From the NCBI RefSeq assembly GCF_001286805.1, contig NZ_CXYV01000002.1, positions 930,001-994,000 on the forward strand: a stretch of 64,000 nt of DNA, written 5' to 3'. The notes beneath the pieces were generated by a model. The model was not told the origin of the DNA, made no database searches, and was given only the letters and a program-made list of their open reading frames with translations. The stretch comes from Kallipyga gabonensis (GTDB lineage: Bacteria; Bacillota; Clostridia; Tissierellales; Peptoniphilaceae). Position 1 is the first letter of the stretch, and every line of letters begins with the position of its first letter. Of the stretch, positions 1 to 64,000 are shown one piece after another. A program made the translations under genes and the position numbers.

Positions 1-1292
1 GTCAAGGCGGTCTGTCCTTTATTTATGGCTCTCAATCGATTGAAAGCCAGGCACGGATGATCAAGTCGGTCAAGGATTATAAGGCCGGTTTTGTTCCCTC
101 CGATTCCAACATTTCTCCTGAATCCACCCTGGATGACGTTTTGACCCTGAAAGAAAAGACCGGCCACTCCACCATGGCGGTTACAGAAGATGGCACCCAG
201 CATGGTAGACTGGTGGGCATTGTCACTTCCCGAGACTACCGTTTGTCCCGGATGGATGGGACGGAAAAAGTGGAGACTTTTATGACGCCTTTTGACCAGC
301 TGGTCTTTGGTCAGGAGGGGATCACTCTTTCTGAAGCCAACAATATTCTCTGGGATAAGAAGCTCAACGCCCTGCCCATTATTGATGATGAGGACCGTCT
401 TGTTGCCTTCGTTTTCCGTAAAGACTACGACCGCCACAAGGAAAACCCTAACGAACTTTTAGACGAACATAAAAGACTTCTGGTCGGGGCAGGAATCAAC
501 ACACGGGATTACAAGGACAGGGTTCCGGCCCTGGTGGAAGCTGGGGCAGACGTCCTCTGCATCGACTCCTCCGAAGGTTTTTCTGAGTGGCAAAAGCTGA
601 CCATCGAATGGATTCGTAAGGAATACGGGGATAAGGTCAAAGTCGGTGCGGGAAACGTCGTCGACGGGGAAGGTTTCCGCTTCCTGTCCGACTGTGGTGC
701 AGATTTTGTCAAAATCGGCATTGGCGGCGGGTCCATCTGCATCACCCGCGAAACCAAGGGCATCGGTCGTGGACAGGCGACGGCCGTTATCGATGTTGCC
801 CGTGAGCGAAACAAGTATTTTGAAGAAACCGGGATTTATGTTCCCATTTGCTCAGATGGCGGCATTGTCTACGACCACCACATTACCTTAGCCCTGGCTA
901 TGGGAGCGGACTTCTGCATGCTGGGTCGATATTTTGCCCGCTTTGATGAATCTCCAACAGCGAAAATCAACATCAATGGCTCCATGATGAAGGAGTATTG
1001 GGGAGAAGGGTCCGCTCGTGCCCGCAACTGGGAACGCTATGACCTGGGTGGAAAGCAGGGGCTAAAGTTTGAAGAAGGTGTTGACTCCTACGTTCCTTAT
1101 GCCGGGAGGCTCAAAGACAATGTAGAAGCGTCTCTGGCCAAGGTCAAAGCAACCATGTGCAATTGCGGAGCCCTCAACCTTGAGGAACTCCATGATAAAG
1201 CAAAGCTCACCCTGGTTTCCTCCACTTCTATTGTAGAAGGCGGAGCCCACGACGTTTTAACCAAAAATGCCTCTTCGTTGAAATATAGTTAA
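1..1292 (+). CDS. guaB: IMP dehydrogenase, 5' end outside window
   Basis: Oxidises IMP to XMP with NAD+, the first committed step of GMP synthesis, in the cytoplasm. The frame is open to the left edge (reading from base 3), and the first in-frame ATG at 57 lies inside conserved sequence (GGLSF, then SQ-IE-QA-M), so the true start is upstream and this is a partial gene. Visible parts are the CBS pair inserted in the barrel ([12 protein letters not shown], then [10 protein letters not shown]), the GAGNV segment, and the catalytic loop [12 protein letters not shown] with the nucleophilic Cys. The SICITRE loop and GIGRGQATA are typical of a subgroup found in anaerobic Firmicutes. The next gene follows after 28 bases with AAGGAGG, so they are probably co-transcribed. 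Confidence 0.95.
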
Positions 1293-1320
1293 TGAGTAAA
1301 TTACTAAGGAGGAATCACCA

Positions 1321-2523
1321 ATGAGAATGATCGGTACTGTGGCAAGAGGGATCCGAACCCCCATCATCCGGGAAGGGGACGACCTTGCCAGCATGGTGGT
1401 CGAATCTCTTCAAGCTGCCGGAAAAGAAGGAGGATTTTCCTTCCATGACCGGGATGTCCTATGCATGACCGAGGCCATTGTCGCCAGGGCTCAGGGAAAC
1501 TACGCCAGCGTGGATCAGATTGCCCGGGACATTCAAAAAAAGTTCCCCGAGAGAGAAGTCGGACTCTTTAACCCCATCTTCTCCCGCAACCGCTTCTCCA
1601 TGAACCTCAAGGCCATTGCCCGGGCCATGGACAAGATTTACCTCCAGATGACCTATCCCTCGGATGAGGTGGGAAACCAGCTTATCACTGTTGAGGCGAT
1701 GGATAAGGCCGGCCTGGATCCTTACAATGATGTCATCTCTGAAGAAGACTTTTATCGGATTTTCGGTCAGGTGGGACATCCTTTTACCGGCGTGGACTAT
1801 ATTAAATTCTACCGGGATCTGGTAGAGGCGGAAGACTGTGAATTGGTCATTTTCCTGGCCAACCAGCCTAAAGCTATTCTCCAATATACCGACCAGGTCA
1901 TCACCTGCGATATCCATACCAAGGAAAGATCCAAACGCCGGCTTAAATCGGCCGGGGCAAAAGTTGTTTATGGTCTGGATGATATTTTGACGGAGTCTGT
2001 GGATGGTTCCGGTTACAATGAGGAATATGGCCTTCTGGGATCCAATAAGGCCTCGGAAGAAAGAGTCAAACTCTTTCCCAGAGATTGCCAGTCCTTTGTT
2101 GAGAATCTGGCCCGGCAATTGAAGGAGGTCACCGGAAAGAACATCGAAGTCATGGTCTATGGGGATGGAGGGTTCAAGGATCCCCATGGCGGCATTTGGG
2201 AGTTTGCCGACCCTGTCGTTTCTCCGGGATTTACGCAAGGTCTATCCGGTCTTCCCAATGAACTTAAACTCAAGTACCTTGCGGATAATGACTTTGCCGA
2301 TCTTAAGGGCGAAGAACTTCGCAAGGCTATTGCCAAGAAAATTGAAGCCAAGGACAAGGACCTTAAAGGGGCAATGGAATCGGAGGGAACCACTCCTCGT
2401 CACCTGACAGACCTACTGGGCTCCCTAGCCGATCTGGTTTCCGGTTCAGGAGATAAGGGAACCCCGGTCGTCTTCATTCAAGGCTATTTCGATAATTTCA
2501 CTACGGGCCTGGAAGAAGAATAA
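1321..2523 (+). CDS. CofE-like (F420-0:glutamate ligase family) protein
   Basis: 400 aa, cytoplasmic, related to coenzyme F420-0:L-glutamate ligase (COG1478). The N-terminal VARGIRTPIIREGDDL, the segment LCMTEAIVARAQGNY, and the NRFSMNLKAIARAMDK region resemble that family. CofE enzymes add glutamates to F420, but no F420 biosynthesis or F420-using gene is seen in this window and Firmicutes of this kind generally lack F420. The actual substrate is therefore unknown; a different amide ligase reaction is likely. It follows guaB closely (AAGGAGG at 1306-1312), suggesting an operon, and is closed by a terminator hairpin. Family placement is firm, function is not. Confidence 0.75.
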   Translation: MRMIGTVARGIRTPIIREGDDLASMVVESLQAAGKEGGFSFHDRDVLCMTEAIVARAQGNYASVDQIARDIQKKFPEREVGLFNPIFSRNRFSMNLKAIARAMDKIYLQMTYPSDEVGNQLITVEAMDKAGLDPYNDVISEEDFYRIFGQVGHPFTGVDYIKFYRDLVEAEDCELVIFLANQPKAILQYTDQVITCDIHTKERSKRRLKSAGAKVVYGLDDILTESVDGSGYNEEYGLLGSNKASEERVKLFPRDCQSFVENLARQLKEVTGKNIEVMVYGDGGFKDPHGGIWEFADPVVSPGFTQGLSGLPNELKLKYLADNDFADLKGEELRKAIAKKIEAKDKDLKGAMESEGTTPRHLTDLLGSLADLVSGSGDKGTPVVFIQGYFDNFTTGLEEE

Positions 2524-2536
2524 CCTGTGATATTCC

Positions 2537-2584
2537 AACCCTTTGTGGAAGTCCGGCGGTCAACCGGCCAAGCAAAGGGTTTTC
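2537..2584 (+). terminator. Rho-independent terminator after the CofE-like gene
   Basis: Inverted repeat AACCCTTTG...CAAAGGGTT with an inner CCGG/CCGG pairing, followed by TTTT. It ends the guaB-CofE-like transcript and separates it from the symporter gene. Confidence 0.7.
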
Positions 2585-2645
2585 TGTATACATCGATTAT
2601 GATCTCTCCTGAGTGAAAGTCGGAGGAAAAGAAAGAGAGGATAAG

Positions 2646-3848
2646 ATGAAAAAAATTACCCACACCCTCGTTTTCAAACTTCTCTTGGGCATTGTGGCCG
2701 GTGTTCTTATAGGAACCTATGCTTCAGAGGGCCTTATTTTAGTGATATTAACAGCGAAAAATATTCTCGGGGACTTTATAGGCTATATGGTTCCTCTGAT
2801 TATTCTGGGCTTTATTGCCCCTGCGATCATCTCCCTCCGCCATAGTGCGGGCAAAGTTTTAACCGTGACCCTGATCATTTGCTACCTGTCTTCCGTGGGA
2901 GCAGCCCTGTTCTCCATGGCAGCGGGTTATCTGATCATTCCCGGCCTGAATATTGTTTCAGAAGTAGGATCGGGCCGTGCCCTCCCGGAAGCCCTCCTTG
3001 AACTCAAGTTCACTCCTATCATGCCCGTCATGACAGCTCTTATTACTGCCGTCCTTATCGGTCTGTCTGTCATTTGGACCCGGTCGGAATCCTGGACCAG
3101 GCTCCTGGAGGACTTTAACGATATGGTCCTGAAGATCGTAGAAAATGTCGTCGTTCCCGTCCTTCCCATTTATATCTTCACCACCTTTGCCAGCCTGGCC
3201 TATGAGGGGGTCATCATCAAAGAGCTGCCCATCTTTTTCAAAATCATCCTGATCGTCATTGTCGGCCACTATATCTGGCTAACCCTTCTTTATAGCATTG
3301 GTGGAGCCCTTTCCAAGACCAACCCCATGGAGGTTCTCCGCCACTATCCACCGGCCTACCTTACCGCCCTGGGAACCATGTCATCGGCTGCCACCCTACC
3401 TGTGGCCTTGAAGTCAGCGGCCAAGGCCAAGACCCTGGATCCGGAAATCCGGGACTTTTGTATCCCTCTTTGCTGCAACACCCACCTCTGCGGATCTGTC
3501 TTGACCGAAACCTTCTTTGTTATGACCGTCTCCCAGATCTTGTATGGTCGTTTGCCGGATCCCATGACTATGGTCACCTTTGCTTGTCTCCTCGGCATCT
3601 TTGCCATAGCGGCTCCCGGCGTTCCGGGAGGAACAGTTGTTGCCTCTCTAGGGCTGATTATTTCCGTTCTGGGCTTTGATGATAACGGGACGGCCCTCAT
3701 GCTTTCCATTTTCGCCCTTCAGGACTCCTTCGGGACGGCTTGTAATGTCACCGGTGATGGAGCCATTGCTCTTATGGTCACCGGCCTCTTTAAGAAGGTA
3801 CCAAACCGGAAGACGGACGAAGTAGAACCGGCATCGAATGAAAGATGA
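2646..3848 (+). CDS. Dicarboxylate/amino acid:cation symporter (DAACS)
   Basis: Secondary transporter of about 400 aa that would couple Na+ or H+ entry to uptake of an acidic or neutral amino acid or dicarboxylate. The signature re-entrant loop reads GTMSSAATLPVALKSAAK (the family SSxATLP motif), followed by the NTHLCGS segment and the ALQDSFGTACNVTGDGA helix with the substrate-binding residues. At least eight hydrophobic segments are visible. The ATG at 2646 has AGAGAGG six bases upstream; an in-frame GTG at 2613 would only add a charged tail. A peptidase gene follows after 41 bases, so imported or peptide-derived amino acids may be the common theme. The exact substrate cannot be read. Confidence 0.88.
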   Translation: MKKITHTLVFKLLLGIVAGVLIGTYASEGLILVILTAKNILGDFIGYMVPLIILGFIAPAIISLRHSAGKVLTVTLIICYLSSVGAALFSMAAGYLIIPGLNIVSEVGSGRALPEALLELKFTPIMPVMTALITAVLIGLSVIWTRSESWTRLLEDFNDMVLKIVENVVVPVLPIYIFTTFASLAYEGVIIKELPIFFKIILIVIVGHYIWLTLLYSIGGALSKTNPMEVLRHYPPAYLTALGTMSSAATLPVALKSAAKAKTLDPEIRDFCIPLCCNTHLCGSVLTETFFVMTVSQILYGRLPDPMTMVTFACLLGIFAIAAPGVPGGTVVASLGLIISVLGFDDNGTALMLSIFALQDSFGTACNVTGDGAIALMVTGLFKKVPNRKTDEVEPASNER

Positions 3849-3889
3849 GTTTTCCGTTTGGAAGCAAAGCTTTTAGAAAGGGAAAGAGA

Positions 3890-5260
3890 ATGATTCAAAA
3901 GGAATTAACCCAGAAGATTTTGTCCATGGAAGAGGAGGTTCTCCGGGGTATCGGTGGGGCAGTAAAGATTGATTCGGTTATGGGTCCTGCTGGGGAAGGA
4001 GCTCCCTTTGGACCCGGGCCAAGAAAAGCCCTTGACTATGCCTTACGATTAGCGGAGTCCATGGGGTTTGAGACAAAAAATGTGGATAACCGGGTGGGTT
4101 ATGCGGAATATGGGGAGGGCAAGGATATGGTTGCCGTCCTGGGTCACCTGGATGTCGTTCCTGTGGATGGGAATTGGGATCATGATCCCTTTTTTGGTGA
4201 AGTCATTGATGGGGAAATCTATGGACGGGGAACGGCTGATGATAAAGGGATGACCATTGGAGCTCTCTATGCCTTACAAGCCATCAAGGAGCTGGGAATT
4301 TCCACTGATCGCCGAATTCGAGTCATCTTTGGAACCAACGAAGAAAACGGCTCCCATTGTGTCCGCCATTATGTAGAATCCGGTCAGGAAATGCCGGTTA
4401 TGGGTTTTACCCCCGATGCCGATTTTCCCCTGATCTTTTTTGAAAAAGGGACCACCCACGCTTATATCGGCTGTGAAGATTTTCAACAAGGAGACATTCC
4501 GATTCTGGCTTTTGAAGCCGGCCGTGCCCTCAATGTCGTTCCGGACTCCGCCCGCCTTGTCCTGGGAGGAAACTGGAATATTGGGGAGAAGGAAGATCTT
4601 TGTGTCTTACAGGAAGAAGGAAAGACAATCATTGAAGCGAAAGGTGCCGGAGCCCATGGGTCCATGCCCGAGCTGGGTAGAAATGCCCTGGTCACCCTAC
4701 TTGAAGCGGTGGGGGAGGTGAAGATCGGAGGAGACTTTGACAAGGTTCGGTCCTTCATCCTGGAAAGAATAGGACGTGATACCAAGGGGCAGGGATTGGG
4801 CATCCACTTTGAGGATCCGGAGACCGGAGAAACTTCGGTCAACTTGGGCACCCTTCGCCTCGAGGAAGGGAAACTTTCTTTCGGTTTGGATATTCGTTAT
4901 CCGAAAAACGGTGACCACGACAAGGTCAAGGAAGCCCTGGAATCGGCTTGCCTGGACTATGGTCTCCAGCTCTTAGACCGGAAGATCACCGATCCCCTTT
5001 ATGTTCCCAAAGATTCGGAACTCATCCGGCGACTCCTGGGGGTCTACCGGACGATGACAGGCGATTTGTCCGAACCCTTAGCGATAGGCGGAGGAACCTA
5101 TGCCAAGGTTTTTCCCAACATGGTTGCTTTCGGGCCTAATTTCCCGGGAGACACTCCCCTTGAACACCAGCCCAATGAAAGAGTAAATGTAAAGAAGTTG
5201 ATGAAATCTTTGACGATCGTGGGTCAGGCCATGTTGGCTTTATCCCGGGAGGACGATTAA
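3890..5260 (+). CDS. pepV: Dipeptidase PepV (M20 metallopeptidase)
   Basis: Cytoplasmic zinc dipeptidase of about 456 aa, the usual length for PepV, which hydrolyses dipeptides with broad specificity. The first metal ligand is in GHLDVVPVDG, the bridging Asp in GRGTADDKG, and the catalytic Glu in GTNEENGSH. A late His lies in LEHQPNER. The chosen start (MIQKELTQKIL) matches the family N-terminus and has AAAGGGAAAGAGA before it; the upstream in-frame ATG at 3845 would add 15 atypical residues. It lies between a symporter and malQ on the same strand with gaps of about 45 bases, so a housekeeping catabolic operon is plausible. Confidence 0.92.
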   Translation: MIQKELTQKILSMEEEVLRGIGGAVKIDSVMGPAGEGAPFGPGPRKALDYALRLAESMGFETKNVDNRVGYAEYGEGKDMVAVLGHLDVVPVDGNWDHDPFFGEVIDGEIYGRGTADDKGMTIGALYALQAIKELGISTDRRIRVIFGTNEENGSHCVRHYVESGQEMPVMGFTPDADFPLIFFEKGTTHAYIGCEDFQQGDIPILAFEAGRALNVVPDSARLVLGGNWNIGEKEDLCVLQEEGKTIIEAKGAGAHGSMPELGRNALVTLLEAVGEVKIGGDFDKVRSFILERIGRDTKGQGLGIHFEDPETGETSVNLGTLRLEEGKLSFGLDIRYPKNGDHDKVKEALESACLDYGLQLLDRKITDPLYVPKDSELIRRLLGVYRTMTGDLSEPLAIGGGTYAKVFPNMVAFGPNFPGDTPLEHQPNERVNVKKLMKSLTIVGQAMLALSREDD

Positions 5261-5305
5261 ACCGGGAAAGACAGTCCATAAGCACATGAAAGAGAGGTCG
5301 GTTCC

Positions 5306-6793
5306 TTGCAAAGAGCATCTGGAATTCTCCTTCCCATTTTTTCCCTCCCCTCTACCTACGGGATCGGAAGTCTGGGTCGGGAAGCTTATCGCTTTATCGA
5401 TTTTCTAGCCGCCACCCATCAATCCTATTGGCAGGTCCTGCCTCTCGGACCGACCAGTCCGGAATCCGGGAATTCTCCTTATTCCGTCCTTTCCTCTTTT
5501 GCCGGAAATCCCTATTTTATTGACCTAGAGGCTCTCCAGGAAGAAGGGCTCTTGGAAAAAGAGGACCTGAGTGACCCGGAATGGGGGGAGGATCCCGCAA
5601 GAATTGACTACCTGGCCCTAGATCAGGGGAGGGACAGGGTCCTCCGTCAGGCGTTCACCCGCTTTCAGGAAAGGCCCCGGCCGGAGGATTACCAGGTTTT
5701 TTTAGACCGGAATAAAAATTGGCTGGAAGACTATAGCCTTTACCGAAGTCTCCGCAGGATTTACGGACGGGACTGGGTAAACTGGCCAAGGGAGCTGAAA
5801 TATCGAGAGAAGGATAGCCTAAAAGCCTTCCGTCAGACTCAGGGGGAAGAAGTAGACTATCAGATCTTTCTCCAATACGCCTTCTTTAGCCATTATGACC
5901 GTCTCAAGGCCTATGCTCATCGCAAGGGCGTTCAGCTGATTGGCGATCTCCCTATTTATACACCTCTGGATTCCGGAGATTGCTGGGCCCAATCTCAGTA
6001 TTTTCTTCTGGATGAAGAGAAGGCACCTATCCGGGTTTCCGGTGTTCCTCCGGATGCCTATTCAGACGATGGACAGGTCTGGAACCACCCTCTCTACCGC
6101 TGGGAGACCTTGAAAGCGGAGGGCTATTCCTATTGGTTGGACCGAATCAGGGTCAACGCCCGCCTCTTTGACCTCATTCGTCTTGACCACTTTATCGGGT
6201 TTACAACCTATTTCTCCATTCCCTACGGAGATAAGACTGCTCACCGGGGAGAATGGGTCGGGGGACCCGGTTTGGACTTTTTCCGGGCTATCCAAAAAGA
6301 ATTTCCTGATCTTCCCTTGATTGCAGAGGATTTAGGGTCTCTCACACCGGAGGTCAGTCGGGTCAAAGACACCATGGGTTATCCCGGTATGGGGGTCCTT
6401 CAGTTTGCCTTCGGAGGGGATGATTCCCGGTACCTTCCCCATAACTATGTGAAGAATTCAGTCATTTACACCTCCACCCATGATTCGGATCCCTTTGTCG
6501 GTTGGTATCGGAGTCTTCCCGATCCGGTAAAAAAAAGAGTGGATACCTACCTTCTCTTGAATGAGGAAGAGGGCACCCACTGGGGAGCGGTACGGTCATT
6601 ATTAGGATCGGTCAGCGATTTGACCATTTTCTCCCTCCAGGATCTTCTGGGTTTGGGGGAGGAGGCCCGAATCAACATTCCGGGCATAGCGGGAGGGAAC
6701 TGGGCCTGGCGGGTCAGGCCCGACTATGCTTCCCAAGACCTCATTAACCGTTTTAACGACTACATGACGACCTATCGCCGCTATCTTTTTTAG
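5306..6793 (+). CDS. malQ: 4-alpha-glucanotransferase (amylomaltase)
   Basis: GH77 enzyme, 495 aa, transferring maltosyl or longer glucan chains between maltodextrins, in the cytoplasm. The N-terminus ASGILLPIFSLPS, the substrate-binding GPTSPESGNSPYS, the nucleophile region IRLDHFIGF, the acid/base region IAEDLGSLTPEV and the third carboxylate STHDSD are all present. It probably starts at TTG 5306, because AGAGAGG lies eight bases upstream and the protein then begins at the conserved segment. No maltodextrin phosphorylase or glycogen genes are nearby, so its role in glycogen or maltodextrin use is inferred from the family only. Confidence 0.94.
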   Translation: MQRASGILLPIFSLPSTYGIGSLGREAYRFIDFLAATHQSYWQVLPLGPTSPESGNSPYSVLSSFAGNPYFIDLEALQEEGLLEKEDLSDPEWGEDPARIDYLALDQGRDRVLRQAFTRFQERPRPEDYQVFLDRNKNWLEDYSLYRSLRRIYGRDWVNWPRELKYREKDSLKAFRQTQGEEVDYQIFLQYAFFSHYDRLKAYAHRKGVQLIGDLPIYTPLDSGDCWAQSQYFLLDEEKAPIRVSGVPPDAYSDDGQVWNHPLYRWETLKAEGYSYWLDRIRVNARLFDLIRLDHFIGFTTYFSIPYGDKTAHRGEWVGGPGLDFFRAIQKEFPDLPLIAEDLGSLTPEVSRVKDTMGYPGMGVLQFAFGGDDSRYLPHNYVKNSVIYTSTHDSDPFVGWYRSLPDPVKKRVDTYLLLNEEEGTHWGAVRSLLGSVSDLTIFSLQDLLGLGEEARINIPGIAGGNWAWRVRPDYASQDLINRFNDYMTTYRRYLF

Positions 6794-6799
6794 CGGTAG

Positions 6800-7870
6800 C
6801 TAATCTTCAAGTTGTCGGATAGTCTTATGATCTTGGTTGGCCCGGTAGGACTGAAGGAAAGCCTGATCCTCAATTTCAAGATCTCGGAGGTCAGCCCTGG
6901 ATTCCAGGTGATGGCGAAATTCGTGGACAAGGACCTCATTGATTCGGTCTCTTAGTGCAGGGCCTGACCAGCCTCGATAAATGATCCGAAAAGAGCCATA
7001 GTAAAGATCGATCCGACGTCCCAGCTTATCTCTGACATATTGGCCCATGATGCAAAGGTCTTTGTCCCGGGCTTCAGGATGGTAGCTGACTTCCGGATGA
7101 ATTTGAACAAGTCCGTTCAGTCCATCAAAAAAAGAGGGGGGAAGGTCGTCCACTAAGTCTCGTACAATCCGGGTAAACTCATCCAGTGAAATAAAATCCT
7201 TCGGCCTGGGATCAATGGAAAAGGGAGCGATCCGTCGGGCAAGTTCAGCCAGAGGGAGGCCGATCACGTTATGAATGTCTCCTTCAATGGAGGCGACGAA
7301 TCGAGGGTCGAGGTCTTGGATGCCGTAGCCTCCCGCTTTATCCAGGACTTGACCATGAGTCAGATAGTCTTGAATGGACTCTTCCAGGTCCGGATAGTAG
7401 GGAACGAAAGTGACCGCCGTAATGGCGTAAAATGACTGGAAGCCCGAGACTGTTCGAAGGCAGACCCCGGTTACCACGTGGTGGGTTCGGCCGAAGTAGG
7501 ACCGGAACATGGTTTCCGCTTCCTCAAGATCCCGAGGCTTGTGATAAACTGATTCATCCATAAGGACCATAGTATCTGCCCCGATATAGAGACTTCCGGC
7601 CAGGGCTCCGCTTTCTTCAGGCCCTTCACCAAGACCGCATTTAGCCCCTGCTAATTCGCAGGCCGTCTTACCCACCCGGTCGATGAAATGGTCGGATCCA
7701 TAGAGGGCCATGTATCGGTATTCGATAGTTCGCTCATCCAGGTCCAGGCTCCGGCAGATGGGGTTAAGATAGGCCAGAAGTTCACGCCTTCTGGGCGACC
7801 GGCTACAGAGGACCACCCGGTCAAAACTGTCCAGGTGACCGCCATGAATGTAATCAACAATGCCGTGCAT
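6800..7870 (-). CDS. Maf nucleotide pyrophosphatase fused to zincin_1 metallopeptidase
   Basis: 356-aa, two-domain protein. Residues about 18-225 are a complete Maf/YhdE-type nucleoside triphosphate pyrophosphatase: SRSPRRRELL, then GADTMV, HKPRD and KAGGYGIQ with NVIGLPL. Such enzymes clear non-canonical or excess nucleotides and affect septum formation. Residues about 235-356 match the minimal zinc metallopeptidase family (zincin_1): IVRDLVDDLPPSFF at its start, LYYGSFRIIYRG in the middle and VHEFRHHLE with HExxH at about 316-320. These families are normally separate genes. The ATG at 7870 is preferred because AAGGGGG precedes it; an ATG seven codons upstream has no ribosome site. The gene is convergent with malQ (six bases apart). 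Confidence 0.85.
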   Translation of the reverse strand: MHGIVDYIHGGHLDSFDRVVLCSRSPRRRELLAYLNPICRSLDLDERTIEYRYMALYGSDHFIDRVGKTACELAGAKCGLGEGPEESGALAGSLYIGADTMVLMDESVYHKPRDLEEAETMFRSYFGRTHHVVTGVCLRTVSGFQSFYAITAVTFVPYYPDLEESIQDYLTHGQVLDKAGGYGIQDLDPRFVASIEGDIHNVIGLPLAELARRIAPFSIDPRPKDFISLDEFTRIVRDLVDDLPPSFFDGLNGLVQIHPEVSYHPEARDKDLCIMGQYVRDKLGRRIDLYYGSFRIIYRGWSGPALRDRINEVLVHEFRHHLESRADLRDLEIEDQAFLQSYRANQDHKTIRQLED

Positions 7871-8030
7871 AGGAAGTTCCCCCTTCTTCATTGGCTTTTA
7901 AGTCAACTTCTTCTTCTATTCTAACTGATGTGGTCTTTCCTGTTTTTGAATTTGCTCCTGAGGGTATCTACATTTTACTTCTTTTATTCTCTTTACTGCC
8001 TGAACAGGGGTATAGATCGTTGAGGTTTTT

Positions 8031-9782
8031 ATGGTCAAAAATGCAAAAAATATTTTAGGATCCTTAAGGGAATATAAAACGCTCAGCCTCCTGACCGTGC
8101 TCTTTATTGTAATGGAGGCTATTTTTAATGCACTTATTCCCTTTTTCACCGCCAATCTGATCAATAGTCTTCAAGGACAGACTATGGACATGGCGGCCGT
8201 TTCACGAACGGGTCTTCTTCTCCTTCTCATGGCCGGTCTGTCTCTGACAACCGGCGGTTTGGCAGGTTTCACCTCCGCCAAAGCCTCCTCCGGCTTTGCC
8301 AAAAACCTCCGTGGAGACCTCTTTCGGAAAATTCAAACGTATTCCTTTGGGAACATTGATAAATTTTCCACACCATCCCTGATTACGCGGTTAACGACGG
8401 ATATCGACAATGTCATGATGTCCTTCATGATTCTCATTCGCGAGTCGGTCCGGGCCCCTTTGGTCATTATTTTTGCCTTCTTCATGGCCTTTCGGATGGC
8501 CGGATCATTGGCCTATTCCTTTTTAATCATCATCCCTTTTTTAGCCGTCGCCTTCTTCTTCATCATCAAGATTGCCATGCCCCATTTTCGTAAGGGCTTC
8601 CGCCAGTTTGATGAAATCAACCGAACGGTAGGGGAGAATGTTCAGGCGGCCAGGGAAGTTAAAGCCTATGCTCGTGGCGATTATGAGAAGAAAAAATTCA
8701 AAGGTGATTCGGAGAGGATGATGAAAATCTTCACCAAGGCCAATACCATCGTAAATTTTTCCTCTCCGGTTATGCAGTTGGCCATCTATTTCAACATGCT
8801 CTTTATTTTTGTCGTCGGCTCAAAAATGGTTGTTTCCTCCGGTGGGGTAGACCTCAATGTTGGTCAGATGTCTGCCATGCTGACCTACGGAATGCAGATC
8901 ATGATCCAGCTCATGTTCCTTTCTATGGTCTTTGTCCTCCTGACCATGTCGGCTGAATCCGTTCGCCGGATTAACGAGATCTTGCTGGAAGAGTCGACTC
9001 TCCATTCTCCGGAGGGAGGAATCCGGACCATTTCCGACGGATCGGTATCCTTTCACCACGTTTCCTTCAAGTATTCAGAGGAGGCGGAAGAGGATACCCT
9101 CTCCGATCTCAACTTTAGGATTGAATCGGGCATGACCGTGGGGATCCTGGGAGGGACCGGATCCGGAAAGTCCAGCCTGGTTCAGCTCATACCCCGCCTC
9201 TATGATGTCAGTCGGGGATCTCTTGAAGTTGGGGGAAGGGATGTCCGGGACTATGATTTGGAAAGTCTTCGTGACCAGGCTGTCCTTGTCCTTCAAAAAA
9301 ACGTCCTCTTCTCAGGGACTATTGCGGAAAACATCCGGTGGGGTAATCCTTATGCCAGCGATGAAGAAGTCGAGTGGGCAGCTAAGCTGGCCCAGGCGGA
9401 TGGCTTCATTCGCTCCTTTCCGGATGGCTATCAAACCGTCATTGAGCAGGGGGGAACCAACGTTTCAGGTGGTCAGCGTCAGCGGCTTACCATCGCTCGA
9501 GCCCTTCTGAAAAAGCCAAAAATCCTCATTTTTGACGATTCCACTTCTGCGGTCGATACGAAAACAGATGCCCTGATTCAACAGTCGCTCAAGGAGTTCC
9601 TTCCCGGAACAACAAAGATCTTTATTGCCCAGCGGATCTCTTCGGTCAAAGATGCGGATCTGATTATCCTCATGCAGTCCGGTAAAGTTCTAGCCATGGG
9701 GAGCCACGATGAACTCTTGAAAACCGTCCCTTCCTACCGGGAGACCAACGAAAAACAAGGAGGTGGGACCCATGTCCAATAA
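8031..9782 (+). CDS. ABC exporter half, degenerate-NBD subunit
   Basis: 583 aa: six-helix type IV exporter membrane domain (about 1-310) plus ATPase domain. Walker A is GGTGSGKSS and the signature VSGGQ is intact, but the Walker B is ILIFDDS, with Asp where the catalytic Glu should be, and the switch His is replaced (IAQRIS). This is the pattern of the non-hydrolysing partner in heterodimeric exporters such as LmrC/TM287-like proteins. The next gene overlaps its 3' end by 11 bases and supplies the competent half. The pair probably exports drugs, lipids or peptides; the substrate cannot be told. Confidence 0.92.
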   Translation: MVKNAKNILGSLREYKTLSLLTVLFIVMEAIFNALIPFFTANLINSLQGQTMDMAAVSRTGLLLLLMAGLSLTTGGLAGFTSAKASSGFAKNLRGDLFRKIQTYSFGNIDKFSTPSLITRLTTDIDNVMMSFMILIRESVRAPLVIIFAFFMAFRMAGSLAYSFLIIIPFLAVAFFFIIKIAMPHFRKGFRQFDEINRTVGENVQAAREVKAYARGDYEKKKFKGDSERMMKIFTKANTIVNFSSPVMQLAIYFNMLFIFVVGSKMVVSSGGVDLNVGQMSAMLTYGMQIMIQLMFLSMVFVLLTMSAESVRRINEILLEESTLHSPEGGIRTISDGSVSFHHVSFKYSEEAEEDTLSDLNFRIESGMTVGILGGTGSGKSSLVQLIPRLYDVSRGSLEVGGRDVRDYDLESLRDQAVLVLQKNVLFSGTIAENIRWGNPYASDEEVEWAAKLAQADGFIRSFPDGYQTVIEQGGTNVSGGQRQRLTIARALLKKPKILIFDDSTSAVDTKTDALIQQSLKEFLPGTTKIFIAQRISSVKDADLIILMQSGKVLAMGSHDELLKTVPSYRETNEKQGGGTHVQ

Positions 9783-11679
9783 AAAGAATAATACGGCCAA
9801 TCCCCGGATCCTCCTTCGTCTCATTAAAGACCTTTTTCGGGGAGCCCCCATTCTCCTCCCATTGGTCCTTATTTCCACCGTTCTTTCGTCGGTAATTACC
9901 GCCCTGCCGGCCATCTTTCAGCAGAAGATCCTGGCCACCCTTACGGACTTCTTAGCGACCGGAGACACCTCATGGCCCCAGGCCAAGGAGCTTATCTTCC
10001 CCTTGCTGGCCATCCTGGTCATTCTCTACCTTCTCTCCGTCCTTCTCATCACCTTCCAGACGCAGGCAATGAACGTCGTTACCCAGCACTTTCTTCATTC
10101 CCTCCGCCAGCGGATGTTCAACCATATGCAGGACCTTCCCCTTTCCTTCTTTGATCAAAACAAGCACGGGGACATTATGTCCTATTACACCAACGATACC
10201 CAGGCTCTCCGTATGCTAGTTTCCGGTGGCCTTCCTTCCATGGTTCGAGCAGGCGTCATCGTTTTGACCCTCTTTTTCATCATGGTTTATTATTCCATTC
10301 CAATGACTGTGTTGGTCCTTTTCGGTATTGGGGCCATGTTCCTGGTTACTCGGAAGGTTGCCGGAGGATCAGCCCGCTTTTTCCGTGAGCAACAGGAGAA
10401 GTTAGGCGAATTGGAGGGCTTTCTTCAAGAGTATATGACCGGACAGAAAGTGGTTAAGGTATTCAACCATGAGGACCGGGCAATAGGGAAGATGGAGGAG
10501 AAGAACCAGGCTCTCTTTGAGGTATCCTCGAAAGCGAATGGCTATGCCAACGCTCTGGGGCCCATCATCATGAACATCGGAAACGTCATGTATGTTTTGA
10601 CGGCCATGGTGGGGGGCTTTTACCTCCTCTCCGGCCTACCTAACTTTTCCATTTCCCGCATGGCCTTTTCTCTTTCCATCCTCATTCCTTTCCTCAATAT
10701 GACCAAGCAGTTCACCGGGAATATCAACCAGTTTTCCCAGCAGATCAACTCCGTCGTCATGGCTATGGCCGGTGCGGGCCGGATTTATAGCTTCCTTGAC
10801 CGGGAGGAAGAAATTGATGAAGGGCAGATTCGCCTGGTTCACTGCCGAAAGAATGCCCGGGGTCAACTTGAGGAAAGCACGGATAGAAAGCTGTCCTGGT
10901 ACTGGAAGATTCCCCAAGGGGATGGAACCTTCTCCTATAAAGCCATGCAGGGGGATATGCGGATGGAAGGGGTGGACTTCTCCTACGTCCCGGGTGAACC
11001 CGTCCTCCACGACATCACGGTCTACGCTGAACCGGGTCAGCAGGTGGCCTTTGTGGGGCAAACAGGAGCCGGGAAGACCACCATCACCAACCTTATGAAC
11101 CGCTTCTATGAGATTGATAGGGGAAGGATTCTCTACGATGGAATCGACATCAGGGAAATTCGAAAAGAAGACCTTCGTCGGTCTTTGGGCCTGGTCCTCC
11201 AGTCCACCAACCTCTTTACGGGTACGGTCATGGAGAATATCCGTTACGGACGGCTGGATGCTACAGATGAAGAGTGTATTGAGGCGGCCAGGATTGCCGG
11301 AGCCCATTCCTTTATTTCCCGCTTGCCCGAGGGCTATCAAACCGAACTTTCCGCTAACGGATCCAGCCTTTCTCAAGGTCAACGTCAGCTCCTCTCCATC
11401 TCTCGAGCAGCGGTTGCCGGAACACCGGCCTTAGTATTGGATGAAGCCACTTCCTCCATCGACACCCATACCGAACAGGTTGTCCTGGATGGGATGGCCA
11501 AGCTCATGGAAGGACGGACCGTCTTTGTGATCGCCCACCGACTTTCCACCATAGAAAACAGCGATGTGATCATGGTCATGGATCAGGGGCGGATTATTGA
11601 GCGGGGATCCCACGAAGACCTTCTCAAAGAGGAAGGGGTCTACTACCAGCTCTATACCGGTGCCTTCGAAATGGAATAG
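9772..11679 (+). CDS. ABC exporter half, catalytically competent subunit
   Basis: 635 aa; membrane domain with six predicted helices, then an ATPase domain with Walker A GQTGAGKTT, signature LSQGQ, Walker B ALVLDEAT with catalytic Glu, and switch His in IAHRLS. A linker of about 50 residues between the domains (around 350-400, rich in charged residues and tryptophan) is longer than in homodimeric exporters and is typical of LmrD/TM288-like partners. The ATG at 9772 has AAGGAGG upstream and overlaps the preceding gene, so the two are translationally coupled. A strong terminator follows. Confidence 0.93.
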   Translation: MSNKKNNTANPRILLRLIKDLFRGAPILLPLVLISTVLSSVITALPAIFQQKILATLTDFLATGDTSWPQAKELIFPLLAILVILYLLSVLLITFQTQAMNVVTQHFLHSLRQRMFNHMQDLPLSFFDQNKHGDIMSYYTNDTQALRMLVSGGLPSMVRAGVIVLTLFFIMVYYSIPMTVLVLFGIGAMFLVTRKVAGGSARFFREQQEKLGELEGFLQEYMTGQKVVKVFNHEDRAIGKMEEKNQALFEVSSKANGYANALGPIIMNIGNVMYVLTAMVGGFYLLSGLPNFSISRMAFSLSILIPFLNMTKQFTGNINQFSQQINSVVMAMAGAGRIYSFLDREEEIDEGQIRLVHCRKNARGQLEESTDRKLSWYWKIPQGDGTFSYKAMQGDMRMEGVDFSYVPGEPVLHDITVYAEPGQQVAFVGQTGAGKTTITNLMNRFYEIDRGRILYDGIDIREIRKEDLRRSLGLVLQSTNLFTGTVMENIRYGRLDATDEECIEAARIAGAHSFISRLPEGYQTELSANGSSLSQGQRQLLSISRAAVAGTPALVLDEATSSIDTHTEQVVLDGMAKLMEGRTVFVIAHRLSTIENSDVIMVMDQGRIIERGSHEDLLKEEGVYYQLYTGAFEME

Positions 11680-11696
11680 AATAAGCAAAAATAAGC

Positions 11697-11738
11697 AAGG
11701 GCCCAACAAGCGGAATTCCGCTTGTCGAGCCCTTTTTT
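11697..11738 (+). terminator. Terminator of the ABC exporter operon
   Basis: AAGGGC...GCCCTT outer stem enclosing a near-continuous palindrome ACAAGCGGAATTCCGCTTGT, followed by six T. It lies between the exporter genes and the convergent DUF2207 gene. Confidence 0.85.
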
Positions 11739-11766
11739 CTTGCTTTATATCTTTTTTTATACTGTC

Positions 11767-13446
11767 TCAGCGTCCGCCTCCTCCGGATCCTCCGCCGGAA
11801 AATCCGCCTCCACCGCCCATCGATCCGGTAGAGCTAAAGCTGCTTTGACTCTGCTGGGAGAAATGGTTGGCGGAAAGGAAATAATAGCAGGGGAGACCAT
11901 AGGAGTGCTGGGACATGGCGACCCGGTCGGCCGTTTGGAGGCCCAATTTCCTCATTTTCTTCTCAAAGTCGCCCATCAAGCCAAAAAGACAAGCGAAGGC
12001 AAAGGTCTCTTGGAGGTTGGGATTATCTTCTTGACCATCAAAGCGGTCAATCCACTCCTGGAGATAGTTTCGGTAGCCATAGACTTTGGGGATTTCCATG
12101 CGGCCTTGGCCAGTAACTTGGAGGGCTTCCTCATCAGAAAGTCTCTCCAGATTTCCGCTTTCCAGTAATTTCCTTTCCCCTTCTTCCTTGGCCAGCTTCC
12201 ACAATTTCTCATAAGCCTTGTCATTCTCCCGAATATGATCCTGAAGTGCCCGGATAGTGAGGCGGTGGTTTGATCCGGAAGCTTGGATGAAGAAATCCCA
12301 AAGAGCCCGGGCAAAGAGGTCTTCCGGCGAGAAGCCGGGATCTCCGCTAAGAAAGCGGATGGAACTCTTATCTTCCTCAAAGAAGCCTTTGCTTTCATCC
12401 AAGGATAGGTCAAGATTCCCTTTCAAGGCCCAATCCAGGAGATAGGCGGTTTGTAGCCTTTGATCCAGCATGGGTGTGGATAAGCTTTCATCGGTGATTT
12501 TCATGGCCATATAGGCCATGACCAGATCGCCTTGAAAGGGAGGGGTGGTCTGGATCGGCACCGATTTTTTCTCCTTCCGGGTCATGGGGAGGTAGGCTTC
12601 TTTTTTCCGTGCTTTTGAATAGAAGAGGATAACCACGGCAACAGGCACCACGATCAGCAGGACAATAAGCGGAATGATCCAAAAAGGAAAATCGCCGTCC
12701 TCCTCCGCCTGATTGGCAAGGTCCTCAATGTCCTGGTCCATGTTTTGCTTTTCCGGTGAAAAAATGCCCTTGGTAAAAGAAACAAGAAGGGTCATATGAT
12801 TCTCTTTGGATCCATAGTCCGATCCCTCAGCATGGGCGAGGATCTTTCCTTCTTCATTGATAGAGATTGAACCGGTATTCCCATAAAGAGCCAATTCGAC
12901 GTCTTGTGACGTAAAAGGGCGTGGACCCCGGACTTCCACCCTAACCGATTCCGGAGGGGGAGACATTTGGTCATTGACAAATCGCCAATAAAACCCATCT
13001 TTGTCTCTGAAGCCGTCAACAAGCTCGCTGGCTTGGTAGGTCAGGGTGAAGTGGTGACGACCGACAGATCCAATGCCAAAGCAAAGTTCAAGCCCATCAT
13101 CACTGGCAACAAAGCCGGATTTTCCCGCTTTTTCCTCCCTGGTCCGGTCGACGTCCCAGTTGGATCCCAGGTCTTCAAAGACCCGGCCATCCTCCCTAAC
13201 GACAAAATTGTTAATGGTCGACCCGTTCAAGTGGCTTTTGGGCAAGTACCACTCCGTAATCGTAGAGTCACTAGCAATTTCAATATCCCACTCCTCCCGG
13301 ATGTCCGCAGATCCATCTTCCTTCAGATTAGCCTGAATAAGGACTGACCGAACTCGGTCTCCTCCCTCTGCGTGGACTTGAGGGGGTAAAGAGAATATAC
13401 AGCAGACGATGAAAAAAATGAAACAGAGGGTGTATTTTCTTTTCAT
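11767..13446 (-). CDS. DUF2207 membrane protein with Gly-rich tail
   Basis: 559 aa. An N-terminal signal peptide (MKRKYTLCFIFF... to about residue 26, ending VHA) leads to an extracellular beta-rich domain (about 30-240). A single strong membrane helix follows (about 255-280, IIPLIVLLIVVPVAVVILFY), then a cytoplasmic domain and an extreme glycine/serine tail (GGGGGFSGGGSGGGGR). This architecture is that of the DUF2207 family, whose function is unknown. GAAAGGA precedes the ATG. The exonuclease III gene lies 14 bases upstream on the same strand and may be co-transcribed. Confidence 0.85.
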   Translation of the reverse strand: MKRKYTLCFIFFIVCCIFSLPPQVHAEGGDRVRSVLIQANLKEDGSADIREEWDIEIASDSTITEWYLPKSHLNGSTINNFVVREDGRVFEDLGSNWDVDRTREEKAGKSGFVASDDGLELCFGIGSVGRHHFTLTYQASELVDGFRDKDGFYWRFVNDQMSPPPESVRVEVRGPRPFTSQDVELALYGNTGSISINEEGKILAHAEGSDYGSKENHMTLLVSFTKGIFSPEKQNMDQDIEDLANQAEEDGDFPFWIIPLIVLLIVVPVAVVILFYSKARKKEAYLPMTRKEKKSVPIQTTPPFQGDLVMAYMAMKITDESLSTPMLDQRLQTAYLLDWALKGNLDLSLDESKGFFEEDKSSIRFLSGDPGFSPEDLFARALWDFFIQASGSNHRLTIRALQDHIRENDKAYEKLWKLAKEEGERKLLESGNLERLSDEEALQVTGQGRMEIPKVYGYRNYLQEWIDRFDGQEDNPNLQETFAFACLFGLMGDFEKKMRKLGLQTADRVAMSQHSYGLPCYYFLSANHFSQQSQSSFSSTGSMGGGGGFSGGGSGGGGR

Positions 13447-13460
13447 CCGGGATTTCCTTT

Positions 13461-14285
13461 CTATTGAATTTCCAATACCAGGGGAGTGTGGTCCTGACGG
13501 TCACCGGAATCCACCATATTGGATTCCACTATCCGGTCAGCCCAGCGGTCGGAGACGAGGAAGTAGTCGATCCTCCAGCCGGAATTGTTAATTTTTGAAG
13601 TGGGAACCCGCTGGGCCCACCAAGTGTATACCCCTTCAATATCTCCATGAAGATGGCGGAAGGAGTCGGTAAAGCCGGAGTCCAGAATATGGGAAAAGCC
13701 CTCTCTTTCCTCATCGGTGAAACCGGCGGAGAAGTGGTTGCTGTCCGGGTTGGCCAGGTCGATTTCCTTGTGGGCGACGTTGAAGTCCCCCATGGCGATG
13801 ACCGGTTTTTTGTCATCCAGGCTCCGAAGGTAGTCCCTGTATTTCGCATCCCAGATTTGGCGTTCCGGTAAACGGGAAAGAGCCGAACCGGCATTAGGGG
13901 TGTAAACGGTAGTGGCGAAAAAATCTTCGAATTCTAAAGTAATGATCCGGCCTTCCAGGTCCATGGTATCGGGTCCGCCAATTTCCGGAAAACGGACAAG
14001 GGGAGTATAGATGTCCTTGAATAAGAACATGGTACCGGCATAGCCTTTTCGAGCCGGAGGTGTGGAGGATCGCCAACAGATTTTATAGTTAGGAAGTCTT
14101 TGTTTGATGATGTCCAGGTGCTTTTGTGTCGGGCCATCGACAGAGAGTTTGGTCTCCTGAATGGCAATAATATCCGCATCCATCCCATCAATACGGTCAA
14201 GGACTAAGCGGGATAGTTGGGCTCGTTTAGAGTTCGAGGTCAGGGCGGCATTTAAGGAATCAATATTCCAGGATATAAATTTCAA
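13461..14285 (-). CDS. xth: Exodeoxyribonuclease III
   Basis: Cytoplasmic AP endonuclease/3'-5' exonuclease of base-excision repair (ExoA/Xth family), about 274 aa. Visible active-site motifs are the N-terminal FISWNIDSLN, metal-binding IAIQETKLS, the TVYTPNAG segment, MGDFNVAH (Asp/Asn pair), WRIDYFLVSD and the terminal DHTPLVLEIQ with the catalytic Asp-His. The start is probably TTG at 14285, which gives the family N-terminus and has AAAGGAG six bases upstream; an ATG 13 codons earlier lacks a site. It is divergent from rubrerythrin. Confidence 0.93.
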   Translation of the reverse strand: MKFISWNIDSLNAALTSNSKRAQLSRLVLDRIDGMDADIIAIQETKLSVDGPTQKHLDIIKQRLPNYKICWRSSTPPARKGYAGTMFLFKDIYTPLVRFPEIGGPDTMDLEGRIITLEFEDFFATTVYTPNAGSALSRLPERQIWDAKYRDYLRSLDDKKPVIAMGDFNVAHKEIDLANPDSNHFSAGFTDEEREGFSHILDSGFTDSFRHLHGDIEGVYTWWAQRVPTSKINNSGWRIDYFLVSDRWADRIVESNMVDSGDRQDHTPLVLEIQ

Positions 14286-14520
14286 AAGAGTCTCCTTTCT
14301 TCTCTTCTTACTATTAATGATCAAGGCCTTTATATTATAGCGGAAGAAGTGGAGTTTTGCCTGTCAAGGGCTCAAATCAGGGAATTCTTTCCGCCCTCTA
14401 TCCTCTAATGTCTTTTTTTTTATGCCTGATATGATAAAATAGTGTTGTTGACCTAGGATTTTCCTCGGCTTTCCGATGAGAATCGATCAATGAAGTGAAG
14501 TATTCAATAAGGAGGTTGTT

Positions 14521-15108
14521 ATGGCTGATTTAAAAGGTAGTAAGACGGCAAAAAACCTGATGGCAGCATTTGCCGGTGAGTCCCAGGCAAATATGCGTTA
14601 CACTCTTGCCGCTAAGCAGGCAAAAAAAGATGGTTATGTTCAGATTTCCATGATTTTTGAGGAGACCGCTAGAAATGAACGTGAGCATGCTGCTCAGTTC
14701 TATAAGTTCCTTCCCGAGTGCTATGCTACAGGTGAAGGAATTGCTTTCGATGCCCAATATCCTGTTGTTTGGTCCTCCACAGAAGAGAACCTCCAGGGTG
14801 CGATCGACGGCGAAAGAGAAGAAGCCGACGATATGTACGTTGAGATGGCAAAGGTTGCTGACGAAGAAGGCTTCTCCGAGATTGCCGAGCAGTACAGACA
14901 GATTGCCAAGGTTGAGGATAAGCATGCTATCCGCTTCCAGAAGCTCTTAGATAACATCAAGGGTGACCGCGTATTCAAGCGTGATGAAGTTGTTCTTTGG
15001 AAGTGCAATGAGTGCGGATACATCGCCAAGGGTCAGGAAGCACCGAAGAAGTGCCCCTCCTGCCACCATCCCCAGGCTTACTTCGAGCTCTTCAAAGAAA
15101 CCTATTAA
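14521..15108 (+). CDS. rbr: Rubrerythrin
   Basis: 195-aa non-haem di-iron peroxidase that reduces H2O2 to water in anaerobes. The ferritin-like four-helix domain carries the expected carboxylates (FAGESQANMRY, then FEETARNEREHA, and DKHAIRF), and the C-terminal rubredoxin domain has the CNECGY and CPSCHH cysteine pairs that bind one iron. AAGGAGG precedes the ATG. It is a single-gene unit closed by a strong terminator; a redox partner is not adjacent. With the superoxide reductase at 30 kb it forms the oxygen defence seen in this window. Confidence 0.96.
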   Translation: MADLKGSKTAKNLMAAFAGESQANMRYTLAAKQAKKDGYVQISMIFEETARNEREHAAQFYKFLPECYATGEGIAFDAQYPVVWSSTEENLQGAIDGEREEADDMYVEMAKVADEEGFSEIAEQYRQIAKVEDKHAIRFQKLLDNIKGDRVFKRDEVVLWKCNECGYIAKGQEAPKKCPSCHHPQAYFELFKETY

Positions 15109-15128
15109 AGCAGAATTTTGTTCGACCG

Positions 15129-15157
15129 GGACCGGGTTTATTCCCGGTCCTTTTTTT
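15129..15157 (+). terminator. Terminator of rubrerythrin
   Basis: Perfect GGACCGGG/CCCGGTCC stem with a TTTATT loop and seven T. Confidence 0.9.
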
Positions 15158-15291
15158 GTCCCGTCCTCTACATTTATCCGGGTCTCATTTGATATAATAA
15201 ACCTGATCATTGTGGGATTTCCGCAAGCTAACAAGGATCATGCTGCAGGGAAGCCCTCCAATAGTGTTTCACATGATAGAAAGGAAGCGGA

Positions 15292-16722
15292 ATGAAAAAA
15301 TTAATTCCTTCCCCCTACCTGAGGAAAGTGAAAGGGGACCTAAAAAAAATAATAGACATCCTATCTCCGGACTTTTCTTATGTCTCTATCCTGGCGACTG
15401 ATGTCACCGGGAGGGAATATCAGGTTCTTCCCAGCGAAGTACGACTGGGAGATAGCCCGGATGCAGAAAGAGGCTTTGTCCTTCGTGTGATGGGTTCTAG
15501 GGGATTTTCTGAGTTATCCTTTAACCACCTGGATGTGGATGAAGTGGTTGAAAAGGCCCGGGCCCTCGTTGAGAACGACCGGGCAGGTCTTTTACAGAGC
15601 GTTGATCCCCTGGATTATGAAGAGGAACCTCAGGATGAGGCATGGACCGGTTCCTTCGTCCGTGAGGTGGAGAACCTTCCCCAGGAAGATTCGGCGGAAG
15701 AGATTCTGCAAACCCTTCGTAAGGAGCTGGACCAAGGCCTGGAAAAATATAAGGAGCTAAGCTTCCTCTCAACAGCCCTGATTATCACCCAGGTGGATAA
15801 ACTTTTCCTGTCTAAGAACAAGGATCTGACCCAAACCTACGCCTATGCCCAGGCCATGGCTGCAGCGGTCGCTGCCAATGACAAGGGATCTAAGCAGGAC
15901 TTTGCGGGTTATAGCGGCCTGGCAGGTTCTGAAGTTCTGGACCGAATCCCCGGTTTGATCGAAAAAGCCGCTCAAAGTGCTATCGGTCTTTTAGATGCTG
16001 AACCCATTGAACCCGGTGTCTATGACATTATTACGGATCAGACTTTCTCCGGGCTCATTGCTCATGAAGCCTTCGGCCATGGTGCTGAGATGGACATGTA
16101 CGTCAAAAATCGGGCAAAAGGGAATGAATTCACCGATAAGAGGGTGGGCTCTTCCATCCTGACCATGAAGGACGGGGCTGAAGGGGTCGATCAGGTAGCC
16201 TCCTTTGTCTTTGATGATGAGGGAAACCCGGCAGCCAACACCACGGTGATTGATCAAGGTATTCTCCGTTCCGGGATGTGCGATGAGCTGTCTGCTTTGC
16301 AGCTGGGTTTCCATCCGACAGGGAATGGCCGCCGGGAATCCTACAAACGCAAGGCCTATGCCCGGATGACCAACACCTACTTCCCCGGACAGAACGCCCG
16401 ATTGGATGACATGATCGCCTCTATCGACCACGGCTATTTCCTCCAAGGCTACACCTCCGGTATGGAAGACCCCAAGAACTGGGGGATCCAATGCGTGGCT
16501 CTCAAGGGTCTGGAGATTAAGGACGGAAGACTAACCGGGAAAATCGTCAGTCCGGTTTACCTGACCGGCTATGTGCCTGACCTTCTCCATTCGATTTCCA
16601 TGATTTCCTCTATCGATGATGTGGAGCTGGACGGCATCGGCTACTGTGGAAAAGGTTGGAAGGAATGGGTCAAGGTTTCCATGGGCGGAGCCTATATGAA
16701 AGCCAGAGGGAGGCTCAACTAA
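15292..16722 (+). CDS. tldD: TldD metalloprotease subunit
   Basis: 476 aa. TldD and TldE form a heterodimeric zinc protease that degrades unfolded peptides and, in some bacteria, processes ribosomal peptides such as microcin B17 or the antitoxin CcdA. The TldD-type zinc site HEAFGH (HExxxH, residues about 258-263) is intact, and the C-terminal GYCGKGW...MGGAYMKARG region is typical. The partner gene overlaps its stop codon (TAATG), so synthesis is coupled. No peptide precursor or modification gene is adjacent, so a general proteolytic role is the cautious reading. Confidence 0.92.
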   Translation: MKKLIPSPYLRKVKGDLKKIIDILSPDFSYVSILATDVTGREYQVLPSEVRLGDSPDAERGFVLRVMGSRGFSELSFNHLDVDEVVEKARALVENDRAGLLQSVDPLDYEEEPQDEAWTGSFVREVENLPQEDSAEEILQTLRKELDQGLEKYKELSFLSTALIITQVDKLFLSKNKDLTQTYAYAQAMAAAVAANDKGSKQDFAGYSGLAGSEVLDRIPGLIEKAAQSAIGLLDAEPIEPGVYDIITDQTFSGLIAHEAFGHGAEMDMYVKNRAKGNEFTDKRVGSSILTMKDGAEGVDQVASFVFDDEGNPAANTTVIDQGILRSGMCDELSALQLGFHPTGNGRRESYKRKAYARMTNTYFPGQNARLDDMIASIDHGYFLQGYTSGMEDPKNWGIQCVALKGLEIKDGRLTGKIVSPVYLTGYVPDLLHSISMISSIDDVELDGIGYCGKGWKEWVKVSMGGAYMKARGRLN

Positions 16723-18059
16723 TGTTCGATTTAATTATTCAGGAAGCAGACCGGTCATTGGCCTGCGGGAAAATTCAGGACTGGGTTCTCCAGTCCAAGG
16801 ACACCGATTCTCAGGAACTCTTCTTTATCAAGGACCGCCTGGATATGAACCGCCGGGCAGTTACCCGGGAATATATTCTCACGGTCTATGTGGACCATGA
16901 AGAGGAAACGGACGGGGTGGTGACGAAGACCCGTGGTTCATCTACAGCCCAGTTCGGACCTGATGACAGTGAGGAGGAAGTGGTCGACAAGATCGCTCGG
17001 GCAGGGGAAGAAGCTTCCTATATCAAAAACCCCTGGTTCCCTCTTCCTGACAACGGGGGAGAGCCGGGCCACGACATGGTCCAAGCTTCGACCATCCATG
17101 AATTCTCCCACAAGCATGAGGAGGTTTTTCAGGCCTTCTTTGCTGACCGCGGCGGTTTGGCCAAGGTGAATTCTGCAGAGATTTTTTGCCAGGATGTCCA
17201 GGTCCGTCTGGCTTCCTCCCAGGGACTACGCACTGCCTATCCTGCTAACCTTTTTCAGTTTGAATTGGTGACTGACGCGGAAGGGAAGAATGACCCGGTC
17301 GAGGTTTTCCGGATCTACACTCTGTCCGGTCCGGATGCGAATAAAATCGAGGAAATTGTGGATGCTCAGTTGAAGGAAACCCAGGCCAGAGCTCAGGCTG
17401 ATCAGGCTCAAGCCATGGACAATGTTAGGGTAGTCATAACCGGTGATGAGGTGGAGGACTTCTTCCAGATGTACACCTCCCGCTTGTCCGCTACGAGCGT
17501 CTATAATGGATTATCCAAAGAAGAACCGGGTTCGTCCTTTGCCCATGACCAAAAGGGTCCTGAGGTAAAGGATCCGGTCAGCCTTCGACTGAATCCTTTC
17601 CTGGCACATTCGCCCTACGCTGTTCCGGTGGATTCCTATGGAACTCTGTTAACCCCCTATCCACTCTTAGATAAGGGGACAGTGGTCAACTTGGCTTCCT
17701 CCGCTCCCCACTCCTACTATTTGGGCATGGAAAACAAGGGAAAGTGTTCCACCTTTGAGGTAGAGGGCGGGTCTGCTGATTTGGATGAGACGATGAAAAA
17801 AGACCACTTGGAGATCATCAAGTTTTCTTCCTTTGATTTTTCTCCTCTAACCGGGAACTTCGGCGGGGAATTCCGCCTGGCCAAGCTGGTCAAGGAAGGA
17901 AAGGAAAGCTATATCTCCGGCGGATCTATCTCCGTCAACCTCTTTAAGTCGGCCGATAAGATTTCCTATTCCCGGGAGACAATTCAGCGTCCCCGGTCCA
18001 TCACGCCCAAGGCCATCTTTATCGAAGGCGTACAGGTGGCCGGAGAGGATAAGGAATAA
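16722..18059 (+). CDS. tldE: TldE/PmbA-family partner subunit
   Basis: 445 aa, same superfamily as the preceding gene but without the HExxxH zinc motif, as expected for the non-catalytic TldE/PmbA subunit. The C-terminal GNFGGEFRLA segment and the central TIHEFSHKHEEVF region fit. The ATG at 16722 shares one base with the tldD stop; upstream in-frame ATGs lie inside tldD and have no better site. The aminotransferase gene follows after 39 bases, so all three may be on one transcript. Confidence 0.85.
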   Translation: MFDLIIQEADRSLACGKIQDWVLQSKDTDSQELFFIKDRLDMNRRAVTREYILTVYVDHEEETDGVVTKTRGSSTAQFGPDDSEEEVVDKIARAGEEASYIKNPWFPLPDNGGEPGHDMVQASTIHEFSHKHEEVFQAFFADRGGLAKVNSAEIFCQDVQVRLASSQGLRTAYPANLFQFELVTDAEGKNDPVEVFRIYTLSGPDANKIEEIVDAQLKETQARAQADQAQAMDNVRVVITGDEVEDFFQMYTSRLSATSVYNGLSKEEPGSSFAHDQKGPEVKDPVSLRLNPFLAHSPYAVPVDSYGTLLTPYPLLDKGTVVNLASSAPHSYYLGMENKGKCSTFEVEGGSADLDETMKKDHLEIIKFSSFDFSPLTGNFGGEFRLAKLVKEGKESYISGGSISVNLFKSADKISYSRETIQRPRSITPKAIFIEGVQVAGEDKE

Positions 18060-18098
18060 GCCAGCAAAGAAAGAAAAGCTCAAGAAAGAGGAGATCCC

Positions 18099-19340
18099 AT
18101 GGGAAAAGAAAACCTGCAAGCTTATTTAGAGAAATATGAGGCCATCAAAAAGGTCGGGCTCAAACTGGATCTGACACGGGGAAAGCCTTCCGTGAAGCAG
18201 TTGGACATGGTTCAGAGGTATATGGAGAAAGCCATGGTCATGGGTATCGTTCAGGAAGAAGAGGGAATTGACCTCCGGAACTACGGGGGGCTATCCGGTC
18301 TTTCCGCCATGCGGAAGCTGATGGGGGAGATGATCGGGGTGGATCCCGAAAAAGTCATGACCATGGGCAATTCCTCTCTCCGGGTCATGAACTCTGTTTT
18401 GACTTTCGGTTTGATTTATGGCTTACCCGGTCAAGCCCCATGGAATCAGGAGAAGGGGAAAAAATGGATTTGTCCTTCTCCGGGGTATGACCGTCATTTT
18501 AATATGACAGAAAAATTGGGTTTTGATCTGGTAACGGTGGATATGACACCGGACGGGCCGGATATGGACCAGGTTCGCGAGCTAGTCAAAGATCCCTCAG
18601 TCAAGGGGATCTGGTGCGTGCCCAAGTTCTCCAACCCCGATGGTTACGTCTATTCGGAAGAGACCTGTCGGGCCCTGGCCGAGATGGAGGCAGCGGATGA
18701 CTTCCTCATCCTTTGGGATAACGCCTATGCGGTTCACTATCTCTATGAAGAGGAAGCCCTTCCTCAAATCCCGGATATTCTCTCGCTTTGTGAAGAGGTC
18801 GGCCACCCCAACCGGGTTATGGCCCTGGCTTCTACATCGAAGATGTCTTTCCCGGGATCCGGAGTTGCTGCTTTAGCCGGAAACCTCCCCATGCTGGATT
18901 GGTTCCGATCCTGTTTTGCCAACTCTTCCATTGGACCTAACAAATTTAACCAGATGATCCAAGTGAACTTCTTCCGCCAAGTGGGAGGAGTAGACGCTCT
19001 CATGCGAAAACATGCGGAATTTATCCGGCCTAAGTTCCACCTGGTAGAGAAGATCCTCAAGGAAGAATTGGAGGAAGAAGGTCTAGCCAAGTGGAACCTT
19101 CCCAAGGGAGGGTATTTCCTTTCTGTCTATCTTAAGGAAGGAACGGCCAGACGAGTCTATGACCTTTGCCTGGATGCGGGCCTCCACCTGACTCAGCCGG
19201 GAGCAACTTATCCCTATCATAAGGATCCCAGGGACTGGAACCTCCGCTTGTCCATCACCGTTCCTCCTCTGGAAGACCTTCAAAAAGCCATGGACCTCTT
19301 CTGTCTCTGCGTAAAAATCGCAGCCTACGAAGGCAAATAA
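18099..19340 (+). CDS. Aspartate-type aminotransferase (PLP, class I-related)
   Basis: 413 aa PLP enzyme of the distinct aspartate aminotransferase group related to Corynebacterium AspT (Pfam Asp_aminotransf). LDLTRGKPS at the N-terminus, NYGGLSGL for cofactor contacts, the PKFSNPDGYVYS strand, the ILWDNAYAVHY Asp that binds the pyridine nitrogen, and the Schiff-base lysine in STSKMSFPGSG are visible. The likely reaction is aspartate + 2-oxoglutarate to oxaloacetate + glutamate, but substrate range in this group is not predictable. AAAGAGGAG precedes the ATG. Confidence 0.85.
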   Translation: MGKENLQAYLEKYEAIKKVGLKLDLTRGKPSVKQLDMVQRYMEKAMVMGIVQEEEGIDLRNYGGLSGLSAMRKLMGEMIGVDPEKVMTMGNSSLRVMNSVLTFGLIYGLPGQAPWNQEKGKKWICPSPGYDRHFNMTEKLGFDLVTVDMTPDGPDMDQVRELVKDPSVKGIWCVPKFSNPDGYVYSEETCRALAEMEAADDFLILWDNAYAVHYLYEEEALPQIPDILSLCEEVGHPNRVMALASTSKMSFPGSGVAALAGNLPMLDWFRSCFANSSIGPNKFNQMIQVNFFRQVGGVDALMRKHAEFIRPKFHLVEKILKEELEEEGLAKWNLPKGGYFLSVYLKEGTARRVYDLCLDAGLHLTQPGATYPYHKDPRDWNLRLSITVPPLEDLQKAMDLFCLCVKIAAYEGK

Positions 19341-19363
19341 GGCTTCTTGGCGGTTATGGGTAA

Positions 19364-19392
19364 TCCTCCCCATCCCTTAGCGATGGGGAGGA
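19364..19392 (+). other. Stem-loop without T-run at 3' end of aminotransferase transcript
   Basis: Eleven-base-pair stem (TCCTCCCCATC with GATGGGGAGGA) and a seven-base loop, 24 bases after the aminotransferase stop. There is no poly-T on either strand, so it may be a weak terminator or an mRNA 3'-end stabiliser. Confidence 0.4.
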
Positions 19393-19432
19393 GGATCCTG
19401 ATACATTCCCTTTGATTTCTCAGCCTTGCCCC

Positions 19433-19462
19433 TTGACAAGGACCGGGAAGATGGCCTATACT
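19433..19462 (+). promoter_or_regulatory. Sigma-A promoter of tRNA-Ala
   Basis: Consensus -35 TTGACA (19433-19438), an 18-base spacer and -10 TATACT (19457-19462), 34 bases before the tRNA. Confidence 0.8.
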
Positions 19463-19496
19463 AATCAAGTCACTATTCGTGGCAATAAGTATAGAT

Positions 19497-19569
<73 letters not shown>

Positions 19570-19576
19570 TGATAGG

Positions 19577-19617
19577 AAAATGCCCAATCCGTTGATTTCA
19601 ATGGATTGGGCATTTTT
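19577..19617 (+). terminator. Terminator of tRNA-Ala
   Basis: Thirteen-base-pair stem AAATGCCCAATCC/GGATTGGGCATTT followed by T residues, starting eight bases after the tRNA. Confidence 0.9.
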
Positions 19618-19791
19618 CAATGCTTTCAGCCGTTTTCTTGTCTTCGTTAAAGCCCGTTAGATCGCCGTATTTCTGTATCAATTAAGGCAACAAATTTTCC
19701 AGGTCTTTTTCGTAGAGTGTGAGCGAATAAATAGCCGGGTCATAGAAGACTCCTTGTCATAAAAGATAGTCTAGAAGAGTTGGGTATATAA

Positions 19792-20001
19792 AATACCATC
19801 ATCCCACCTGGCTTAGATGTCACAACTAAGGCAGTTGTATCATTCTTACAGGTTATAACAAAGTGCGGTCAAGTGGGGATGCCTTTCATTCATGATCTGA
19901 TGAAAGAAGAAATGGATGAGGAAAGACTTAAGGAGATTGCCCTTGATTCGATTGCCCTGGAAAAGGAAGCCGGTCATTCAAAACCTGACCGGATATATTG
20001 A
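19792..20001 (+). pseudogene. Possible C-terminal remnant of an unidentified enzyme
   Basis: The stretch 19618-19942 has no convincing gene. One frame without a start codon (19792-20001, 69 codons) reads like real protein: VVSFLQVITKCGQVGMPF, then EEMDEERLKEIALDSIALE. It vaguely recalls the C-terminus of iron-dependent alcohol/glycerol dehydrogenases, but I cannot assign it. It overlaps the first codons of the next gene in another frame. It is either a relic of a gene lost next to the tRNA or a chance open frame. Confidence 0.25.
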
Positions 20002-20581
20002 GAAGAAATATGGCTCCGGCTACCGTCTTCTCCATGAGGGGGTCCTGAATTCTTTTCCCATTCGGTCCATGGACCGCTTTCAGGCAAGAAATCACTGTTC
20101 CCTGGCTTCTCTGACCGGCATATTTCAATATTACCGGGATCGGGGGTTCACGGGGATCCCCGGGGACGAAGACCGGGTCTTTCAGGATCTACTGACTCAT
20201 GCTCGATCGGATTTTTACTATTTTCCATGGATGGGGACCAGTCCCTTCTTCATCCCTTCTTTGGCCACATGGGCCTGGAGGACTTACGGCTATCGGGGGA
20301 AAGCACAGAGCCTCTTTCGATTTAAGAAGCCTGAAGCTCTTTTTGATACGATCAGAAAAGAAATTGATGGTGACCGTCCCCTTATTATGAATTTTGTGGC
20401 CGGAGCCTACCGAAAGCATACGGTGACCTGCATGGGCTACCGGTCCTATATGAACGGAGGAAGAAAACTCTTCTTTGCCCTTGTTGCGGATAACTGGTCC
20501 AACCAAGTCCGCTATGTGGATTTGCAGGAATTGGGACCCCGAGGGTTCTTTCTCTTTTCGTTGACGACGATCAAACCGTAA
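19943..20581 (+). CDS. Papain/C39-like fold protein, intracellular
   Basis: About 212 aa, no signal peptide or membrane helix. The segment ARNHCSLASLTGIFQYY gives a candidate nucleophilic Cys at a helix start. YRKHTVTCMGY gives the His and LVADNWSN the Asp/Asn, which is the order of the C39-like papain fold. The start is probably TTG 19943, because AAGGAG lies seven bases before it; the ATG at 19916 has no such site. The substrate is unknown. A DUF1232 gene follows after 42 bases. It is one of three papain-fold proteins in this window. Confidence 0.6.
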   Translation: MIRLPWKRKPVIQNLTGYIEKKYGSGYRLLHEGVLNSFPIRSMDRFQARNHCSLASLTGIFQYYRDRGFTGIPGDEDRVFQDLLTHARSDFYYFPWMGTSPFFIPSLATWAWRTYGYRGKAQSLFRFKKPEALFDTIRKEIDGDRPLIMNFVAGAYRKHTVTCMGYRSYMNGGRKLFFALVADNWSNQVRYVDLQELGPRGFFLFSLTTIKP

Positions 20582-20623
20582 TGGAAGCTGGAAAGACAAG
20601 ATAAAAAAATAGTGAGGAGTCAA

Positions 20624-21139
20624 ATGAATAAATATATACGAAGAGCCGCCTATCTCATGAAAAATAAAACCCGGATTCAAGAGGTAACCCGGGAAGCCTT
20701 GGGTTTGGTTACTTCCAAAAGGAAGCTTGGCCAGGTAAAGGGGGAAGTCCTCCTGATGATCGACCTTATCCACGATGCTGTTTTTGGAAAGTATAAGGGC
20801 TGGTCTAAAAAGAATGTGATCTTAGCCCTGGGTGCATTGATTTACCTCATTTCACCCATTGACCTTGTCCCTGATTTTATCATCGGTCTAGGCTTTGGGG
20901 ATGATCTTGCAGTGATTGCCTGGGCCTTTGCGAAGTTATCTTTGGAGCTCAAACGTTATGTGGCCTGGAGGCGGGACCAGGGGAATCCTGTCCAAGACAC
21001 TTCTTTTCAAGAAGATTTAGTCGAAGAGGATTTCAAAAAATACAAGATTAATGAAGAGGAGTGGACCTATGACCCTGAAGATGATCTGACGGGTCAGGAA
21101 GATGAGGTTCAATACCGAGTGAGCGAAGATGACCTATAG
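20624..21139 (+). CDS. DUF1232 (YkvA-like) membrane protein
   Basis: 171 aa. The DUF1232 core is clear: helix ILALGALIYLISPIDLVPDFI followed by GLGFGDDLAVIAWAFAKL. The rest is charged, with a very acidic C-terminus (about 130-171). Function of the family is unknown. ATG 20624 has GAGGAG upstream. The terminator hairpin at 21206 closes this unit. Confidence 0.82.
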   Translation: MNKYIRRAAYLMKNKTRIQEVTREALGLVTSKRKLGQVKGEVLLMIDLIHDAVFGKYKGWSKKNVILALGALIYLISPIDLVPDFIIGLGFGDDLAVIAWAFAKLSLELKRYVAWRRDQGNPVQDTSFQEDLVEEDFKKYKINEEEWTYDPEDDLTGQEDEVQYRVSEDDL

Positions 21140-21205
21140 TATAGGGCTTTCAGGCAACCACTAAATGTGGTATTATTTTTCAGAATGACACGAAATCTCG
21201 TAATG

Positions 21206-21244
21206 AAATCCAGGATCCGGTCTTTCGGACCTGGATTTTTTTCG
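21206..21244 (+). terminator. Strong terminator hairpin immediately before nrdG
   Basis: Stem AAATCCAGG...CCTGGATTT with inner TCCG/CGGA and one bulged A, followed by a T-run to about 21243. It stands only 14 bases before the nrdG ATG, with the nrdG ribosome site (AAAGGGGATAGG) directly after the T-run, so no promoter fits between hairpin and gene. Confidence 0.85.
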
Positions 21245-21257
21245 AAAGGGGATAGGA

Positions 21258-21944
21258 ATGGCCATTGTTGGTTTCCAATCGACAACCTTGTTGGATTTTC
21301 CCGGGAAAATGGCCTGTACGGTCTTTTTGGCGGGCTGTCAGTTTCGCTGCCCCTGGTGTCATAACTGGGAACTGATTGATGGCCGCCCTCTTACTGCGAT
21401 GCCGGTAGAAGATTTGGCCGCTTTCTTAAAAAAGCGAAAGGGACTTTTGGAAGGAGTTTGTTTCACCGGTGGGGAACCCCTCATGGCCCGGGAACTGGAG
21501 AGTTTGATGGGATTAGCCAAGCGGGAGGGGTATGCGGTAAAGCTGGATACCAATGGCCTTCTGACTGACCGACTCCAAAACCTGGTCGGCCGGGGCCTGG
21601 TTGATTATGTGGCCATGGACATTAAAAACTGCCCTAACCGCTATGCTGAGACAGTCGGTTTGAAACAACTCAATATGGAAGGGATTGAAGAATCCGTTCG
21701 TTTTCTCATGTCCGGGCCGGTAGATTATGAATTCCGTACCACCGTAATCGAGCAATTCCATGACGAAGAAGGAATCCGAGCCATGGGGGAGTGGTTGTCC
21801 GGGGCTGACCGGCTTTTTCTCCAAGCCTTTGAGATGACGGATCATGTGCCGGATCGGAGCTTGGCCCCACCCGGACGGGAGAAAATCCAGCTCTACCGGA
21901 AGCTTTTAGCCGCTCATATTGGTAAGGTTGAGGTTAGAAATTGA
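21258..21944 (+). CDS. nrdG: Anaerobic ribonucleotide reductase activase
   Basis: 228-aa radical-SAM enzyme that installs the glycyl radical on NrdD. The CxxxCxxC cluster is in LAGCQFRCPWCHN, followed by GGEPLMA and a TNGLL strand; it resembles the NrdG2-type activases. It stands directly upstream of nrdD on the same strand but is separated from it by the NrdR-box region, so nrdD can be transcribed on its own. A terminator-like hairpin sits in its leader. Cytoplasmic. Confidence 0.9.
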   Translation: MAIVGFQSTTLLDFPGKMACTVFLAGCQFRCPWCHNWELIDGRPLTAMPVEDLAAFLKKRKGLLEGVCFTGGEPLMARELESLMGLAKREGYAVKLDTNGLLTDRLQNLVGRGLVDYVAMDIKNCPNRYAETVGLKQLNMEGIEESVRFLMSGPVDYEFRTTVIEQFHDEEGIRAMGEWLSGADRLFLQAFEMTDHVPDRSLAPPGREKIQLYRKLLAAHIGKVEVRN

Positions 21945-21964
21945 TAAAACCCTAGTTTTTTACT

Positions 21965-22020
21965 CGTCTATATATAGTATAATAATATTAATGTTGATAT
22001 TATAGACACTATATATGGTG
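21965..22020 (+). promoter_or_regulatory. Two NrdR boxes and -10 element upstream of nrdD
   Basis: Box 1 at 21965-21980 has the core CTATATATAG (21968-21977); box 2 at 22005-22020 reads CACTATATATGGTG. Both match the NrdR consensus (acaCwATATaTwGtgt). Their centres are 41 bases apart, close to four helical turns, so a repressor could bind both on one face. A perfect TATAAT (21978-21983) overlaps the edge of box 1, which fits repression of nrdD when ATP/dATP-loaded NrdR binds. Confidence 0.8.
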
Positions 22021-22095
22021 CTATACTCTTGCTTTTCCCTTTATTTCAGCCTATACTACTTTTGTAGCGTTTTTTATGAGAAAAGGGGGATAGCT

Positions 22096-23892
22096 ATGCC
22101 AGAGAAAGATAGAAATAACCTACTCGATGTAAAAAAGCAGGTTGAAGATTACTTAGGAATTAATGATTGGCGGGTGAAAGAGAATTCTACGGTCACCTAT
22201 TCTGTGGGGGGACTGATTCTTTCCAATTCCGGTACGGTGACCGCCAATTATTGGTTAAATGAGGTTTATGACGAAGAGATTGCCCAGGCTCATCGTTCCG
22301 GGGCTATCCATATCCACGATCTTTCCATGTTAACCGGCTATTGTGCTGGCTGGTCCCTGCGTCAGCTCATTTTAGAGGGCCTGGGGGGAGTACCCGGGAA
22401 GATCTCCTCTTCTCCGGCTAAACACCTCTCCACCCTTTGTAACCAGATGGTCAATTTTTTGGGCATCATGCAAAATGAGTGGGCCGGAGCTCAGGCGTTT
22501 TCCTCTTTCGATACCTATCTAGCTCCCTTCGTTCGCGTGGATTCCCTTTCTTATCACGAGGTTAAGCAGTCCATCCAGTCTTTTGTCTATGGTGTTAATA
22601 CGCCATCCCGCTGGGGAACCCAGGCACCCTTTTCGAATATCACGCTTGACTGGACCGTGCCCAAGGATTTGGAAAAAGATCCGGCCATTGTCGGCGGAGA
22701 GTTTATGGACTTTACCTATGGCGATCTTCAAGCAGAGATGGATATGGTCAATAAGGCCTTCATCGAAATCATGATCGAAGGAGATGCCGAGGGACGGGGC
22801 TTCCAATACCCCATCCCCACCTACTCCATCACCAGGGATTTCGACTGGTCGGATAGCGAAAATAACCGCCTCCTTTTTGAAATGACGGCTAAATACGGCA
22901 CTCCCTATTTCTCCAACTATGTCAATTCGGATATGGATCCCTCGGACGTTCGGTCCATGTGTTGTCGTTTACGCTTAGATCTGAGAGAGCTTCGGAAAAA
23001 GTCCGGCGGTTTCTTCGGGGCCGGGGAGTCCACCGGTTCCATCGGTGTAGTCACCATCAATCTCCCCAGGATTGCCTATTTAGCCAGGGACGAACAGGAT
23101 TTTTATCAGCGTCTGGAAAGTCTCATGGACATTGCCGCCCGGTCTTTGAAGATGAAAAGAGACTTCGTGACTGGCCTTTTGGAAGCGGGCCTCTACCCCT
23201 ATACCAAGCGTTATCTGGGCACCTTCGCCAACCACTTTTCCACCATTGGCTTGATCGGAATGAATGAGGTTGGCTTGAATGCCTCCTGGATCCGGAAAGA
23301 TCTTTTGGATGTCGAGACGCAAGTATTTGCTGGAGAAGTGCTGGATTTCATGCGGAACCACCTGGTCCATTACCAGGAAGAATATGGTGACCTTTATAAT
23401 CTGGAGGCCACCCCGGCCGAGTCCACCACCTACCGCTTCGCCAAGCACGATAAGGAGGCCTTCCCGGATATTATTACAGCGAACGAAGGAGGAACTCCCT
23501 ACTACACCAACTCCTCTCACCTTCCGGTAGGAGCAACGGACGATCTTTTTGAAGCTTTGGAAATCCAGGATAATCTTCAGACCAAGTACACTTCAGGAAC
23601 GGTCTTTCATGCCTTTATTGGGGAGAAACTCCCCAACTGGAAGGCAGCCGCCCTCCTGGTGAAGAAGATTTCCGACAACTTCCGTCTGCCTTACTATACG
23701 ATTTCGCCAACTTATTCCATCTGCCCCAACCATGGTTATATCTCCGGTGAGCATTTCGACTGTCCGGAATGCGGGGAAAAAACCGAAGTCTATTCCCGGA
23801 TCACCGGCTACTACCGGCCCGTTCAGAACTGGAATGACGGAAAGGTTCAGGAATACAAGGATCGGAAGGAATATAAAAACTCTATTTTCTAG
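22096..23892 (+). CDS. nrdD: Anaerobic ribonucleoside-triphosphate reductase
   Basis: Class III glycyl-radical enzyme reducing NTPs to dNTPs. The ATG at 22096 (AAAAGGGGG upstream) gives 598 aa; an in-frame ATG at 22015 lies inside NrdR box 2 and encodes an unlikely hydrophobic leader. The catalytic region includes GYCAGWSLRQLI, the MCCRLRLD cysteines, and the zinc site CPNHG...CPECG. The radical Gly is in RITGYYRPV near the C-terminus. It begins directly with the catalytic domain: the usual N-terminal ATP-cone of about 90 residues is absent, so it lacks the standard allosteric activity switch. Confidence 0.95.
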   Translation: MPEKDRNNLLDVKKQVEDYLGINDWRVKENSTVTYSVGGLILSNSGTVTANYWLNEVYDEEIAQAHRSGAIHIHDLSMLTGYCAGWSLRQLILEGLGGVPGKISSSPAKHLSTLCNQMVNFLGIMQNEWAGAQAFSSFDTYLAPFVRVDSLSYHEVKQSIQSFVYGVNTPSRWGTQAPFSNITLDWTVPKDLEKDPAIVGGEFMDFTYGDLQAEMDMVNKAFIEIMIEGDAEGRGFQYPIPTYSITRDFDWSDSENNRLLFEMTAKYGTPYFSNYVNSDMDPSDVRSMCCRLRLDLRELRKKSGGFFGAGESTGSIGVVTINLPRIAYLARDEQDFYQRLESLMDIAARSLKMKRDFVTGLLEAGLYPYTKRYLGTFANHFSTIGLIGMNEVGLNASWIRKDLLDVETQVFAGEVLDFMRNHLVHYQEEYGDLYNLEATPAESTTYRFAKHDKEAFPDIITANEGGTPYYTNSSHLPVGATDDLFEALEIQDNLQTKYTSGTVFHAFIGEKLPNWKAAALLVKKISDNFRLPYYTISPTYSICPNHGYISGEHFDCPECGEKTEVYSRITGYYRPVQNWNDGKVQEYKDRKEYKNSIF

Positions 23893-23903
23893 ATTCAGAT
23901 CAT

Positions 23904-23938
23904 AAAAAATCCCCCTCTGAAACAGAGGAGGATTTTTT
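23904..23938 (+). terminator. Bidirectional terminator between nrdD and the DUF1002 gene
   Basis: ATCC-CCTCTG/CAGAGG-GGAT stem with an AAA loop, flanked by A6 on the left and T7 on the right, so it can serve both convergent genes. Confidence 0.85.
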
Positions 23939-23966
23939 TATGAAAAGAGGTAATGGTTGTAAATGC

Positions 23967-24935
23967 TTAGGAAAAGAGCCCTTGGAAGAAGTGAATGATG
24001 CCGTTAATGATGGACTGGAAGAAGCCAACCGCATCATCCTTGGTTTCAGGGGAGAGGTCATCCCAGGAGGATTTGACATTCTCCAGAAGCTTGCCTCCTT
24101 CGCTGACCAGCTTGTTGCCAAACCGGCTCAGGGCATCCTTCTGGTCCTGAGTAAGTTCAATTTGCGAGAACTGGTCCATGAGATTCTGGATTTCTTGGAT
24201 GTTGTCCTTGGTCAGGATGCCGTTTAAGTTGTAGTTATTGACGACATTATTGATGATTTGACCGATTTGATCTCCGTTAATCGTTCCGTTGTTCTCGTTC
24301 TTGAAGTTGGAGATTTGTCCTTTGATTTCAGCAATGGCGGCATTTAACTGGTCATCGGAGAAGTCGGACTTTTTCTCATTTTCCTTGGAAATTTGGGAGG
24401 TGACTTCCAGTTCCTTCTGGGCTACTTTGACCTTGTCTTCGCTGAGTTCGCCGGAGGTTCCCTTAAAGGCCTTATAGACACCGGCCAGGGCACCGGATCC
24501 GTCAACAGCTTTGACAGAAGCTACAGTGATCTTCATGTTAACCGCTCCGGCAGTGATGGCGGCATTGGCATATTGGTTGGCGGTAATGGTGGTAATCGTC
24601 TTGGGTGTCGCAATCTCGACTTCCACACCATCCACCTTATCCGTGGGTTCCAGATAGACGGAAGAATAAACCTGGTAGTAGTGATAGTTGTCATGGAGGA
24701 GGCCGTTGAGCTCGTCGATGTTGACTTTCATGGTAATTAAGTCGGAATCGGGATTGGCAGGAACACCCAGTAGCTTAGCTGTTTCCTTGATTTGCTTATC
24801 CGTCAGGGACTCTCCATAGGCATAAACAGGCTGGTTGAGCTTTTCAGCACGGGCAATTTTACCCATGGGAAGGAGGACCATGACCATAGCCAGGGCCAGG
24901 GCTAAAATCTTTCTTCCTTGTATTTTCTTTGCCAT
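23967..24935 (-). CDS. DUF1002 secreted protein (YpuA-like)
   Basis: 322 aa with a cleavable signal peptide (about 1-30, ending ARA). The DUF1002 domain begins with VYAYGESLTDKQIKETAKLLGV and contains ANQYANAAITAGAVN. The C-terminal half (about 170-300) is rich in Gln, Asn and Lys and looks helical. Family function is unknown; exported or wall-associated location is inferred from the signal peptide. GAAAGGA precedes the ATG. Confidence 0.85.
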   Translation of the reverse strand: MAKKIQGRKILALALAMVMVLLPMGKIARAEKLNQPVYAYGESLTDKQIKETAKLLGVPANPDSDLITMKVNIDELNGLLHDNYHYYQVYSSVYLEPTDKVDGVEVEIATPKTITTITANQYANAAITAGAVNMKITVASVKAVDGSGALAGVYKAFKGTSGELSEDKVKVAQKELEVTSQISKENEKKSDFSDDQLNAAIAEIKGQISNFKNENNGTINGDQIGQIINNVVNNYNLNGILTKDNIQEIQNLMDQFSQIELTQDQKDALSRFGNKLVSEGGKLLENVKSSWDDLSPETKDDAVGFFQSIINGIIHFFQGLFS

Positions 24936-25056
24936 ATTTCATCCTTTCATTAAAAATGAGTTCTTCAAAGGGACGTAAATACATTTCGTGATCGTTTGAG
25001 TCTTACTTCAGTAATGATAGTCACCGGATTTGTTGAATTTATGGATACGGCGACAA

Positions 25057-25086
25057 TTGACAGGCTGAGATCGTCTTCATTATACT
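25057..25086 (+). promoter_or_regulatory. Sigma-A promoter of the Abi_2 gene
   Basis: -35 TTGACA (25057-25062), 18-base spacer, -10 TATACT (25081-25086). Transcription would start near 25093, leaving a very short leader before ATG 25110 or about 40 bases before ATG 25134. Confidence 0.75.
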
Positions 25087-25109
25087 GACCTTGAGCCAAG
25101 GAAAAAGAG

Positions 25110-26069
25110 ATGACCGAAGATAAGGGAGGACCTATGCAAAAAAGGAAGAAAAGTGGACAAAATTTAGACGTGGATCCGGCATTATATGGGATGATGAAGG
25201 CAGGATTGGTCGTTAACAACGATGAGTTTGCTCGTCAAGTCCTACAGGAGCTATCTGCCTTTCACCTCCAGGAATATGGTCGTCCTTTTTATCATATGAA
25301 CCAAAGAAGGTATGAAGAGGGTACGACGTTTGAGGAGGTCTACCAGGTTTACCGGGCTGACCGTTTTTGTAAGAATTTTCTCTTTGATTTTCTTGCGGAA
25401 ATTGAGGTACAGCTTCGAATGGTATTAGCCCAGGTTCACCAGGAGGCTTATGGGAATTTTGGCTATCTGGATGTGGAGAATTTTGAAAATGTTCAATACC
25501 ACGCCTCCTTTTTGAACGATGTCCACCAGGAGGCCGAGCGAGGGAATGAGCCCTTTGTCAGTCATGCAAAGCGAAATCATGGCGATGATTTTCCCATCTA
25601 TATTGCGGTTGAGTTACTGACCTTTGGGGGTCTCTCCCAACTCTATCGTAATTTTCTCCCCCAAGAGAAGGAAAGGGTAGCCGCTTTTTACGGCATGGAA
25701 GATGGGGAAGCCCTCTACTCCTATATCCATTCACTCACCTTCATCCGAAACACCTGTGCCCATCACGGACGTTTATCCAACCGGTCTTTTCCGGATCCTT
25801 GCATTATTTTAGAGGAAGACAGGAAACGGCTGGAAGAGGATAATCCCGGTTTTGAAGTTGATTCTCAGACGCTTTTTTCCAATGTTGTAGCCATGTGTCA
25901 CCTCCTCCATTGGCGAAAAGCTCGTCCCCTAATTGAGCATTTTGACAAGCTCTTCCGGTCCTATCCGAACTTTCATCCGGACTGGATGGGCTTTCCCCCG
26001 GTATGGAAGAGAACCCTTCTTTCCATCAACGAAGACATTGACCAGGACGGTCAAGAGGAAGAATCCTGA
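25110..26069 (+). CDS. Abi_2 family abortive-infection protein (HEPN-type)
   Basis: 319 aa from ATG 25110, or 311 from ATG 25134, which has GGGAGG just upstream. The Abi_2 (AbiD/AbiF) hallmarks are visible: the early [13 protein letters not shown] segment, [15 protein letters not shown], and the C-terminal [13 protein letters not shown]. The last contains the RNxxxH motif of HEPN RNases (R213, H218). Proteins of this family arrest growth on phage infection, probably by RNA cleavage. No antitoxin gene or other defence gene is adjacent; it has its own promoter and lies just before fhs. Target and trigger are unknown. Confidence 0.85.
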
Positions 26070-26080
26070 AAGGAGACAAC

Positions 26081-27760
26081 ATGAAAACGGATATTGAGCT
26101 TGCCCAGGAGGCGAAAAGCCTGCCCATCCAGGAGATCGCAGATGGTCTCGGAATCCCGGAACAATCACTGAACCCCTATGGTCGCGATAAGGCAAAGGTA
26201 TCCCACCAGCTTTTGAAAGACTGGGCAGATCGGAAAGACGGGAAGATGGTCCTGGTCACCGCTCTCCATCCCACCCCCTACGGGGAAGGCAAAACGACCG
26301 TTTCCGTCGGTTTAGCCGATGGACTCTCAAAAATCGGCAAGAAGGCCATGTTAGCCCTTCGTGAGCCCTCCTTAGGCCCCATTTTCGGCATTAAAGGCGG
26401 AGCAGCCGGCGGCGGCCATTCCCAAGTCGTCCCCATGGAGGATATCAACCTCCATTTCACCGGCGATTTTCATGCTATTGCCGCAGCAAACAACCTCTTA
26501 GCTGCTCTGATTGATAACCATATCCACCAGGGAAACGCCCTGGGCATTGATCCTACCCGGATTACCTGGAAACGCTGCATAGATATGAACGACCGGGCAC
26601 TTCGGAACATCGTAGTCGGTCTGGGCGGAGCCAGCCAAGGAACCCCTCGCGAGGACCACTACGACATCGTTGCCGCTTCCGAAATCATGGCTATCATCTG
26701 CCTGGCCCAGGATTTGGATGACCTCAAAGAGCGTTTGAGCCGGATTGTGATCGGCCAATCCTACGATAAAAAATACGTGACTGCCGGTGACCTTCAGGCC
26801 CAGGGGGCAATGGCCCTCCTGCTGAAGGATGTCCTGGATCCCAACCTGGTTCAGACCATTGAAAACACCCCGGCTTTTGTCCATGGCGGCCCCTTTGCCA
26901 ACATCGCCCATGGTTGCAACACGCTGACCGCCACTAAGCTGGGACGGAAGCTGGCGGATTACCTGGTCACGGAAGCCGGCTTCGGATCTGACCTGGGTGC
27001 GGAAAAATTTATCGACATCAAATGCCGTTTCGGCCAGATGAAGCCGGATGCCGTTGTCCTTGTCGCCACCATCCGGGCCCTGACCCACCACGGCGGACGG
27101 GTTAAGGGAGAGGAGTATTCCGGAGAAGAACTCTTGGCTTTTGAAGAAAAAGGCCTGGATAACCTCTTCCGTCACATTGAAAACCTCCAAACGGTCTTCC
27201 ACGTTCCCGTTGTTGTTGCCATTAATAAGTTCATCACTGACACTGATGAGGAAATCGCACTTTTGGAAGATAAGCTGGATGAAAAGGGCGTTTCCTATGC
27301 TCTTTCTGAAGGTTGGGAAAAGGGCGGCGAAGGCTGCATGGATTTAGCTCAAAAAGTGGTTCAAGTAGCCGACCAGCCCAGCGAAGATTTCTCCTTTGCT
27401 TATGAACTCGACCAGCCGATTAAGGAAAAGATGGAAGCCATCGCCAAGAAGATTTACCGGGCATCCGGTGTCATTTATACCAAGGAAGCTAACCGGAAGA
27501 TCAAAAAGTTGGAGAAGGAGGGCTATGGGAATTTACCCATTTGTGTAGCGAAGACCCAGTATTCTTTCTCTGATGATCAGGGTAAACTCAATGCACCGGA
27601 AGACTTCAAGATCACCATTCGTGAGGTCCGCCTGTCGGCCGGAGCCGGCTTTATCGTCATGCTGACCGGTGCTGTCATGACTATGCCCGGTCTGGGGAAG
27701 GAACCTGCCGCCCTCCGGATGGATGTGGATGAAGACGGTACGATCAAGGGCCTCTTCTAG
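26081..27760 (+). CDS. fhs: Formate--tetrahydrofolate ligase
   Basis: 559 aa, the normal length. It makes 10-formyl-THF from formate, THF and ATP, feeding one-carbon metabolism. The nucleotide loop [18 protein letters not shown], the [19 protein letters not shown] segment and [15 protein letters not shown] are diagnostic. GGAGACA precedes the ATG. It begins 12 bases after the Abi_2 gene and is followed by folC, so folate one-carbon genes cluster here; folD is at 56 kb. Confidence 0.98.
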
Positions 27761-27791
27761 CTGTTGCGAGAGTAGATAGGTTGAATAAACC

Positions 27792-29120
27792 ATGAGAGAT
27801 CCAAAGAACTGGAACGAAAAACAAAGGGAAGTGGATCAATGGCTCTCCGCTCTGGGACATCCGGAGCGGGGGCCTCTTTTTCTTTACATTGTAGGGACCA
27901 ATGGAAAGGGCTCAACGGGACGGGCCTTGGCCAGGAGTCTGGGAGATTTAACGGGCCTGAAGGTTGGTCACTTCCTTTCCCCCCATATCCACAAATACAA
28001 CGAGCGGATCATGATGGGAAACCGGCCTATTGATGACAAGCACCTGGAAATGATCCAAGACCAGTTGGACCGGGTTGAACAGGACCGGAATCTTCCTTCT
28101 CTTTCCTACTTTATCCATTCCTTCGTTGAGGCCATGGTGGCCTTTAAGGACCTCAAGATCGCTGTCATTGAGGCAGGGATCGGGGCTCTTGAAGATGTCA
28201 CCAATATCCTCCCCTTCGAGGCCGTCCTGCTCACCACCATGTCCCTGGACCATACCAATGTTTTGGGCAACCGTCTTGAGGACATCGCCTTCCAGAAGGC
28301 CTCAGCCGTCATTCCCGGCAAGACCCTCCTCTCCACCAACCAGACTCCGGAGGCCCGGGAGGTGATTGAAGACCTGGCCCGAAAGGCGGGGAGCCCGGTT
28401 CTCTTTTTTGATCCGGCCTGGGTGAAGAAGGCTAAGGTGGAACTCCGACAAGAAGGTGAGACAGGGGAAAATTTGAAAAAGGGAGGACAAGCCGATGAAT
28501 CGGACTCCACCCTATGGACCATGACTTTCGACTATGACCACGGCTGGCTGTCCGGGTCCTACCGGTCCTGCATGGTGGGGCTTCATCAGGTCCAGAATAT
28601 GGGCTCAGTCCTCTCCGCTATGGAAGTCCTTATGGACCCTGATCGGAAGGAATTTGCCAATCTCCACGCCCTCTTTCTTTCTAAGGAACGGGATTGGATA
28701 AAGAAGACCATTTCCCAGAGTCTGTCCAAGGTCTACTTGCCGGGTCGTTTGGAGCTTTTAAGCCGTGATCCCTTTATCCTTATTGACGGGGCCCATAATG
28801 ACCAGGCTATCTCTCTTTTGATGGACAACCTGACTTGGTTAGGCCTGACCAAGGGAGGAAAGTGGGGGGCACCCGCCCTGATCTATGGTACTCATGATGA
28901 CAAGGTATCGGAGGAAAAGAGGGAGGAAATCTTCTCTTTTGTCGATGCCACTTATCCAGTGGATGTGGAAGAGGTGAGTGATGAGGACCGGGTTAGGGAA
29001 GTTGGGGAGGCCATCGTCCAATCTCTGGCAGACAATCCCCACCGACCCATCCTTGTCGCCGGATCCCTTTATCTTCTCGATGGGGCAAGCCACTACCTTG
29101 CGGAAAAAAGGGAAAAATAG
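27792..29120 (+). CDS. folC: Folylpolyglutamate synthase
   Basis: 442 aa Mur-ligase-family enzyme adding glutamate to folates (and perhaps to dihydropteroate). The ATP loop GTNGKGSTG, the folate loop SPHIHKYNERI, IEAGIGALEDVTN, MSLDHTNVLG and IDGAHND are all present. A short charged insertion around residues 215-235 is not conserved in the family. The start has only a weak ribosome site (AGATAGG), as expected if translation is coupled to fhs. A bidirectional terminator follows. Confidence 0.94.
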   Translation: MRDPKNWNEKQREVDQWLSALGHPERGPLFLYIVGTNGKGSTGRALARSLGDLTGLKVGHFLSPHIHKYNERIMMGNRPIDDKHLEMIQDQLDRVEQDRNLPSLSYFIHSFVEAMVAFKDLKIAVIEAGIGALEDVTNILPFEAVLLTTMSLDHTNVLGNRLEDIAFQKASAVIPGKTLLSTNQTPEAREVIEDLARKAGSPVLFFDPAWVKKAKVELRQEGETGENLKKGGQADESDSTLWTMTFDYDHGWLSGSYRSCMVGLHQVQNMGSVLSAMEVLMDPDRKEFANLHALFLSKERDWIKKTISQSLSKVYLPGRLELLSRDPFILIDGAHNDQAISLLMDNLTWLGLTKGGKWGAPALIYGTHDDKVSEEKREEIFSFVDATYPVDVEEVSDEDRVREVGEAIVQSLADNPHRPILVAGSLYLLDGASHYLAEKREK

Positions 29121-29125
29121 AATAC

Positions 29126-29164
29126 AAAAAGAGGGTGTCGGATGTTTTCCGACACCCTCTTTTT
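29126..29164 (+). terminator. Bidirectional terminator between folC and lexA
   Basis: Sixteen-base-pair perfect stem AAAAAGAGGGTGTCGG/CCGACACCCTCTTTTT with a seven-base loop. Confidence 0.92.
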
Positions 29165-29172
29165 GTAAAAAA

Positions 29173-29820
29173 TCAGTAGAGGCGGTAAAGACCGGATACT
29201 ATCCCCAGGATCCGGCAGTCTTTGACAAGAATGGGGTCCATAGAAGCATTCTCCGGTCGGAGCTCGACATAGTCCTTATGTTGGTAGAAAGTTTTGACCG
29301 TGGCTGAATCTTCGATGAGAGCAACGACTTGCTGACCGTTTCGGGCGGTATCCTGTCTTCGAATGATGACATGGTCACCGTCATAGATACCGGCTTCGAT
29401 CATGGATTCTCCGTGAATCTCCAGGATAAAATAATCCGCTCCGTCATTATGAAAGAAGGCAGAGGGTAGGGGGATAGAATCTTCGATGTGATCGTCAGCA
29501 TAGATGGGAGCCCCGGCTGCGACCGGACCAAAAACGGGAATATCATAAACGTCATCCCGGATGTGGACAGGCGGTTCTTCCTGTTTAGATTCCATACCTT
29601 CGGGAACTCGGACAATTTGGAGGGACCGGTAAGAGCTTTGGTCCATAGAGAGGATTCTTTTTTTGATGAGTTCATGAACATCTGCGGAAACCGTGGAAGT
29701 GGAGGGAATGCCGACAGCACTCCCTATTTCCCGGTAGGAAGGCGGATAGCCATTTTCTTCCAGGTATTGGGCAATATATTGGAAAACTTTTTTTCTCCGT
29801 TCTTCTGCCTTCGTCATCAT
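29173..29820 (-). CDS. lexA: LexA SOS repressor
   Basis: 215 aa. The N-terminal winged helix (NGYPPSYREIGSAVG, then STSTVSADVHELIKK) binds DNA. The autoprotease domain has the Ala-Gly cleavage site in VAAGAP, the nucleophile Ser in HGESMIEAG and the general-base Lys in ATVKTF. RecA-stimulated self-cleavage would relieve repression of DNA-repair genes. Two consecutive ATG codons follow GAGAGGAG. A candidate LexA operator lies upstream, suggesting autoregulation. Confidence 0.96.
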   Translation of the reverse strand: MMTKAEERRKKVFQYIAQYLEENGYPPSYREIGSAVGIPSTSTVSADVHELIKKRILSMDQSSYRSLQIVRVPEGMESKQEEPPVHIRDDVYDIPVFGPVAAGAPIYADDHIEDSIPLPSAFFHNDGADYFILEIHGESMIEAGIYDGDHVIIRRQDTARNGQQVVALIEDSATVKTFYQHKDYVELRPENASMDPILVKDCRILGIVSGLYRLY

Positions 29821-29876
29821 TTCTCCTCTCCGGGAATCAAGGAATCACTTTCTCGCTGTGAAGCCCTCCTAAAAAA

Positions 29877-29900
29877 GAACAATTATTCTTTTTTTTATTA
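29877..29900 (-). promoter_or_regulatory. lexA promoter -10 and candidate LexA box
   Basis: On the minus strand TATAAT (29895-29900) is followed by GAATAATTGTTC (29877-29888). That is one mismatch from the Gram-positive LexA pattern GAAC-N4-GTTC and sits at the expected start site, where binding would block lexA transcription. The match is imperfect, so this is a moderate call. Confidence 0.45.
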
Positions 29901-30029
29901 TACTATGAAAATGAACAAAGGGAAATACCCTTTTCTGAGATTAAAGGAGTAGAGAGGGGGAATATGGGTAAAAAGATACAGAAAGCAAAAGTCATTGCTT
30001 TGAATGCTATCCAAATAGAGGAGGAAAAA

Positions 30030-30401
30030 ATGATTAAATTCTTTCATTGTGAAAAATGCGGTTCTTTAGTCGTAAAAGTAAATGATGCCAAGTGCAATCC
30101 CGTTTGCTGTGGACAAGATATGGTCGAACTCAAGGCTAACACCACCGACGCTGCTCAGGAAAAGCACGTTCCTGTGATTAGCCGTGACGGCAACAAGGTT
30201 CATGTTGAAGTCGGTTCCACCCTTCATCCCATGGAAGAGGATCACTACATTGAATTCATCGCTGTGGTTCAAGGAGAAATGGTCCAGCTTCAGACCCTCC
30301 AGCCGGGTCAAGAGCCCAAGGCAGACTTCCTGGTTCAGGATGGTCCGGTTGTTGCCTATGAATTCTGCAACAAGCACGGTTTATGGAAGGCTGAAGCTTA
30401 A
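30030..30401 (+). CDS. Superoxide reductase (desulfoferrodoxin)
   Basis: 123 aa. An N-terminal desulforedoxin-type iron site (CEKC at 7-10, CC at 26-27) is followed by the catalytic SOR domain with EKHVP, LHPMEEDHYIEF and the CNKHGLW ligand loop binding Fe(His)4Cys. It reduces superoxide to H2O2 without releasing oxygen; rubrerythrin can remove the product. ATG 30030 has GAGGAGG before it; an in-frame ATG 22 codons upstream is not in keeping with the family. Monocistronic. Confidence 0.95.
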   Translation: MIKFFHCEKCGSLVVKVNDAKCNPVCCGQDMVELKANTTDAAQEKHVPVISRDGNKVHVEVGSTLHPMEEDHYIEFIAVVQGEMVQLQTLQPGQEPKADFLVQDGPVVAYEFCNKHGLWKAEA

Positions 30402-30426
30402 GTTTACTTGCAGAAGCGTAACGAAT

Positions 30427-30476
30427 AAAAAGGGCTATGCCGGAAGGATTTTCACCTACCGGCATAGCCTTTTTTT
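30427..30476 (+). terminator. Terminator of superoxide reductase gene
   Basis: GGCTATGCCGG/CCGGCATAGCC stem preceded by A5 and followed by T7; it could also stop the convergent VWA gene transcript. Confidence 0.9.
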
Positions 30477-30510
30477 GTGAGGATCTCGCATGAATGGAAC
30501 CGGGTTTCGT

Positions 30511-32391
30511 TTACCGGAGCTCCCGGATCTGATCCTGGAGGAGGCCGGCGACGATTTCGGCAAAGCGGTCAATATCTTTGATATAGGCCAGGCCATGGCC
30601 ATAAATCTTTTTGGCAGCAGGCAGGTCTTCTTCTACGCCGGTAAAAAGGCCGAAGACAGCCACTTGATCCGCACGAATTAAACGAACCTGCTCTGCCGTA
30701 TCTTGGATGGCCCGCTCTTCCTTATAGGATTTTTGCGGGTCAAAGGAGTGGATATTGATTCCCACCCGCTGGTCCAGCGGCTTGCCATCGGATAGGACAA
30801 TGAGGACATTTTTGGCGTGTCCCTTTCTCTTCATCCCCGCTTTGACCAGGCGGAGGGCAAAGCCATCGCGGTTGGCGGCATCAGGGAAGTAGGAGAGGAC
30901 GTCGTGGGGGTCGCCTTTTTCTCCGTAGCCGTGGAAAAGTTTGAGAATGGTGTAGCCCTGTTGACTTTGAAAGGAGGTCACTCGGAAGGGGATGTTCACT
31001 CTTTGAAGGGCCTGGACCAGGATGTAGGCCTGGGTAGCCACTCTTTCCTTCCGGTCCAGCTGGGAAGCTGAGGAATCCAGAAGGATGTCCACGACCAACT
31101 CACCGGGCTCATCCTGGCTGGGATTGAAAAAGACTTTATTTTTTGAAAGGACCGGGGTCTTCCAAACAACAGCACCGTCCAGACGTCCATGGTCCTCATA
31201 TACGGTTCCCTGGGCAATTTCATCCTTAACCGCCGACCGCAATTTTTCAGTCAGAACAGTGACCGCCCGGTGGATCTTCCGGTGGTTATCCCGAACATAG
31301 GCTTCATTATCAATCCTTGCCCTACGCATGAGCCGCTGACGATAGGGGAGGTCTTCCCCTCCTTCTTGGTAGAGCTCAGGATGCCAATATAGAGATTCTT
31401 CCATTTTCGGATTGTCGTCCATTTGGTCCAGAGCCTCTTGGATCTCCTTGGGGTCAAAAGAAAAACCTCGAGTCATCAGAAAGTGTTCATCCTTATGGAT
31501 GCCCTGGGCAGCTTCCCTCCGGAGAAAGGCTTCCTCCCTTGGGCTTAAGAGAGGGGGGCCATAATTTTTCTCCATAAACTGGCGAACCTGGCTTTTGGGC
31601 TGGACGGAGGCTGAGGAGTTCTCTTCAGAAGCATAGGATTTGTCGGATTTATCCAGGAAGATATTCTCATTGAATTCCGCAGAGACCACATTCATTTCCT
31701 GAAAAACTTCTTCATCGGTGATGAAGTCCAGGGATTCCCGTTTATAGGCGTTTTTTTTATGAGTAAGGACTTTCTCCTTGAGCTTTTCCTTTTGGCGGAG
31801 GCTGGGATTGAAATGGAAGTTGGTTTTCAGGACCTTCTGCATTCCTTCGATAAAATCCGGCGTAGGAAGGCCGGAAAGGGCCTCCAGGTCATCCAGGAGA
31901 CGGAGGGTAAGGGGGCTGATCTTGGGAACCTGTCCAAGGGCCCGCTGGCCATGGGCCATATCCAAGAACTCAATCTCATCAGCCGGGGCAATCCGTTGGA
32001 ACTGATCAAGCCGGTCCCTCCAATAGTGCTTGCGGTAGCTTTCAAATACGGGTCTTAAGGAAATCAGCTTTTCTCCGGCTCCTTTTTCCAGGGGATAGGC
32101 CATCATACGGACAAAGACGCCCCCTTCAGACACTTCCTCTAAGAGATAGGAGACATAAGCGGACAGGCGGTCGACATCGTGTTGGGCTTGAAGGATTCCT
32201 AAAAGGCCGTTCAGGTAGAAAAAGTGGTCTTCAGGAGACAGGGACCGATCCCGGTCAAAGATTTTCTGCACTCGGCGGGGTAGAGATCGGGTATAGTTTT
32301 CAGCCAGATTCCATTGGACATTAAGGGCCCTGCGGATCCGGTCATCATCAGCCGACGACTCTTTCCTCTTTTTTTGATCGTTACGGGACAT
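30511..32391 (-). CDS. VWA-domain protein, NorD/CobT-like partner of MoxR ATPase
   Basis: 626 aa. The C-terminal third is a von Willebrand A domain with a complete metal-binding site (ILLDSSASQ, DxSxS, and VLSDGKP). The N-terminal two-thirds is helical and charged, like the NorD/CobT-type VWA proteins that act with MoxR AAA+ ATPases in metal insertion or protein-complex maturation. The ATPase gene lies directly upstream on the same strand with a 41-base gap. AAAGGAGG precedes the ATG. The client protein is not evident. Confidence 0.82.
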   Translation of the reverse strand: MSRNDQKKRKESSADDDRIRRALNVQWNLAENYTRSLPRRVQKIFDRDRSLSPEDHFFYLNGLLGILQAQHDVDRLSAYVSYLLEEVSEGGVFVRMMAYPLEKGAGEKLISLRPVFESYRKHYWRDRLDQFQRIAPADEIEFLDMAHGQRALGQVPKISPLTLRLLDDLEALSGLPTPDFIEGMQKVLKTNFHFNPSLRQKEKLKEKVLTHKKNAYKRESLDFITDEEVFQEMNVVSAEFNENIFLDKSDKSYASEENSSASVQPKSQVRQFMEKNYGPPLLSPREEAFLRREAAQGIHKDEHFLMTRGFSFDPKEIQEALDQMDDNPKMEESLYWHPELYQEGGEDLPYRQRLMRRARIDNEAYVRDNHRKIHRAVTVLTEKLRSAVKDEIAQGTVYEDHGRLDGAVVWKTPVLSKNKVFFNPSQDEPGELVVDILLDSSASQLDRKERVATQAYILVQALQRVNIPFRVTSFQSQQGYTILKLFHGYGEKGDPHDVLSYFPDAANRDGFALRLVKAGMKRKGHAKNVLIVLSDGKPLDQRVGINIHSFDPQKSYKEERAIQDTAEQVRLIRADQVAVFGLFTGVEEDLPAAKKIYGHGLAYIKDIDRFAEIVAGLLQDQIRELR

Positions 32392-32432
32392 CCTACCTCC
32401 TTTCTTCTTATGATCAAGTTCGCTATTTCACT

Positions 32433-33350
32433 TTAGGCAAAGAGGTCACTTCCGCTTAGGTTCTTTGGGATTCGAAGGGCAATAGTATCGCGAACCAGGT
32501 CTTTTTCAAAGGGATCAAAGGACTTGTTGACCAGGCCCATCTCCAAAGCTCGATAAGGGGGAAGGCCTAATTTCATCAGCTTTATAGAAGCAAGAAGCCC
32601 TCGGAGGTCAACCGGTTTGGAAGAAATCTCCGCATTCTCACTCTTTATGACCAGGTCATGGAAGAGACCGGCCAACTGATCCATCCACTTTTCCTTCAGG
32701 TCGGGATAAATATCGGCTAAAAGAGCCTTGAGTTCGTCGTTGGTGATCGGCGGAACCTGGATGATGAGGAAGCGGGAAGCTAAGGCTTCATTCAGTTCCC
32801 TGGTTCCGATATAGCCATAGTTCATCGTAGCAATGAACCGGGTTTCCGGACGGAGGTCAAAGCGTTCATAGCCCGGGAGGTCGATCGATCGGCGGTAATC
32901 CAGGGCCTGGTGGAGGACGGCAACTGCATCATTTCTTGCCATATTGATTTCATCTAAAATACCAAAACCACCGTGGAGGGCACATTCCAGGATGGGCCCC
33001 TTCCGGTACTGGACTTCGCCATTTTTGAAGGTATCCGTTCCAATGAGGGAGTTGGCATCGGTATTGATGTGGAAGTTGACCGTCCAAGCCGGACGGGAAA
33101 ATAAATAGGCTAAATTCTCCGCCAGAACGTTTTTCCCTGTTGCTTTTGGCCCGGTCAATAGGAGGTTTTCACCGGCCAGAAGTCCGGCAATAGCATCCTC
33201 CCAGACCTTCTTGCCAAAGTAAAAGAATTCCGGCCGGTACCACCTGACCCGGTCCTCCTCTGCTAAGGGATAGTCGTCAGTAAAGGTTTGGACCCGATCT
33301 AAAAGATTCCGGTCCACCCCTTCATTTATCAGTGCATCAAATAGTGTCAT
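32433..33350 (-). CDS. MoxR-family AAA+ ATPase
   Basis: 305 aa, of the MoxR/NorQ/CbbQ-like class. Walker A reads TGPKATGKNVLAE, Walker B GILDEINMA, sensor 1 FIATMNYGYIG, and the arginine segment ASRFLIIQ is visible. MoxR ATPases remodel or activate enzyme complexes together with VWA proteins, and the next gene encodes one. GGAGGACAG precedes the ATG. First gene of a two-gene minus-strand operon. Confidence 0.87.
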   Translation of the reverse strand: MTLFDALINEGVDRNLLDRVQTFTDDYPLAEEDRVRWYRPEFFYFGKKVWEDAIAGLLAGENLLLTGPKATGKNVLAENLAYLFSRPAWTVNFHINTDANSLIGTDTFKNGEVQYRKGPILECALHGGFGILDEINMARNDAVAVLHQALDYRRSIDLPGYERFDLRPETRFIATMNYGYIGTRELNEALASRFLIIQVPPITNDELKALLADIYPDLKEKWMDQLAGLFHDLVIKSENAEISSKPVDLRGLLASIKLMKLGLPPYRALEMGLVNKSFDPFEKDLVRDTIALRIPKNLSGSDLFA

Positions 33351-33380
33351 CTGTCCTCCGTGCTTAAATAGGATATAGAG

Positions 33381-33410
33381 TAAAAGAACCGGCCTGGTAA
33401 ACCAGGTCGG
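33381..33410 (-). terminator. Probable terminator of the DUF6465 gene
   Basis: Minus-strand stem CCGaCCTGG/CCAGGcCGG with one internal mismatch and a short loop, followed by TTCTTTT, 27 bases after the DUF6465 stop. Confidence 0.5.
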
Positions 33411-33436
33411 CTCACTTCGTATTATTACCCTTGGGC

Positions 33437-33637
33437 TTAAAACTCAATCCGCCCCTTTTGCTCATCGTTATTGATGGAATAGTAAGCACAGAATTCTTCC
33501 GGCTTGACATAGATGTCGAGCGTCTTGATTTCACCGATTTTTCTTCCGGCTTGTTTCCAGTAGTCTTTGGCTTGGGTAATGAGGTCGTTATCCAGGGCAT
33601 TGTGTCCTTGATATTGAATTTCAATTTTCGATTTCAT
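33437..33637 (-). CDS. DUF6465-like small protein
   Basis: 66 aa. It resembles the short Firmicutes DUF6465 proteins: IEIQYQGHNALDNDL at the N-terminus, AKDYWKQAG, then LDIYVKPEEFCAYYSIN. Probably a small alpha/beta cytoplasmic protein of unknown function. GGAGG precedes the ATG. Confidence 0.7.
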   Translation of the reverse strand: MKSKIEIQYQGHNALDNDLITQAKDYWKQAGRKIGEIKTLDIYVKPEEFCAYYSINNDEQKGRIEF

Positions 33638-33815
33638 CTTTTCCTCCTCACAGAAAAATACAACGATCAGATTGCCTATGATTTTTCTGACAGTATTTTA
33701 TATCATATGAATAATTTTTACAAAAGAAATGGCTTGAAATAGCGTTTTCACGAGGTTTTTTTGTAAAAATCAATGAAATCAAGTAAAATTTAAGAGACTT
33801 TTTAAGGAGGATGGG

Positions 33816-34376
33816 ATGTCTTTTTTTGATTTGCTGATTATTGCGGTAGGCGTATCGATGGATGCTTTTTCCGTAGCTATATGTAAAGGTCTTTCCTTAC
33901 CTCGAGCACGCCTCAGAGATGCCTTGACAGTGGGTTTGTATTTTGGACTCTTTCAGGCAGTCATGCCTCTTATCGGCTATTTTGCCGGATCAGCATTTGC
34001 TCACGTCATCCAAACATGGGACCATTGGATCGCCTTTGTTTTATTGACTATACTAGGAATCCAAATGATCCGGGATGGGGTTCAACCCGAGGCCTGCCCT
34101 GTAGGGGGGATACGCTTTCGGGAAATGATCCCCTTGGCTCTCGCCACCTCCATCGATGCCTTGGCAGTGGGGGTCACCCTGGCCTTTCTCAATGTTTCCA
34201 TCTTTTCTACCGTATCTTTTATCGGCCTGGCCACCTTTGCCTTTTCCGCCATCGGTGTCTATATCGGCCGCTTCTTCGGTTCCCGCTTTCAGGGGCCAGC
34301 CCAGATTTTCGGAGGACTTGTCCTTATGGGGATGGGCATAAAAATCCTTCTTGAACATACCGGAATCATCGGCTAG
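33816..34376 (+). CDS. mntP: Manganese efflux pump MntP
   Basis: 186 aa, six hydrophobic segments. The two inverted-repeat Asp motifs VSMDAFSVAICKG and TSIDALAVGVTLAF are the hallmark of MntP, which exports Mn2+. TAAGGAGGATGGG precedes the ATG. I looked for a yybP-ykoY manganese riboswitch in the 180 bases upstream and saw none. The rRNA methyltransferase gene begins 10 bases after its stop. Confidence 0.92.
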   Translation: MSFFDLLIIAVGVSMDAFSVAICKGLSLPRARLRDALTVGLYFGLFQAVMPLIGYFAGSAFAHVIQTWDHWIAFVLLTILGIQMIRDGVQPEACPVGGIRFREMIPLALATSIDALAVGVTLAFLNVSIFSTVSFIGLATFAFSAIGVYIGRFFGSRFQGPAQIFGGLVLMGMGIKILLEHTGIIG

Positions 34377-34386
34377 GAGGCGACTA

Positions 34387-35832
34387 ATGGCAAAATTTTT
34401 CAAGCGAGGGATGGAGGTCACCTTTACCATCGACGACTTTACCCTGGAAGGCCGAGGTGTGGGCCATCTCAGACCCGGTGACCGACTTTCCTTCCTCGAC
34501 CCCATGGGACGGGCCTGTGACCTTGTCCTGAGGGAGGGGGATGACCGGGTAGGCTTTACGGTCTTTGTACCCCATGTCCTTCCCGGCGACCGGGTCCGGG
34601 TCCGCCTGGGCAAGACCAAGAAGCGGTACGGCGAAGGCGACCTGGTGGAGATTCTTGAAAAAAGCCCCGACCGGGTGGATACGCCCTGCCCCCATGCCGG
34701 CATCTGTAACGGCTGTCCCCTCATCGCCCTCCGGAGGGACCGGGAGTTGGCCCTCAAGCGGTCCATGGTTCGGGATGTTTTGGAACGAATTGGCCGGCTG
34801 GAAGGGGAAGGATTAAGCCTGCCGGAAATCGTCGGCCAAGGAGAATGGGGCTACCGGAAGAAGGTCAACCTCCGGGTCAACCCCAACGGCTTTCTCTCCT
34901 ACACCCAATCCGGATCCATGGACCTCTTTCCCATCGAAAAATGCCCCATTGTCCGCCCGGAAATCCAGGAAAAGATCGACCTTTGGCAGGATGAGGCCGA
35001 GAGGAACCCCCGCTTCCGTACCATTGTCCGGAAGGTCCGGATGGTTGTCATCCGCTGGTCCTCCTCCGGCGAAAGCCTTTGTTTTCTGATTACAGATCCC
35101 ATCGATGAGGAAGACCGGGAGGAACTCTTTAATCAGCTGGCTATTTTTCATTTCGACGTTCTTGCCCAGTCCGCCAACCCCCGAGAGGGAGATGTTTCCA
35201 CAGGGGAGGAAGTTTTCTTTGGAACCCAGAAGACTTCCATTCGGGAGGATCTTATGGGCTACCATTTCTATATTTCTCCGCCCTCCTTTTTCCAAATTAA
35301 TGGTGACATTGCCCCTGGTCTTTATGATCAAGCCATCCTGCTCCTCACCGAGCCGGAAGAAAGCAGGGTGGGGGATAAAGTCCTGGACCTCTACTGCGGG
35401 ACGGGAACCACCTCCCTCCTCTTATCCGGAAAGGTGGACCAGGTCCTGGGCATAGAAATCCTGGAGGACGCCGTCGAAGATGGACGGGAGGCCTGCCGGG
35501 TTAATGGGGTGGAGAACGTCTCCTTTCTTCCCGGTCGGGTGGAGGACCTCCTCACCAGCCCGGTCATGGTAGATATGGCCCCGAGGAAAGCCCTGGTTGA
35601 TCCGCCCAGGAAGGGACTGGATCCCCGAGTCCTTGAAGCCATTGGAAATTCGATCATCCAAAACCTGGTCTATATCTCCTGCAACCCCGCTACCCTGGCC
35701 CGGGATATTGAAGCCCTCTCCAATTTTGGCTTCTCCCTGGAATTCATCCGGCTTTATGATATGTTTCCGAAAACAAGCCAAGTTGAAGCCCTAACCCTAT
35801 TGGTACGAGATTCGCACAGCGAATCGAAGTAG
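34387..35832 (+). CDS. rlmD: 23S rRNA (uracil-5-)-methyltransferase, RlmD/RlmCD type
   Basis: 481 aa, SAM-dependent TrmA/RlmCD family. An N-terminal TRAM domain (about 1-60, HVLPGDRVRVRLGK) leads to the iron-sulfur cysteines CPHAGICNGC. The SAM site is VLDLYCGTGTTSLLLS, the catalytic Cys is in ISCNPATLARD, and DPPRKGLD is present. ATG 34387 has TAGGAGG upstream. It modifies one or two uridines of 23S rRNA; which ones cannot be told. Confidence 0.9.
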   Translation: MAKFFKRGMEVTFTIDDFTLEGRGVGHLRPGDRLSFLDPMGRACDLVLREGDDRVGFTVFVPHVLPGDRVRVRLGKTKKRYGEGDLVEILEKSPDRVDTPCPHAGICNGCPLIALRRDRELALKRSMVRDVLERIGRLEGEGLSLPEIVGQGEWGYRKKVNLRVNPNGFLSYTQSGSMDLFPIEKCPIVRPEIQEKIDLWQDEAERNPRFRTIVRKVRMVVIRWSSSGESLCFLITDPIDEEDREELFNQLAIFHFDVLAQSANPREGDVSTGEEVFFGTQKTSIREDLMGYHFYISPPSFFQINGDIAPGLYDQAILLLTEPEESRVGDKVLDLYCGTGTTSLLLSGKVDQVLGIEILEDAVEDGREACRVNGVENVSFLPGRVEDLLTSPVMVDMAPRKALVDPPRKGLDPRVLEAIGNSIIQNLVYISCNPATLARDIEALSNFGFSLEFIRLYDMFPKTSQVEALTLLVRDSHSESK

Positions 35833-35835
35833 CAA

Positions 35836-36185
35836 TAGCGTTGGTTTTGTCGAAAACGGGAAACCACCACTAGTGTTTTGGAGAGATAGTGGTGTTGGTT
35901 TGGGAAAAACAACCAAACCAACACTATTGTTCTTGGGCCTAGCATAGTGTTGGTTTTGAGAAATCAGCAAATCAACACTATTTTTTGCTCTAAACTACTC
36001 CCGAAGATAGTGGTGATACGTCAAAAAACGCTAATCCAACACTATTGAAGGGGAAAATATAGTGGTGGTTTCCCAAAAACAGCAAAACCATCACGAATGA
36101 GGCAGAAAAAACATAGTGGTGGTTCGCCATATATAGAAAACCACCACTATGGCAGTTGGGGTTTTCTGTACATTAAATTGTTTTC
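35836..36185 (+). repeat. Array A of six hairpin-forming repeats
   Basis: Six imperfect palindromes with period about 51-63 bases: 35836-35872, 35886-35927, 35944-35981, 36007-36045, 36059-36094 and 36113-36150. Each has a left arm like ATAGTGKTGGTTT, an A-rich asymmetric loop (often AAAAACAGC) and a right arm like AACCAMCACTAT, so each can fold as a hairpin of about 10-14 base pairs. The array ends in a T-rich tail with TACATTAAATTG. It starts four bases after the rlmD stop. A related array with the same tail is at 44169-44287. No gene lies between 35833 and 36430. Confidence 0.85.
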
Positions 36186-36287
36186 TTTCCTTCATTCTTC
36201 CGTCCTTGCGTCCTATATGTCAAGCGTCAGGGAAAATGTCACCCCTAGCCTGACTTTTCTTCCAGGGAAAATATCACCCCCTCCCCT

Positions 36288-36411
36288 CTGGGGCTTTGCC
36301 CCAGACCCCATCCTCGCCGGAAGCAGGCAGCCCGCATGGGCTGCCACCGACAAGGATCTGGGTGGGCTCCCGTCAAGGGTAAATGCACACGCTTCGCGTG
36401 CCCTTGACGGG
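36288..36411 (-). other. Three tandem hairpins inside the IS non-coding end
   Basis: CTGGGGC/GCCCCAG (36288-36304), GGCAGCCC/GGGCTGCC (36326-36345) and CCCGTCAAGGG/CCCTTGACGGG with inner CACGC/GCGTG (36369-36411). They lie just 3' of the transposase, which runs on the minus strand. They could terminate read-through or shape the transposition end. Confidence 0.7.
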
Positions 36412-36429
36412 ATATGAGGTGGGTGTGGG

Positions 36430-37701
36430 TTAATAAAATCGCCATGGAGAATGGGCTTTTCCTTTGCGCCCGTTTTCTTGGCGAATCCGCCGTAATTCTT
36501 CTTCGCTGTGCTTTGGTTTTGGTATACTCTTTTTAGGCTGAATGGGATGCGCCTTTACGCATAATTCAGTCTTCGGAATGAGTACACGCAGACCAATGTC
36601 ATCATACACCGCAAGTTCCACTTGTTTGGTTGTGTCGGGTACTCTTTTCATGTCTTCTTCGTCCAGGACATAAAGCTGGTTTTGAAAAGTGAACTCACAA
36701 CCATGGTGTAGCGTTCGCCAGTAGCGGTGGGACAGCGCACGTTGAACCTTCGTTTTCGGGAGACGAGGAAGGTATTTCTTGGTTTCCTCTTTTGCCGCTA
36801 CGCTAAATTGGCGGTTGAAATTTTCAATGTATTGTTCAAGATAGGCATTGGCCTCTGCCATCCGGCAAATTCCTTGTCGCTTAAAATCCTTGGGCAAGCG
36901 GTCCTGAAGCGTACGCCAGAGACGCTCAATCCGCCCTTTGGCTTGGGGAGAGTGGGCAAATATGGTGTGTATGCCCATCTGCCGTAAACCCCGTACAAAG
37001 TCAGTCTCATGGACACGGATGCCAAGAAGGAGTTCTTCATGGCTGGGCATCGCCTCTTTCTTGGTGGACCAAAAAATTGTGCGTTTGTCGGTGTATAGGT
37101 GGAGAGGAAGATGGCCCTTTCGGTTCATGAAAAGTAGACATGGGCGGTAGCCCTCAAAGCTTTCTTGAGGAGCCAAATAGAGGGCAAGAATTTTTCCGGT
37201 GGCATCATCAATAGCACCGTGCAAATGGAGCATTTCTCCGGTATTCAGCCAATCAAAGGGTGAAGCATCGGCTTGGGCAAGCTCGCCTTCAAAAGATCGC
37301 CGCTCTCTGGAGGGATGGCGTCTTGTTTTTCGGTGTTTCCGTGGAGAAAGAAGCTGGTGTTCTCGGGCAATCCGGCGCACACTCGATACGCTAATTTCTA
37401 TTTGGTAGTCTGCCTTCAAAATCTCCGTCGCATGGGTGAAGTTATAGCCCTGGAGTGGGCCTTGGAGGAGGTGGACGATTTGTGAACGTATGGATTCAGA
37501 AATTCGGTTAGCAGGGTGTCGCCCGGTATTTTTGTGGATTACACTTGCTTCCCGTTCAACGAGGTAAGCCTTCTTCTTACGCTGAATCTGACAAACACTG
37601 AGTTGCAGCACTTCTGCTGCTTCACGGTTGGAGTAGAGTCCAGAAAGAAGAGCTTCTAGGACATGGGTCTCCTGAAGTTGTCGTTGAGTCAATGTCATCA
37701 T
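36430..37701 (-). CDS. IS1202/ISNCY-type transposase
   Basis: 423 aa DDE transposase. N-terminal helix-turn-helix domains (TQRQLQETHVLEALL, then EAAEVLQLSVCQIQRK) bind the ends. The rve-like catalytic core has the acidic triad in QADASPFDW, LYTDKRTIFW and the late Glu in KGRIERLWRTLQ. The phrase GAIDDATGKILALY is typical of the ISNCY/IS1202 group. The frame is intact and full length, so the element may be active. AAAGG precedes the tandem ATG codons. Confidence 0.88.
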   Translation of the reverse strand: MMTLTQRQLQETHVLEALLSGLYSNREAAEVLQLSVCQIQRKKKAYLVEREASVIHKNTGRHPANRISESIRSQIVHLLQGPLQGYNFTHATEILKADYQIEISVSSVRRIAREHQLLSPRKHRKTRRHPSRERRSFEGELAQADASPFDWLNTGEMLHLHGAIDDATGKILALYLAPQESFEGYRPCLLFMNRKGHLPLHLYTDKRTIFWSTKKEAMPSHEELLLGIRVHETDFVRGLRQMGIHTIFAHSPQAKGRIERLWRTLQDRLPKDFKRQGICRMAEANAYLEQYIENFNRQFSVAAKEETKKYLPRLPKTKVQRALSHRYWRTLHHGCEFTFQNQLYVLDEEDMKRVPDTTKQVELAVYDDIGLRVLIPKTELCVKAHPIQPKKSIPKPKHSEEELRRIRQENGRKGKAHSPWRFY

Positions 37702-37794
37702 ACCTTTCTTATTTTACAGGAAGGGGGTGACATTTTCCCTGGAAGCTTTACCTATGACATTATCGCTGACCGATAACAAAATACGCAAAAACTA

Positions 37795-37823
37795 TTGACT
37801 TTTAACTTAAATTATGATATGTA
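37795..37823 (+). promoter_or_regulatory. Probable promoter of the AT-rich peptide/protease cassette
   Basis: TTGACT (37795-37800), 17-base spacer, TATGTA (37818-37823), beginning 17 bases outside the IS right end and 36 bases before the small ORF. Confidence 0.5.
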
Positions 37824-37858
37824 GAAATTAAGAATATATTTTGAGAGGGGTGAGTCCA

Positions 37859-37951
37859 ATGAGCGAAGAAGAGATATCGTCTTACACGTTGTCTTTGCTG
37901 GAGAGAACGCAAAATGCATTGGGCTCTTTCTTAAAAGAGGAGTTTCTGTAA
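37859..37951 (+). CDS. 30-aa peptide of unknown function
   Basis: MSEEEISSYTLSLLERTQNA, then LGSFLKEEFL. The ATG has AGGGGTG seven bases upstream and a promoter-like sequence before it. The peptide could form an amphipathic helix. It precedes a papain-fold protein gene, an arrangement that could suit a small regulatory or export-processed peptide, but there is no double-glycine motif and no ABC peptidase-exporter nearby. I do not recognise a family. Base composition is clearly more AT-rich than the housekeeping genes. Size alone makes this a tentative gene. Confidence 0.4.
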   Translation: MSEEEISSYTLSLLERTQNALGSFLKEEFL

Positions 37952-38032
37952 TAAGCATTTGCTCTCTTGCCTTGATATAGGATTTTGTATTTAGACACTT
38001 ATTTTCAGTTTGAAATAAGAAGGAGGGCACTT

Positions 38033-38837
38033 ATAAAGAATTATTTGAAATTTATTGCAACTCTTTTATCCTGTTTTATTGTTTTTACATTTGCTACACT
38101 ATAACGATTCTGGAACGTTTATTCACACATTAACCCACATGAAGTTAGAAAAAGATCAGCTTGAGATTCTATCTTCACAGTTGAGAAAGAATATAGAAAG
38201 ATTACATCCGATCCAACTTTCTCAAGTCACGCAAATTCAAGGTGAATCTAATGCTGACAGTTTACGCACAGCCGCCGCTGAAACCGTATATGTTCCATCT
38301 TCTTCCTATATCCGTAATGCGGTTTATCCAAAAAACATCGATGGAACCTGTGGCTATACAGCCGCTTGTATTCTTTTGAATTATTGGAATAAGGTCAAGG
38401 GTGGTTATGTACCTTCCGAATTTCTCGATTCTAATGGCAACCTCAAAACAACTGGAATGACGTTACAAGATAAACTCGTAAAGTACGGAGGTAGCAATGA
38501 TAGTTGGGGTAGAACTATAAAGGGTGCGATCAATCAGCTAGTTAAAGAATACTCTCTGAAGGGCACAGCTCATTACGGTATTCTTTCATGGGGAGACCTT
38601 TCTGGACAAATTAGATCGGGTAAACCTGTGATTCTTTTTGGATACCTTCCTTCGTCACCTCAACCTGCCAGTGTAGACAAAATGGAGCCTATGGGAGTAC
38701 GCGGGAAAGTCTTTCATGCCGTTCTCGGTTATGGACTAAAAAATGACATGTACATCTGTCATTATGGATGGTCAGGGTATGAACATGTTCTCTTGAATGC
38801 GGGGATTGTAGGTTCTAACACCCGATTTGATCCATAA
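38033..38837 (+). pseudogene. Secreted papain/C39-like cysteine peptidase, 5' end disrupted
   Basis: The long frame (38055-38837) has a full papain-like core: Cys in GTCGYTAACILLNYW, His in VFHAVLGYGLKN and a following HYGWSGYEHVLLN. The ribosome site AGGAGG (38021-38026) points to 38033, where the codon is ATA. From there a signal-peptide frame reads KNYLKFIATLLSCFIVFTFA but stops at TAA 38102-38104, one frame away from the peptidase. An intact ancestor would have been signal peptide plus peptidase; a lost ATG and a one-base frameshift now separate them. A TTG at 38055 could start the long frame but has no ribosome site. The gene is probably inactive or poorly expressed. Confidence 0.65.
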
Positions 38838-38850
38838 AGAGGAAATCACG

Positions 38851-39297
38851 ATGAAACGTATAAGTCTATTCTCTCTTCCTGTAGCTAGCTTGCTCTCTAC
38901 GCTTCTTGCATGCATGATAGGTGCTTTGACTAACCCCATCTGGGTACCTTTTGGTCTCTCGTCTACTCGAGAAAACATTAGAAAATACAGTATGTTCGAC
39001 CTTCGTATTAATACAATAGGCATTACACCTTTCAGTGCATTAGCTGCCGTCCTCCTCATCATTGTCCTTTTGCTTCAGGTGATTCATTTTCGGCAAAAGT
39101 CTCGAAAAGGTTTTTGGATGGTCACAGCAATTCTGTATGGGCTCAGCATGGTTCTCCTTTTTGTCCCCTGTATCATATGGGGCGTACCTAGATGGAATGG
39201 ATGGCTGATCGTCCTTTGTGTTCTGCTCGTCTTTGGATTCCTAAGCCACCTCTTGCAAGCTCGTAGTCAGAATTCCCAAGAAGTCGCAAGAACGTAA
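38851..39297 (+). CDS. Small membrane protein downstream of the papain-fold gene
   Basis: 148 aa from ATG 38851 (AAGAGGAA upstream), beginning 13 bases after the peptidase stop. Four hydrophobic stretches (about 5-28, 55-76, 90-112 and 118-136) suggest four membrane helices. I do not recognise a family. Co-location with a secreted peptidase suggests a joint function, for example immunity or export, but nothing in the sequence proves it. AT-rich like the rest of the cassette. Confidence 0.6.
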   Translation: MKRISLFSLPVASLLSTLLACMIGALTNPIWVPFGLSSTRENIRKYSMFDLRINTIGITPFSALAAVLLIIVLLLQVIHFRQKSRKGFWMVTAILYGLSMVLLFVPCIIWGVPRWNGWLIVLCVLLVFGFLSHLLQARSQNSQEVART

Positions 39298-39388
39298 TCT
39301 GCTATATAGCTACTTGAACAAAAACTGGAATGTGTACGTCTCTGTAGGAATGTATGCGTTCCAGTTTTCTTTTGCGAGAATAGAACCT

Positions 39389-41337
39389 CTATTCCTTCTG
39401 ATAAAACTCGCACTCGTATCCATCGGCATTGAGCAGCAGGCCTTTTGCCCATGTGGGTGCTTGGCTCATCCGTTTGCAGACTTCTTCAACGGAGAGTTTT
39501 ATGGGTGCTTCTATGACGATTTCGTCGTGGATGTGCATCACGATCTCTTTGTGTTTGAGGTTTTGCATGGCGTGAGCGAGGAGGTCTCTAGCGGTTGCTT
39601 GGACGATGTTTTCGACAAACTTCGGCCCGTAGGATTCAATTCTCTCCCACCGCTTATTCACTCCGACACCCTCATAGGTGACCGATGTGCCGCCGAATTG
39701 GTTTTCTCCGAGCTTGGGTTTCACGTACGCCAAGCGTCTGCCGGACGGGAGCGTGACAAAGAGCATCCCATGGGTGCATTGAAAGGTCAGTCCGTGAGTT
39801 TTACGGATTGCTTTTTGTCCCACAGCTTCGATTACGGCTTTGTCCACGTCCCACCAAAACTGCGTGATATTCGTATTGGCTGCCCGCCACTCGGTCACAA
39901 GGGGTTTAAGTTCTTCTTCGCTAAGTCCCATCTCTAACGCGCCCATGGCTTTGAGCGCGCCAACAGAGCCGCCCTATCCGAGGGCGAGCTCTGCAATCTT
40001 CCCTTTTTGACGAAGATGGCTATTGATGCCGTGTTTTTCGACCGGCACGCGAAACATCTGCGAAGCCGACGCACAATAGATATCCCCACCTTTTGCGAAG
40101 ACTTCTTGCCGCCAGTGTTCTTTGGCAAACCACGCAATCACTCGGGCTTCAATGGCGGAGAAGTCTGCCACGATCAGTTTTCTCCCCTCTTTAGGGATAA
40201 AGGCAGTACGAACCAGTTGCGAAAGCGTATCGGGCACGTCCCCAAAGAGAAGCTTCACGGCTTGCACATCTCCGTGGCAGACAAGTGCTCTTGCTTGATC
40301 GAGGTCAGTGAGGTGGTTTTGGGGTAGGTTTTGCATTTGGATGAGCCTGCCTGCCCAGCGTCCGGTGCGGTTGGCACCGTAGAACTGAAAACAACCGCGC
40401 GCTCGGCCATCTTTGCAGACGGCTTCTTTCATGGCTTGGTATTTCTTCACGCTGGATTTCGCCAGCTGCCGCCTGAGCTCCAAGGCTTCGCGCAAGCGTG
40501 GCGGTGCGGTTTCAATGAGGGCAGTAACCTGCTTTTTGCCAAGCGAATCGGTCGGCATGCCGTGGTTAGCGAGCCAGTCTTTCATCTGCGTAACCGAGTT
40601 CGGGTTATCAAGCTGCGTGATAGCTTTCATGCGTTCCATCAACTCCGCCTTGGAGCAGGCATCCATGGCTATGGCTTTATCGACAAGACCAAGGTCAATT
40701 GCAACGCCACGGTCATTGATGGTTTGGTCGAGCACGTATTCTTCCCAGATGACATCTGGCACGAGATAGTTGGCAAGCCGGGTTTGGATGGCTTGTTCGA
40801 CCTCGAGTCGCACAGGTTATAGGCCTTGAATCGATCCCACTTATCAGGGGCATGGCGAGGAAGGTTTCGAGTGCGCCCACCATTGGCTTTCGTCGGCGTG
40901 CACGGCGCGCAAAAGTAGCGGATGAGATCTTTGCCTTCTTTGAGTTTTTGCTGCTCTAAGCCAAGTACAGCACCCACCCCTTCCAACGAGAGTGGCAAGC
41001 CCATAACAGCAGACCACACCATTGAGCAGCGCCAAGAAGAAGGAGAAAGGTAGTCGTCTTTGAGTATGCCTTGACGTTTAAGATAGCTGGAGAGGCAGAT
41101 GCGTTCGAAGTTCGCGTTAAACGCCCATTTCACGACCCGCTCATCGCGAAGCGCATCAAGAATCTTAAGTGGGATGGTTTCACCTTGTGCCACATCGATG
41201 ACCTGAACGGCTCCGCCATCAACTGCGTAGGCGAAAAGGAGAATCTCAAAATCAGGACTTTCGGCGTATTTGTAGACCCCGGATTTTCCGATATTGACCG
41301 AGGAGTAGGTTTCTAAATCAACAGAGAGTGTTTTCAT
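39389..41337 (-). pseudogene. Phage family A DNA polymerase, broken
   Basis: Reads as one phage-type PolA of about 650 codons from ATG 41337 (GGAGGAACCCT upstream). An N-terminal proofreading-like domain (LSVDLETYSS) is followed by polymerase motif A VADFSAIEARV and motif C HIHDEIVIE, with a natural C-terminus near 39389. It is interrupted twice: a frameshift near 40810, between NLCD and LEVEQAIQ, and an in-frame amber TAG at 39971-39973 in LALG*GGSVGALKAMG. Both lesions remove catalytic parts, so it is dead. Its GC-rich codon use differs from the neighbouring AT-rich cassette and matches the next three phage genes. Confidence 0.85.
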
Positions 41338-41406
41338 AGGGTTCCTCCGGAAAGAAAGAGGCAGGCCACCATGATGGATGACCTGCCCTTCCAAGGTTTA
41401 AGGGTG

Positions 41407-41523
41407 TTACTTGTTTTTCTTGTCCAGCCGTGCGATCAGCACGTTGGCAAAGGCTGCGACGAAGCTAAAGCCGACTGCCAGAGACAAGATGAGCTGGGTG
41501 GCAAAGTCCAACAGATAGGTCAT
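41407..41523 (-). CDS. 38-aa phage membrane peptide
   Basis: MTYLLDFATQLILSLAVGFS then FVAAFANVLIARLDKKNK: one membrane helix with a positive C-terminal tail. AAGGAG lies seven bases before the ATG. It sits in the 200-base gap between the polymerase relic and the DUF2815 gene and follows their strand and composition. Function unknown. Confidence 0.6.
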   Translation of the reverse strand: MTYLLDFATQLILSLAVGFSFVAAFANVLIARLDKKNK

Positions 41524-41544
41524 GTGTCGTTCTCCTTGTTGGGT

Positions 41545-42114
41545 TTAGCCGAGGAAGTCGTCCGTCTCATCGGTTGCAAAGTCATCGGCTGCACTCATGC
41601 GCCCACCAAGCGGCTCGACGTCACGGATCTTTTGCAGGTTGTTCAGCCCACAGGCGATGCCCTTGTTGCCATTGGAGTTGAATGCGTAGAAGTTGATTGA
41701 GGCGCGCCCGTAGACTCCGGAGTAGACCTCGGAGCTGTCAAGGATGTCGTTTCGATTCGCATCCACGATGCCGGGCTTGGTCGCTGAGTTGGCGTTGAGG
41801 AAGTAGGCGTTTGCATAGGCTTCATCGTCAGGGCGCTCCACATCACCATCCCGAAGCGGTGTTTTGATGACGGAGAGCGCCGGCACGCTTCGGCCGTTTC
41901 CTTTGAGCTTAGCTTCACCTTCCTTATAAGCGGCCTCAATGGCGGCTTTGATCTTGTTTACCGTGACCACATCGCTTTTCGGAATGATGAGGGAGACGGA
42001 GTATTTGGGTGTGCCGCCGTTGATGGATTTGGGCTGCCAGACATTGGCGTAGCTCCAGCGAGTATCCGGGCCAGTGATGACTTTCATCGGGTTCTTATAG
42101 GTATTGGTTTTCAT
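41545..42114 (-). CDS. DUF2815 phage protein (ssDNA-binding-like)
   Basis: 189 aa. It matches the DUF2815 family that accompanies phage PolA and DUF2800 in replication modules of Firmicutes prophages and is thought to bind single-stranded DNA. Visible family features are TRWSYANVWQPKS at the N-terminus, KYSVSLIIPKSD, and VYSGVYGRASINFYAF with an acidic tail (ATDETDDFLG), as in other single-strand-binding proteins. It is intact although its neighbours are broken. Confidence 0.85.
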   Translation of the reverse strand: MKTNTYKNPMKVITGPDTRWSYANVWQPKSINGGTPKYSVSLIIPKSDVVTVNKIKAAIEAAYKEGEAKLKGNGRSVPALSVIKTPLRDGDVERPDDEAYANAYFLNANSATKPGIVDANRNDILDSSEVYSGVYGRASINFYAFNSNGNKGIACGLNNLQKIRDVEPLGGRMSAADDFATDETDDFLG

Positions 42115-42116
42115 AG

Positions 42117-42959
42117 TTAGTTTTCCTCCTTGAAATCGTCTTTTGCGGTTGAGAGTGCCGGTCGTTTATCGGTATCCGGCACAAGAGTTGGTTTGCCTTG
42201 CGGCTTTTCAATCAGGTCGGTAAGCAGTTCTTCGAAGCGGGTTTTGCCGATCAGTTTTTGCATGGCGGTAATCCCGAGCAGTTTCTTCTCGAAAGGATCA
42301 AATCCGGCCTTGGCGATGACTTCGGCGACAGCATCGGGGTTGGTGTAGCGGCGGTTGGATCTGCCTTCGACCACCTTGAAGCCCGACCATGCTTTGCCGG
42401 ACATGGCACGCGCAAGTGCGTAGTCTTTGATGTCTTCTGCCCAGCGGGCAAGATCATCTAAAACCGGCAGGATGGCCTCGATGTCGGCATCGGAAAGCTT
42501 CGGTGGCAGGTTGAAGTCGTATTTAGCGAGTGCGAGGTTTGCTTCCGCGCGAGCACGGCAGTCCACCTTGGCTTTGCAAAACCCACACCACGCACCCGCC
42601 GCATACGCACCCTCGCCGGCAAAGGCCAGATCCGCTGTCGGTTTCAGCGTGGTGTCTGCCCAAGCGAGAAGGTCAGCCACGCTCATCTCGAACGTGGAGA
42701 CGTTGCTGCGTCTGGGTTGGAAGATCGTCATCGAGACGCTTTCAATGTCGTAGAGCGCAGCGAACATCTCGTAAGCTCCGAGTGCGTAACACATCATCTG
42801 GGGATTGTGATCAGCCTCGACGAGCACGCCTTGACCGTGCTTGTAGTCGATGACACTGAGTACACCATCAGCGATAATGATCGCATCTGCCGTGCCAAAA
42901 CCGTCCGGCACCCATTTGGAGAAATCCACTCGCTGCTCGATCAGCACCACCGGATCAGC
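42117..42959 (-). pseudogene. DUF2800 phage nuclease-like protein, N-terminus lost
   Basis: About 280 codons of a PD-(D/E)XK (RecB-like) phage protein. VLIEQRVDFSKWVPDGFGTAD and IDYKHGQGVLVEA carry nuclease-fold residues, and CGFCKAKVDCRA supplies the cysteine cluster. The first 80-100 residues and the start codon are missing because the coding sequence ends at a junction with an IS3 element near 42960. An internal GTG at 42950 is not a likely true start. Confidence 0.8.
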
Positions 42960-42960
42960 T

Positions 42961-43260
42961 GTTCGAAAGAAAGTTGTAGAAGAAGCTTTAAGGCCGGAGA
43001 TGGAGGGGAAGGAATTTTTGGTTGCAGAAAAATATAATATCCGGCCCTCAACCGTCTGCCGCTGGAGGGACCTCTACCTAAAACATGGAGAAATGGCTCT
43101 TTGTGAGAATGTTCAGCAATTTTATGCTTCTCAGAGTAAGGAGAGTGGAGCGTACAAAGAGTTAAAGGCAAAGACAGATAAGGAGATTGCTGAACTGAAA
43201 GAGGAGGTAGAAATCTTAAAAAAAGCCGCGGCCTTTCTAACCAAGATCCAAAGAGACTAA
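42961..43260 (+). pseudogene. IS3 OrfA, 5'-truncated
   Basis: Helix-turn-helix DNA-binding subunit: RKKVVEEALRPEMEGKEF, then EKYNIRPSTVCRWRDLYLK, followed by a leucine-zipper-like coiled coil (KEIAELKEEVEILKKAA). The start codon and first residues are lost. An A7G run (43218-43225) is a classic -1 slippery site. In the -1 frame the reading continues KSRGLSNQDPKRLKFALMYR straight into OrfB, so the intact parent element made an OrfAB fusion by programmed frameshifting. Confidence 0.75.
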
Positions 43261-43268
43261 AGTTTGCA

Positions 43269-44126
43269 TTGATGTACCGATTCCGAAAAGAACATGCAAT
43301 CGTTAGAATGGCCAAGGTATTAGAAGTCTCTGAAAGTGGCTACTACAAATGGCTGAGACGCCAAGCATTCTGGAGTCTACGCGACATTGAGAACATTGAA
43401 ATCACCGAAGAGATTGAAAAGATCTATAGCGAAAGCCGGGCAGTGTATGGGATTCGCAAGGTGACGGCGGAGCTGAATGCCCAGCGTCAGCAAGAGGGGA
43501 AGTCGGCGGTAAATCACAAACGTGTAGAACGAATTATGCGAGAGAAGGGATGGCATTCTCGGGTAAGGCGGAAATTTATTGCAACAACGGATTCCTCGAA
43601 AACGAAGAAGCCGGCGGACAATCTCTTACAAAGAAACTTTTCCGCAAAAACGCCTGGAGAGAAGCTCATTAGTGACACCACCTATGTTCCCACTCACCAA
43701 GGCACCTTGTATGTCGCTGTTATTTTAGACCTCTATGGAAGAATGCCTGTAGGACTTTCCATGGGAAGAAGAAATGACCAGAACTTAGTGATTGACTGTT
43801 TTGAAGATGTGCTTGCTAGGCACCGCCTAAAGCCCAATTGCCTGATCCACTCCGACCGAGGATCCACCTATGCTTCGGAGGCCTACCAGAAGCTCTTAAG
43901 GAAAAACAATGTTCGCTGCAGCATGAGTAAGAAAGGAGATTGTTGGGATAATGCGGCGATGGAAAGCTTCTTTGGAAAGATGAAAGCGGAGTGGTTGTAT
44001 AATACGCCGAAAACCATTCTTGAAGCTAAGCAGTTGGTCTATGAATATGTATGGCACTTTTATGCGAAGAAAAGGAGGCATGCTTCTCTTGCATACCAAA
44101 CACCCCATGAGTTCTTTCACCAATAA
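43269..44126 (+). CDS. IS3-family transposase OrfB
   Basis: 285 aa DDE transposase, full length. The HTH_21 region (SRAVYGIRKVTAELNAQR) precedes the rve core with Asp in ISDTTYVPT, Asp in IHSDRGSTY and Glu in DNAAMESFFGKMKAEW. The C-terminal RRHASLAYQTPHEFF is typical. It can be reached only by frameshifting from orfA, which has lost its start, so transposition is unlikely. Confidence 0.9.
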   Translation: MMYRFRKEHAIVRMAKVLEVSESGYYKWLRRQAFWSLRDIENIEITEEIEKIYSESRAVYGIRKVTAELNAQRQQEGKSAVNHKRVERIMREKGWHSRVRRKFIATTDSSKTKKPADNLLQRNFSAKTPGEKLISDTTYVPTHQGTLYVAVILDLYGRMPVGLSMGRRNDQNLVIDCFEDVLARHRLKPNCLIHSDRGSTYASEAYQKLLRKNNVRCSMSKKGDCWDNAAMESFFGKMKAEWLYNTPKTILEAKQLVYEYVWHFYAKKRRHASLAYQTPHEFFHQ

Positions 44127-44168
44127 GGTGGTGAAAAGATGAATGTAGGCTCTACTATTTGGGGGACA

Positions 44169-44287
44169 CTTCAAAAACAACAAAACCACCACTAATGAGG
44201 CGGAAAAACCATAGTGGTGGTTCATTAAAAATAGCAAACAACCACTACGGAAACAGGAGTTTTTTTTACATTAAGTTGTTTTTTTTA
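44169..44287 (+). repeat. Array B: truncated copy of the hairpin repeat array
   Basis: Begins directly at the IS3 right end with half a unit (44169-44195, AAAAACAACAAAACCACCAC). One whole unit follows (44211-44247), then the same kind of T-rich tail with TACATTAAGTTG. The spacer GAATGAGGC-GAAAAA between units is shared with the last units of array A, so A and B are two copies of one repeat element. The left part of B was lost at the IS3 boundary. Confidence 0.8.
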
Positions 44288-44399
44288 CAGAAAAGTAGCG
44301 GGAGCGGCTGACAAAGATTCCGCCGACCAGGAGAAGGACGATGCCAGTGATCTTGCCCTCATTGATCCTGTCTATTTTTCCATCAACGATATTTAGCGT
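44271..44399 (-). pseudogene. C-terminal fragment of an unidentified membrane protein
   Basis: The 44127-44742 stretch has no intact gene. A 43-codon minus-strand frame reads VDGKIDRINEGKITGIVLLL, then VGGIFVSRSRYFSVKKTT and a stop inside the tail of array B. It looks like the last membrane helix of a lost protein. No start codon or upstream part remains. Confidence 0.35.
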
Positions 44400-44662
44400 T
44401 CACCCAATTTGTCTTGGACGTCCGGTAGCCCTGAGAGGATTAATATACCGAATGTGAATGTCAATACTTTGGCAGGAAAAAAAGATTTTTTTCATCGTGG
44501 ACTTCTTATAAATAATTATTAAAACAGTCTCATTTATTCCCTGTTTACAAACAGTATCTATAGTTTACTTCTGAATGATAAATAATAATCGTGTATTTCA
44601 TTTCGAAAAGTCGAAAAATAAATGATAAAAAATGATAATTCTTAATAAATAATGATAAAACG

Positions 44663-44716
44663 TTTACATCCACAAAATATTCTGCTAGAATAAAAACAGA
44701 TGTCAAGTGATGTCAT
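44663..44716 (+). promoter_or_regulatory. frl operon promoter and candidate FrlR operator
   Basis: -35 TTTACA (44663-44668), 17-base spacer, -10 TAGAAT (44686-44691). At the expected start site a direct repeat ATGTCA-AGTG-ATGTCAT (44700-44716) is a candidate binding site for the operon's GntR/UTRA regulator. Upstream DNA (44570-44660) is very AT-rich with four copies of AATGATAA, which may act as an UP element. The sequence around the -35 only half matches a CcpA cre site. Confidence 0.65.
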
Positions 44717-44742
44717 ATTTCTAATAACAAAAGGAGGCTGAA

Positions 44743-45720
44743 ATGAGTCATCATCAAAAGCAAATCGATGAAGTGGTAAAGGCGGTCAAGGCCGCCGATG
44801 TGGAGTCCATCTACCTTGTTGGATGCGGTGGTTCTATGGCCGCACTTGCTCCGATGGAATACTTCTTTGATACGGAATGTAATATTCCTGTCAAAGTCTA
44901 TTCCGCAAATGAATTTGTTTATCGTAAACCAACTCGTTTGAACAAGAATTGCTTGGTCATTACACGTTCTCATTCAGGAACAACTCCGGAAACCATTGAA
45001 GCAACAAAAATGGCCACTGAAGCCGGCGCATTGACGGTTGCCATCTCCATGGAAGAGGAGAGCGACCTCTGCAAGGCAGCCAAGTACATCATCCATTATG
45101 ATTACAGCAAAGAGAAGAAGATTGACCTTTTTGAAGGGGACACTACGGTTGCCCTTCGTTTGATGGCATCCATTCTTAACGCTATTGAACCCAATGAAAA
45201 ATATGAAAGACTCCTGGACCAGCTCAAGGGCATTGAAGGCCTGGTTGAGAAAAACCGGGAAGCCTATAAAGAAAAGGCCGAGGAATTCGGAAAGACTTTA
45301 AAGAGAAATGAGATCATCTACACCATGGCTTCCGGCCAATATTATCCGGAAATGTATGCCTGGACCTCCTGCCTCATGATGGAAATGCAGTGGGTTCACT
45401 CCCACCACATCCATTCCGGTGAATACTTCCACGGTCCTTTCGAAATTACCGATTACGACGTTCCCTTCCTGATTGTCCGGTCCAATGGCAAGACCAAGCA
45501 CTTGGATGACCGGGCCATCTCCTTCGTCAAGAAGTATTCCGACATGGTCTACATCATTGATACCAACGACTTTATTTATGACGGTATTGATGAGGAATTA
45601 CAGGAATTTGTTGGTGGCATTATTGCGGGCAAGATTGCACGTGATTATGCAGAGAGATTAGCTGACCATCGTGGTCATCCTCTGTCGGTAAGACGTTACA
45701 TGTGGAGAATGGAGTATTAA
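44743..45720 (+). CDS. frlB: Fructosamine-6-phosphate deglycase, FrlB-like (SIS domain)
   Basis: 325 aa, close to B. subtilis FrlB. It splits fructosamine 6-phosphates (Amadori products such as fructoselysine-6-P) into glucose 6-phosphate and the free amino acid. The two SIS domains include LVGCGGSMAALAP, ITRSHSGTTPETI, the strongly conserved HSHHIHSGEYFHGPFE segment that forms the active site, and the C-terminal HPLSVRRYMWRMEY. AAAGGAGG precedes the ATG. First gene of the operon. Which amino-acid conjugate is used cannot be read. Confidence 0.92.
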   Translation: MSHHQKQIDEVVKAVKAADVESIYLVGCGGSMAALAPMEYFFDTECNIPVKVYSANEFVYRKPTRLNKNCLVITRSHSGTTPETIEATKMATEAGALTVAISMEEESDLCKAAKYIIHYDYSKEKKIDLFEGDTTVALRLMASILNAIEPNEKYERLLDQLKGIEGLVEKNREAYKEKAEEFGKTLKRNEIIYTMASGQYYPEMYAWTSCLMMEMQWVHSHHIHSGEYFHGPFEITDYDVPFLIVRSNGKTKHLDDRAISFVKKYSDMVYIIDTNDFIYDGIDEELQEFVGGIIAGKIARDYAERLADHRGHPLSVRRYMWRMEY

Positions 45721-45739
45721 TTCCGGAAAGGATCCCATC

Positions 45740-47041
45740 ATGAAAACTCGTTTTAAATCAATAGCCGCTCTTTTGCTGGCTTTCCTGCTCGTATTGACGG
45801 CCTGCGGCGGTGGAGACACCGGAAAGACCTCAGACAGCCAAGGCGGGGACCAGGGTGGTAAGGAACAGGTTGAGATTTACTTCTTCCACCGTTGGCCCAA
45901 TGAACCGAAAAAGACTTATTTTGATACCATGGCTAAGGCTTTCATGAAAAAAAATCCCAATGTGAAGATTCGGATTGAAAGCGTCATCAACGATTCCTAC
46001 AAGGAGAAAATTGGTGTCCTCGTTTCCTCTAACGACATCCCTGACCTCTTTGTTTCATGGTCGGATTCCTTTGCCAATAACCTCGTTAATTCCGGAAAAG
46101 TGAGAGAACTGGATGATCTTTACCAGGAAGATACGGAATGGGCAAGCAAGATTATGGAGTCCCAGAAGAAAGGCTTCACCTTTGACGATAAGTGCTATGG
46201 TGTACCTTTAACCATCGATGGTAAATCTTTCTTCTATAACAAAGACATCTTCGAAAAAGAAGGTCTCCAAGTGCCCAATACCTATGATGAACTGATCCAG
46301 GTTCTGGAAAAACTCAAGGCTGCCGGTTATGAACAGCCCTTGGTATGCGGTTTAACAGAGCCTTGGGTTATCTCCCACTACATGGGCCCCATCTTTGACC
46401 GGATGGTTCCAAAGGAAATCCGTGACAAGGACTATAACGTCAAAACCGGTGAATTCACGGATCCCGGCTATCTTGAAGGCCTGAAGATGTTCAAGGAGCT
46501 GACCACTTACATGGGCGAAATCTCCAACTCAATCGACCATGAAACGTCCAGAAATATGTTCATGAATGGGGAATCACCCATTGTATTCCTCCAGCTGGCA
46601 GAAATCCGTTATCTTGAAAAGGGAGATAACCCGGTTAACTATGGATACTTCAACTTCCCCGAAGTCAAGGGTGGCAAGGGCGACCAACACACCTTAGAAG
46701 GTGCTCCTGAAGGTTATATGCTATCAAAAGATGCCCCAAAAGAAGCCATTGAATTTTTGAAGTTCCTGACCTCTCCCGAACAAGCCGCTCAATTTACTAA
46801 AGATAGTGGTGAATTAACTGCCATTGAAGGTGGCGTAACTGAAGAAACCGCTTCACCGGCTAGCCGTGAGGCCTATGAGCTGATCAAATCCGCAGAATCC
46901 ATCACTCCTTGGTTTGATAATGCCGTTGATATTAAGATTGGGGATATCTTCATGCGTGGTGGACAGTCTCTGGCCATTGATCAAACAACTCCTGAAGAGA
47001 TCATGAAAAATGTCCAGGAGGAAGCCGCTAAGTTGAGATAA
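45740..47041 (+). CDS. frlO: Fructosamine ABC importer, solute-binding lipoprotein
   Basis: 433 aa. Signal peptide with lipobox LTAC (Cys about residue 22) anchors it to the outer face of the membrane. The mature part is a family 1 sugar-binding protein (FFHRWPNEP at the start, LTIDGKSFFYNKDIF, ALEGAPEGYMLSKDAPK-like C-terminal segment). It follows frlB by 19 bases and precedes two permeases, in the place of FrlO in Bacillus. It captures the glycated amino acid for import. Confidence 0.9.
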   Translation: MKTRFKSIAALLLAFLLVLTACGGGDTGKTSDSQGGDQGGKEQVEIYFFHRWPNEPKKTYFDTMAKAFMKKNPNVKIRIESVINDSYKEKIGVLVSSNDIPDLFVSWSDSFANNLVNSGKVRELDDLYQEDTEWASKIMESQKKGFTFDDKCYGVPLTIDGKSFFYNKDIFEKEGLQVPNTYDELIQVLEKLKAAGYEQPLVCGLTEPWVISHYMGPIFDRMVPKEIRDKDYNVKTGEFTDPGYLEGLKMFKELTTYMGEISNSIDHETSRNMFMNGESPIVFLQLAEIRYLEKGDNPVNYGYFNFPEVKGGKGDQHTLEGAPEGYMLSKDAPKEAIEFLKFLTSPEQAAQFTKDSGELTAIEGGVTEETASPASREAYELIKSAESITPWFDNAVDIKIGDIFMRGGQSLAIDQTTPEEIMKNVQEEAAKLR

Positions 47042-47072
47042 TCATATTCGCTAAGAATAGGTGAGATTTATG

Positions 47073-47107
47073 CTGGCAGTTAAGAGGCTTGGCCTCTTAA
47101 CTGCCGG
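47073..47107 (+). other. Strong intergenic stem-loop between frlO and frlN
   Basis: GGCAGTTAAGAGGC pairs with GCCTCTTAACTGCC around a three-base TTG loop, and the stem extends further with C-G and a T-G wobble. There is no T-run. Such hairpins behind binding-protein genes usually protect the upstream mRNA or partly reduce read-through, so that more binding protein than permease is made. Confidence 0.8.
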
Positions 47108-47129
47108 TATTATAAGGTAGGAGATTGAC

Positions 47130-48017
47130 ATGAAAAGCCTTAAGAAAAATAAAAATCAAATATGGTTTGTCCTCCCACTCTTACTTTTTTTGATTTTTTT
47201 CATATTTGGACCTTTAATTCAAAACTTCATTAATAGCTTCTATGAGTTTTCTTCCTTTTCTCCAGTGAAGGAATTCGTGGGCCTAAAAAATTACAAAAGT
47301 CTTTTACAAGATCGAACCATTTCCGTAGCTTTGACCAATAACGTTCGGTATGCGGTTATCTCGGTCATCTGCCAAGTGGGAATTGGCCTAATCCTCGCTG
47401 CTGTTCTGGAACAAAAGTTCCTGAGGAAGGTTGCTCCTTTTTTCAGAGTGGTATATTTTATGCCGGTGATGATATCGATTTCAGTTATCGCCCTGCTCTT
47501 TAGTTTTATTTACAATCCCCAGATGGGGCTTTTGAATGGATTTTTGGATGCCATAGGTCTTGGATTTCTAAAGAAGACTTGGTTGGGGAGTCCATCAACA
47601 GCCATTTATGCAACGATTGCCATGAGCCAGTGGCAGAGTACCGGATATATCATGATGCTCTTTATCGTCGCCATGCAGAAAATTCCAAATGAATTGTATG
47701 AAGCGGCAGAAATTGATGGAGCATCAAGTATATCAAGGTTCTTTAATGTAACTATCCCGCAGGTTCGAGAAACCATTTTTGTTAACACTCTGATTACGAT
47801 CTCAGGATCCATGCTTGTTTTCAATGAACCCTATATTTTGACAAAAGGCGGTGGACCTGGAATTTCCTCCATCACCTTGGCTGTTCATATGTACCAAGAA
47901 GGCTTTATTAAAAATAAGATGGGCTATGCTTCTACTTTAGCGGTTTTGATCTTTGTCATTACTGCAATTGTCTCGATCATTCAGATTGTTATCTCGAAAA
48001 CCGGAAAGGATGTATGA
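47130..48017 (+). CDS. frlN: Fructosamine ABC importer permease 1
   Basis: 295 aa, MalF-type permease with six membrane helices. The cytoplasmic coupling EAA loop is present (YEAAEIDGASSISRFFNVTIP). It sits directly downstream of the intergenic hairpin with AGGAGA before the ATG, in the FrlN position of the operon. Confidence 0.9.
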   Translation: MKSLKKNKNQIWFVLPLLLFLIFFIFGPLIQNFINSFYEFSSFSPVKEFVGLKNYKSLLQDRTISVALTNNVRYAVISVICQVGIGLILAAVLEQKFLRKVAPFFRVVYFMPVMISISVIALLFSFIYNPQMGLLNGFLDAIGLGFLKKTWLGSPSTAIYATIAMSQWQSTGYIMMLFIVAMQKIPNELYEAAEIDGASSISRFFNVTIPQVRETIFVNTLITISGSMLVFNEPYILTKGGGPGISSITLAVHMYQEGFIKNKMGYASTLAVLIFVITAIVSIIQIVISKTGKDV

Positions 48018-48021
48018 TCTT

Positions 48022-48852
48022 ATGGATAAGAAAAAGATAAGTCCCTCAAGAATAATTATTGTTCTTCTGTTGGTCCTTTTCGCCGCATCCATCATCTATC
48101 CTTTATTCTGGATGTTTATGTCTTCGTTGAAATCTTATGATGAGATTTATAACGCGACATGGAGTCTTCCGGAAACCTGGTTATGGGAAAACTATGTAAA
48201 AGCCTGGAATGGTGGCGTAGCGAGCTATTTTGTCAACTCCTTGATTGTGACTTTTGCCACGGTTGTTCTGGTGATTTTTGTTGGTTCCATGGGTGCCTTT
48301 GCCCTGTCAAAATATAAGTCACGTTTCATTGACCTGGTATTTTTACTGGTGACAGCGGGAATTATGATTAACCCTCAAGTTTGTCTGGTTCCTCTTTTTA
48401 AGATGTTGAACTACTTCCATCTTCTTGACACCAAATGGTCATTGATACTCTCTTATGTTGCCTTCCGTCTCCCCTTGGTCACCCTTCTATTGCGGTCCTA
48501 CTTCCTGTCCATACCCAAGGAAATTAATGAATCCGCTGTTGTTGATGGTTGCAATGAATTTCAGATCTATGCCCACATCTATTTACCAATGAGCAAGCCC
48601 ATGCTCACTACAGTAACCTTGCTGACCGCCTACTACGCTTGGAATGAGTTCCTCTTTGGAATTATTTTTATTTCCTCGGATTCTCAAAAGACCATTCCTG
48701 CCGGATTGATGAACTTCCGGGATGCCCTGCAGACCGATTGGGGAACGCTTTTGGCCGGCATGGCCATAGCCACTTTGCCCATGATTATCCTTCTCATCGT
48801 CTTCCAGAAGCAGTTGGTCAGAGGAATTAGTGAAGGCTCTGTTAAGGGCTGA
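48022..48852 (+). CDS. frlM: Fructosamine ABC importer permease 2
   Basis: 276 aa, MalG-type permease with six helices. The EAA loop reads NESAVVDGCNEFQIYAHIYLP. The ATG at 48022 (AAAGGATG upstream, four bases after the frlN stop) gives a cytoplasmic KKK start before the first helix; in-frame codons further upstream lie within frlN. It pairs with frlN to form the transmembrane channel. Confidence 0.9.
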   Translation: MDKKKISPSRIIIVLLLVLFAASIIYPLFWMFMSSLKSYDEIYNATWSLPETWLWENYVKAWNGGVASYFVNSLIVTFATVVLVIFVGSMGAFALSKYKSRFIDLVFLLVTAGIMINPQVCLVPLFKMLNYFHLLDTKWSLILSYVAFRLPLVTLLLRSYFLSIPKEINESAVVDGCNEFQIYAHIYLPMSKPMLTTVTLLTAYYAWNEFLFGIIFISSDSQKTIPAGLMNFRDALQTDWGTLLAGMAIATLPMIILLIVFQKQLVRGISEGSVKG

Positions 48853-48874
48853 TTGGAAAGGGGATTCTCCTATC

Positions 48875-49696
48875 ATGAAATTGATCTGTGTTGGAGACAA
48901 TGTTTGCGATTGCTACATTTATGAAAAGAAATACTATCCCGGCGGCAACTGTGTCAATGTAGCCGTCAATGCCAAGAGAAACGGGGCAGAAGCTGTTTCC
49001 TATCTCGGCATCTTCGGCAATGATGAGATGGCTGCCCATATCAAGGATTGTCTGGACAAAGAAGGAGTAGACTATTCCAAATCCAGAGTGATGGTGGGCC
49101 GGTCAGGTCAGCCCGGGGTCAATATTGATGAACACGGAGACCGGATTTTTGTCCGCCGGTATACGGATACTGTCCAGACTATGGCCAAGCTTCACCTGGT
49201 CCAAAGCGACCTGGACGAAATCCAAAAATATGACCTACTCCATACCAGCTGCTATTCCTTCCTGGAGGAGGAATTGCCCAAACTGAAGGATTTGGTCAAG
49301 GTTTCCTATGATTTTTCCTTGATTGAGAACATTGAAAAAATGTTGGAAGCTGCACCCTACATCAATTATGCTTTTGTATCCGCCTCTCAGACAGAGAAAG
49401 AGTATAGACGGGAGCAAGCAAAGTTACTTCTGGATAGGGGGGTGGAACTGGTATGCATGACTCGTGGTGATCAGGAATGTGAAGTGCACACCAGGGATAA
49501 AATATATACACGAGAGCCCTTGAAAACTGATATTATTGATACCATGGGGGCAGGGGATAGCTTTATTGCCGGCTTCCTGGTGGCATATATGGATGGCAAG
49601 TCGATTGAGAATGCTCTTTTGAGTGCGGTTAAAAGTGCTCAAGGAACTTGCCAAATAAGTGGTGGTTTTGGATACCCGAAGGAACTCAAGGATTGA
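48875..49696 (+). CDS. frlD: Fructosamine kinase, FrlD-like (PfkB family)
   Basis: 273 aa. Phosphorylates the imported glycated amino acid at the 6 position, producing the substrate of FrlB. The PfkB fold is shown by PGGNCVNVAVNAKRNG near the N-terminus and the anion-hole/catalytic-base motif DTMGAGDSFIAGF near the C-terminus. ATG 48875 has GGAAAGGGG upstream. The order after the permeases matches frlD in B. subtilis. Confidence 0.92.
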   Translation: MKLICVGDNVCDCYIYEKKYYPGGNCVNVAVNAKRNGAEAVSYLGIFGNDEMAAHIKDCLDKEGVDYSKSRVMVGRSGQPGVNIDEHGDRIFVRRYTDTVQTMAKLHLVQSDLDEIQKYDLLHTSCYSFLEEELPKLKDLVKVSYDFSLIENIEKMLEAAPYINYAFVSASQTEKEYRREQAKLLLDRGVELVCMTRGDQECEVHTRDKIYTREPLKTDIIDTMGAGDSFIAGFLVAYMDGKSIENALLSAVKSAQGTCQISGGFGYPKELKD

Positions 49697-49697
49697 T

Positions 49698-50450
49698 ATG
49701 ACAAAAGCAGAGATTAGAAATCAGGGCACATTTTTTCTTTATGAGGAAATAGCTAAGGATATACGAGATAAAATCTACCAAGAGCAATTGATAGATGGCT
49801 ATCGCTTGCCATCTGAAATGGAACTATGTCGGCAATTCAAGGCCAGTCGACCAACCGTCCGGAGAGCGATTGATGAACTAAAAAAAGAGGGCTTGATAGA
49901 GGTTCTTCATGGAAAAGGAACTTATGTTAAGAAGACAAAAAGAAAGGATATTCGAATCCTGGATTTTAGTGGATTTACGGACGGGATGGCACAAGAAGAT
50001 AGTCAATTCACAAAAGTTATTCTCGCAAAGAATGTAAGAATATCTTCTGATGAAGAAATGAAGATCTTCCGTAGCAATAAAAAATTCAAGATCCTTGAGT
50101 TGGTTCGGGGTGTTTATGAAAATGAGAAACCCTTCTCAGTGGACTATGCTTATTTCCCTCTCTCCTTGTATCCCAATATCGATAAAAAGATTTTTGATGA
50201 TACCTCCACCTATCAGCTCATTCGTGAAGTGTATAAGGCTAAATTTGCCAAGGCCCACAAATCTATTGAATTCTTAAGTCAATGTTCTGATATCAATGTG
50301 TTGAATTTTTTGACCGGAGGTAGCAGAATCCCTTTGATTTCCGTGAAAAAACAAATTGAAAACAATGCGGCAAAGATCATTCATTATTCTCATTTCTATC
50401 TATTGCCCAGTTTGCTTAAGTTTTCCATTGATATCGATATCAAGTCATGA
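49698..50450 (+). CDS. frlR: GntR/HutC-family regulator, FrlR-like
   Basis: 250 aa. N-terminal winged helix (KDIRDKIYQEQLIDG, LPSEMELCRQF, SRPTVRRAIDEL) and C-terminal UTRA ligand domain (about 90-240). UTRA regulators of this subgroup usually sense a phosphorylated sugar, so a fructosamine phosphate is the likely inducer. It starts one base after the frlD stop (AAGGAT upstream), so the operon would control itself. The candidate operator is at 44700-44716. Confidence 0.88.
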   Translation: MTKAEIRNQGTFFLYEEIAKDIRDKIYQEQLIDGYRLPSEMELCRQFKASRPTVRRAIDELKKEGLIEVLHGKGTYVKKTKRKDIRILDFSGFTDGMAQEDSQFTKVILAKNVRISSDEEMKIFRSNKKFKILELVRGVYENEKPFSVDYAYFPLSLYPNIDKKIFDDTSTYQLIREVYKAKFAKAHKSIEFLSQCSDINVLNFLTGGSRIPLISVKKQIENNAAKIIHYSHFYLLPSLLKFSIDIDIKS

Positions 50451-50460
50451 GGAGGCAGCA

Positions 50461-51567
50461 ATGGCAGATGTCACATTAAAGAATGTAAGTAAAGTTTATG
50501 GCGAGGATGTTGTCGCCGTTAAAGATTTTAATCTGGATATCCGAAACGAAGAATTTATTGTCTTTGTCGGGCCCTCAGGTTGCGGAAAGTCCACCACTCT
50601 TCGGATGATTGCAGGTTTGGAAGAGATTACCGAAGGCGAAATCTACATCGGTGACCGGAAGGTCAATGACGTGAGCGCCAAGGACCGGGACATCGCCATG
50701 GTATTCCAGTCCTATGCCCTCTATCCCCATATGACCATTTATGACAACATGGCCTTTTCTCTCAAGTTATCTAAAGTGCCGAAAAAAGAAATTGAGGAAA
50801 AGATTAAAAATGCCTCTGAGATCCTAGGCTTAAACGAATACCTCAATCGTAAGCCCAAGAATCTTTCCGGTGGACAGCGCCAACGGGTCGCCCTGGGCCG
50901 GGCCATCGTCCGAAATCCCAAGGTCTTTTTGATGGATGAGCCCCTGTCCAACCTGGATGCCAAACTCCGTGTTCAGACCCGGACGGAGATCACCAAATTG
51001 CACCAACAGCTCAACACCACCTTTATCTATGTCACCCACGACCAGACCGAGGCCATGACCATGGGGCAAAGAGTGGTCGTCATGAATAAGGGAATTATCC
51101 AACAGGTGGATACCCCCCAAAACATCTACCACAACCCCATCAACCAGTTTGTAGCCGGCTTTATCGGCAGTCCCCGGATGAACATGCTTAAGGGAACAGT
51201 AAGCCGAGAGGGTGGACAGTACAAACTGGCATATGGTCAGAAGTCCATGATCTTAGCCTCCTCCGTCGGAGATAAACTCAAAAAGAAGGGGATTGAATCC
51301 CAGGAAGTGATATTCGGCTTCCGCCCGGAAAACTGCCGCCTGTCCAAGACGGATTCAGGATTTTTTGATGTCGCTGTAGACCAAGTTGAAATGCTGGGTT
51401 CTGATAACTTCAACTATGTGGTCACCGAAAGTGGAGAGAACATTATTAACCGTTCAGCATCCAATGAGATCTACCAACCGGGCGATGCCCTCTCCCTTTT
51501 GCCGGATCCGGAATCCATCCATATTTTCGATGTGGAAAGTGGGGCAGCCTTAAGTTTTTCGGAATAA
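50461..51567 (+). CDS. Sugar ABC importer ATPase, MsmX/YurJ-like
   Basis: 368 aa with the CUT1 importer architecture. Walker A is GPSGCGKST, the signature LSGGQRQRVALGRA and Walker B VFLMDEPLSNLD, followed by a TOBE/MalK-type regulatory domain (about 240-368, FGFRPENCRL). GAGGAGG precedes the ATG. It would energise FrlO-N-M, and in this position it corresponds to YurJ of B. subtilis. MsmX-type ATPases often serve several sugar importers. Confidence 0.93.
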   Translation: MADVTLKNVSKVYGEDVVAVKDFNLDIRNEEFIVFVGPSGCGKSTTLRMIAGLEEITEGEIYIGDRKVNDVSAKDRDIAMVFQSYALYPHMTIYDNMAFSLKLSKVPKKEIEEKIKNASEILGLNEYLNRKPKNLSGGQRQRVALGRAIVRNPKVFLMDEPLSNLDAKLRVQTRTEITKLHQQLNTTFIYVTHDQTEAMTMGQRVVVMNKGIIQQVDTPQNIYHNPINQFVAGFIGSPRMNMLKGTVSREGGQYKLAYGQKSMILASSVGDKLKKKGIESQEVIFGFRPENCRLSKTDSGFFDVAVDQVEMLGSDNFNYVVTESGENIINRSASNEIYQPGDALSLLPDPESIHIFDVESGAALSFSE

Positions 51568-51591
51568 AAAGTTTGAAGGAAAGGAAATATT

Positions 51592-52260
51592 GTGTCCTTA
51601 AAGAACATCATCTTTGATATGGATGGGGTTCTGGTGGATTCTGAGCCCATGTACTGGTTCCGCATTCGGAATTTCGCTAAATTTCATGGGGTGGAATTGA
51701 CCAGGGAGGAGTCCCTTCAAATGGTGGGGAGGGCCTTCCGGAAAGACCTGGAGTTTCTCTCCAACAAGTTAGATGGGAAGTATTCAGCGGATGAACTGGA
51801 AGCCAGATACCGGGATCCCGCCAACCATCCTTATTTTGCTCTCCCGGACTACTCTGAAATCATCATGCCCTACGTTCGCTATGTCTTGCCTCGCCTTAAG
51901 GAAATGGGGCTTAAGCTGGCCATTGCCAGCTCATCATCCAGGGACCAAATTGGAAGGGCCATCCGGGAATGTCAGCTGGAAAAGTTTTTTGACCTCTATG
52001 TTTCCGGGGATGAGTTCCGAAAATCTAAGCCGGATCCGGAGATCTACCTGACTACCCTGGACCGTATAGGGGCAAAAGCGGAGGAGACCATCGTCATCGA
52101 GGACTCCACCTATGGGATCCAGGCAGCGAAAGGGGCCGGCCTCCGGGTCATCGCTCGGGAAGATGACCGCTTCGACTTTGATCAAAGCGAGGCAGACTAC
52201 CGGGTGGGCTCCCTCTATGAAGCCTATTTCTTGATCAAAGAAGGGCTGGATTTATTTTAG
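51592..52260 (+). CDS. HAD-superfamily sugar phosphatase/phosphomutase-like
   Basis: 222 aa, HAD subfamily IA, related to beta-phosphoglucomutase. The nucleophile motif is FDMDGVLVDSEP, the Ser/Thr motif IASSSSRD, then the Lys KSKPDPEIY and the acidic motif VIEDSTYGI. The start is GTG with AAGGAAAGG upstream. Last gene of the frl operon, an addition relative to the Bacillus locus. It may dephosphorylate a dead-end or toxic sugar phosphate made from glycated substrates, but this is inference from position. Confidence 0.85.
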   Translation: MSLKNIIFDMDGVLVDSEPMYWFRIRNFAKFHGVELTREESLQMVGRAFRKDLEFLSNKLDGKYSADELEARYRDPANHPYFALPDYSEIIMPYVRYVLPRLKEMGLKLAIASSSSRDQIGRAIRECQLEKFFDLYVSGDEFRKSKPDPEIYLTTLDRIGAKAEETIVIEDSTYGIQAAKGAGLRVIAREDDRFDFDQSEADYRVGSLYEAYFLIKEGLDLF

Positions 52261-52275
52261 AAACAATTATCGATA

Positions 52276-52313
52276 CCACCTACGGGGATGATTCATCCTC
52301 GTAGGTGTTTTTT
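52276..52313 (+). terminator. Terminator of the frl operon
   Basis: CACCTACG-GGATG/CATCC-CGTAGGTG stem (one mismatch) followed by six T. Confidence 0.88.
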
Positions 52314-52397
52314 GTTTAGACGATATGGTCGATGAGATGGAGAGCGAATGATTCTCTCGATTCCGGTCGATTTTCAACGGGAAGGGGGAAAAAGGGG

Positions 52398-52403
52398 TAT
52401 AAT
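52398..52403 (+). promoter_or_regulatory. Probable -10 element of ldh
   Basis: TATAAT about 98 bases before the ldh start; no good -35 is visible at 16-18 bases upstream. The remaining 52404-52500 leader shows no riboswitch I can recognise. Confidence 0.4.
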
Positions 52404-52500
52404 GCAAAATATAAAGTTAGCCATTCCTAACGAAATAATCTTTGTTGATAGAGTAAAGCAAGGAGCGGACCGGTCTTTGCCAAGACAGAAGGAGAATGAT

Positions 52501-53454
52501 ATGAATAAAAAAATAGATAATCGAAAGGTCGCCATTGTCGGCTGCGGCTTTGTGGGTTCTTCTGCAGCCTTTGCCCTGATGCAAAGCGGACTCTTTTCCG
52601 AGATTGCTCTGGTGGATGTGGACCGGGAGCGGGCGGAGGGAGAGGCCCTGGATATATCCCATGGTGTCCCCTTTGTGGGTCATGTGGAAGTCTATGCGGC
52701 GGACTACGATGAGATCATGGATGCGGCGATCGTGGTCATCACTGCCGGTGCTGCGCAGAAGCCGGGGGAGACCCGGCTGGACCTGGTCAATAAAAACATC
52801 AAAATTTTCCAATCCATCCTTCCGGAATTCAAAAAGCGGTCCTATCCCGGGATTTTGCTAATCGTGTCTAATCCGGTGGATATCCTGACCCTAGCCGCCT
52901 TGGAGCTGAGCGGACTGCCTGAACATCGGGTCATCGGATCCGGTACGGTCCTGGATACGGCCCGGCTCAAGATGAGGCTGAGCGACCATCTGGATGTCGA
53001 CAGTCGCAGCGTCCATTCCTTTATTATTGGAGAGCATGGGGACAGCGAAATAGCCGCCTGGTCCTCCACCAATATATCCGGTATTCCTTTGAATGACTTT
53101 TGTGAGATGCGGGGATTCTTTTCCCACGAAGAGTCCATGAAGCAAATTGCGGACGAGGTGAGAAACAGTGGGTATGAAATTATTGAGAAGAAGCATGCTA
53201 CCTACTATGGAATCGCCATGTCGGTTGTCCGGATCTGCAAGGCCATTGTTATGAATGAGCGGTCCATTCTCTCGGTTTCCACCAAGATGAATGGGGAATA
53301 CGGGATCAGTGACATCTGCTTGAGCATGCCGGTCATTGTCGGGGAAGAGGGGGTAGGCGACCACATCCCCCTGCCTTTAAGCGTGGAAGAGCACCAGCTC
53401 CTCCTGACCTCGGCCAATGCTCTTAAGGAAGTGGCTCGGTCGGCAGGGCTTTAG
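52501..53454 (+). CDS. ldh: L-lactate dehydrogenase
   Basis: 317 aa. Reduces pyruvate to L-lactate with NADH, regenerating NAD+ during fermentation. The NAD loop is VGCGFVGSS and the substrate loop AAQKPGETRLDL has Gln at the position that separates lactate from malate dehydrogenases. The catalytic His is in IGEHGDSE and Arg/Asp lie in the expected places. ATG 52501 has GAAGGAGA upstream. Monocistronic between terminators. Confidence 0.95.
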   Translation: MNKKIDNRKVAIVGCGFVGSSAAFALMQSGLFSEIALVDVDRERAEGEALDISHGVPFVGHVEVYAADYDEIMDAAIVVITAGAAQKPGETRLDLVNKNIKIFQSILPEFKKRSYPGILLIVSNPVDILTLAALELSGLPEHRVIGSGTVLDTARLKMRLSDHLDVDSRSVHSFIIGEHGDSEIAAWSSTNISGIPLNDFCEMRGFFSHEESMKQIADEVRNSGYEIIEKKHATYYGIAMSVVRICKAIVMNERSILSVSTKMNGEYGISDICLSMPVIVGEEGVGDHIPLPLSVEEHQLLLTSANALKEVARSAGL

Positions 53455-53488
53455 TACTTGTAGAGATTTTTTACTGGAATAAGGATTT

Positions 53489-53530
53489 AAAAATCCCCGT
53501 CGCTTGCAGGACAAGCAGCGGGGATTTTTT
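53489..53530 (+). terminator. Terminator of ldh
   Basis: AAAAATCCCCG...CGGGGATTTTTT stem with inner CGCTTG/CAAGC pairing and T-run. Confidence 0.88.
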
Positions 53531-53578
53531 ATGCCCGGAGGCCTGGGACCAGCCGGATTGTTCAATGAAAAGGAATCT

Positions 53579-54265
53579 ATGCGGACTTTATCCGGGCCCG
53601 GGAGCTGGCAGCAGATGAGAAAGCTGGCTTTGATCATCATCCTGATCAAGGCGGGGCTCTCCCTGGACTGGAGGGACCCCCAGATGCTCATGGCCGGGGC
53701 CTCCTGCGACGATATCTTCGTCATCGTTCTCTTCACCAGCTTCTTGGAAATGGCCCAGGGACAAGGTGCCCAAGTCATGGATTTCATCAATATCCCGGTC
53801 TCCATCGTCATGGGAATCCTCTTGGGGCTCCTGACAGGTTATGTCCTCCAGGCTTTCTTTGAATGGGCCTATCGTCGGGATCATCTTATTAGGAACAGCG
53901 TGAAGGTCATTCTCGTCATGGCCTTTGCCTTTCTCCTTTTGGTTATTGAAGAAGCTCTGGAGGGAGTGATTGCCGTCTCCGGCTTATTGGCCGTGGTCAG
54001 CATGGTCCTCATGATCAGAAACCGGTCGGAAAAGATGGTGGCCGACCGCTTGTCTGAAAAGTTCGGCAAGCTTTGGTTAGCTGCAGAGCCTGTCCTCTTT
54101 GTCCTGGTCGGAGCAGCAGTCGATATCCGCTATACCTTTGCAGCGGGATTCCCCGTCCTCCTATTGATTGCCTTAGCCCTTCTTTTCCGGTCGGTCGGAG
54201 TTTGGTTGCCCACAAAAAAGCCCCCTCTTTCCATGAAAGAGAGGGTCTTCTGCGTAATTTTCTAA
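53579..54265 (+). pseudogene. Cation:proton antiporter relic with internal deletion
   Basis: A 228-codon frame with strong similarity to the Na+(K+)/H+ antiporter family of clostridia: ALIIILIKAGLSLD, then AGASCDDIFVIVLF, GLLAVVSMV and SEKFGKLWLAAEPVLFVLVG. Intact members are about 400 aa. Here the first helices are missing, about 70-80 residues are absent between GLSLDWRD and PQMLMAGASCDD, and the protein stops at RVFCVIF, before the usual last helices. AAAAGGA precedes ATG 53579, so it might still be translated, but transport is unlikely. Its 3' end also forms the terminator of the convergent gene. Confidence 0.7.
54212..54245 (-). terminator. Terminator of the 54270-54962 gene
   Basis: Minus-strand stem CCTCTCTTTC/AAAGAGGGGG-type hairpin followed by TTTTTT; it lies inside the antiporter relic's coding sequence. 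Confidence 0.65.
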
Positions 54266-54269
54266 AATA

Positions 54270-54962
54270 CTAGTCCTGGATTTCATTCCCGATCTTCCCT
54301 TCATGGACCCAAACATTTTGGTTAGGATCACTGAGATTTGGGTTGATCACGGAATGGATGAACTCGACATCTTCTCCAATATATTCAGCAGGGAATTTGG
54401 CAATGATGCTGACAGAGTTAAGATTTTGGTTGGTATCCTTCATGGTATAGAGATCAGCCGGGAAGTGAACATCTTCGAAGGAAAAAGTGAGATTCACGAT
54501 CTGGTTGGCCTTAAAGTCCACTTCCGTCTCCACCGGGTTCGGAAGGAGATCGTCCGGCTGGTCGCCGTGATAAAAGGATAGCTGGGCTCGGAATTCAGCC
54601 TTACATATTGAGGAAACCATGGTGTCTAAGAGGATCCCTTCCATTCCCGGGAGGGGATGGACTTGAATGGAAGTTATGAGCTTTTTCTCCTCCATGTCAA
54701 ATTGAAGTTCTTCGAGGGAGATAGAACCAACCATGGCCTTTGGAGGGAGAATGTAGGGTTCTTTCCCACTGGGGCTTATTTCCTTGCTTTCCTCAATGGA
54801 ACTTTCTTCGGGGCCTTCTTCCGAATAAGAGGCTTCGACGAGGGTGGAAGTATTTTGGTGGAGTGAGTTATCTTTTTTCTCGCGGGAGATGAGCATGAGG
54901 CTTTCAATGAGAATAATGATCAGGAGACCTCCAATGATGAAGAGGCTTGTCTTTTTTTTCAT
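54270..54962 (-). CDS. Membrane-anchored extracytoplasmic protein, unknown
   Basis: 230 aa. One N-terminal membrane helix (about 8-27, SLFIIGGLLIIILIESLML) after three lysines, an acidic low-complexity linker (about 35-70, Glu/Ser rich), then a beta-rich soluble domain facing outward. No lipobox and no motif I can assign. ATG 54962 has AAAGGAGG five bases upstream. Monocistronic on the minus strand. Confidence 0.75.
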   Translation of the reverse strand: MKKKTSLFIIGGLLIIILIESLMLISREKKDNSLHQNTSTLVEASYSEEGPEESSIEESKEISPSGKEPYILPPKAMVGSISLEELQFDMEEKKLITSIQVHPLPGMEGILLDTMVSSICKAEFRAQLSFYHGDQPDDLLPNPVETEVDFKANQIVNLTFSFEDVHFPADLYTMKDTNQNLNSVSIIAKFPAEYIGEDVEFIHSVINPNLSDPNQNVWVHEGKIGNEIQD

Positions 54963-55110
54963 CACGTCCTCCTTTCTGCAGTGGACAAACGATTCCTTTT
55001 TTTTATTATACCTTTTTCGGGAAAGTAAAACAATTCTGGGAAAAATACCAGGGCCGAGGTTTTTCTCTGGTAAAATGATAAAGATAAATTGGAAAAAAGG
55101 AGGAATCGCA

Positions 55111-55611
55111 ATGAGGAAAAAGGGAAACTATCAAACCATCACCCATCCATTGGATCCTGTCTTTCGGGAAGATTCCCGAATCCTCATCCTGGGTTCCTTT
55201 CCCTCCGTGAAAACCAGGGAATATGGATTCTTTTATGGCCACCCTCAAAACCGCTTTTGGCCCTTAATGGAGATCCTTTTCGAAGAGGCGGTCGGGTTGA
55301 CTCCGGAAAAGAAGAAGGCCTTTCTACTCCGTCAGGGAATCGCTCTTTATGATGCTATTTACCAGTGTGATATTATTGGGTCAAGCGACGCCTCTGTGAA
55401 AAATGTAATCCCGGCCGACCTGGAGAAGATTGTCCGGGTGGCAAAGATTACCCGGGTTTATTGTAACGGGGGAACCGCTTACAAGTATTATCAGAAATAC
55501 CAAGCAAAACAGCTGGATATGGAGGGGGTTCGTTTGCCCTCGACCAGTCCTGCCAATGCCCGCTACCGGTTGAAAGATCTGGTTGAAGCCTGGTCACAGA
55601 TCACGTCATAG
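55111..55611 (+). CDS. DNA-deoxyinosine (hypoxanthine) glycosylase, UDG family 6
   Basis: 166 aa. Removes hypoxanthine, the product of adenine deamination, from DNA. The uracil-DNA-glycosylase-fold motif 1 reads ILILGSFPSVKTRE with GFFYGHPQNRFWPLM, and motif 2 is LPSTSPANARYR. The short length and lack of a catalytic Asp in the usual GxDP motif fit the HDG family. ATG 55111 has AAGGAGG upstream. Cytoplasmic, base-excision repair. Confidence 0.9.
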   Translation: MRKKGNYQTITHPLDPVFREDSRILILGSFPSVKTREYGFFYGHPQNRFWPLMEILFEEAVGLTPEKKKAFLLRQGIALYDAIYQCDIIGSSDASVKNVIPADLEKIVRVAKITRVYCNGGTAYKYYQKYQAKQLDMEGVRLPSTSPANARYRLKDLVEAWSQITS

Positions 55612-55630
55612 AGAAAGGAAAAATCGCTTC

Positions 55631-56386
55631 ATGGAACAGCCAAAAGGATACCTATCCTACCTGGAAAAATTGGATAAGGAAGACTCCTTCCTCCGTCTCC
55701 AGGCCTATAATACAGGGAACTTGATCTTAGTGAATTCGCCGGGTATGCGGATTCTTAAAACTTGCCTTTCCATCCTTCTCTGCTTGACGGTAGACTATAT
55801 CAGGCAAGCCTCCAACTTTTATGATGCCTCCATCGCCACAATTGTTACCCTGAGACAGGATACAAAAAGGACCTGGAAAGCAGGATTTTTTCGAGTTCTG
55901 GGGACTTTTGCCGCCGGGATTTATGCATCATGTTTTGTAACGATTCTTTCCAACTATACGAACTTGGAGCGTTATTCATTACCTTACCTCCTTCTTGTGG
56001 GTCTTTTTGTGATCCCTTTGATGCAAGTCCTGGTTTTATTGAAACAGAAGGATACTGTCACCATTGCGACCATCGTCTTTCTTCTGATCTGCGTATCGGA
56101 TTCGGCAAATAAACAGCCGGTGGTTTATGCTATGACCCGCGTGTTGAATAATATCATCGGTGTCATTATTGCCCTGTTTATCAACTGGTTTCCTCCTCTC
56201 AACAAGATGGGGGATCGTTACGATAAACATCGTCAGAGGGCCTATATCAATGCCGACCTGATCCAGGTCCGCCTGGGCGAGCTGGAAGAAGAATTGGCAA
56301 AAAAAGAAGAGATACTCCGTGCTAATGCGAATAAGGGACAAGGCACAGGGTCATCTTCCGGCATCAATAAGGGAAAGGGGGAGTGA
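55631..56386 (+). CDS. Aromatic-acid exporter (ArAE/DUF939) family membrane protein
   Basis: 251 aa. Residues about 40-190 contain four to six hydrophobic helices typical of the FUSC/ArAE_1 superfamily (LKTCLSILLCLTVDYI, ATIVTLRQDTKRTWKAG with the conserved polar turn, RVLNNIIGVIIALFINW). A soluble C-terminal tail is helical and ends in a Gly/Ser/Lys-rich stretch. ATG 55631 has AGAAAGGAAA upstream. The folD start overlaps its stop (TGATG), so they are co-transcribed. The substrate is unknown. Confidence 0.75.
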   Translation: MEQPKGYLSYLEKLDKEDSFLRLQAYNTGNLILVNSPGMRILKTCLSILLCLTVDYIRQASNFYDASIATIVTLRQDTKRTWKAGFFRVLGTFAAGIYASCFVTILSNYTNLERYSLPYLLLVGLFVIPLMQVLVLLKQKDTVTIATIVFLLICVSDSANKQPVVYAMTRVLNNIIGVIIALFINWFPPLNKMGDRYDKHRQRAYINADLIQVRLGELEEELAKKEEILRANANKGQGTGSSSGINKGKGE

Positions 56387-57252
56387 TGGCAAAGCTATTG
56401 CGTGCAAAGGAGGTCAACCGAGGGATAGAAGCCGGTTGGCAGATGGATCTTCAGAAACTGAAGGAAGAAGGAGTCACGCCCAAGTTGGCTATGGTTCGCT
56501 TGGGCACAAAGGGTCCCGACCTCTCCTATGAAAAGGGAATTATTAAAAAGATGGACAGCTATGGCCTTGCCTATGAGGCAGTGGTCTTTCCCGAGGATGT
56601 GGATGAGGATAGGCTCATCCAAAGCCTGGAGGCCCTGGGTCGGGACTCGGAGATTCACGGCATTCTTCTTTTTCAGCCCCTTCCGGAGGGAATGGATGAA
56701 AGGAGAGTCAAGGAGGCCATCAATCCGATCAAGGACGTGGACTGTGCCACAGCCTATAACCTGGGAGCAACGATGGCGGGCTGGCCGGACGGCTATGCCT
56801 ACTGTGCACCGGCCGCCGTCATGGAGGTTCTGAAGTTTTATGGGATTCCGGTGAAGGGAAAGAATGTTTGCATCATCGGATCCGGTCTTGTCGTGGGCAA
56901 GCCCTTGGCCATGCTCCTGGTCAATGCTTTGGCCACTGTCTCTCTGACCAATGTCTTTACCGAAGATGTGTCTCTCTTTTCCAGGAAGGCGGATATTCTG
57001 ATTTCCGCAGCCGGGGTACCTGGTCTGGTGGATGAGACCTATGTCCGGGAGGGCCAGGTGGTCATTGACGTGGGAACGACCTACGAAGGGGGAAAGCTTA
57101 AGGGAGATGTCAACCGGGAGAAGGTGGAGCCTATCGTGGCGGCCCTGACCCCAACGCCTGGAGGAATTTCCGGGATTACAACGACCATTCTTGCCCAACA
57201 CCTGATTCAAGCAGCCAAAGAATTAACTTTTGGAGGAAGGAGAGAAAAATGA
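56386..57252 (+). CDS. folD: Methylene-THF dehydrogenase/cyclohydrolase
   Basis: 288 aa bifunctional enzyme interconverting 5,10-methylene-, methenyl- and 10-formyl-THF; with Fhs it supplies one-carbon units. GILLFQPLPEGMD, the NADP-binding IIGSGLVVGKPLAMLL, and the C-terminal TPTPGGISGITTTIL are diagnostic. The catalytic YxxxK is shifted (SYEKGIIKK), as in a clostridial subgroup. It overlaps the upstream gene by one base and the downstream gene by four (ATGA). Confidence 0.95.
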   Translation: MAKLLRAKEVNRGIEAGWQMDLQKLKEEGVTPKLAMVRLGTKGPDLSYEKGIIKKMDSYGLAYEAVVFPEDVDEDRLIQSLEALGRDSEIHGILLFQPLPEGMDERRVKEAINPIKDVDCATAYNLGATMAGWPDGYAYCAPAAVMEVLKFYGIPVKGKNVCIIGSGLVVGKPLAMLLVNALATVSLTNVFTEDVSLFSRKADILISAAGVPGLVDETYVREGQVVIDVGTTYEGGKLKGDVNREKVEPIVAALTPTPGGISGITTTILAQHLIQAAKELTFGGRREK

Positions 57253-57923
57253 TGATTGCCGTAGTGGCCGGAACACCGGTCGATACAAAAATGGGGGTAG
57301 CTATCATGGAAAAGGAGGGCTATGAGACCCTTTCTTATCCTATGGCCAAGACGCCTGAGGACCAGACCCAGCTCCAATATTTTTCCCAGGAAGACTTAGA
57401 CCGGGCTTTCCAGGACAGGATTAGCCAGGCCAAAGAAAAGGGAGCTCAAGGGGTCTACATCAACTGCAACTCCTTATCTGCTTCCCTCCATTATCAAGAG
57501 GCGGAGGAGAAGATCGGTCTCCCCATCATTACGCCGCTGGAAACCTACCGGAATTTGCCCAAGGACTTAACTTCGGTCGTTGTCCTTGCTGCCAATGGAG
57601 TTTCGGCCTACAGTGTTGATGAGATCATCCGTGAGAGCCAGCCGGACATTAAGACGGTTTGCATGGGTAATCTCTCTATCGTTGAATCCATAGAAAAAGA
57701 GAAGGACAGTTCGGACATCGTCCGTGACCTCAACCTCAAGGGCCTTCTCTCTTATTTCGAAGGAATTCAGGATCCTGATTACCGGGTAGATGCTATTATC
57801 CTGGCCTGCACCCACTTCCCTTATATTAAGGAAGCTCTGCAAAAGGAAACTACTATTCCCATCATTGATCCAAAGGATGATATGGTAAACCGCTTAAAGC
57901 AGGCCTTAAAGGCCAGAAAATAG
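57249..57923 (+). CDS. Asp/Glu racemase-superfamily protein
   Basis: 224 aa. Two cysteines in the racemase positions are visible: YINCNSLSA and ILACTHFPY, about 105 residues apart, the second in the glutamate racemase-like CTHFP motif. It is shorter than MurI (about 265 aa) and has an unusual N-terminus (VVAGTPVDTKMG), so amino-acid or hydantoin racemase are alternatives to glutamate racemase. Coupled to folD by an ATGA overlap. Substrate not assignable. Confidence 0.7.
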   Translation: MMIAVVAGTPVDTKMGVAIMEKEGYETLSYPMAKTPEDQTQLQYFSQEDLDRAFQDRISQAKEKGAQGVYINCNSLSASLHYQEAEEKIGLPIITPLETYRNLPKDLTSVVVLAANGVSAYSVDEIIRESQPDIKTVCMGNLSIVESIEKEKDSSDIVRDLNLKGLLSYFEGIQDPDYRVDAIILACTHFPYIKEALQKETTIPIIDPKDDMVNRLKQALKARK

Positions 57924-57968
57924 ACCGTCATTTCCCTCCCTTCGTCCATCTGTGAAAAGGAAAAAACG

Positions 57969-58775
57969 ATGAGAAAAACCAAGTCCGATCATAATAGAAC
58001 CCTTTTTATCCTATCTGTTTTTATTCTCGCAGGTCTTTTGCTTGTCTCCTTTCTATTAATAAGGGAGATACTACGCCCAAGTCCCTTTTCCGGGTCTCTT
58101 GGTAAAGGGGACTTCTCCAGTGGGGTAGAGTCCCGAAAAAAGCCGGACGATGGGTCGTCTTCCAATGAAAATGAACTCAATAATCAGGGTCCGGGCCGGG
58201 ATCTGGTTATCATGGAGGACAGTAAATCGGACATTCCTCGTTCCTTCTTGAAGCTTCGGCCGAAAATTCTGGATGACGAAGAAAAGGCAATGGCGGTTCC
58301 TTATCTCATGCAGAAGGATGGGCGATGGAGCCAGCGTGGCATGGGGGAATCCACACTAGGAGAAGCCGGCTGCGGACCCACCTGCATGGCCATGGTGGCC
58401 ATGTCCGTGACCCGAAATTATGCCTTGACCCCCGATCTGGTGGCGGATGAGCTTTTAGCAGGGAACTATTATGTGGAAGAGGTTGGGACCAAGTGGACCT
58501 ATATGAATGAAGCCCCTGCCAAGTATGGCTTCCACGGGGAGGAAATCGGCAACCGACCGGAAGATATTTTGAGAGAGTTGGACCGGGGCCGGGTCTTGAT
58601 TGCCTCGGTGAAACCGGGCGATTTCACTAACCAAGGCCACTTCATTGTCCTGGCGGGAAAGGAAGGGGATCAGATCCGGGTTCAGGATCCTAATTCCTGG
58701 CAAAGAACTCAGCAAACCTGGTCACAGGAACGACTCTTTCCCCAAATCAAAAATGCCTGGTCCTACTATAAATAG
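57969..58775 (+). CDS. Membrane-anchored C39-like peptidase
   Basis: 268 aa. One N-terminal membrane helix (about 11-32), a Ser/Asn/Glu-rich spacer (about 45-90), then a C39-like papain fold: VPYLMQKDGRW, nucleophile Cys in AGCGPTCMAM, His in GHFIVLAGKEG and Asp in VQDPNSW. It probably acts outside the membrane on peptides or peptidoglycan-linked substrates. GAAAAGGAAA precedes the ATG, 45 bases after the racemase-like gene. There is no bacteriocin exporter next to it. Confidence 0.8.
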   Translation: MRKTKSDHNRTLFILSVFILAGLLLVSFLLIREILRPSPFSGSLGKGDFSSGVESRKKPDDGSSSNENELNNQGPGRDLVIMEDSKSDIPRSFLKLRPKILDDEEKAMAVPYLMQKDGRWSQRGMGESTLGEAGCGPTCMAMVAMSVTRNYALTPDLVADELLAGNYYVEEVGTKWTYMNEAPAKYGFHGEEIGNRPEDILRELDRGRVLIASVKPGDFTNQGHFIVLAGKEGDQIRVQDPNSWQRTQQTWSQERLFPQIKNAWSYYK

Positions 58776-58778
58776 GAA

Positions 58779-58819
58779 AAAGGCTGTGTGGAGCATTCTG
58801 CTCCACACAGCCTTTGTTT
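58779..58819 (+). terminator. Terminator between the C39-like gene and the hydrogenase
   Basis: Sixteen-base-pair stem AAAGGCTGTGTGGAGC/GCTCCACACAGCCTTT with a short loop, reaching the stop codon of the convergent hydrogenase gene; it can serve both directions. Confidence 0.85.
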
Positions 58820-60342
58820 TATTTCGTAGCTGGTTTATATACGGGCTTATCTTCTTCCGGAATATTGGAGTTGTCAGCCGGTGATTTGAAGGGGGAGGCT
58901 TGGGAAAAAGCCACATTGGCCTTCCGAGCCCGATGACGGGGAACAACGATGCCGGGTCCACCGATACATCCCTTTTCACAGGCCATACCTTCCAGGAGGT
59001 GGCCTTTTTTAATGCCGGCCTTGGCCAGACGCATGAGCTTGACGCATTCGTGGAGACCTTCTGCATTGTCAACGAAAATCTTACGATCGGGTTCCAGCTC
59101 GTGGACCCGGTCAACCACAGCCTTGGCAACGCCTCCGGCTACGCCGTAGCCACGACCGGTTTGGGAGGCATCCTCCCAGACATCATCGGTTTCGATGGCC
59201 GAAGGTTCAATATCCTTGGCAACGAACATGCCGAGGAGTTCCTCATAGGTGATGACAAAGTCAACATAGTGCTTGACATTTTCCTGGAGGGCTTCCAACT
59301 TCTTGGAAATGCAGGGGCCGATGAAGACCACCTTTGCATCCGGATGGTCCTTTTTGATCTGCATGGCCGTGTAGATCATGGGTGTGGATGAGTCGGAGAT
59401 GAGGTCATTTTCCGTAGGGAAGTTCTTCTGGACCATGAGCTTCCAGGAATAACAGCAGGAGGTACCCATATAGGCCCTTTCCTTAGGAACGGTTTCGATG
59501 AACTCTTCCGCCTCGTTCATGGTGGTGAGGTCAGCACCCAATCCCACTTCGACCACATCCTTAAAGCCCAACTCCTTGATTGCTGCCTTGACCTGGGGGG
59601 GCTTAGTCAGGGCACCGAATTGGCCGGTAAAGGAAGGAGCAATGATGGCATAGTGGTCATGGCCCTCCTTCATATTTTTAATAACCTGGTAGATCTGGGA
59701 CTTATCGGCGATGGCTCCGAAGGGACAGGCGGTGATGCACTGGCCACAGGAGACGCACTTGTCCGGGTTGATGGTCGCCCGGTTGAGATAGTCGGATTCG
59801 ATGGCCTGAACTCCACAAGCATCCTCACAGGGGCGACCGGTTTCAACGATCGCACCATAGGGGCATTCCTTAACGCATTTCTTACACTTGATGCACTTGT
59901 CCTGGTTAAGATCCATCTTATCCTTGCCGGTGGAAATCGCATTTTTCGGACATACATTCATACAGGGGTGGGCAAGGCACTTCCGGCAATTGTCCGTGAT
60001 GGTGATGTGGGTCGTGGGGCAGGCCTCGCAGGCAATTTTGATGACGGAAACCAGGGGAGGCTGGTAGACTCTTTTTGCCACATCGACTTCTTCCAGACCA
60101 TCGGTAATATCATTGGTGTCCGCTGCCGTGCGGGCGTCCAGTCCCAGGGCCATCCGGAGTCTTTCCCCGTAAACAGCTCTTTCCCGGAAGATATTCTCCC
60201 GGTAAGAGGCAACCTCTCCGGGGAGGGCCTCATAAGTCTCATGTCCAATGTTATGTAAGTCATCATCCTCATAGGCCATCCGGGCAATAGCGGCGAAGGC
60301 CATACGACGGATATTGAGAACGTCTACATACGATGACTTCAT
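58819..60342 (-). CDS. [FeFe] hydrogenase, group B-like monomeric
   Basis: 507 aa, cytoplasmic. Iron-sulfur clusters are bound by cysteine groups at about 119-131, 150-160, 172-176 and 196-206. The H-cluster motifs are TSCC (294-297, in GTSCCYSW), PC (343-344, in GPCISKK) and EGMACEKGCIGG (C455, C459). The L1 Cys-Cys and the overall length fit group B, whose function is thought to be redox balancing or ferredoxin-linked H2 turnover. GAAAAGGAG precedes the ATG, and the start overlaps the stop of the [2Fe-2S] gene by four bases. Maturases HydE/F/G are not in the window. Confidence 0.93.
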   Translation of the reverse strand: MKSSYVDVLNIRRMAFAAIARMAYEDDDLHNIGHETYEALPGEVASYRENIFRERAVYGERLRMALGLDARTAADTNDITDGLEEVDVAKRVYQPPLVSVIKIACEACPTTHITITDNCRKCLAHPCMNVCPKNAISTGKDKMDLNQDKCIKCKKCVKECPYGAIVETGRPCEDACGVQAIESDYLNRATINPDKCVSCGQCITACPFGAIADKSQIYQVIKNMKEGHDHYAIIAPSFTGQFGALTKPPQVKAAIKELGFKDVVEVGLGADLTTMNEAEEFIETVPKERAYMGTSCCYSWKLMVQKNFPTENDLISDSSTPMIYTAMQIKKDHPDAKVVFIGPCISKKLEALQENVKHYVDFVITYEELLGMFVAKDIEPSAIETDDVWEDASQTGRGYGVAGGVAKAVVDRVHELEPDRKIFVDNAEGLHECVKLMRLAKAGIKKGHLLEGMACEKGCIGGPGIVVPRHRARKANVAFSQASPFKSPADNSNIPEEDKPVYKPATK

Positions 60343-60611
60343 GCTTTCTCCTTTTCCAACCCATTCAAGATCGCTTCCATCAATTCAGGGACCTTGGCAT
60401 TTTCGAAAGGTACATCATCGACGAAAACAAGGGGGGAAACTTTTTTCTCTTTACAACGTCGGTCGCAACGTATAATTTCAATGTTGAGGACCGCATCGGC
60501 GGGAATTCCGGGATAGTCGTGAAGATTTTCCTGAAGATCCTCTAAACTTTCAATGATGCCACTGGCTCCGTAGAGGGTGCACTTGGCACCGGTACAAATT
60601 TTTACATCCAT
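60339..60611 (-). CDS. Thioredoxin-like [2Fe-2S] ferredoxin (NuoE C-terminal type)
   Basis: 90 aa. Cysteines at C6 and C11 (ICTGAKC) and later CDRRC match the CxxxxC...CxxxC pattern of thioredoxin-like [2Fe-2S] proteins (NuoE/HydC C-terminal domain). It is the first gene of a two-gene minus-strand operon with the hydrogenase (ATGA overlap) and is the likely electron-transfer partner. Start ATG 60611 has a weak ribosome site. Confidence 0.85.
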   Translation of the reverse strand: MDVKICTGAKCTLYGASGIIESLEDLQENLHDYPGIPADAVLNIEIIRCDRRCKEKKVSPLVFVDDVPFENAKVPELMEAILNGLEKEKA

Positions 60612-60731
60612 GCTTACACCAACTTTCTTTCATATTGATAAAACACTCCATTTCTATTCTATCAAGAATTGATCGGAAAAGCTCCTCAGTACCGGGAATT
60701 TTTTCTTAAAAGGCCAAAGAGAGACTTGGAT

Positions 60732-60760
60732 TTTACGCTGGACTTCCGGTGTCTTATAAT
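60732..60760 (+). promoter_or_regulatory. Promoter of the NitT/TauT-type importer operon
   Basis: -35 TTTACG (60732-60737), 17-base spacer, -10 TATAAT (60755-60760), 32 bases before the binding-protein start. I saw no riboswitch in the short leader. Confidence 0.7.
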
Positions 60761-60792
60761 AGAGGGGTCAATGAAAGGAAGGAGTCCTTACT

Positions 60793-61791
60793 ATGAAAAA
60801 AAGAAATAATAGATTGGCAATAAAGACAGTAAGTATATTTTTTGTCTTCTTGCTGATTATCACGGCTTGCGGTCCCCGGGAACCTCAGGCATCCATCAAT
60901 ATGGTTGCTCTTAAGGGCCCGACCTCCATGGGCCTGTCCAAGCTCCTCAAAGACCAGAAAGAGGGGAAGTCAAAGAGTTTATCCTCTTACACGATTGTGG
61001 ACAGCCCTGACCAGGCGGTGACTGCCTTAGTTAATGGAGAAGCGGACCTGGCTACGGTCCCCTCCAATGTTGCCGCTCTTCTTTACCAAAAACTAAATGG
61101 AGATGTCCAGGTTCTTCATATCAACACTCTGGGCGTTCTCTATATCCTTGATCCCCAAGGTCGGGTGAAAAGCCTGGAGGATCTGAAGGGAAAGACGCTT
61201 TACGCTTCGGGCAAAGGGGCCAGTCCGGAATATGTTTTATCCTATCTTTTGGACGAGAAGGGAATTGATCGAAAGTCGGTCAAGATTGAGTGGGAACAGG
61301 ACCATACCCAGGCCCTTCAAGCCTTGGCTAAGGATCCGGATGCCCTTGCTCTTCTCCCTCAGCCCTTTGTGACCGTTGCCCAGACCAAGATGAAAAATTT
61401 GAAAGTGGCTTTGGATTTGACCAAGGAGTGGGACAAGGTTCAGGAAGGAAAGAATCCCACCTCAGCCCTTGTCATGGGAGTGACTCTTGCCCGCAAGTCC
61501 TTTGTGGATAAGAATAAGGCTCTTATCGATAGGTATCTGGAAGAGGCCCATGAATCCTTAAACTATGTCGTGAATCATCCCCAGGAAGCCGCCCGGATTA
61601 TCGGAGAGGACTTAGGTATTATGAAAGCACCGATTGCGGAGAAGGCCTTACCTTATTGCAACCTCGTTTATATTGATGGCCAGGAAATGAAAGATAAGTT
61701 GGGGGGATTCCTTTCCGTCCTCTTTAAGGAAAATCCTAAATCCCTGGGAGGTCAAATTCCCGGTGAGGATTTTTACTATTTTGCCAAATAG
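60793..61791 (+). CDS. NitT/TauT-type ABC solute-binding lipoprotein
   Basis: 332 aa. Signal peptide with lipobox ITAC (Cys about 27). The SsuA/THI5-like fold is indicated by VALKGPTSMGLSKLL, EADLATVPSNVAALL, LEDLKGKTLYASGKGASPE and the tail ALPYCNLVYIDG. Such proteins bind sulfonates, nitrate, thiamine precursors or similar compounds; the ligand here cannot be told. AAGGAAGGAG precedes the ATG. The fused permease-ATPase gene follows after 39 bases. Confidence 0.88.
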   Translation: MKKRNNRLAIKTVSIFFVFLLIITACGPREPQASINMVALKGPTSMGLSKLLKDQKEGKSKSLSSYTIVDSPDQAVTALVNGEADLATVPSNVAALLYQKLNGDVQVLHINTLGVLYILDPQGRVKSLEDLKGKTLYASGKGASPEYVLSYLLDEKGIDRKSVKIEWEQDHTQALQALAKDPDALALLPQPFVTVAQTKMKNLKVALDLTKEWDKVQEGKNPTSALVMGVTLARKSFVDKNKALIDRYLEEAHESLNYVVNHPQEAARIIGEDLGIMKAPIAEKALPYCNLVYIDGQEMKDKLGGFLSVLFKENPKSLGGQIPGEDFYYFAK

Positions 61792-61830
61792 GAGTCTTCA
61801 TCTTATTGACAAGCAGGAAGAGGGGGAGGG

Positions 61831-63306
61831 ATGAAACAAGCAGGAAGACTGAATCGAGGACGAGAAAGACTTGGTCCTATCCTATTTTGGATGGGACTAT
61901 GGTTCTTTTTGTCTTTTCTCGTCAACAGCCCCCTTCTCTTGCCAGGCCCTCTGGATGTTTTCGGGTCCCTGATTGACCTGGTGATTCAGTCGGATTTTTA
62001 TCTCCGCCTCGCCTCTTCCAGTCTACGGATTCTGTCCGGATTTCTTATCGCTTTTATCATGGGCATTGCCTGTGCCCATCTTTCCTGGCGTTTTCCCGGT
62101 CTTGAAGTCTATCTTCGGGCTCCGGTCCAGGTTATGCGGGCCATCCCCATGGCCTCTTTTGTCATCCTGGCCCTTTTCTGGCTTGCCCCTATCCACTTAT
62201 CCCTGGTTATTCCCCTGGTAGTGGTTTTTCCCCTGGTTTATACCAATGCCCTGGAAGCTTTCCGGTCGACACCTCCTTCCATGTTGGAGTTTGCCCAAGT
62301 CTTTCGTCTTTCCTCTTGGGAGGTCTTCCGGGCCATCCTTGTCCCATCCGCTTATCCCCAAATTCTGGCCGGGGCGGAAACGGGGATGGGGATGGCCTGG
62401 AAGTCGGGGATAACAGCGGAAATCATCGCTATGGCCGCCCCCTCTATCGGCGAAGCCCTATTCGATGCTAAGCTTTATTTGGACTTGGCGGGACTTCTGG
62501 CCTGGACCTTTGTTTTGATCCTTCTTGCCGCTTTTTTTCAGAAGCTTTTTCACGGCCTTCTTCAAATCACAATGAGGGCCTTAGCCGACCTTCCGGCCAA
62601 AGGACCTCGGACTGAAGAGAGTTCGCTCGATCAGGAAGGATCCCTGATCGAGATGACTTCGGTAGGAAAGTCCTTTGAAAAGGGGAGGGTCCTTGACGGG
62701 GTGAGCTATTGTTTTCAGCCGGGAAGCCTGACGATTCTTCTTGGCCCTTCGGGTGCCGGCAAAACTACCCTTACCCGCCTTCTCCTGGGACTGGACCAAG
62801 CGGATGAGGGGGAGGTAGGGAGGAGGGATGGGCTGACTTTTTCTGCGGCTTTCCAGGAAGACCGGCTTATCCCCTCTTGGACTGTCTGTCAGAACCTCCG
62901 TCTGGTTGCTCCTAAGCACTTCTCCGGTCTTAACCAGGACCTCATTTCCCTGGATTTGGAGGGGGAAGGAGAGAGCCGGGTGGACACCCTGTCCGGGGGG
63001 ATGAAACAGCGAGTTTCCCTCCTTCGGGCGGGCATGGCTCCGGCTGACTTTTTGATCATTGATGAGCCCTTCCGCGGCCTGGACCGGGCCAGTCGGGACC
63101 GGACCTGGACCTGGCTGAGGGAGAGGGCCTTCCCCCGCTTTCAAGCTGTCCTCCTGGTTTTCCATGATCCGGAAGACTTGGAGGCACTGATGCTTCCCCA
63201 AGATTCCGCTATTCTTAGCCTGGAGGAATCAGGAAAGCTCGAACCCATAACCCTTAGAAAGAGTCGCTATGACCCAGCAAACAACGATAAAAAAATCAAA
63301 CCTTGA
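61831..63306 (+). CDS. NitT/TauT-type ABC permease fused to its ATPase
   Basis: 491 aa. Residues about 1-260 are a six-helix SsuC-type permease (LPGPLDVFGSLIDL, the coupling EAFRSTPPSMLEFAQVFRLSS loop, PQILAGAETGMGMAWKSG). A linker of about 20 residues leads to a compact ATPase (about 275-480) with Walker A GPSGAGKTT, Q-loop AAFQEDRLIP, signature LSGGMKQRVS, Walker B FLIIDEPF and switch His VFHDPED. Importers of this family normally have two separate genes. The ABC domain is short but all motifs are intact. Confidence 0.9.
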   Translation: MKQAGRLNRGRERLGPILFWMGLWFFLSFLVNSPLLLPGPLDVFGSLIDLVIQSDFYLRLASSSLRILSGFLIAFIMGIACAHLSWRFPGLEVYLRAPVQVMRAIPMASFVILALFWLAPIHLSLVIPLVVVFPLVYTNALEAFRSTPPSMLEFAQVFRLSSWEVFRAILVPSAYPQILAGAETGMGMAWKSGITAEIIAMAAPSIGEALFDAKLYLDLAGLLAWTFVLILLAAFFQKLFHGLLQITMRALADLPAKGPRTEESSLDQEGSLIEMTSVGKSFEKGRVLDGVSYCFQPGSLTILLGPSGAGKTTLTRLLLGLDQADEGEVGRRDGLTFSAAFQEDRLIPSWTVCQNLRLVAPKHFSGLNQDLISLDLEGEGESRVDTLSGGMKQRVSLLRAGMAPADFLIIDEPFRGLDRASRDRTWTWLRERAFPRFQAVLLVFHDPEDLEALMLPQDSAILSLEESGKLEPITLRKSRYDPANNDKKIKP

Positions 63307-64000
63307 ACTAATGGCCATTCTCCGTCCCTACTACCAAAAAAATGCGGGTCTCCTGGCCAGGGATCTCTTTTGTGCCTCCTTAACGACAGTATGTGACATC
63401 GTTCTTCCCCTCATCTTGTCCCGGATTACGGATACAGCCTCTCGGGACATGGCCAACCTGACGGTGACCTTCATCGGGAAGATGTCTGCCTTGTATATCA
63501 TTCTCCGCCTGGTGGAGATCGCCGCCCGCTATTTTATGCAGGGAACGGGTCACATCATGGGAGCAAAAATTGAAATGGATATGCGGTCGGATATGTACCG
63601 CCACCTTCAAACCCTGCCTCATGCTTATTTTTCCACCCACAAAACCGGTCACATCATGTCCAACCTGACCAATGATCTTTTTGATGTGACTGAATTTTCC
63701 CATCATTGTCCGGAAGAGTATTTCATCGGGGTGATCAAGCTTCTGGCATCCTTTATCATCCTGATCCGGGTGGATGTTCTGCTGACCCTCATTCTCTTTG
63801 CTCTCATCCCTTTGTATTTTTATGTATCAGCTAAATTTCGTCACCGTCTTCGCCAGGCACAAATGGACCAGCGGCGGAAGATCGGGGATATTAATGCCTC
63901 CATCGAGGATTCCTTCCTGGGCTTCTCCGTGGTCAAATCCTTCTCCAATGAAGATGTGGAAGAAGAAAAATTTGAAAAAGACAACTCCTCTTTCCTCAAA
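63269..64000 (+). CDS. ABC exporter membrane domain, 3' end outside window
   Basis: 244 codons are visible, and the frame is open to the right edge. It is the membrane domain of a type IV ABC exporter: helices around 27-50, 60-80, 140-165 and 165-185, with SNLTNDLFDVTEF and the coupling segment IGDINASIEDSFLGFSVVKSF. The start is probably ATG 63269 (AGAAAGAG upstream), giving a 38-base overlap with the importer gene in another frame; ATG 63311 is an alternative without a ribosome site. The ATPase half should lie beyond 64000. Confidence 0.85.
   Translation, partial: MTQQTTIKKSNLELMAILRPYYQKNAGLLARDLFCASLTTVCDIVLPLILSRITDTASRDMANLTVTFIGKMSALYIILRLVEIAARYFMQGTGHIMGAKIEMDMRSDMYRHLQTLPHAYFSTHKTGHIMSNLTNDLFDVTEFSHHCPEEYFIGVIKLLASFIILIRVDVLLTLILFALIPLYFYVSAKFRHRLRQAQMDQRRKIGDINASIEDSFLGFSVVKSFSNEDVEEEKFEKDNSSFLK

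Follow-up and report, generated by a model that had tools for sequence, protein, structure and literature searches.

A YhdE-type Maf domain joined in one reading frame to a mini-zincin in Kallipyga and two related genera

The window analysed here, a stretch of 64,000 nucleotides from Kallipyga gabonensis, carries on its minus strand a single unbroken open reading frame that runs from 7891 to a stop at 6800 (363 aa, designated P0001) and that encodes an N-terminal Maf domain and a C-terminal mini-zincin domain on one chain (Table 1). Because a Shine-Dalgarno-like AAGGGGG lies upstream of the second Met codon, and because K. massiliensis has an Ile codon at the position of the 7891 start, such that the second Met is the earliest usual start codon there, we consider the ATG at the second Met to be the likelier start. 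The two flanking genes lie on the opposite strand, and therefore the fused gene is probably transcribed alone. Judged by eye, the genes that flank it encode an ABC transporter and a peptidase, with a glucanotransferase in between, and in K. massiliensis the fused gene is likewise flanked by ABC transporter and peptidase genes (names again by eye). The neighbours are a permease gene and a DJ-1-like gene in G015, and a GltS-like transporter gene and an aminopeptidase-like gene in G024 (all named by eye), and not a single neighbour is common to the three genera in which we have seen the fused gene.

Table 1. Positions within the window of the fused gene and of its parts
Feature	Position	Strand	Remarks
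Fused gene	6800..7870	(-)	likely start ATG 7868-7870, stop 6800-6802, 356 aa
AAGGGGG, Shine-Dalgarno-like	7879-7885	(-)	upstream of ATG 7868-7870; judged from the sequence only
Maf domain, YhdE type	7229..7819	(-)	P0001 residues 25-221; PF02545 E 3.4e-37
Linker	7196..7228	(-)	~P0001 residues 222-232, less constrained
TTHA0227-type mini-zincin domain	6830..7198	(-)	2ejq match, fold; profile A2
HEFRH (HExxH motif)	6911..6925	(-)	H323, E324, H327

The Pfam model PF02545 aligns with the window protein over profile positions 1-184 of 187 and scores 128.4 bits against a cut-off of 27, a cut-off that is also passed by 5/5 other fused proteins scanned. Residues 15-219 of an AF2 model (counted from the second Met) superimpose on Bacillus subtilis Maf (BsMaf, 4heb) with a Z of 21.3 and an rmsd of 1.8 over 181 residues, and the fold also matches that of Escherichia coli YhdE (4p0e, Z 20.9). 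As described in the accessible part of PMC3899018, all Mafs have the catalytic residues S-R-E-K-D-K, and the YhdE subfamily is marked by R-T-Q. The key residues of P0001 are S32, R34, R35, E53, K84, D106, T107, K118 and Q192; the S, R, R, E, D, T, the K82 lysine and the Q are all present in 8/8 fused proteins, and the subfamily motif is R-T-Q, not W-Q-E, in every one of them (8/8).

The position of one catalytic lysine depended on how the sequences were aligned. Two automatic alignments fill the K52 column of the fused and the related Mafs with L or I instead of K, and on this ground loss of the Maf catalytic lysine had been suspected. This loss is now doubted, because reading the stretch by eye revealed an [I/L]-x-x-[A/G/E]-K spacing before the GADT strand that is common to the fused and related Mafs and to the bridging sequences L011 and L062, and that would put an invariant lysine (K84 of P0001) at the K52 place in 8/8 fused and 12/12 related Mafs. 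We think that the S-R-E-K-D-K signature is complete in the fused proteins, with the lysine at the K52 place assigned by eye only, and NTP pyrophosphatase activity of the YhdE type is predicted from the family. Compared to B. subtilis Maf (1ex2/4heb) and E. coli YhdE (4p0e), the fused protein shares the fold, the R-T-Q motif, the residues S-R-E-D-K and, as read by eye, an invariant lysine near the K52 place, but it has ~14 extra N-terminal residues (from the second Met), its segment ahead of the GADT strand is longer, it belongs to a distinct subfamily, and it carries the C-terminal zincin.

The C-terminal part of the protein retrieved TTHA0227 (2ejq) with an E of 1.5e-8 in a single-sequence search, and a profile built from five fused proteins retrieved it with an E of 4.9e-13. 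Residues 228-329 of the AF2 model (counted from the second Met) superimpose on 2ejq with a Z of 14.9 and an rmsd of 1.5 over 97 residues, and the zincin fold also matches 3e11 (Z 9.5, with a model whose mean pLDDT is 69). The Pfam model PF06262 aligns with residues 288-330 of the window protein at 17.9 bits, below its gathering cut-off of 22.4, and scores 14.4-19.7 bits in 5/5 other fused proteins scanned, such that all of them, the window's included (6/6), fall below the cut-off. The stand-alone zincin relatives scanned with the same model both pass (2/2; 26.7 and 25.7 bits), and among 12 stand-alone zincins that PF06262 detects at E 0.001 in a sample of the class, eight are above the cut-off and four below. 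The Pfam model is weak for the whole TTHA0227-type branch seen here. On the basis that PF06262 matches in only 13/291 genomes of the class, we conducted the survey with profile A2, a zincin alignment of 20 rows that comprises 19 stand-alone sequences and the window's own; the match of A2 to the zincin of the window's genome (E 5.3e-49) is partly circular, since the profile contains that sequence.

Beyond the histidines of the HExxH motif, E330, D337 and D342 are candidate third zinc ligands. HExxH, E330 and D342 are invariant in 8/8 fused proteins, and the pattern HExxHHxE plus the final D is invariant both in 8/8 fused proteins and in 20/20 rows of A2. D337, which occupies the position of TTHA0227 D109, is D in 7/8 fused proteins and V in G024; the D109-position column is not invariant in A2, and E102 and D114 (slice numbering) are invariant there. 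The G024 protein (L041), with V at this candidate third-ligand position, keeps HExxH and is the sole such case among the eight. Compared to TTHA0227 (2ejq; a PF06262/DUF1025 mini-zincin and would-be MEROPS family M94), the fused zincin is alike in sequence, in fold and in the arrangement HExxHHLE...A...D, with a D at the TTHA0227 spacing, but it sits behind a Maf domain and scores below the PF06262 cut-off; its stand-alone relatives are mostly ~120-135 aa long. Trame 2014 writes of the family 'If proven to be a peptidase', and, in the accessible part of that paper (PMC3890501), Acel_2062 and TTHA0227 are dimers with zinc seen in neither crystal structure. Peptidase activity is a prediction for the whole PF06262 family, and we accordingly refer to the fused zincin as a putative protease.

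A preliminary description of this DNA had proposed that the gene ends at 7870 and encodes two complete domains in one frame with no stop between them, a Maf pyrophosphatase and a minimal zinc metallopeptidase, and had quoted the motifs SRSPRRRELL, KAGGYGIQ and VHEFRHHLE. All three motifs are present in the 363-aa frame, both domains are borne out by the matches given above, and 7870 is the better gene end given the ATG and the AAGGGGG upstream of it. The zinc metallopeptidase stands as a homologue of the TTHA0227 branch by sequence and fold; as a PF06262 member it falls short of the gathering cut-off.

Codon-level comparisons revealed low dN/dS ratios on both sides of the junction: 0.054 for the Maf and 0.062 for the zincin part versus K. 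massiliensis (with dS ~1.4, near saturation), 0.060 and 0.094, respectively, versus the Kallipyga genome G002, and 0.097 and 0.195 between K. massiliensis and G002. The linker and the tail are looser than the two domains in these comparisons, and the length of the linker varies among the fused proteins, that of G122 being clearly longer. The Maf half and the zincin half are both under strong purifying selection, and both are being kept. On the basis that the same continuous frame recurs in eight genomes and that dN/dS is low on both sides, the fusion is neither a chance event nor an assembly slip. We found nothing in favour of an assembly or gene-calling artefact, and the presence of the frame in three genera, free of stops and frameshifts and under codon-level selection on either side, reduces the probability of such an artefact to practically nil. 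The AF2 model of the fused protein (mean pLDDT 69, pTM 0.53) is a middling one, and as modelled the placement of the two domains relative to each other is not fixed.

To map the fusion across genomes, we used a profile of the fusion itself and found it in 8/130 family genomes among the matches listed, distributed by genus as Kallipyga 3/3, g14 1/1 and g23 4/5 among the same matches; G124 (g23, 87% complete) gave no fusion match among the matches listed. A search of 249 genomes of the order, the family's eight included, revealed no further fusion among the matches listed, and in a phylum sample of 398 genomes the fusion appeared only in the window's own genome among the matches listed, with the proviso that very diverged fusions could be missed in the family, order and phylum counts. 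The zincin profile, applied to the class sample, detected a zincin in 35/391 genomes and a fused frame only in G000 and G024; zincin-bearing frames of >300 aa were limited to these two genomes, apart from G681, where a frame of 683 aa gave a weak match. The preliminary description had called the architecture non-standard, which agrees with these counts. Within the window's genome (90% complete) we found no Maf and no zincin beyond this frame.

In g24, a genus of the family, a Maf occurs alone in nine genomes, and a further observation concerns 20 genomes of g24 (e.g. G025, G068 and G076) in which the fusion profile, applied at E 0.001, detects neither a Maf nor a zincin, both counts being among the matches listed. 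Maf also occurs in open frames of >350 aa in G010, G028, G490, G388, G575 and G478, with no zincin match in the same frame among the matches listed; Maf may be fused to something else in these cases, or the frames may simply be long. The viral contigs searched contained no relative of the fusion. Stand-alone zincins of the TTHA0227 type occur on two IMG/VR contigs, on L078 at 1995-2375, where a terminase-like gene lies on one side and a portal-like gene on the other, and on L079 at ~2001-2375, beside a portal-like gene; in both contigs the zincin is on the opposite strand (phage genes judged by eye).

The stand-alone zincins of the family have a recurrent neighbour. Stand-alone zincins are found in 61 family genomes among the matches listed, and in 51 of these a J-domain gene (J gene), located with a profile of the J-protein, lies at most 100 bases from the zincin gene; G010 provides a further case of a zincin gene adjoining a J gene. 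When stand-alone loci were reduced to 43 distinct ones by counting the same motif stretch once, 18/43 had a nearby gene whose product shows a C-terminal J domain and hydrophobic N-terminal stretches by eye, and PF00226 detected the J domain in 6/6 neighbour proteins scanned. At many of these loci the zincin and J genes share a few bases or almost abut; L009 (663-1872), L060 (1465-2693) and L064 (1489-2686) are examples of zincin and J genes next to each other. A J-protein profile matches 116/130 family genomes below E 1e-30, and the J gene is kept in 8/8 fused genomes, where it is located away from the fused gene. From this pairing we infer that the zincin and the J-domain protein may be working partners.

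We then reconstructed trees of the two domains, leaving out the duplicate Maf L054 and the repeated zincins from the 33-row Maf tree and the 35-row zincin tree and cutting stand-alone zincins to their last 130 residues. In the Maf tree the eight fused rows form one side of a branch (96/96), and the fused Mafs fall into a distinct subfamily together with stand-alone Mafs of g24, of G007/G109 and of a Streptococcus suis contig (100/98). Mafs of this subfamily, which has a longer N-terminus, stand alone in L034 (4986-5645, S. suis), in L045-L053 (g24) and in L007/L055. Within this tree the S. suis copy (L034) is the closest neighbour of the fused clade (85/95), which suggests lateral transfer. 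The fused zincins form one group both in the 35-row tree (100/99), where each of the 27 stand-alone rows falls outside their group, and in a 53-row tree (100/98), where they lean weakly (75/80) towards four zincins from other families; their placement is unsure because of their long branches. As all trees were rooted at the midpoint, the fact that one branch sets off the fused rows does not prove that they share a single origin, and one fusion event is the simplest reading of the midpoint-rooted trees.

How the two genes came together was addressed by inspecting their arrangement in relatives. The preliminary description had raised the possibility that relatives carry maf and zincin as adjacent genes, which we did not find: the two were side by side in 0/15 family genomes with both on one contig and lay 61 kb-1.5 Mb apart among the matches listed, pairs on different contigs being outside this count. 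A further candidate, that the zincin left a J pair to join Maf, is weakened by the trees, in which the J-paired zincins of the family do not enclose the fused ones. A search for a zincin remnant beside the J gene in 8/8 fused genomes yielded nothing convincing, with the contigs of G015 and G002 ending less than ~1.6 kb after J. The best match, at E 0.001, is in G122, ~2 kb from J and inside another open reading frame; that of G000, at E 0.005, is inside a neighbouring open reading frame, and the other fused loci gave 0.02 or worse, compared to 5e-87 for the control locus L060. The fused zincin could have come either from within the family, out of a J pair, or from outside by import.

Fusions that involve each of the two domain families have been described. 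Human ASMTL resembles the protein described here in that a YhdE-type Maf is joined N-terminally to another enzyme, but its partner is a methyltransferase and the protein is eukaryotic (accessible part of PMC3899018). For PF06262, the accessible part of Trame 2014 (PMC3890501) lists stand-alone proteins, fusions with TPR, and a transmembrane segment plus Septum_form in Mycobacterium tuberculosis. The latter fusions are similar to ours in that a zincin is joined to another domain, in one case a domain called septum-related, but that septum domain is not Maf, and a Maf-PF06262 architecture is not named in the text or in the legend of Fig. 5 of that paper (PMC3890501). We likewise found no description of a Maf-zincin fusion in the open-licence literature searched. 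We take the Septum_form domain of the PF06262 fusion to be PF13845. Both domains are known ones, and what is new here is their lineage-limited combination. Since the fused zincins scanned (6/6) are below the PF06262 cut-off, a listing at the cut-off would show a plain Maf, and the architecture is easily missed.

On the question of what the chain does, we consider it most likely, with a probability of roughly 0.55, that two enzymes act as independent modules on one chain, the peptidase part being putative. A zincin gene would have been placed once behind a Maf gene of the distinct subfamily, before Kallipyga and the two related genera split. The N-terminal YhdE-type Maf is predicted to hydrolyse dTTP, UTP and 5-modified pyrimidine NTPs to NMP and PPi, and a short variable linker would join it to a mini-zincin that retains HExxH. 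The two domains would then work independently of each other, with the chain providing the only Maf and the only zincin found in the genome. Taking the architecture, the intact motifs, the selection, the fold and the single group in both trees as given, a gain from tethering Maf to zincin is conceivable and is a separate, unproven proposition.

The reading as independent modules leaves that benefit open and overlaps in this respect with a neutral fusion, in which two unrelated house-keeping enzymes were joined by accident and harmlessly, with neither coupling nor a benefit of the tether. We regard such a neutral fusion as possible but not probable; in its favour, none of the 15 relatives with both genes on one contig among the matches listed has Maf and zincin side by side, and it is also in its favour that the two do not strictly co-occur (in g24, nine genomes have Maf alone and 20 have neither, among the matches listed), that the linker varies in length and that no neighbour is common to the three genera. 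On the other hand, the fusion has been kept while three genera diverged, and both of its domains have stayed under constraint, although sole-copy status alone could account for this. It is doubtful, to a greater degree, that the zincin part is a binding or dimerising module and no protease: the dimers of Acel_2062 and TTHA0227, with zinc in neither crystal structure (accessible part of PMC3890501), and the loss of D337 in G024 speak for such a role, but the invariance of HExxH, E330 and D342 in 8/8 fused proteins and the strong constraint on the domain speak against it.

Coupling between the two domains would be required if they formed a regulatory pair, in which nucleotide binding by Maf acts as a gate on the zincin, or Maf itself is what the zincin trims or destroys, with proteolysis tracking the level of pyrimidine NTPs. 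That a nucleotide-binding enzyme is covalently tied to a putative protease, with both sets of motifs intact, is consistent with this proposal, but nothing in this analysis links the two sites, or connects nucleotide cleaning or septum formation with proteolysis, the domain orientation is not fixed by the AF2 model and a rigid interface fits poorly with the variable linker; we deem it unlikely. Even less probable, in our view, is a nucleotide-responsive protease whose zincin is switched by Maf as the latter senses or consumes pyrimidine NTPs (dTTP, UTP and modified pyrimidines), a proposal that draws on the pairing of the zincin's relatives with a J-domain chaperone partner. If it were true, protein quality control would be coupled either with the cell cycle or with the state of the nucleotide pool.

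Structures of PF06262 mini-zincins have been solved, and the family has no known job. The Maf fusion in three genera and the pairing with a J-domain gene more widely in the family provide two handles on the role of mini-zincins. If two coupled activities were indeed present on the chain, the fusion would offer the first substrate context for mini-zincins as well as a new mode of Maf control.
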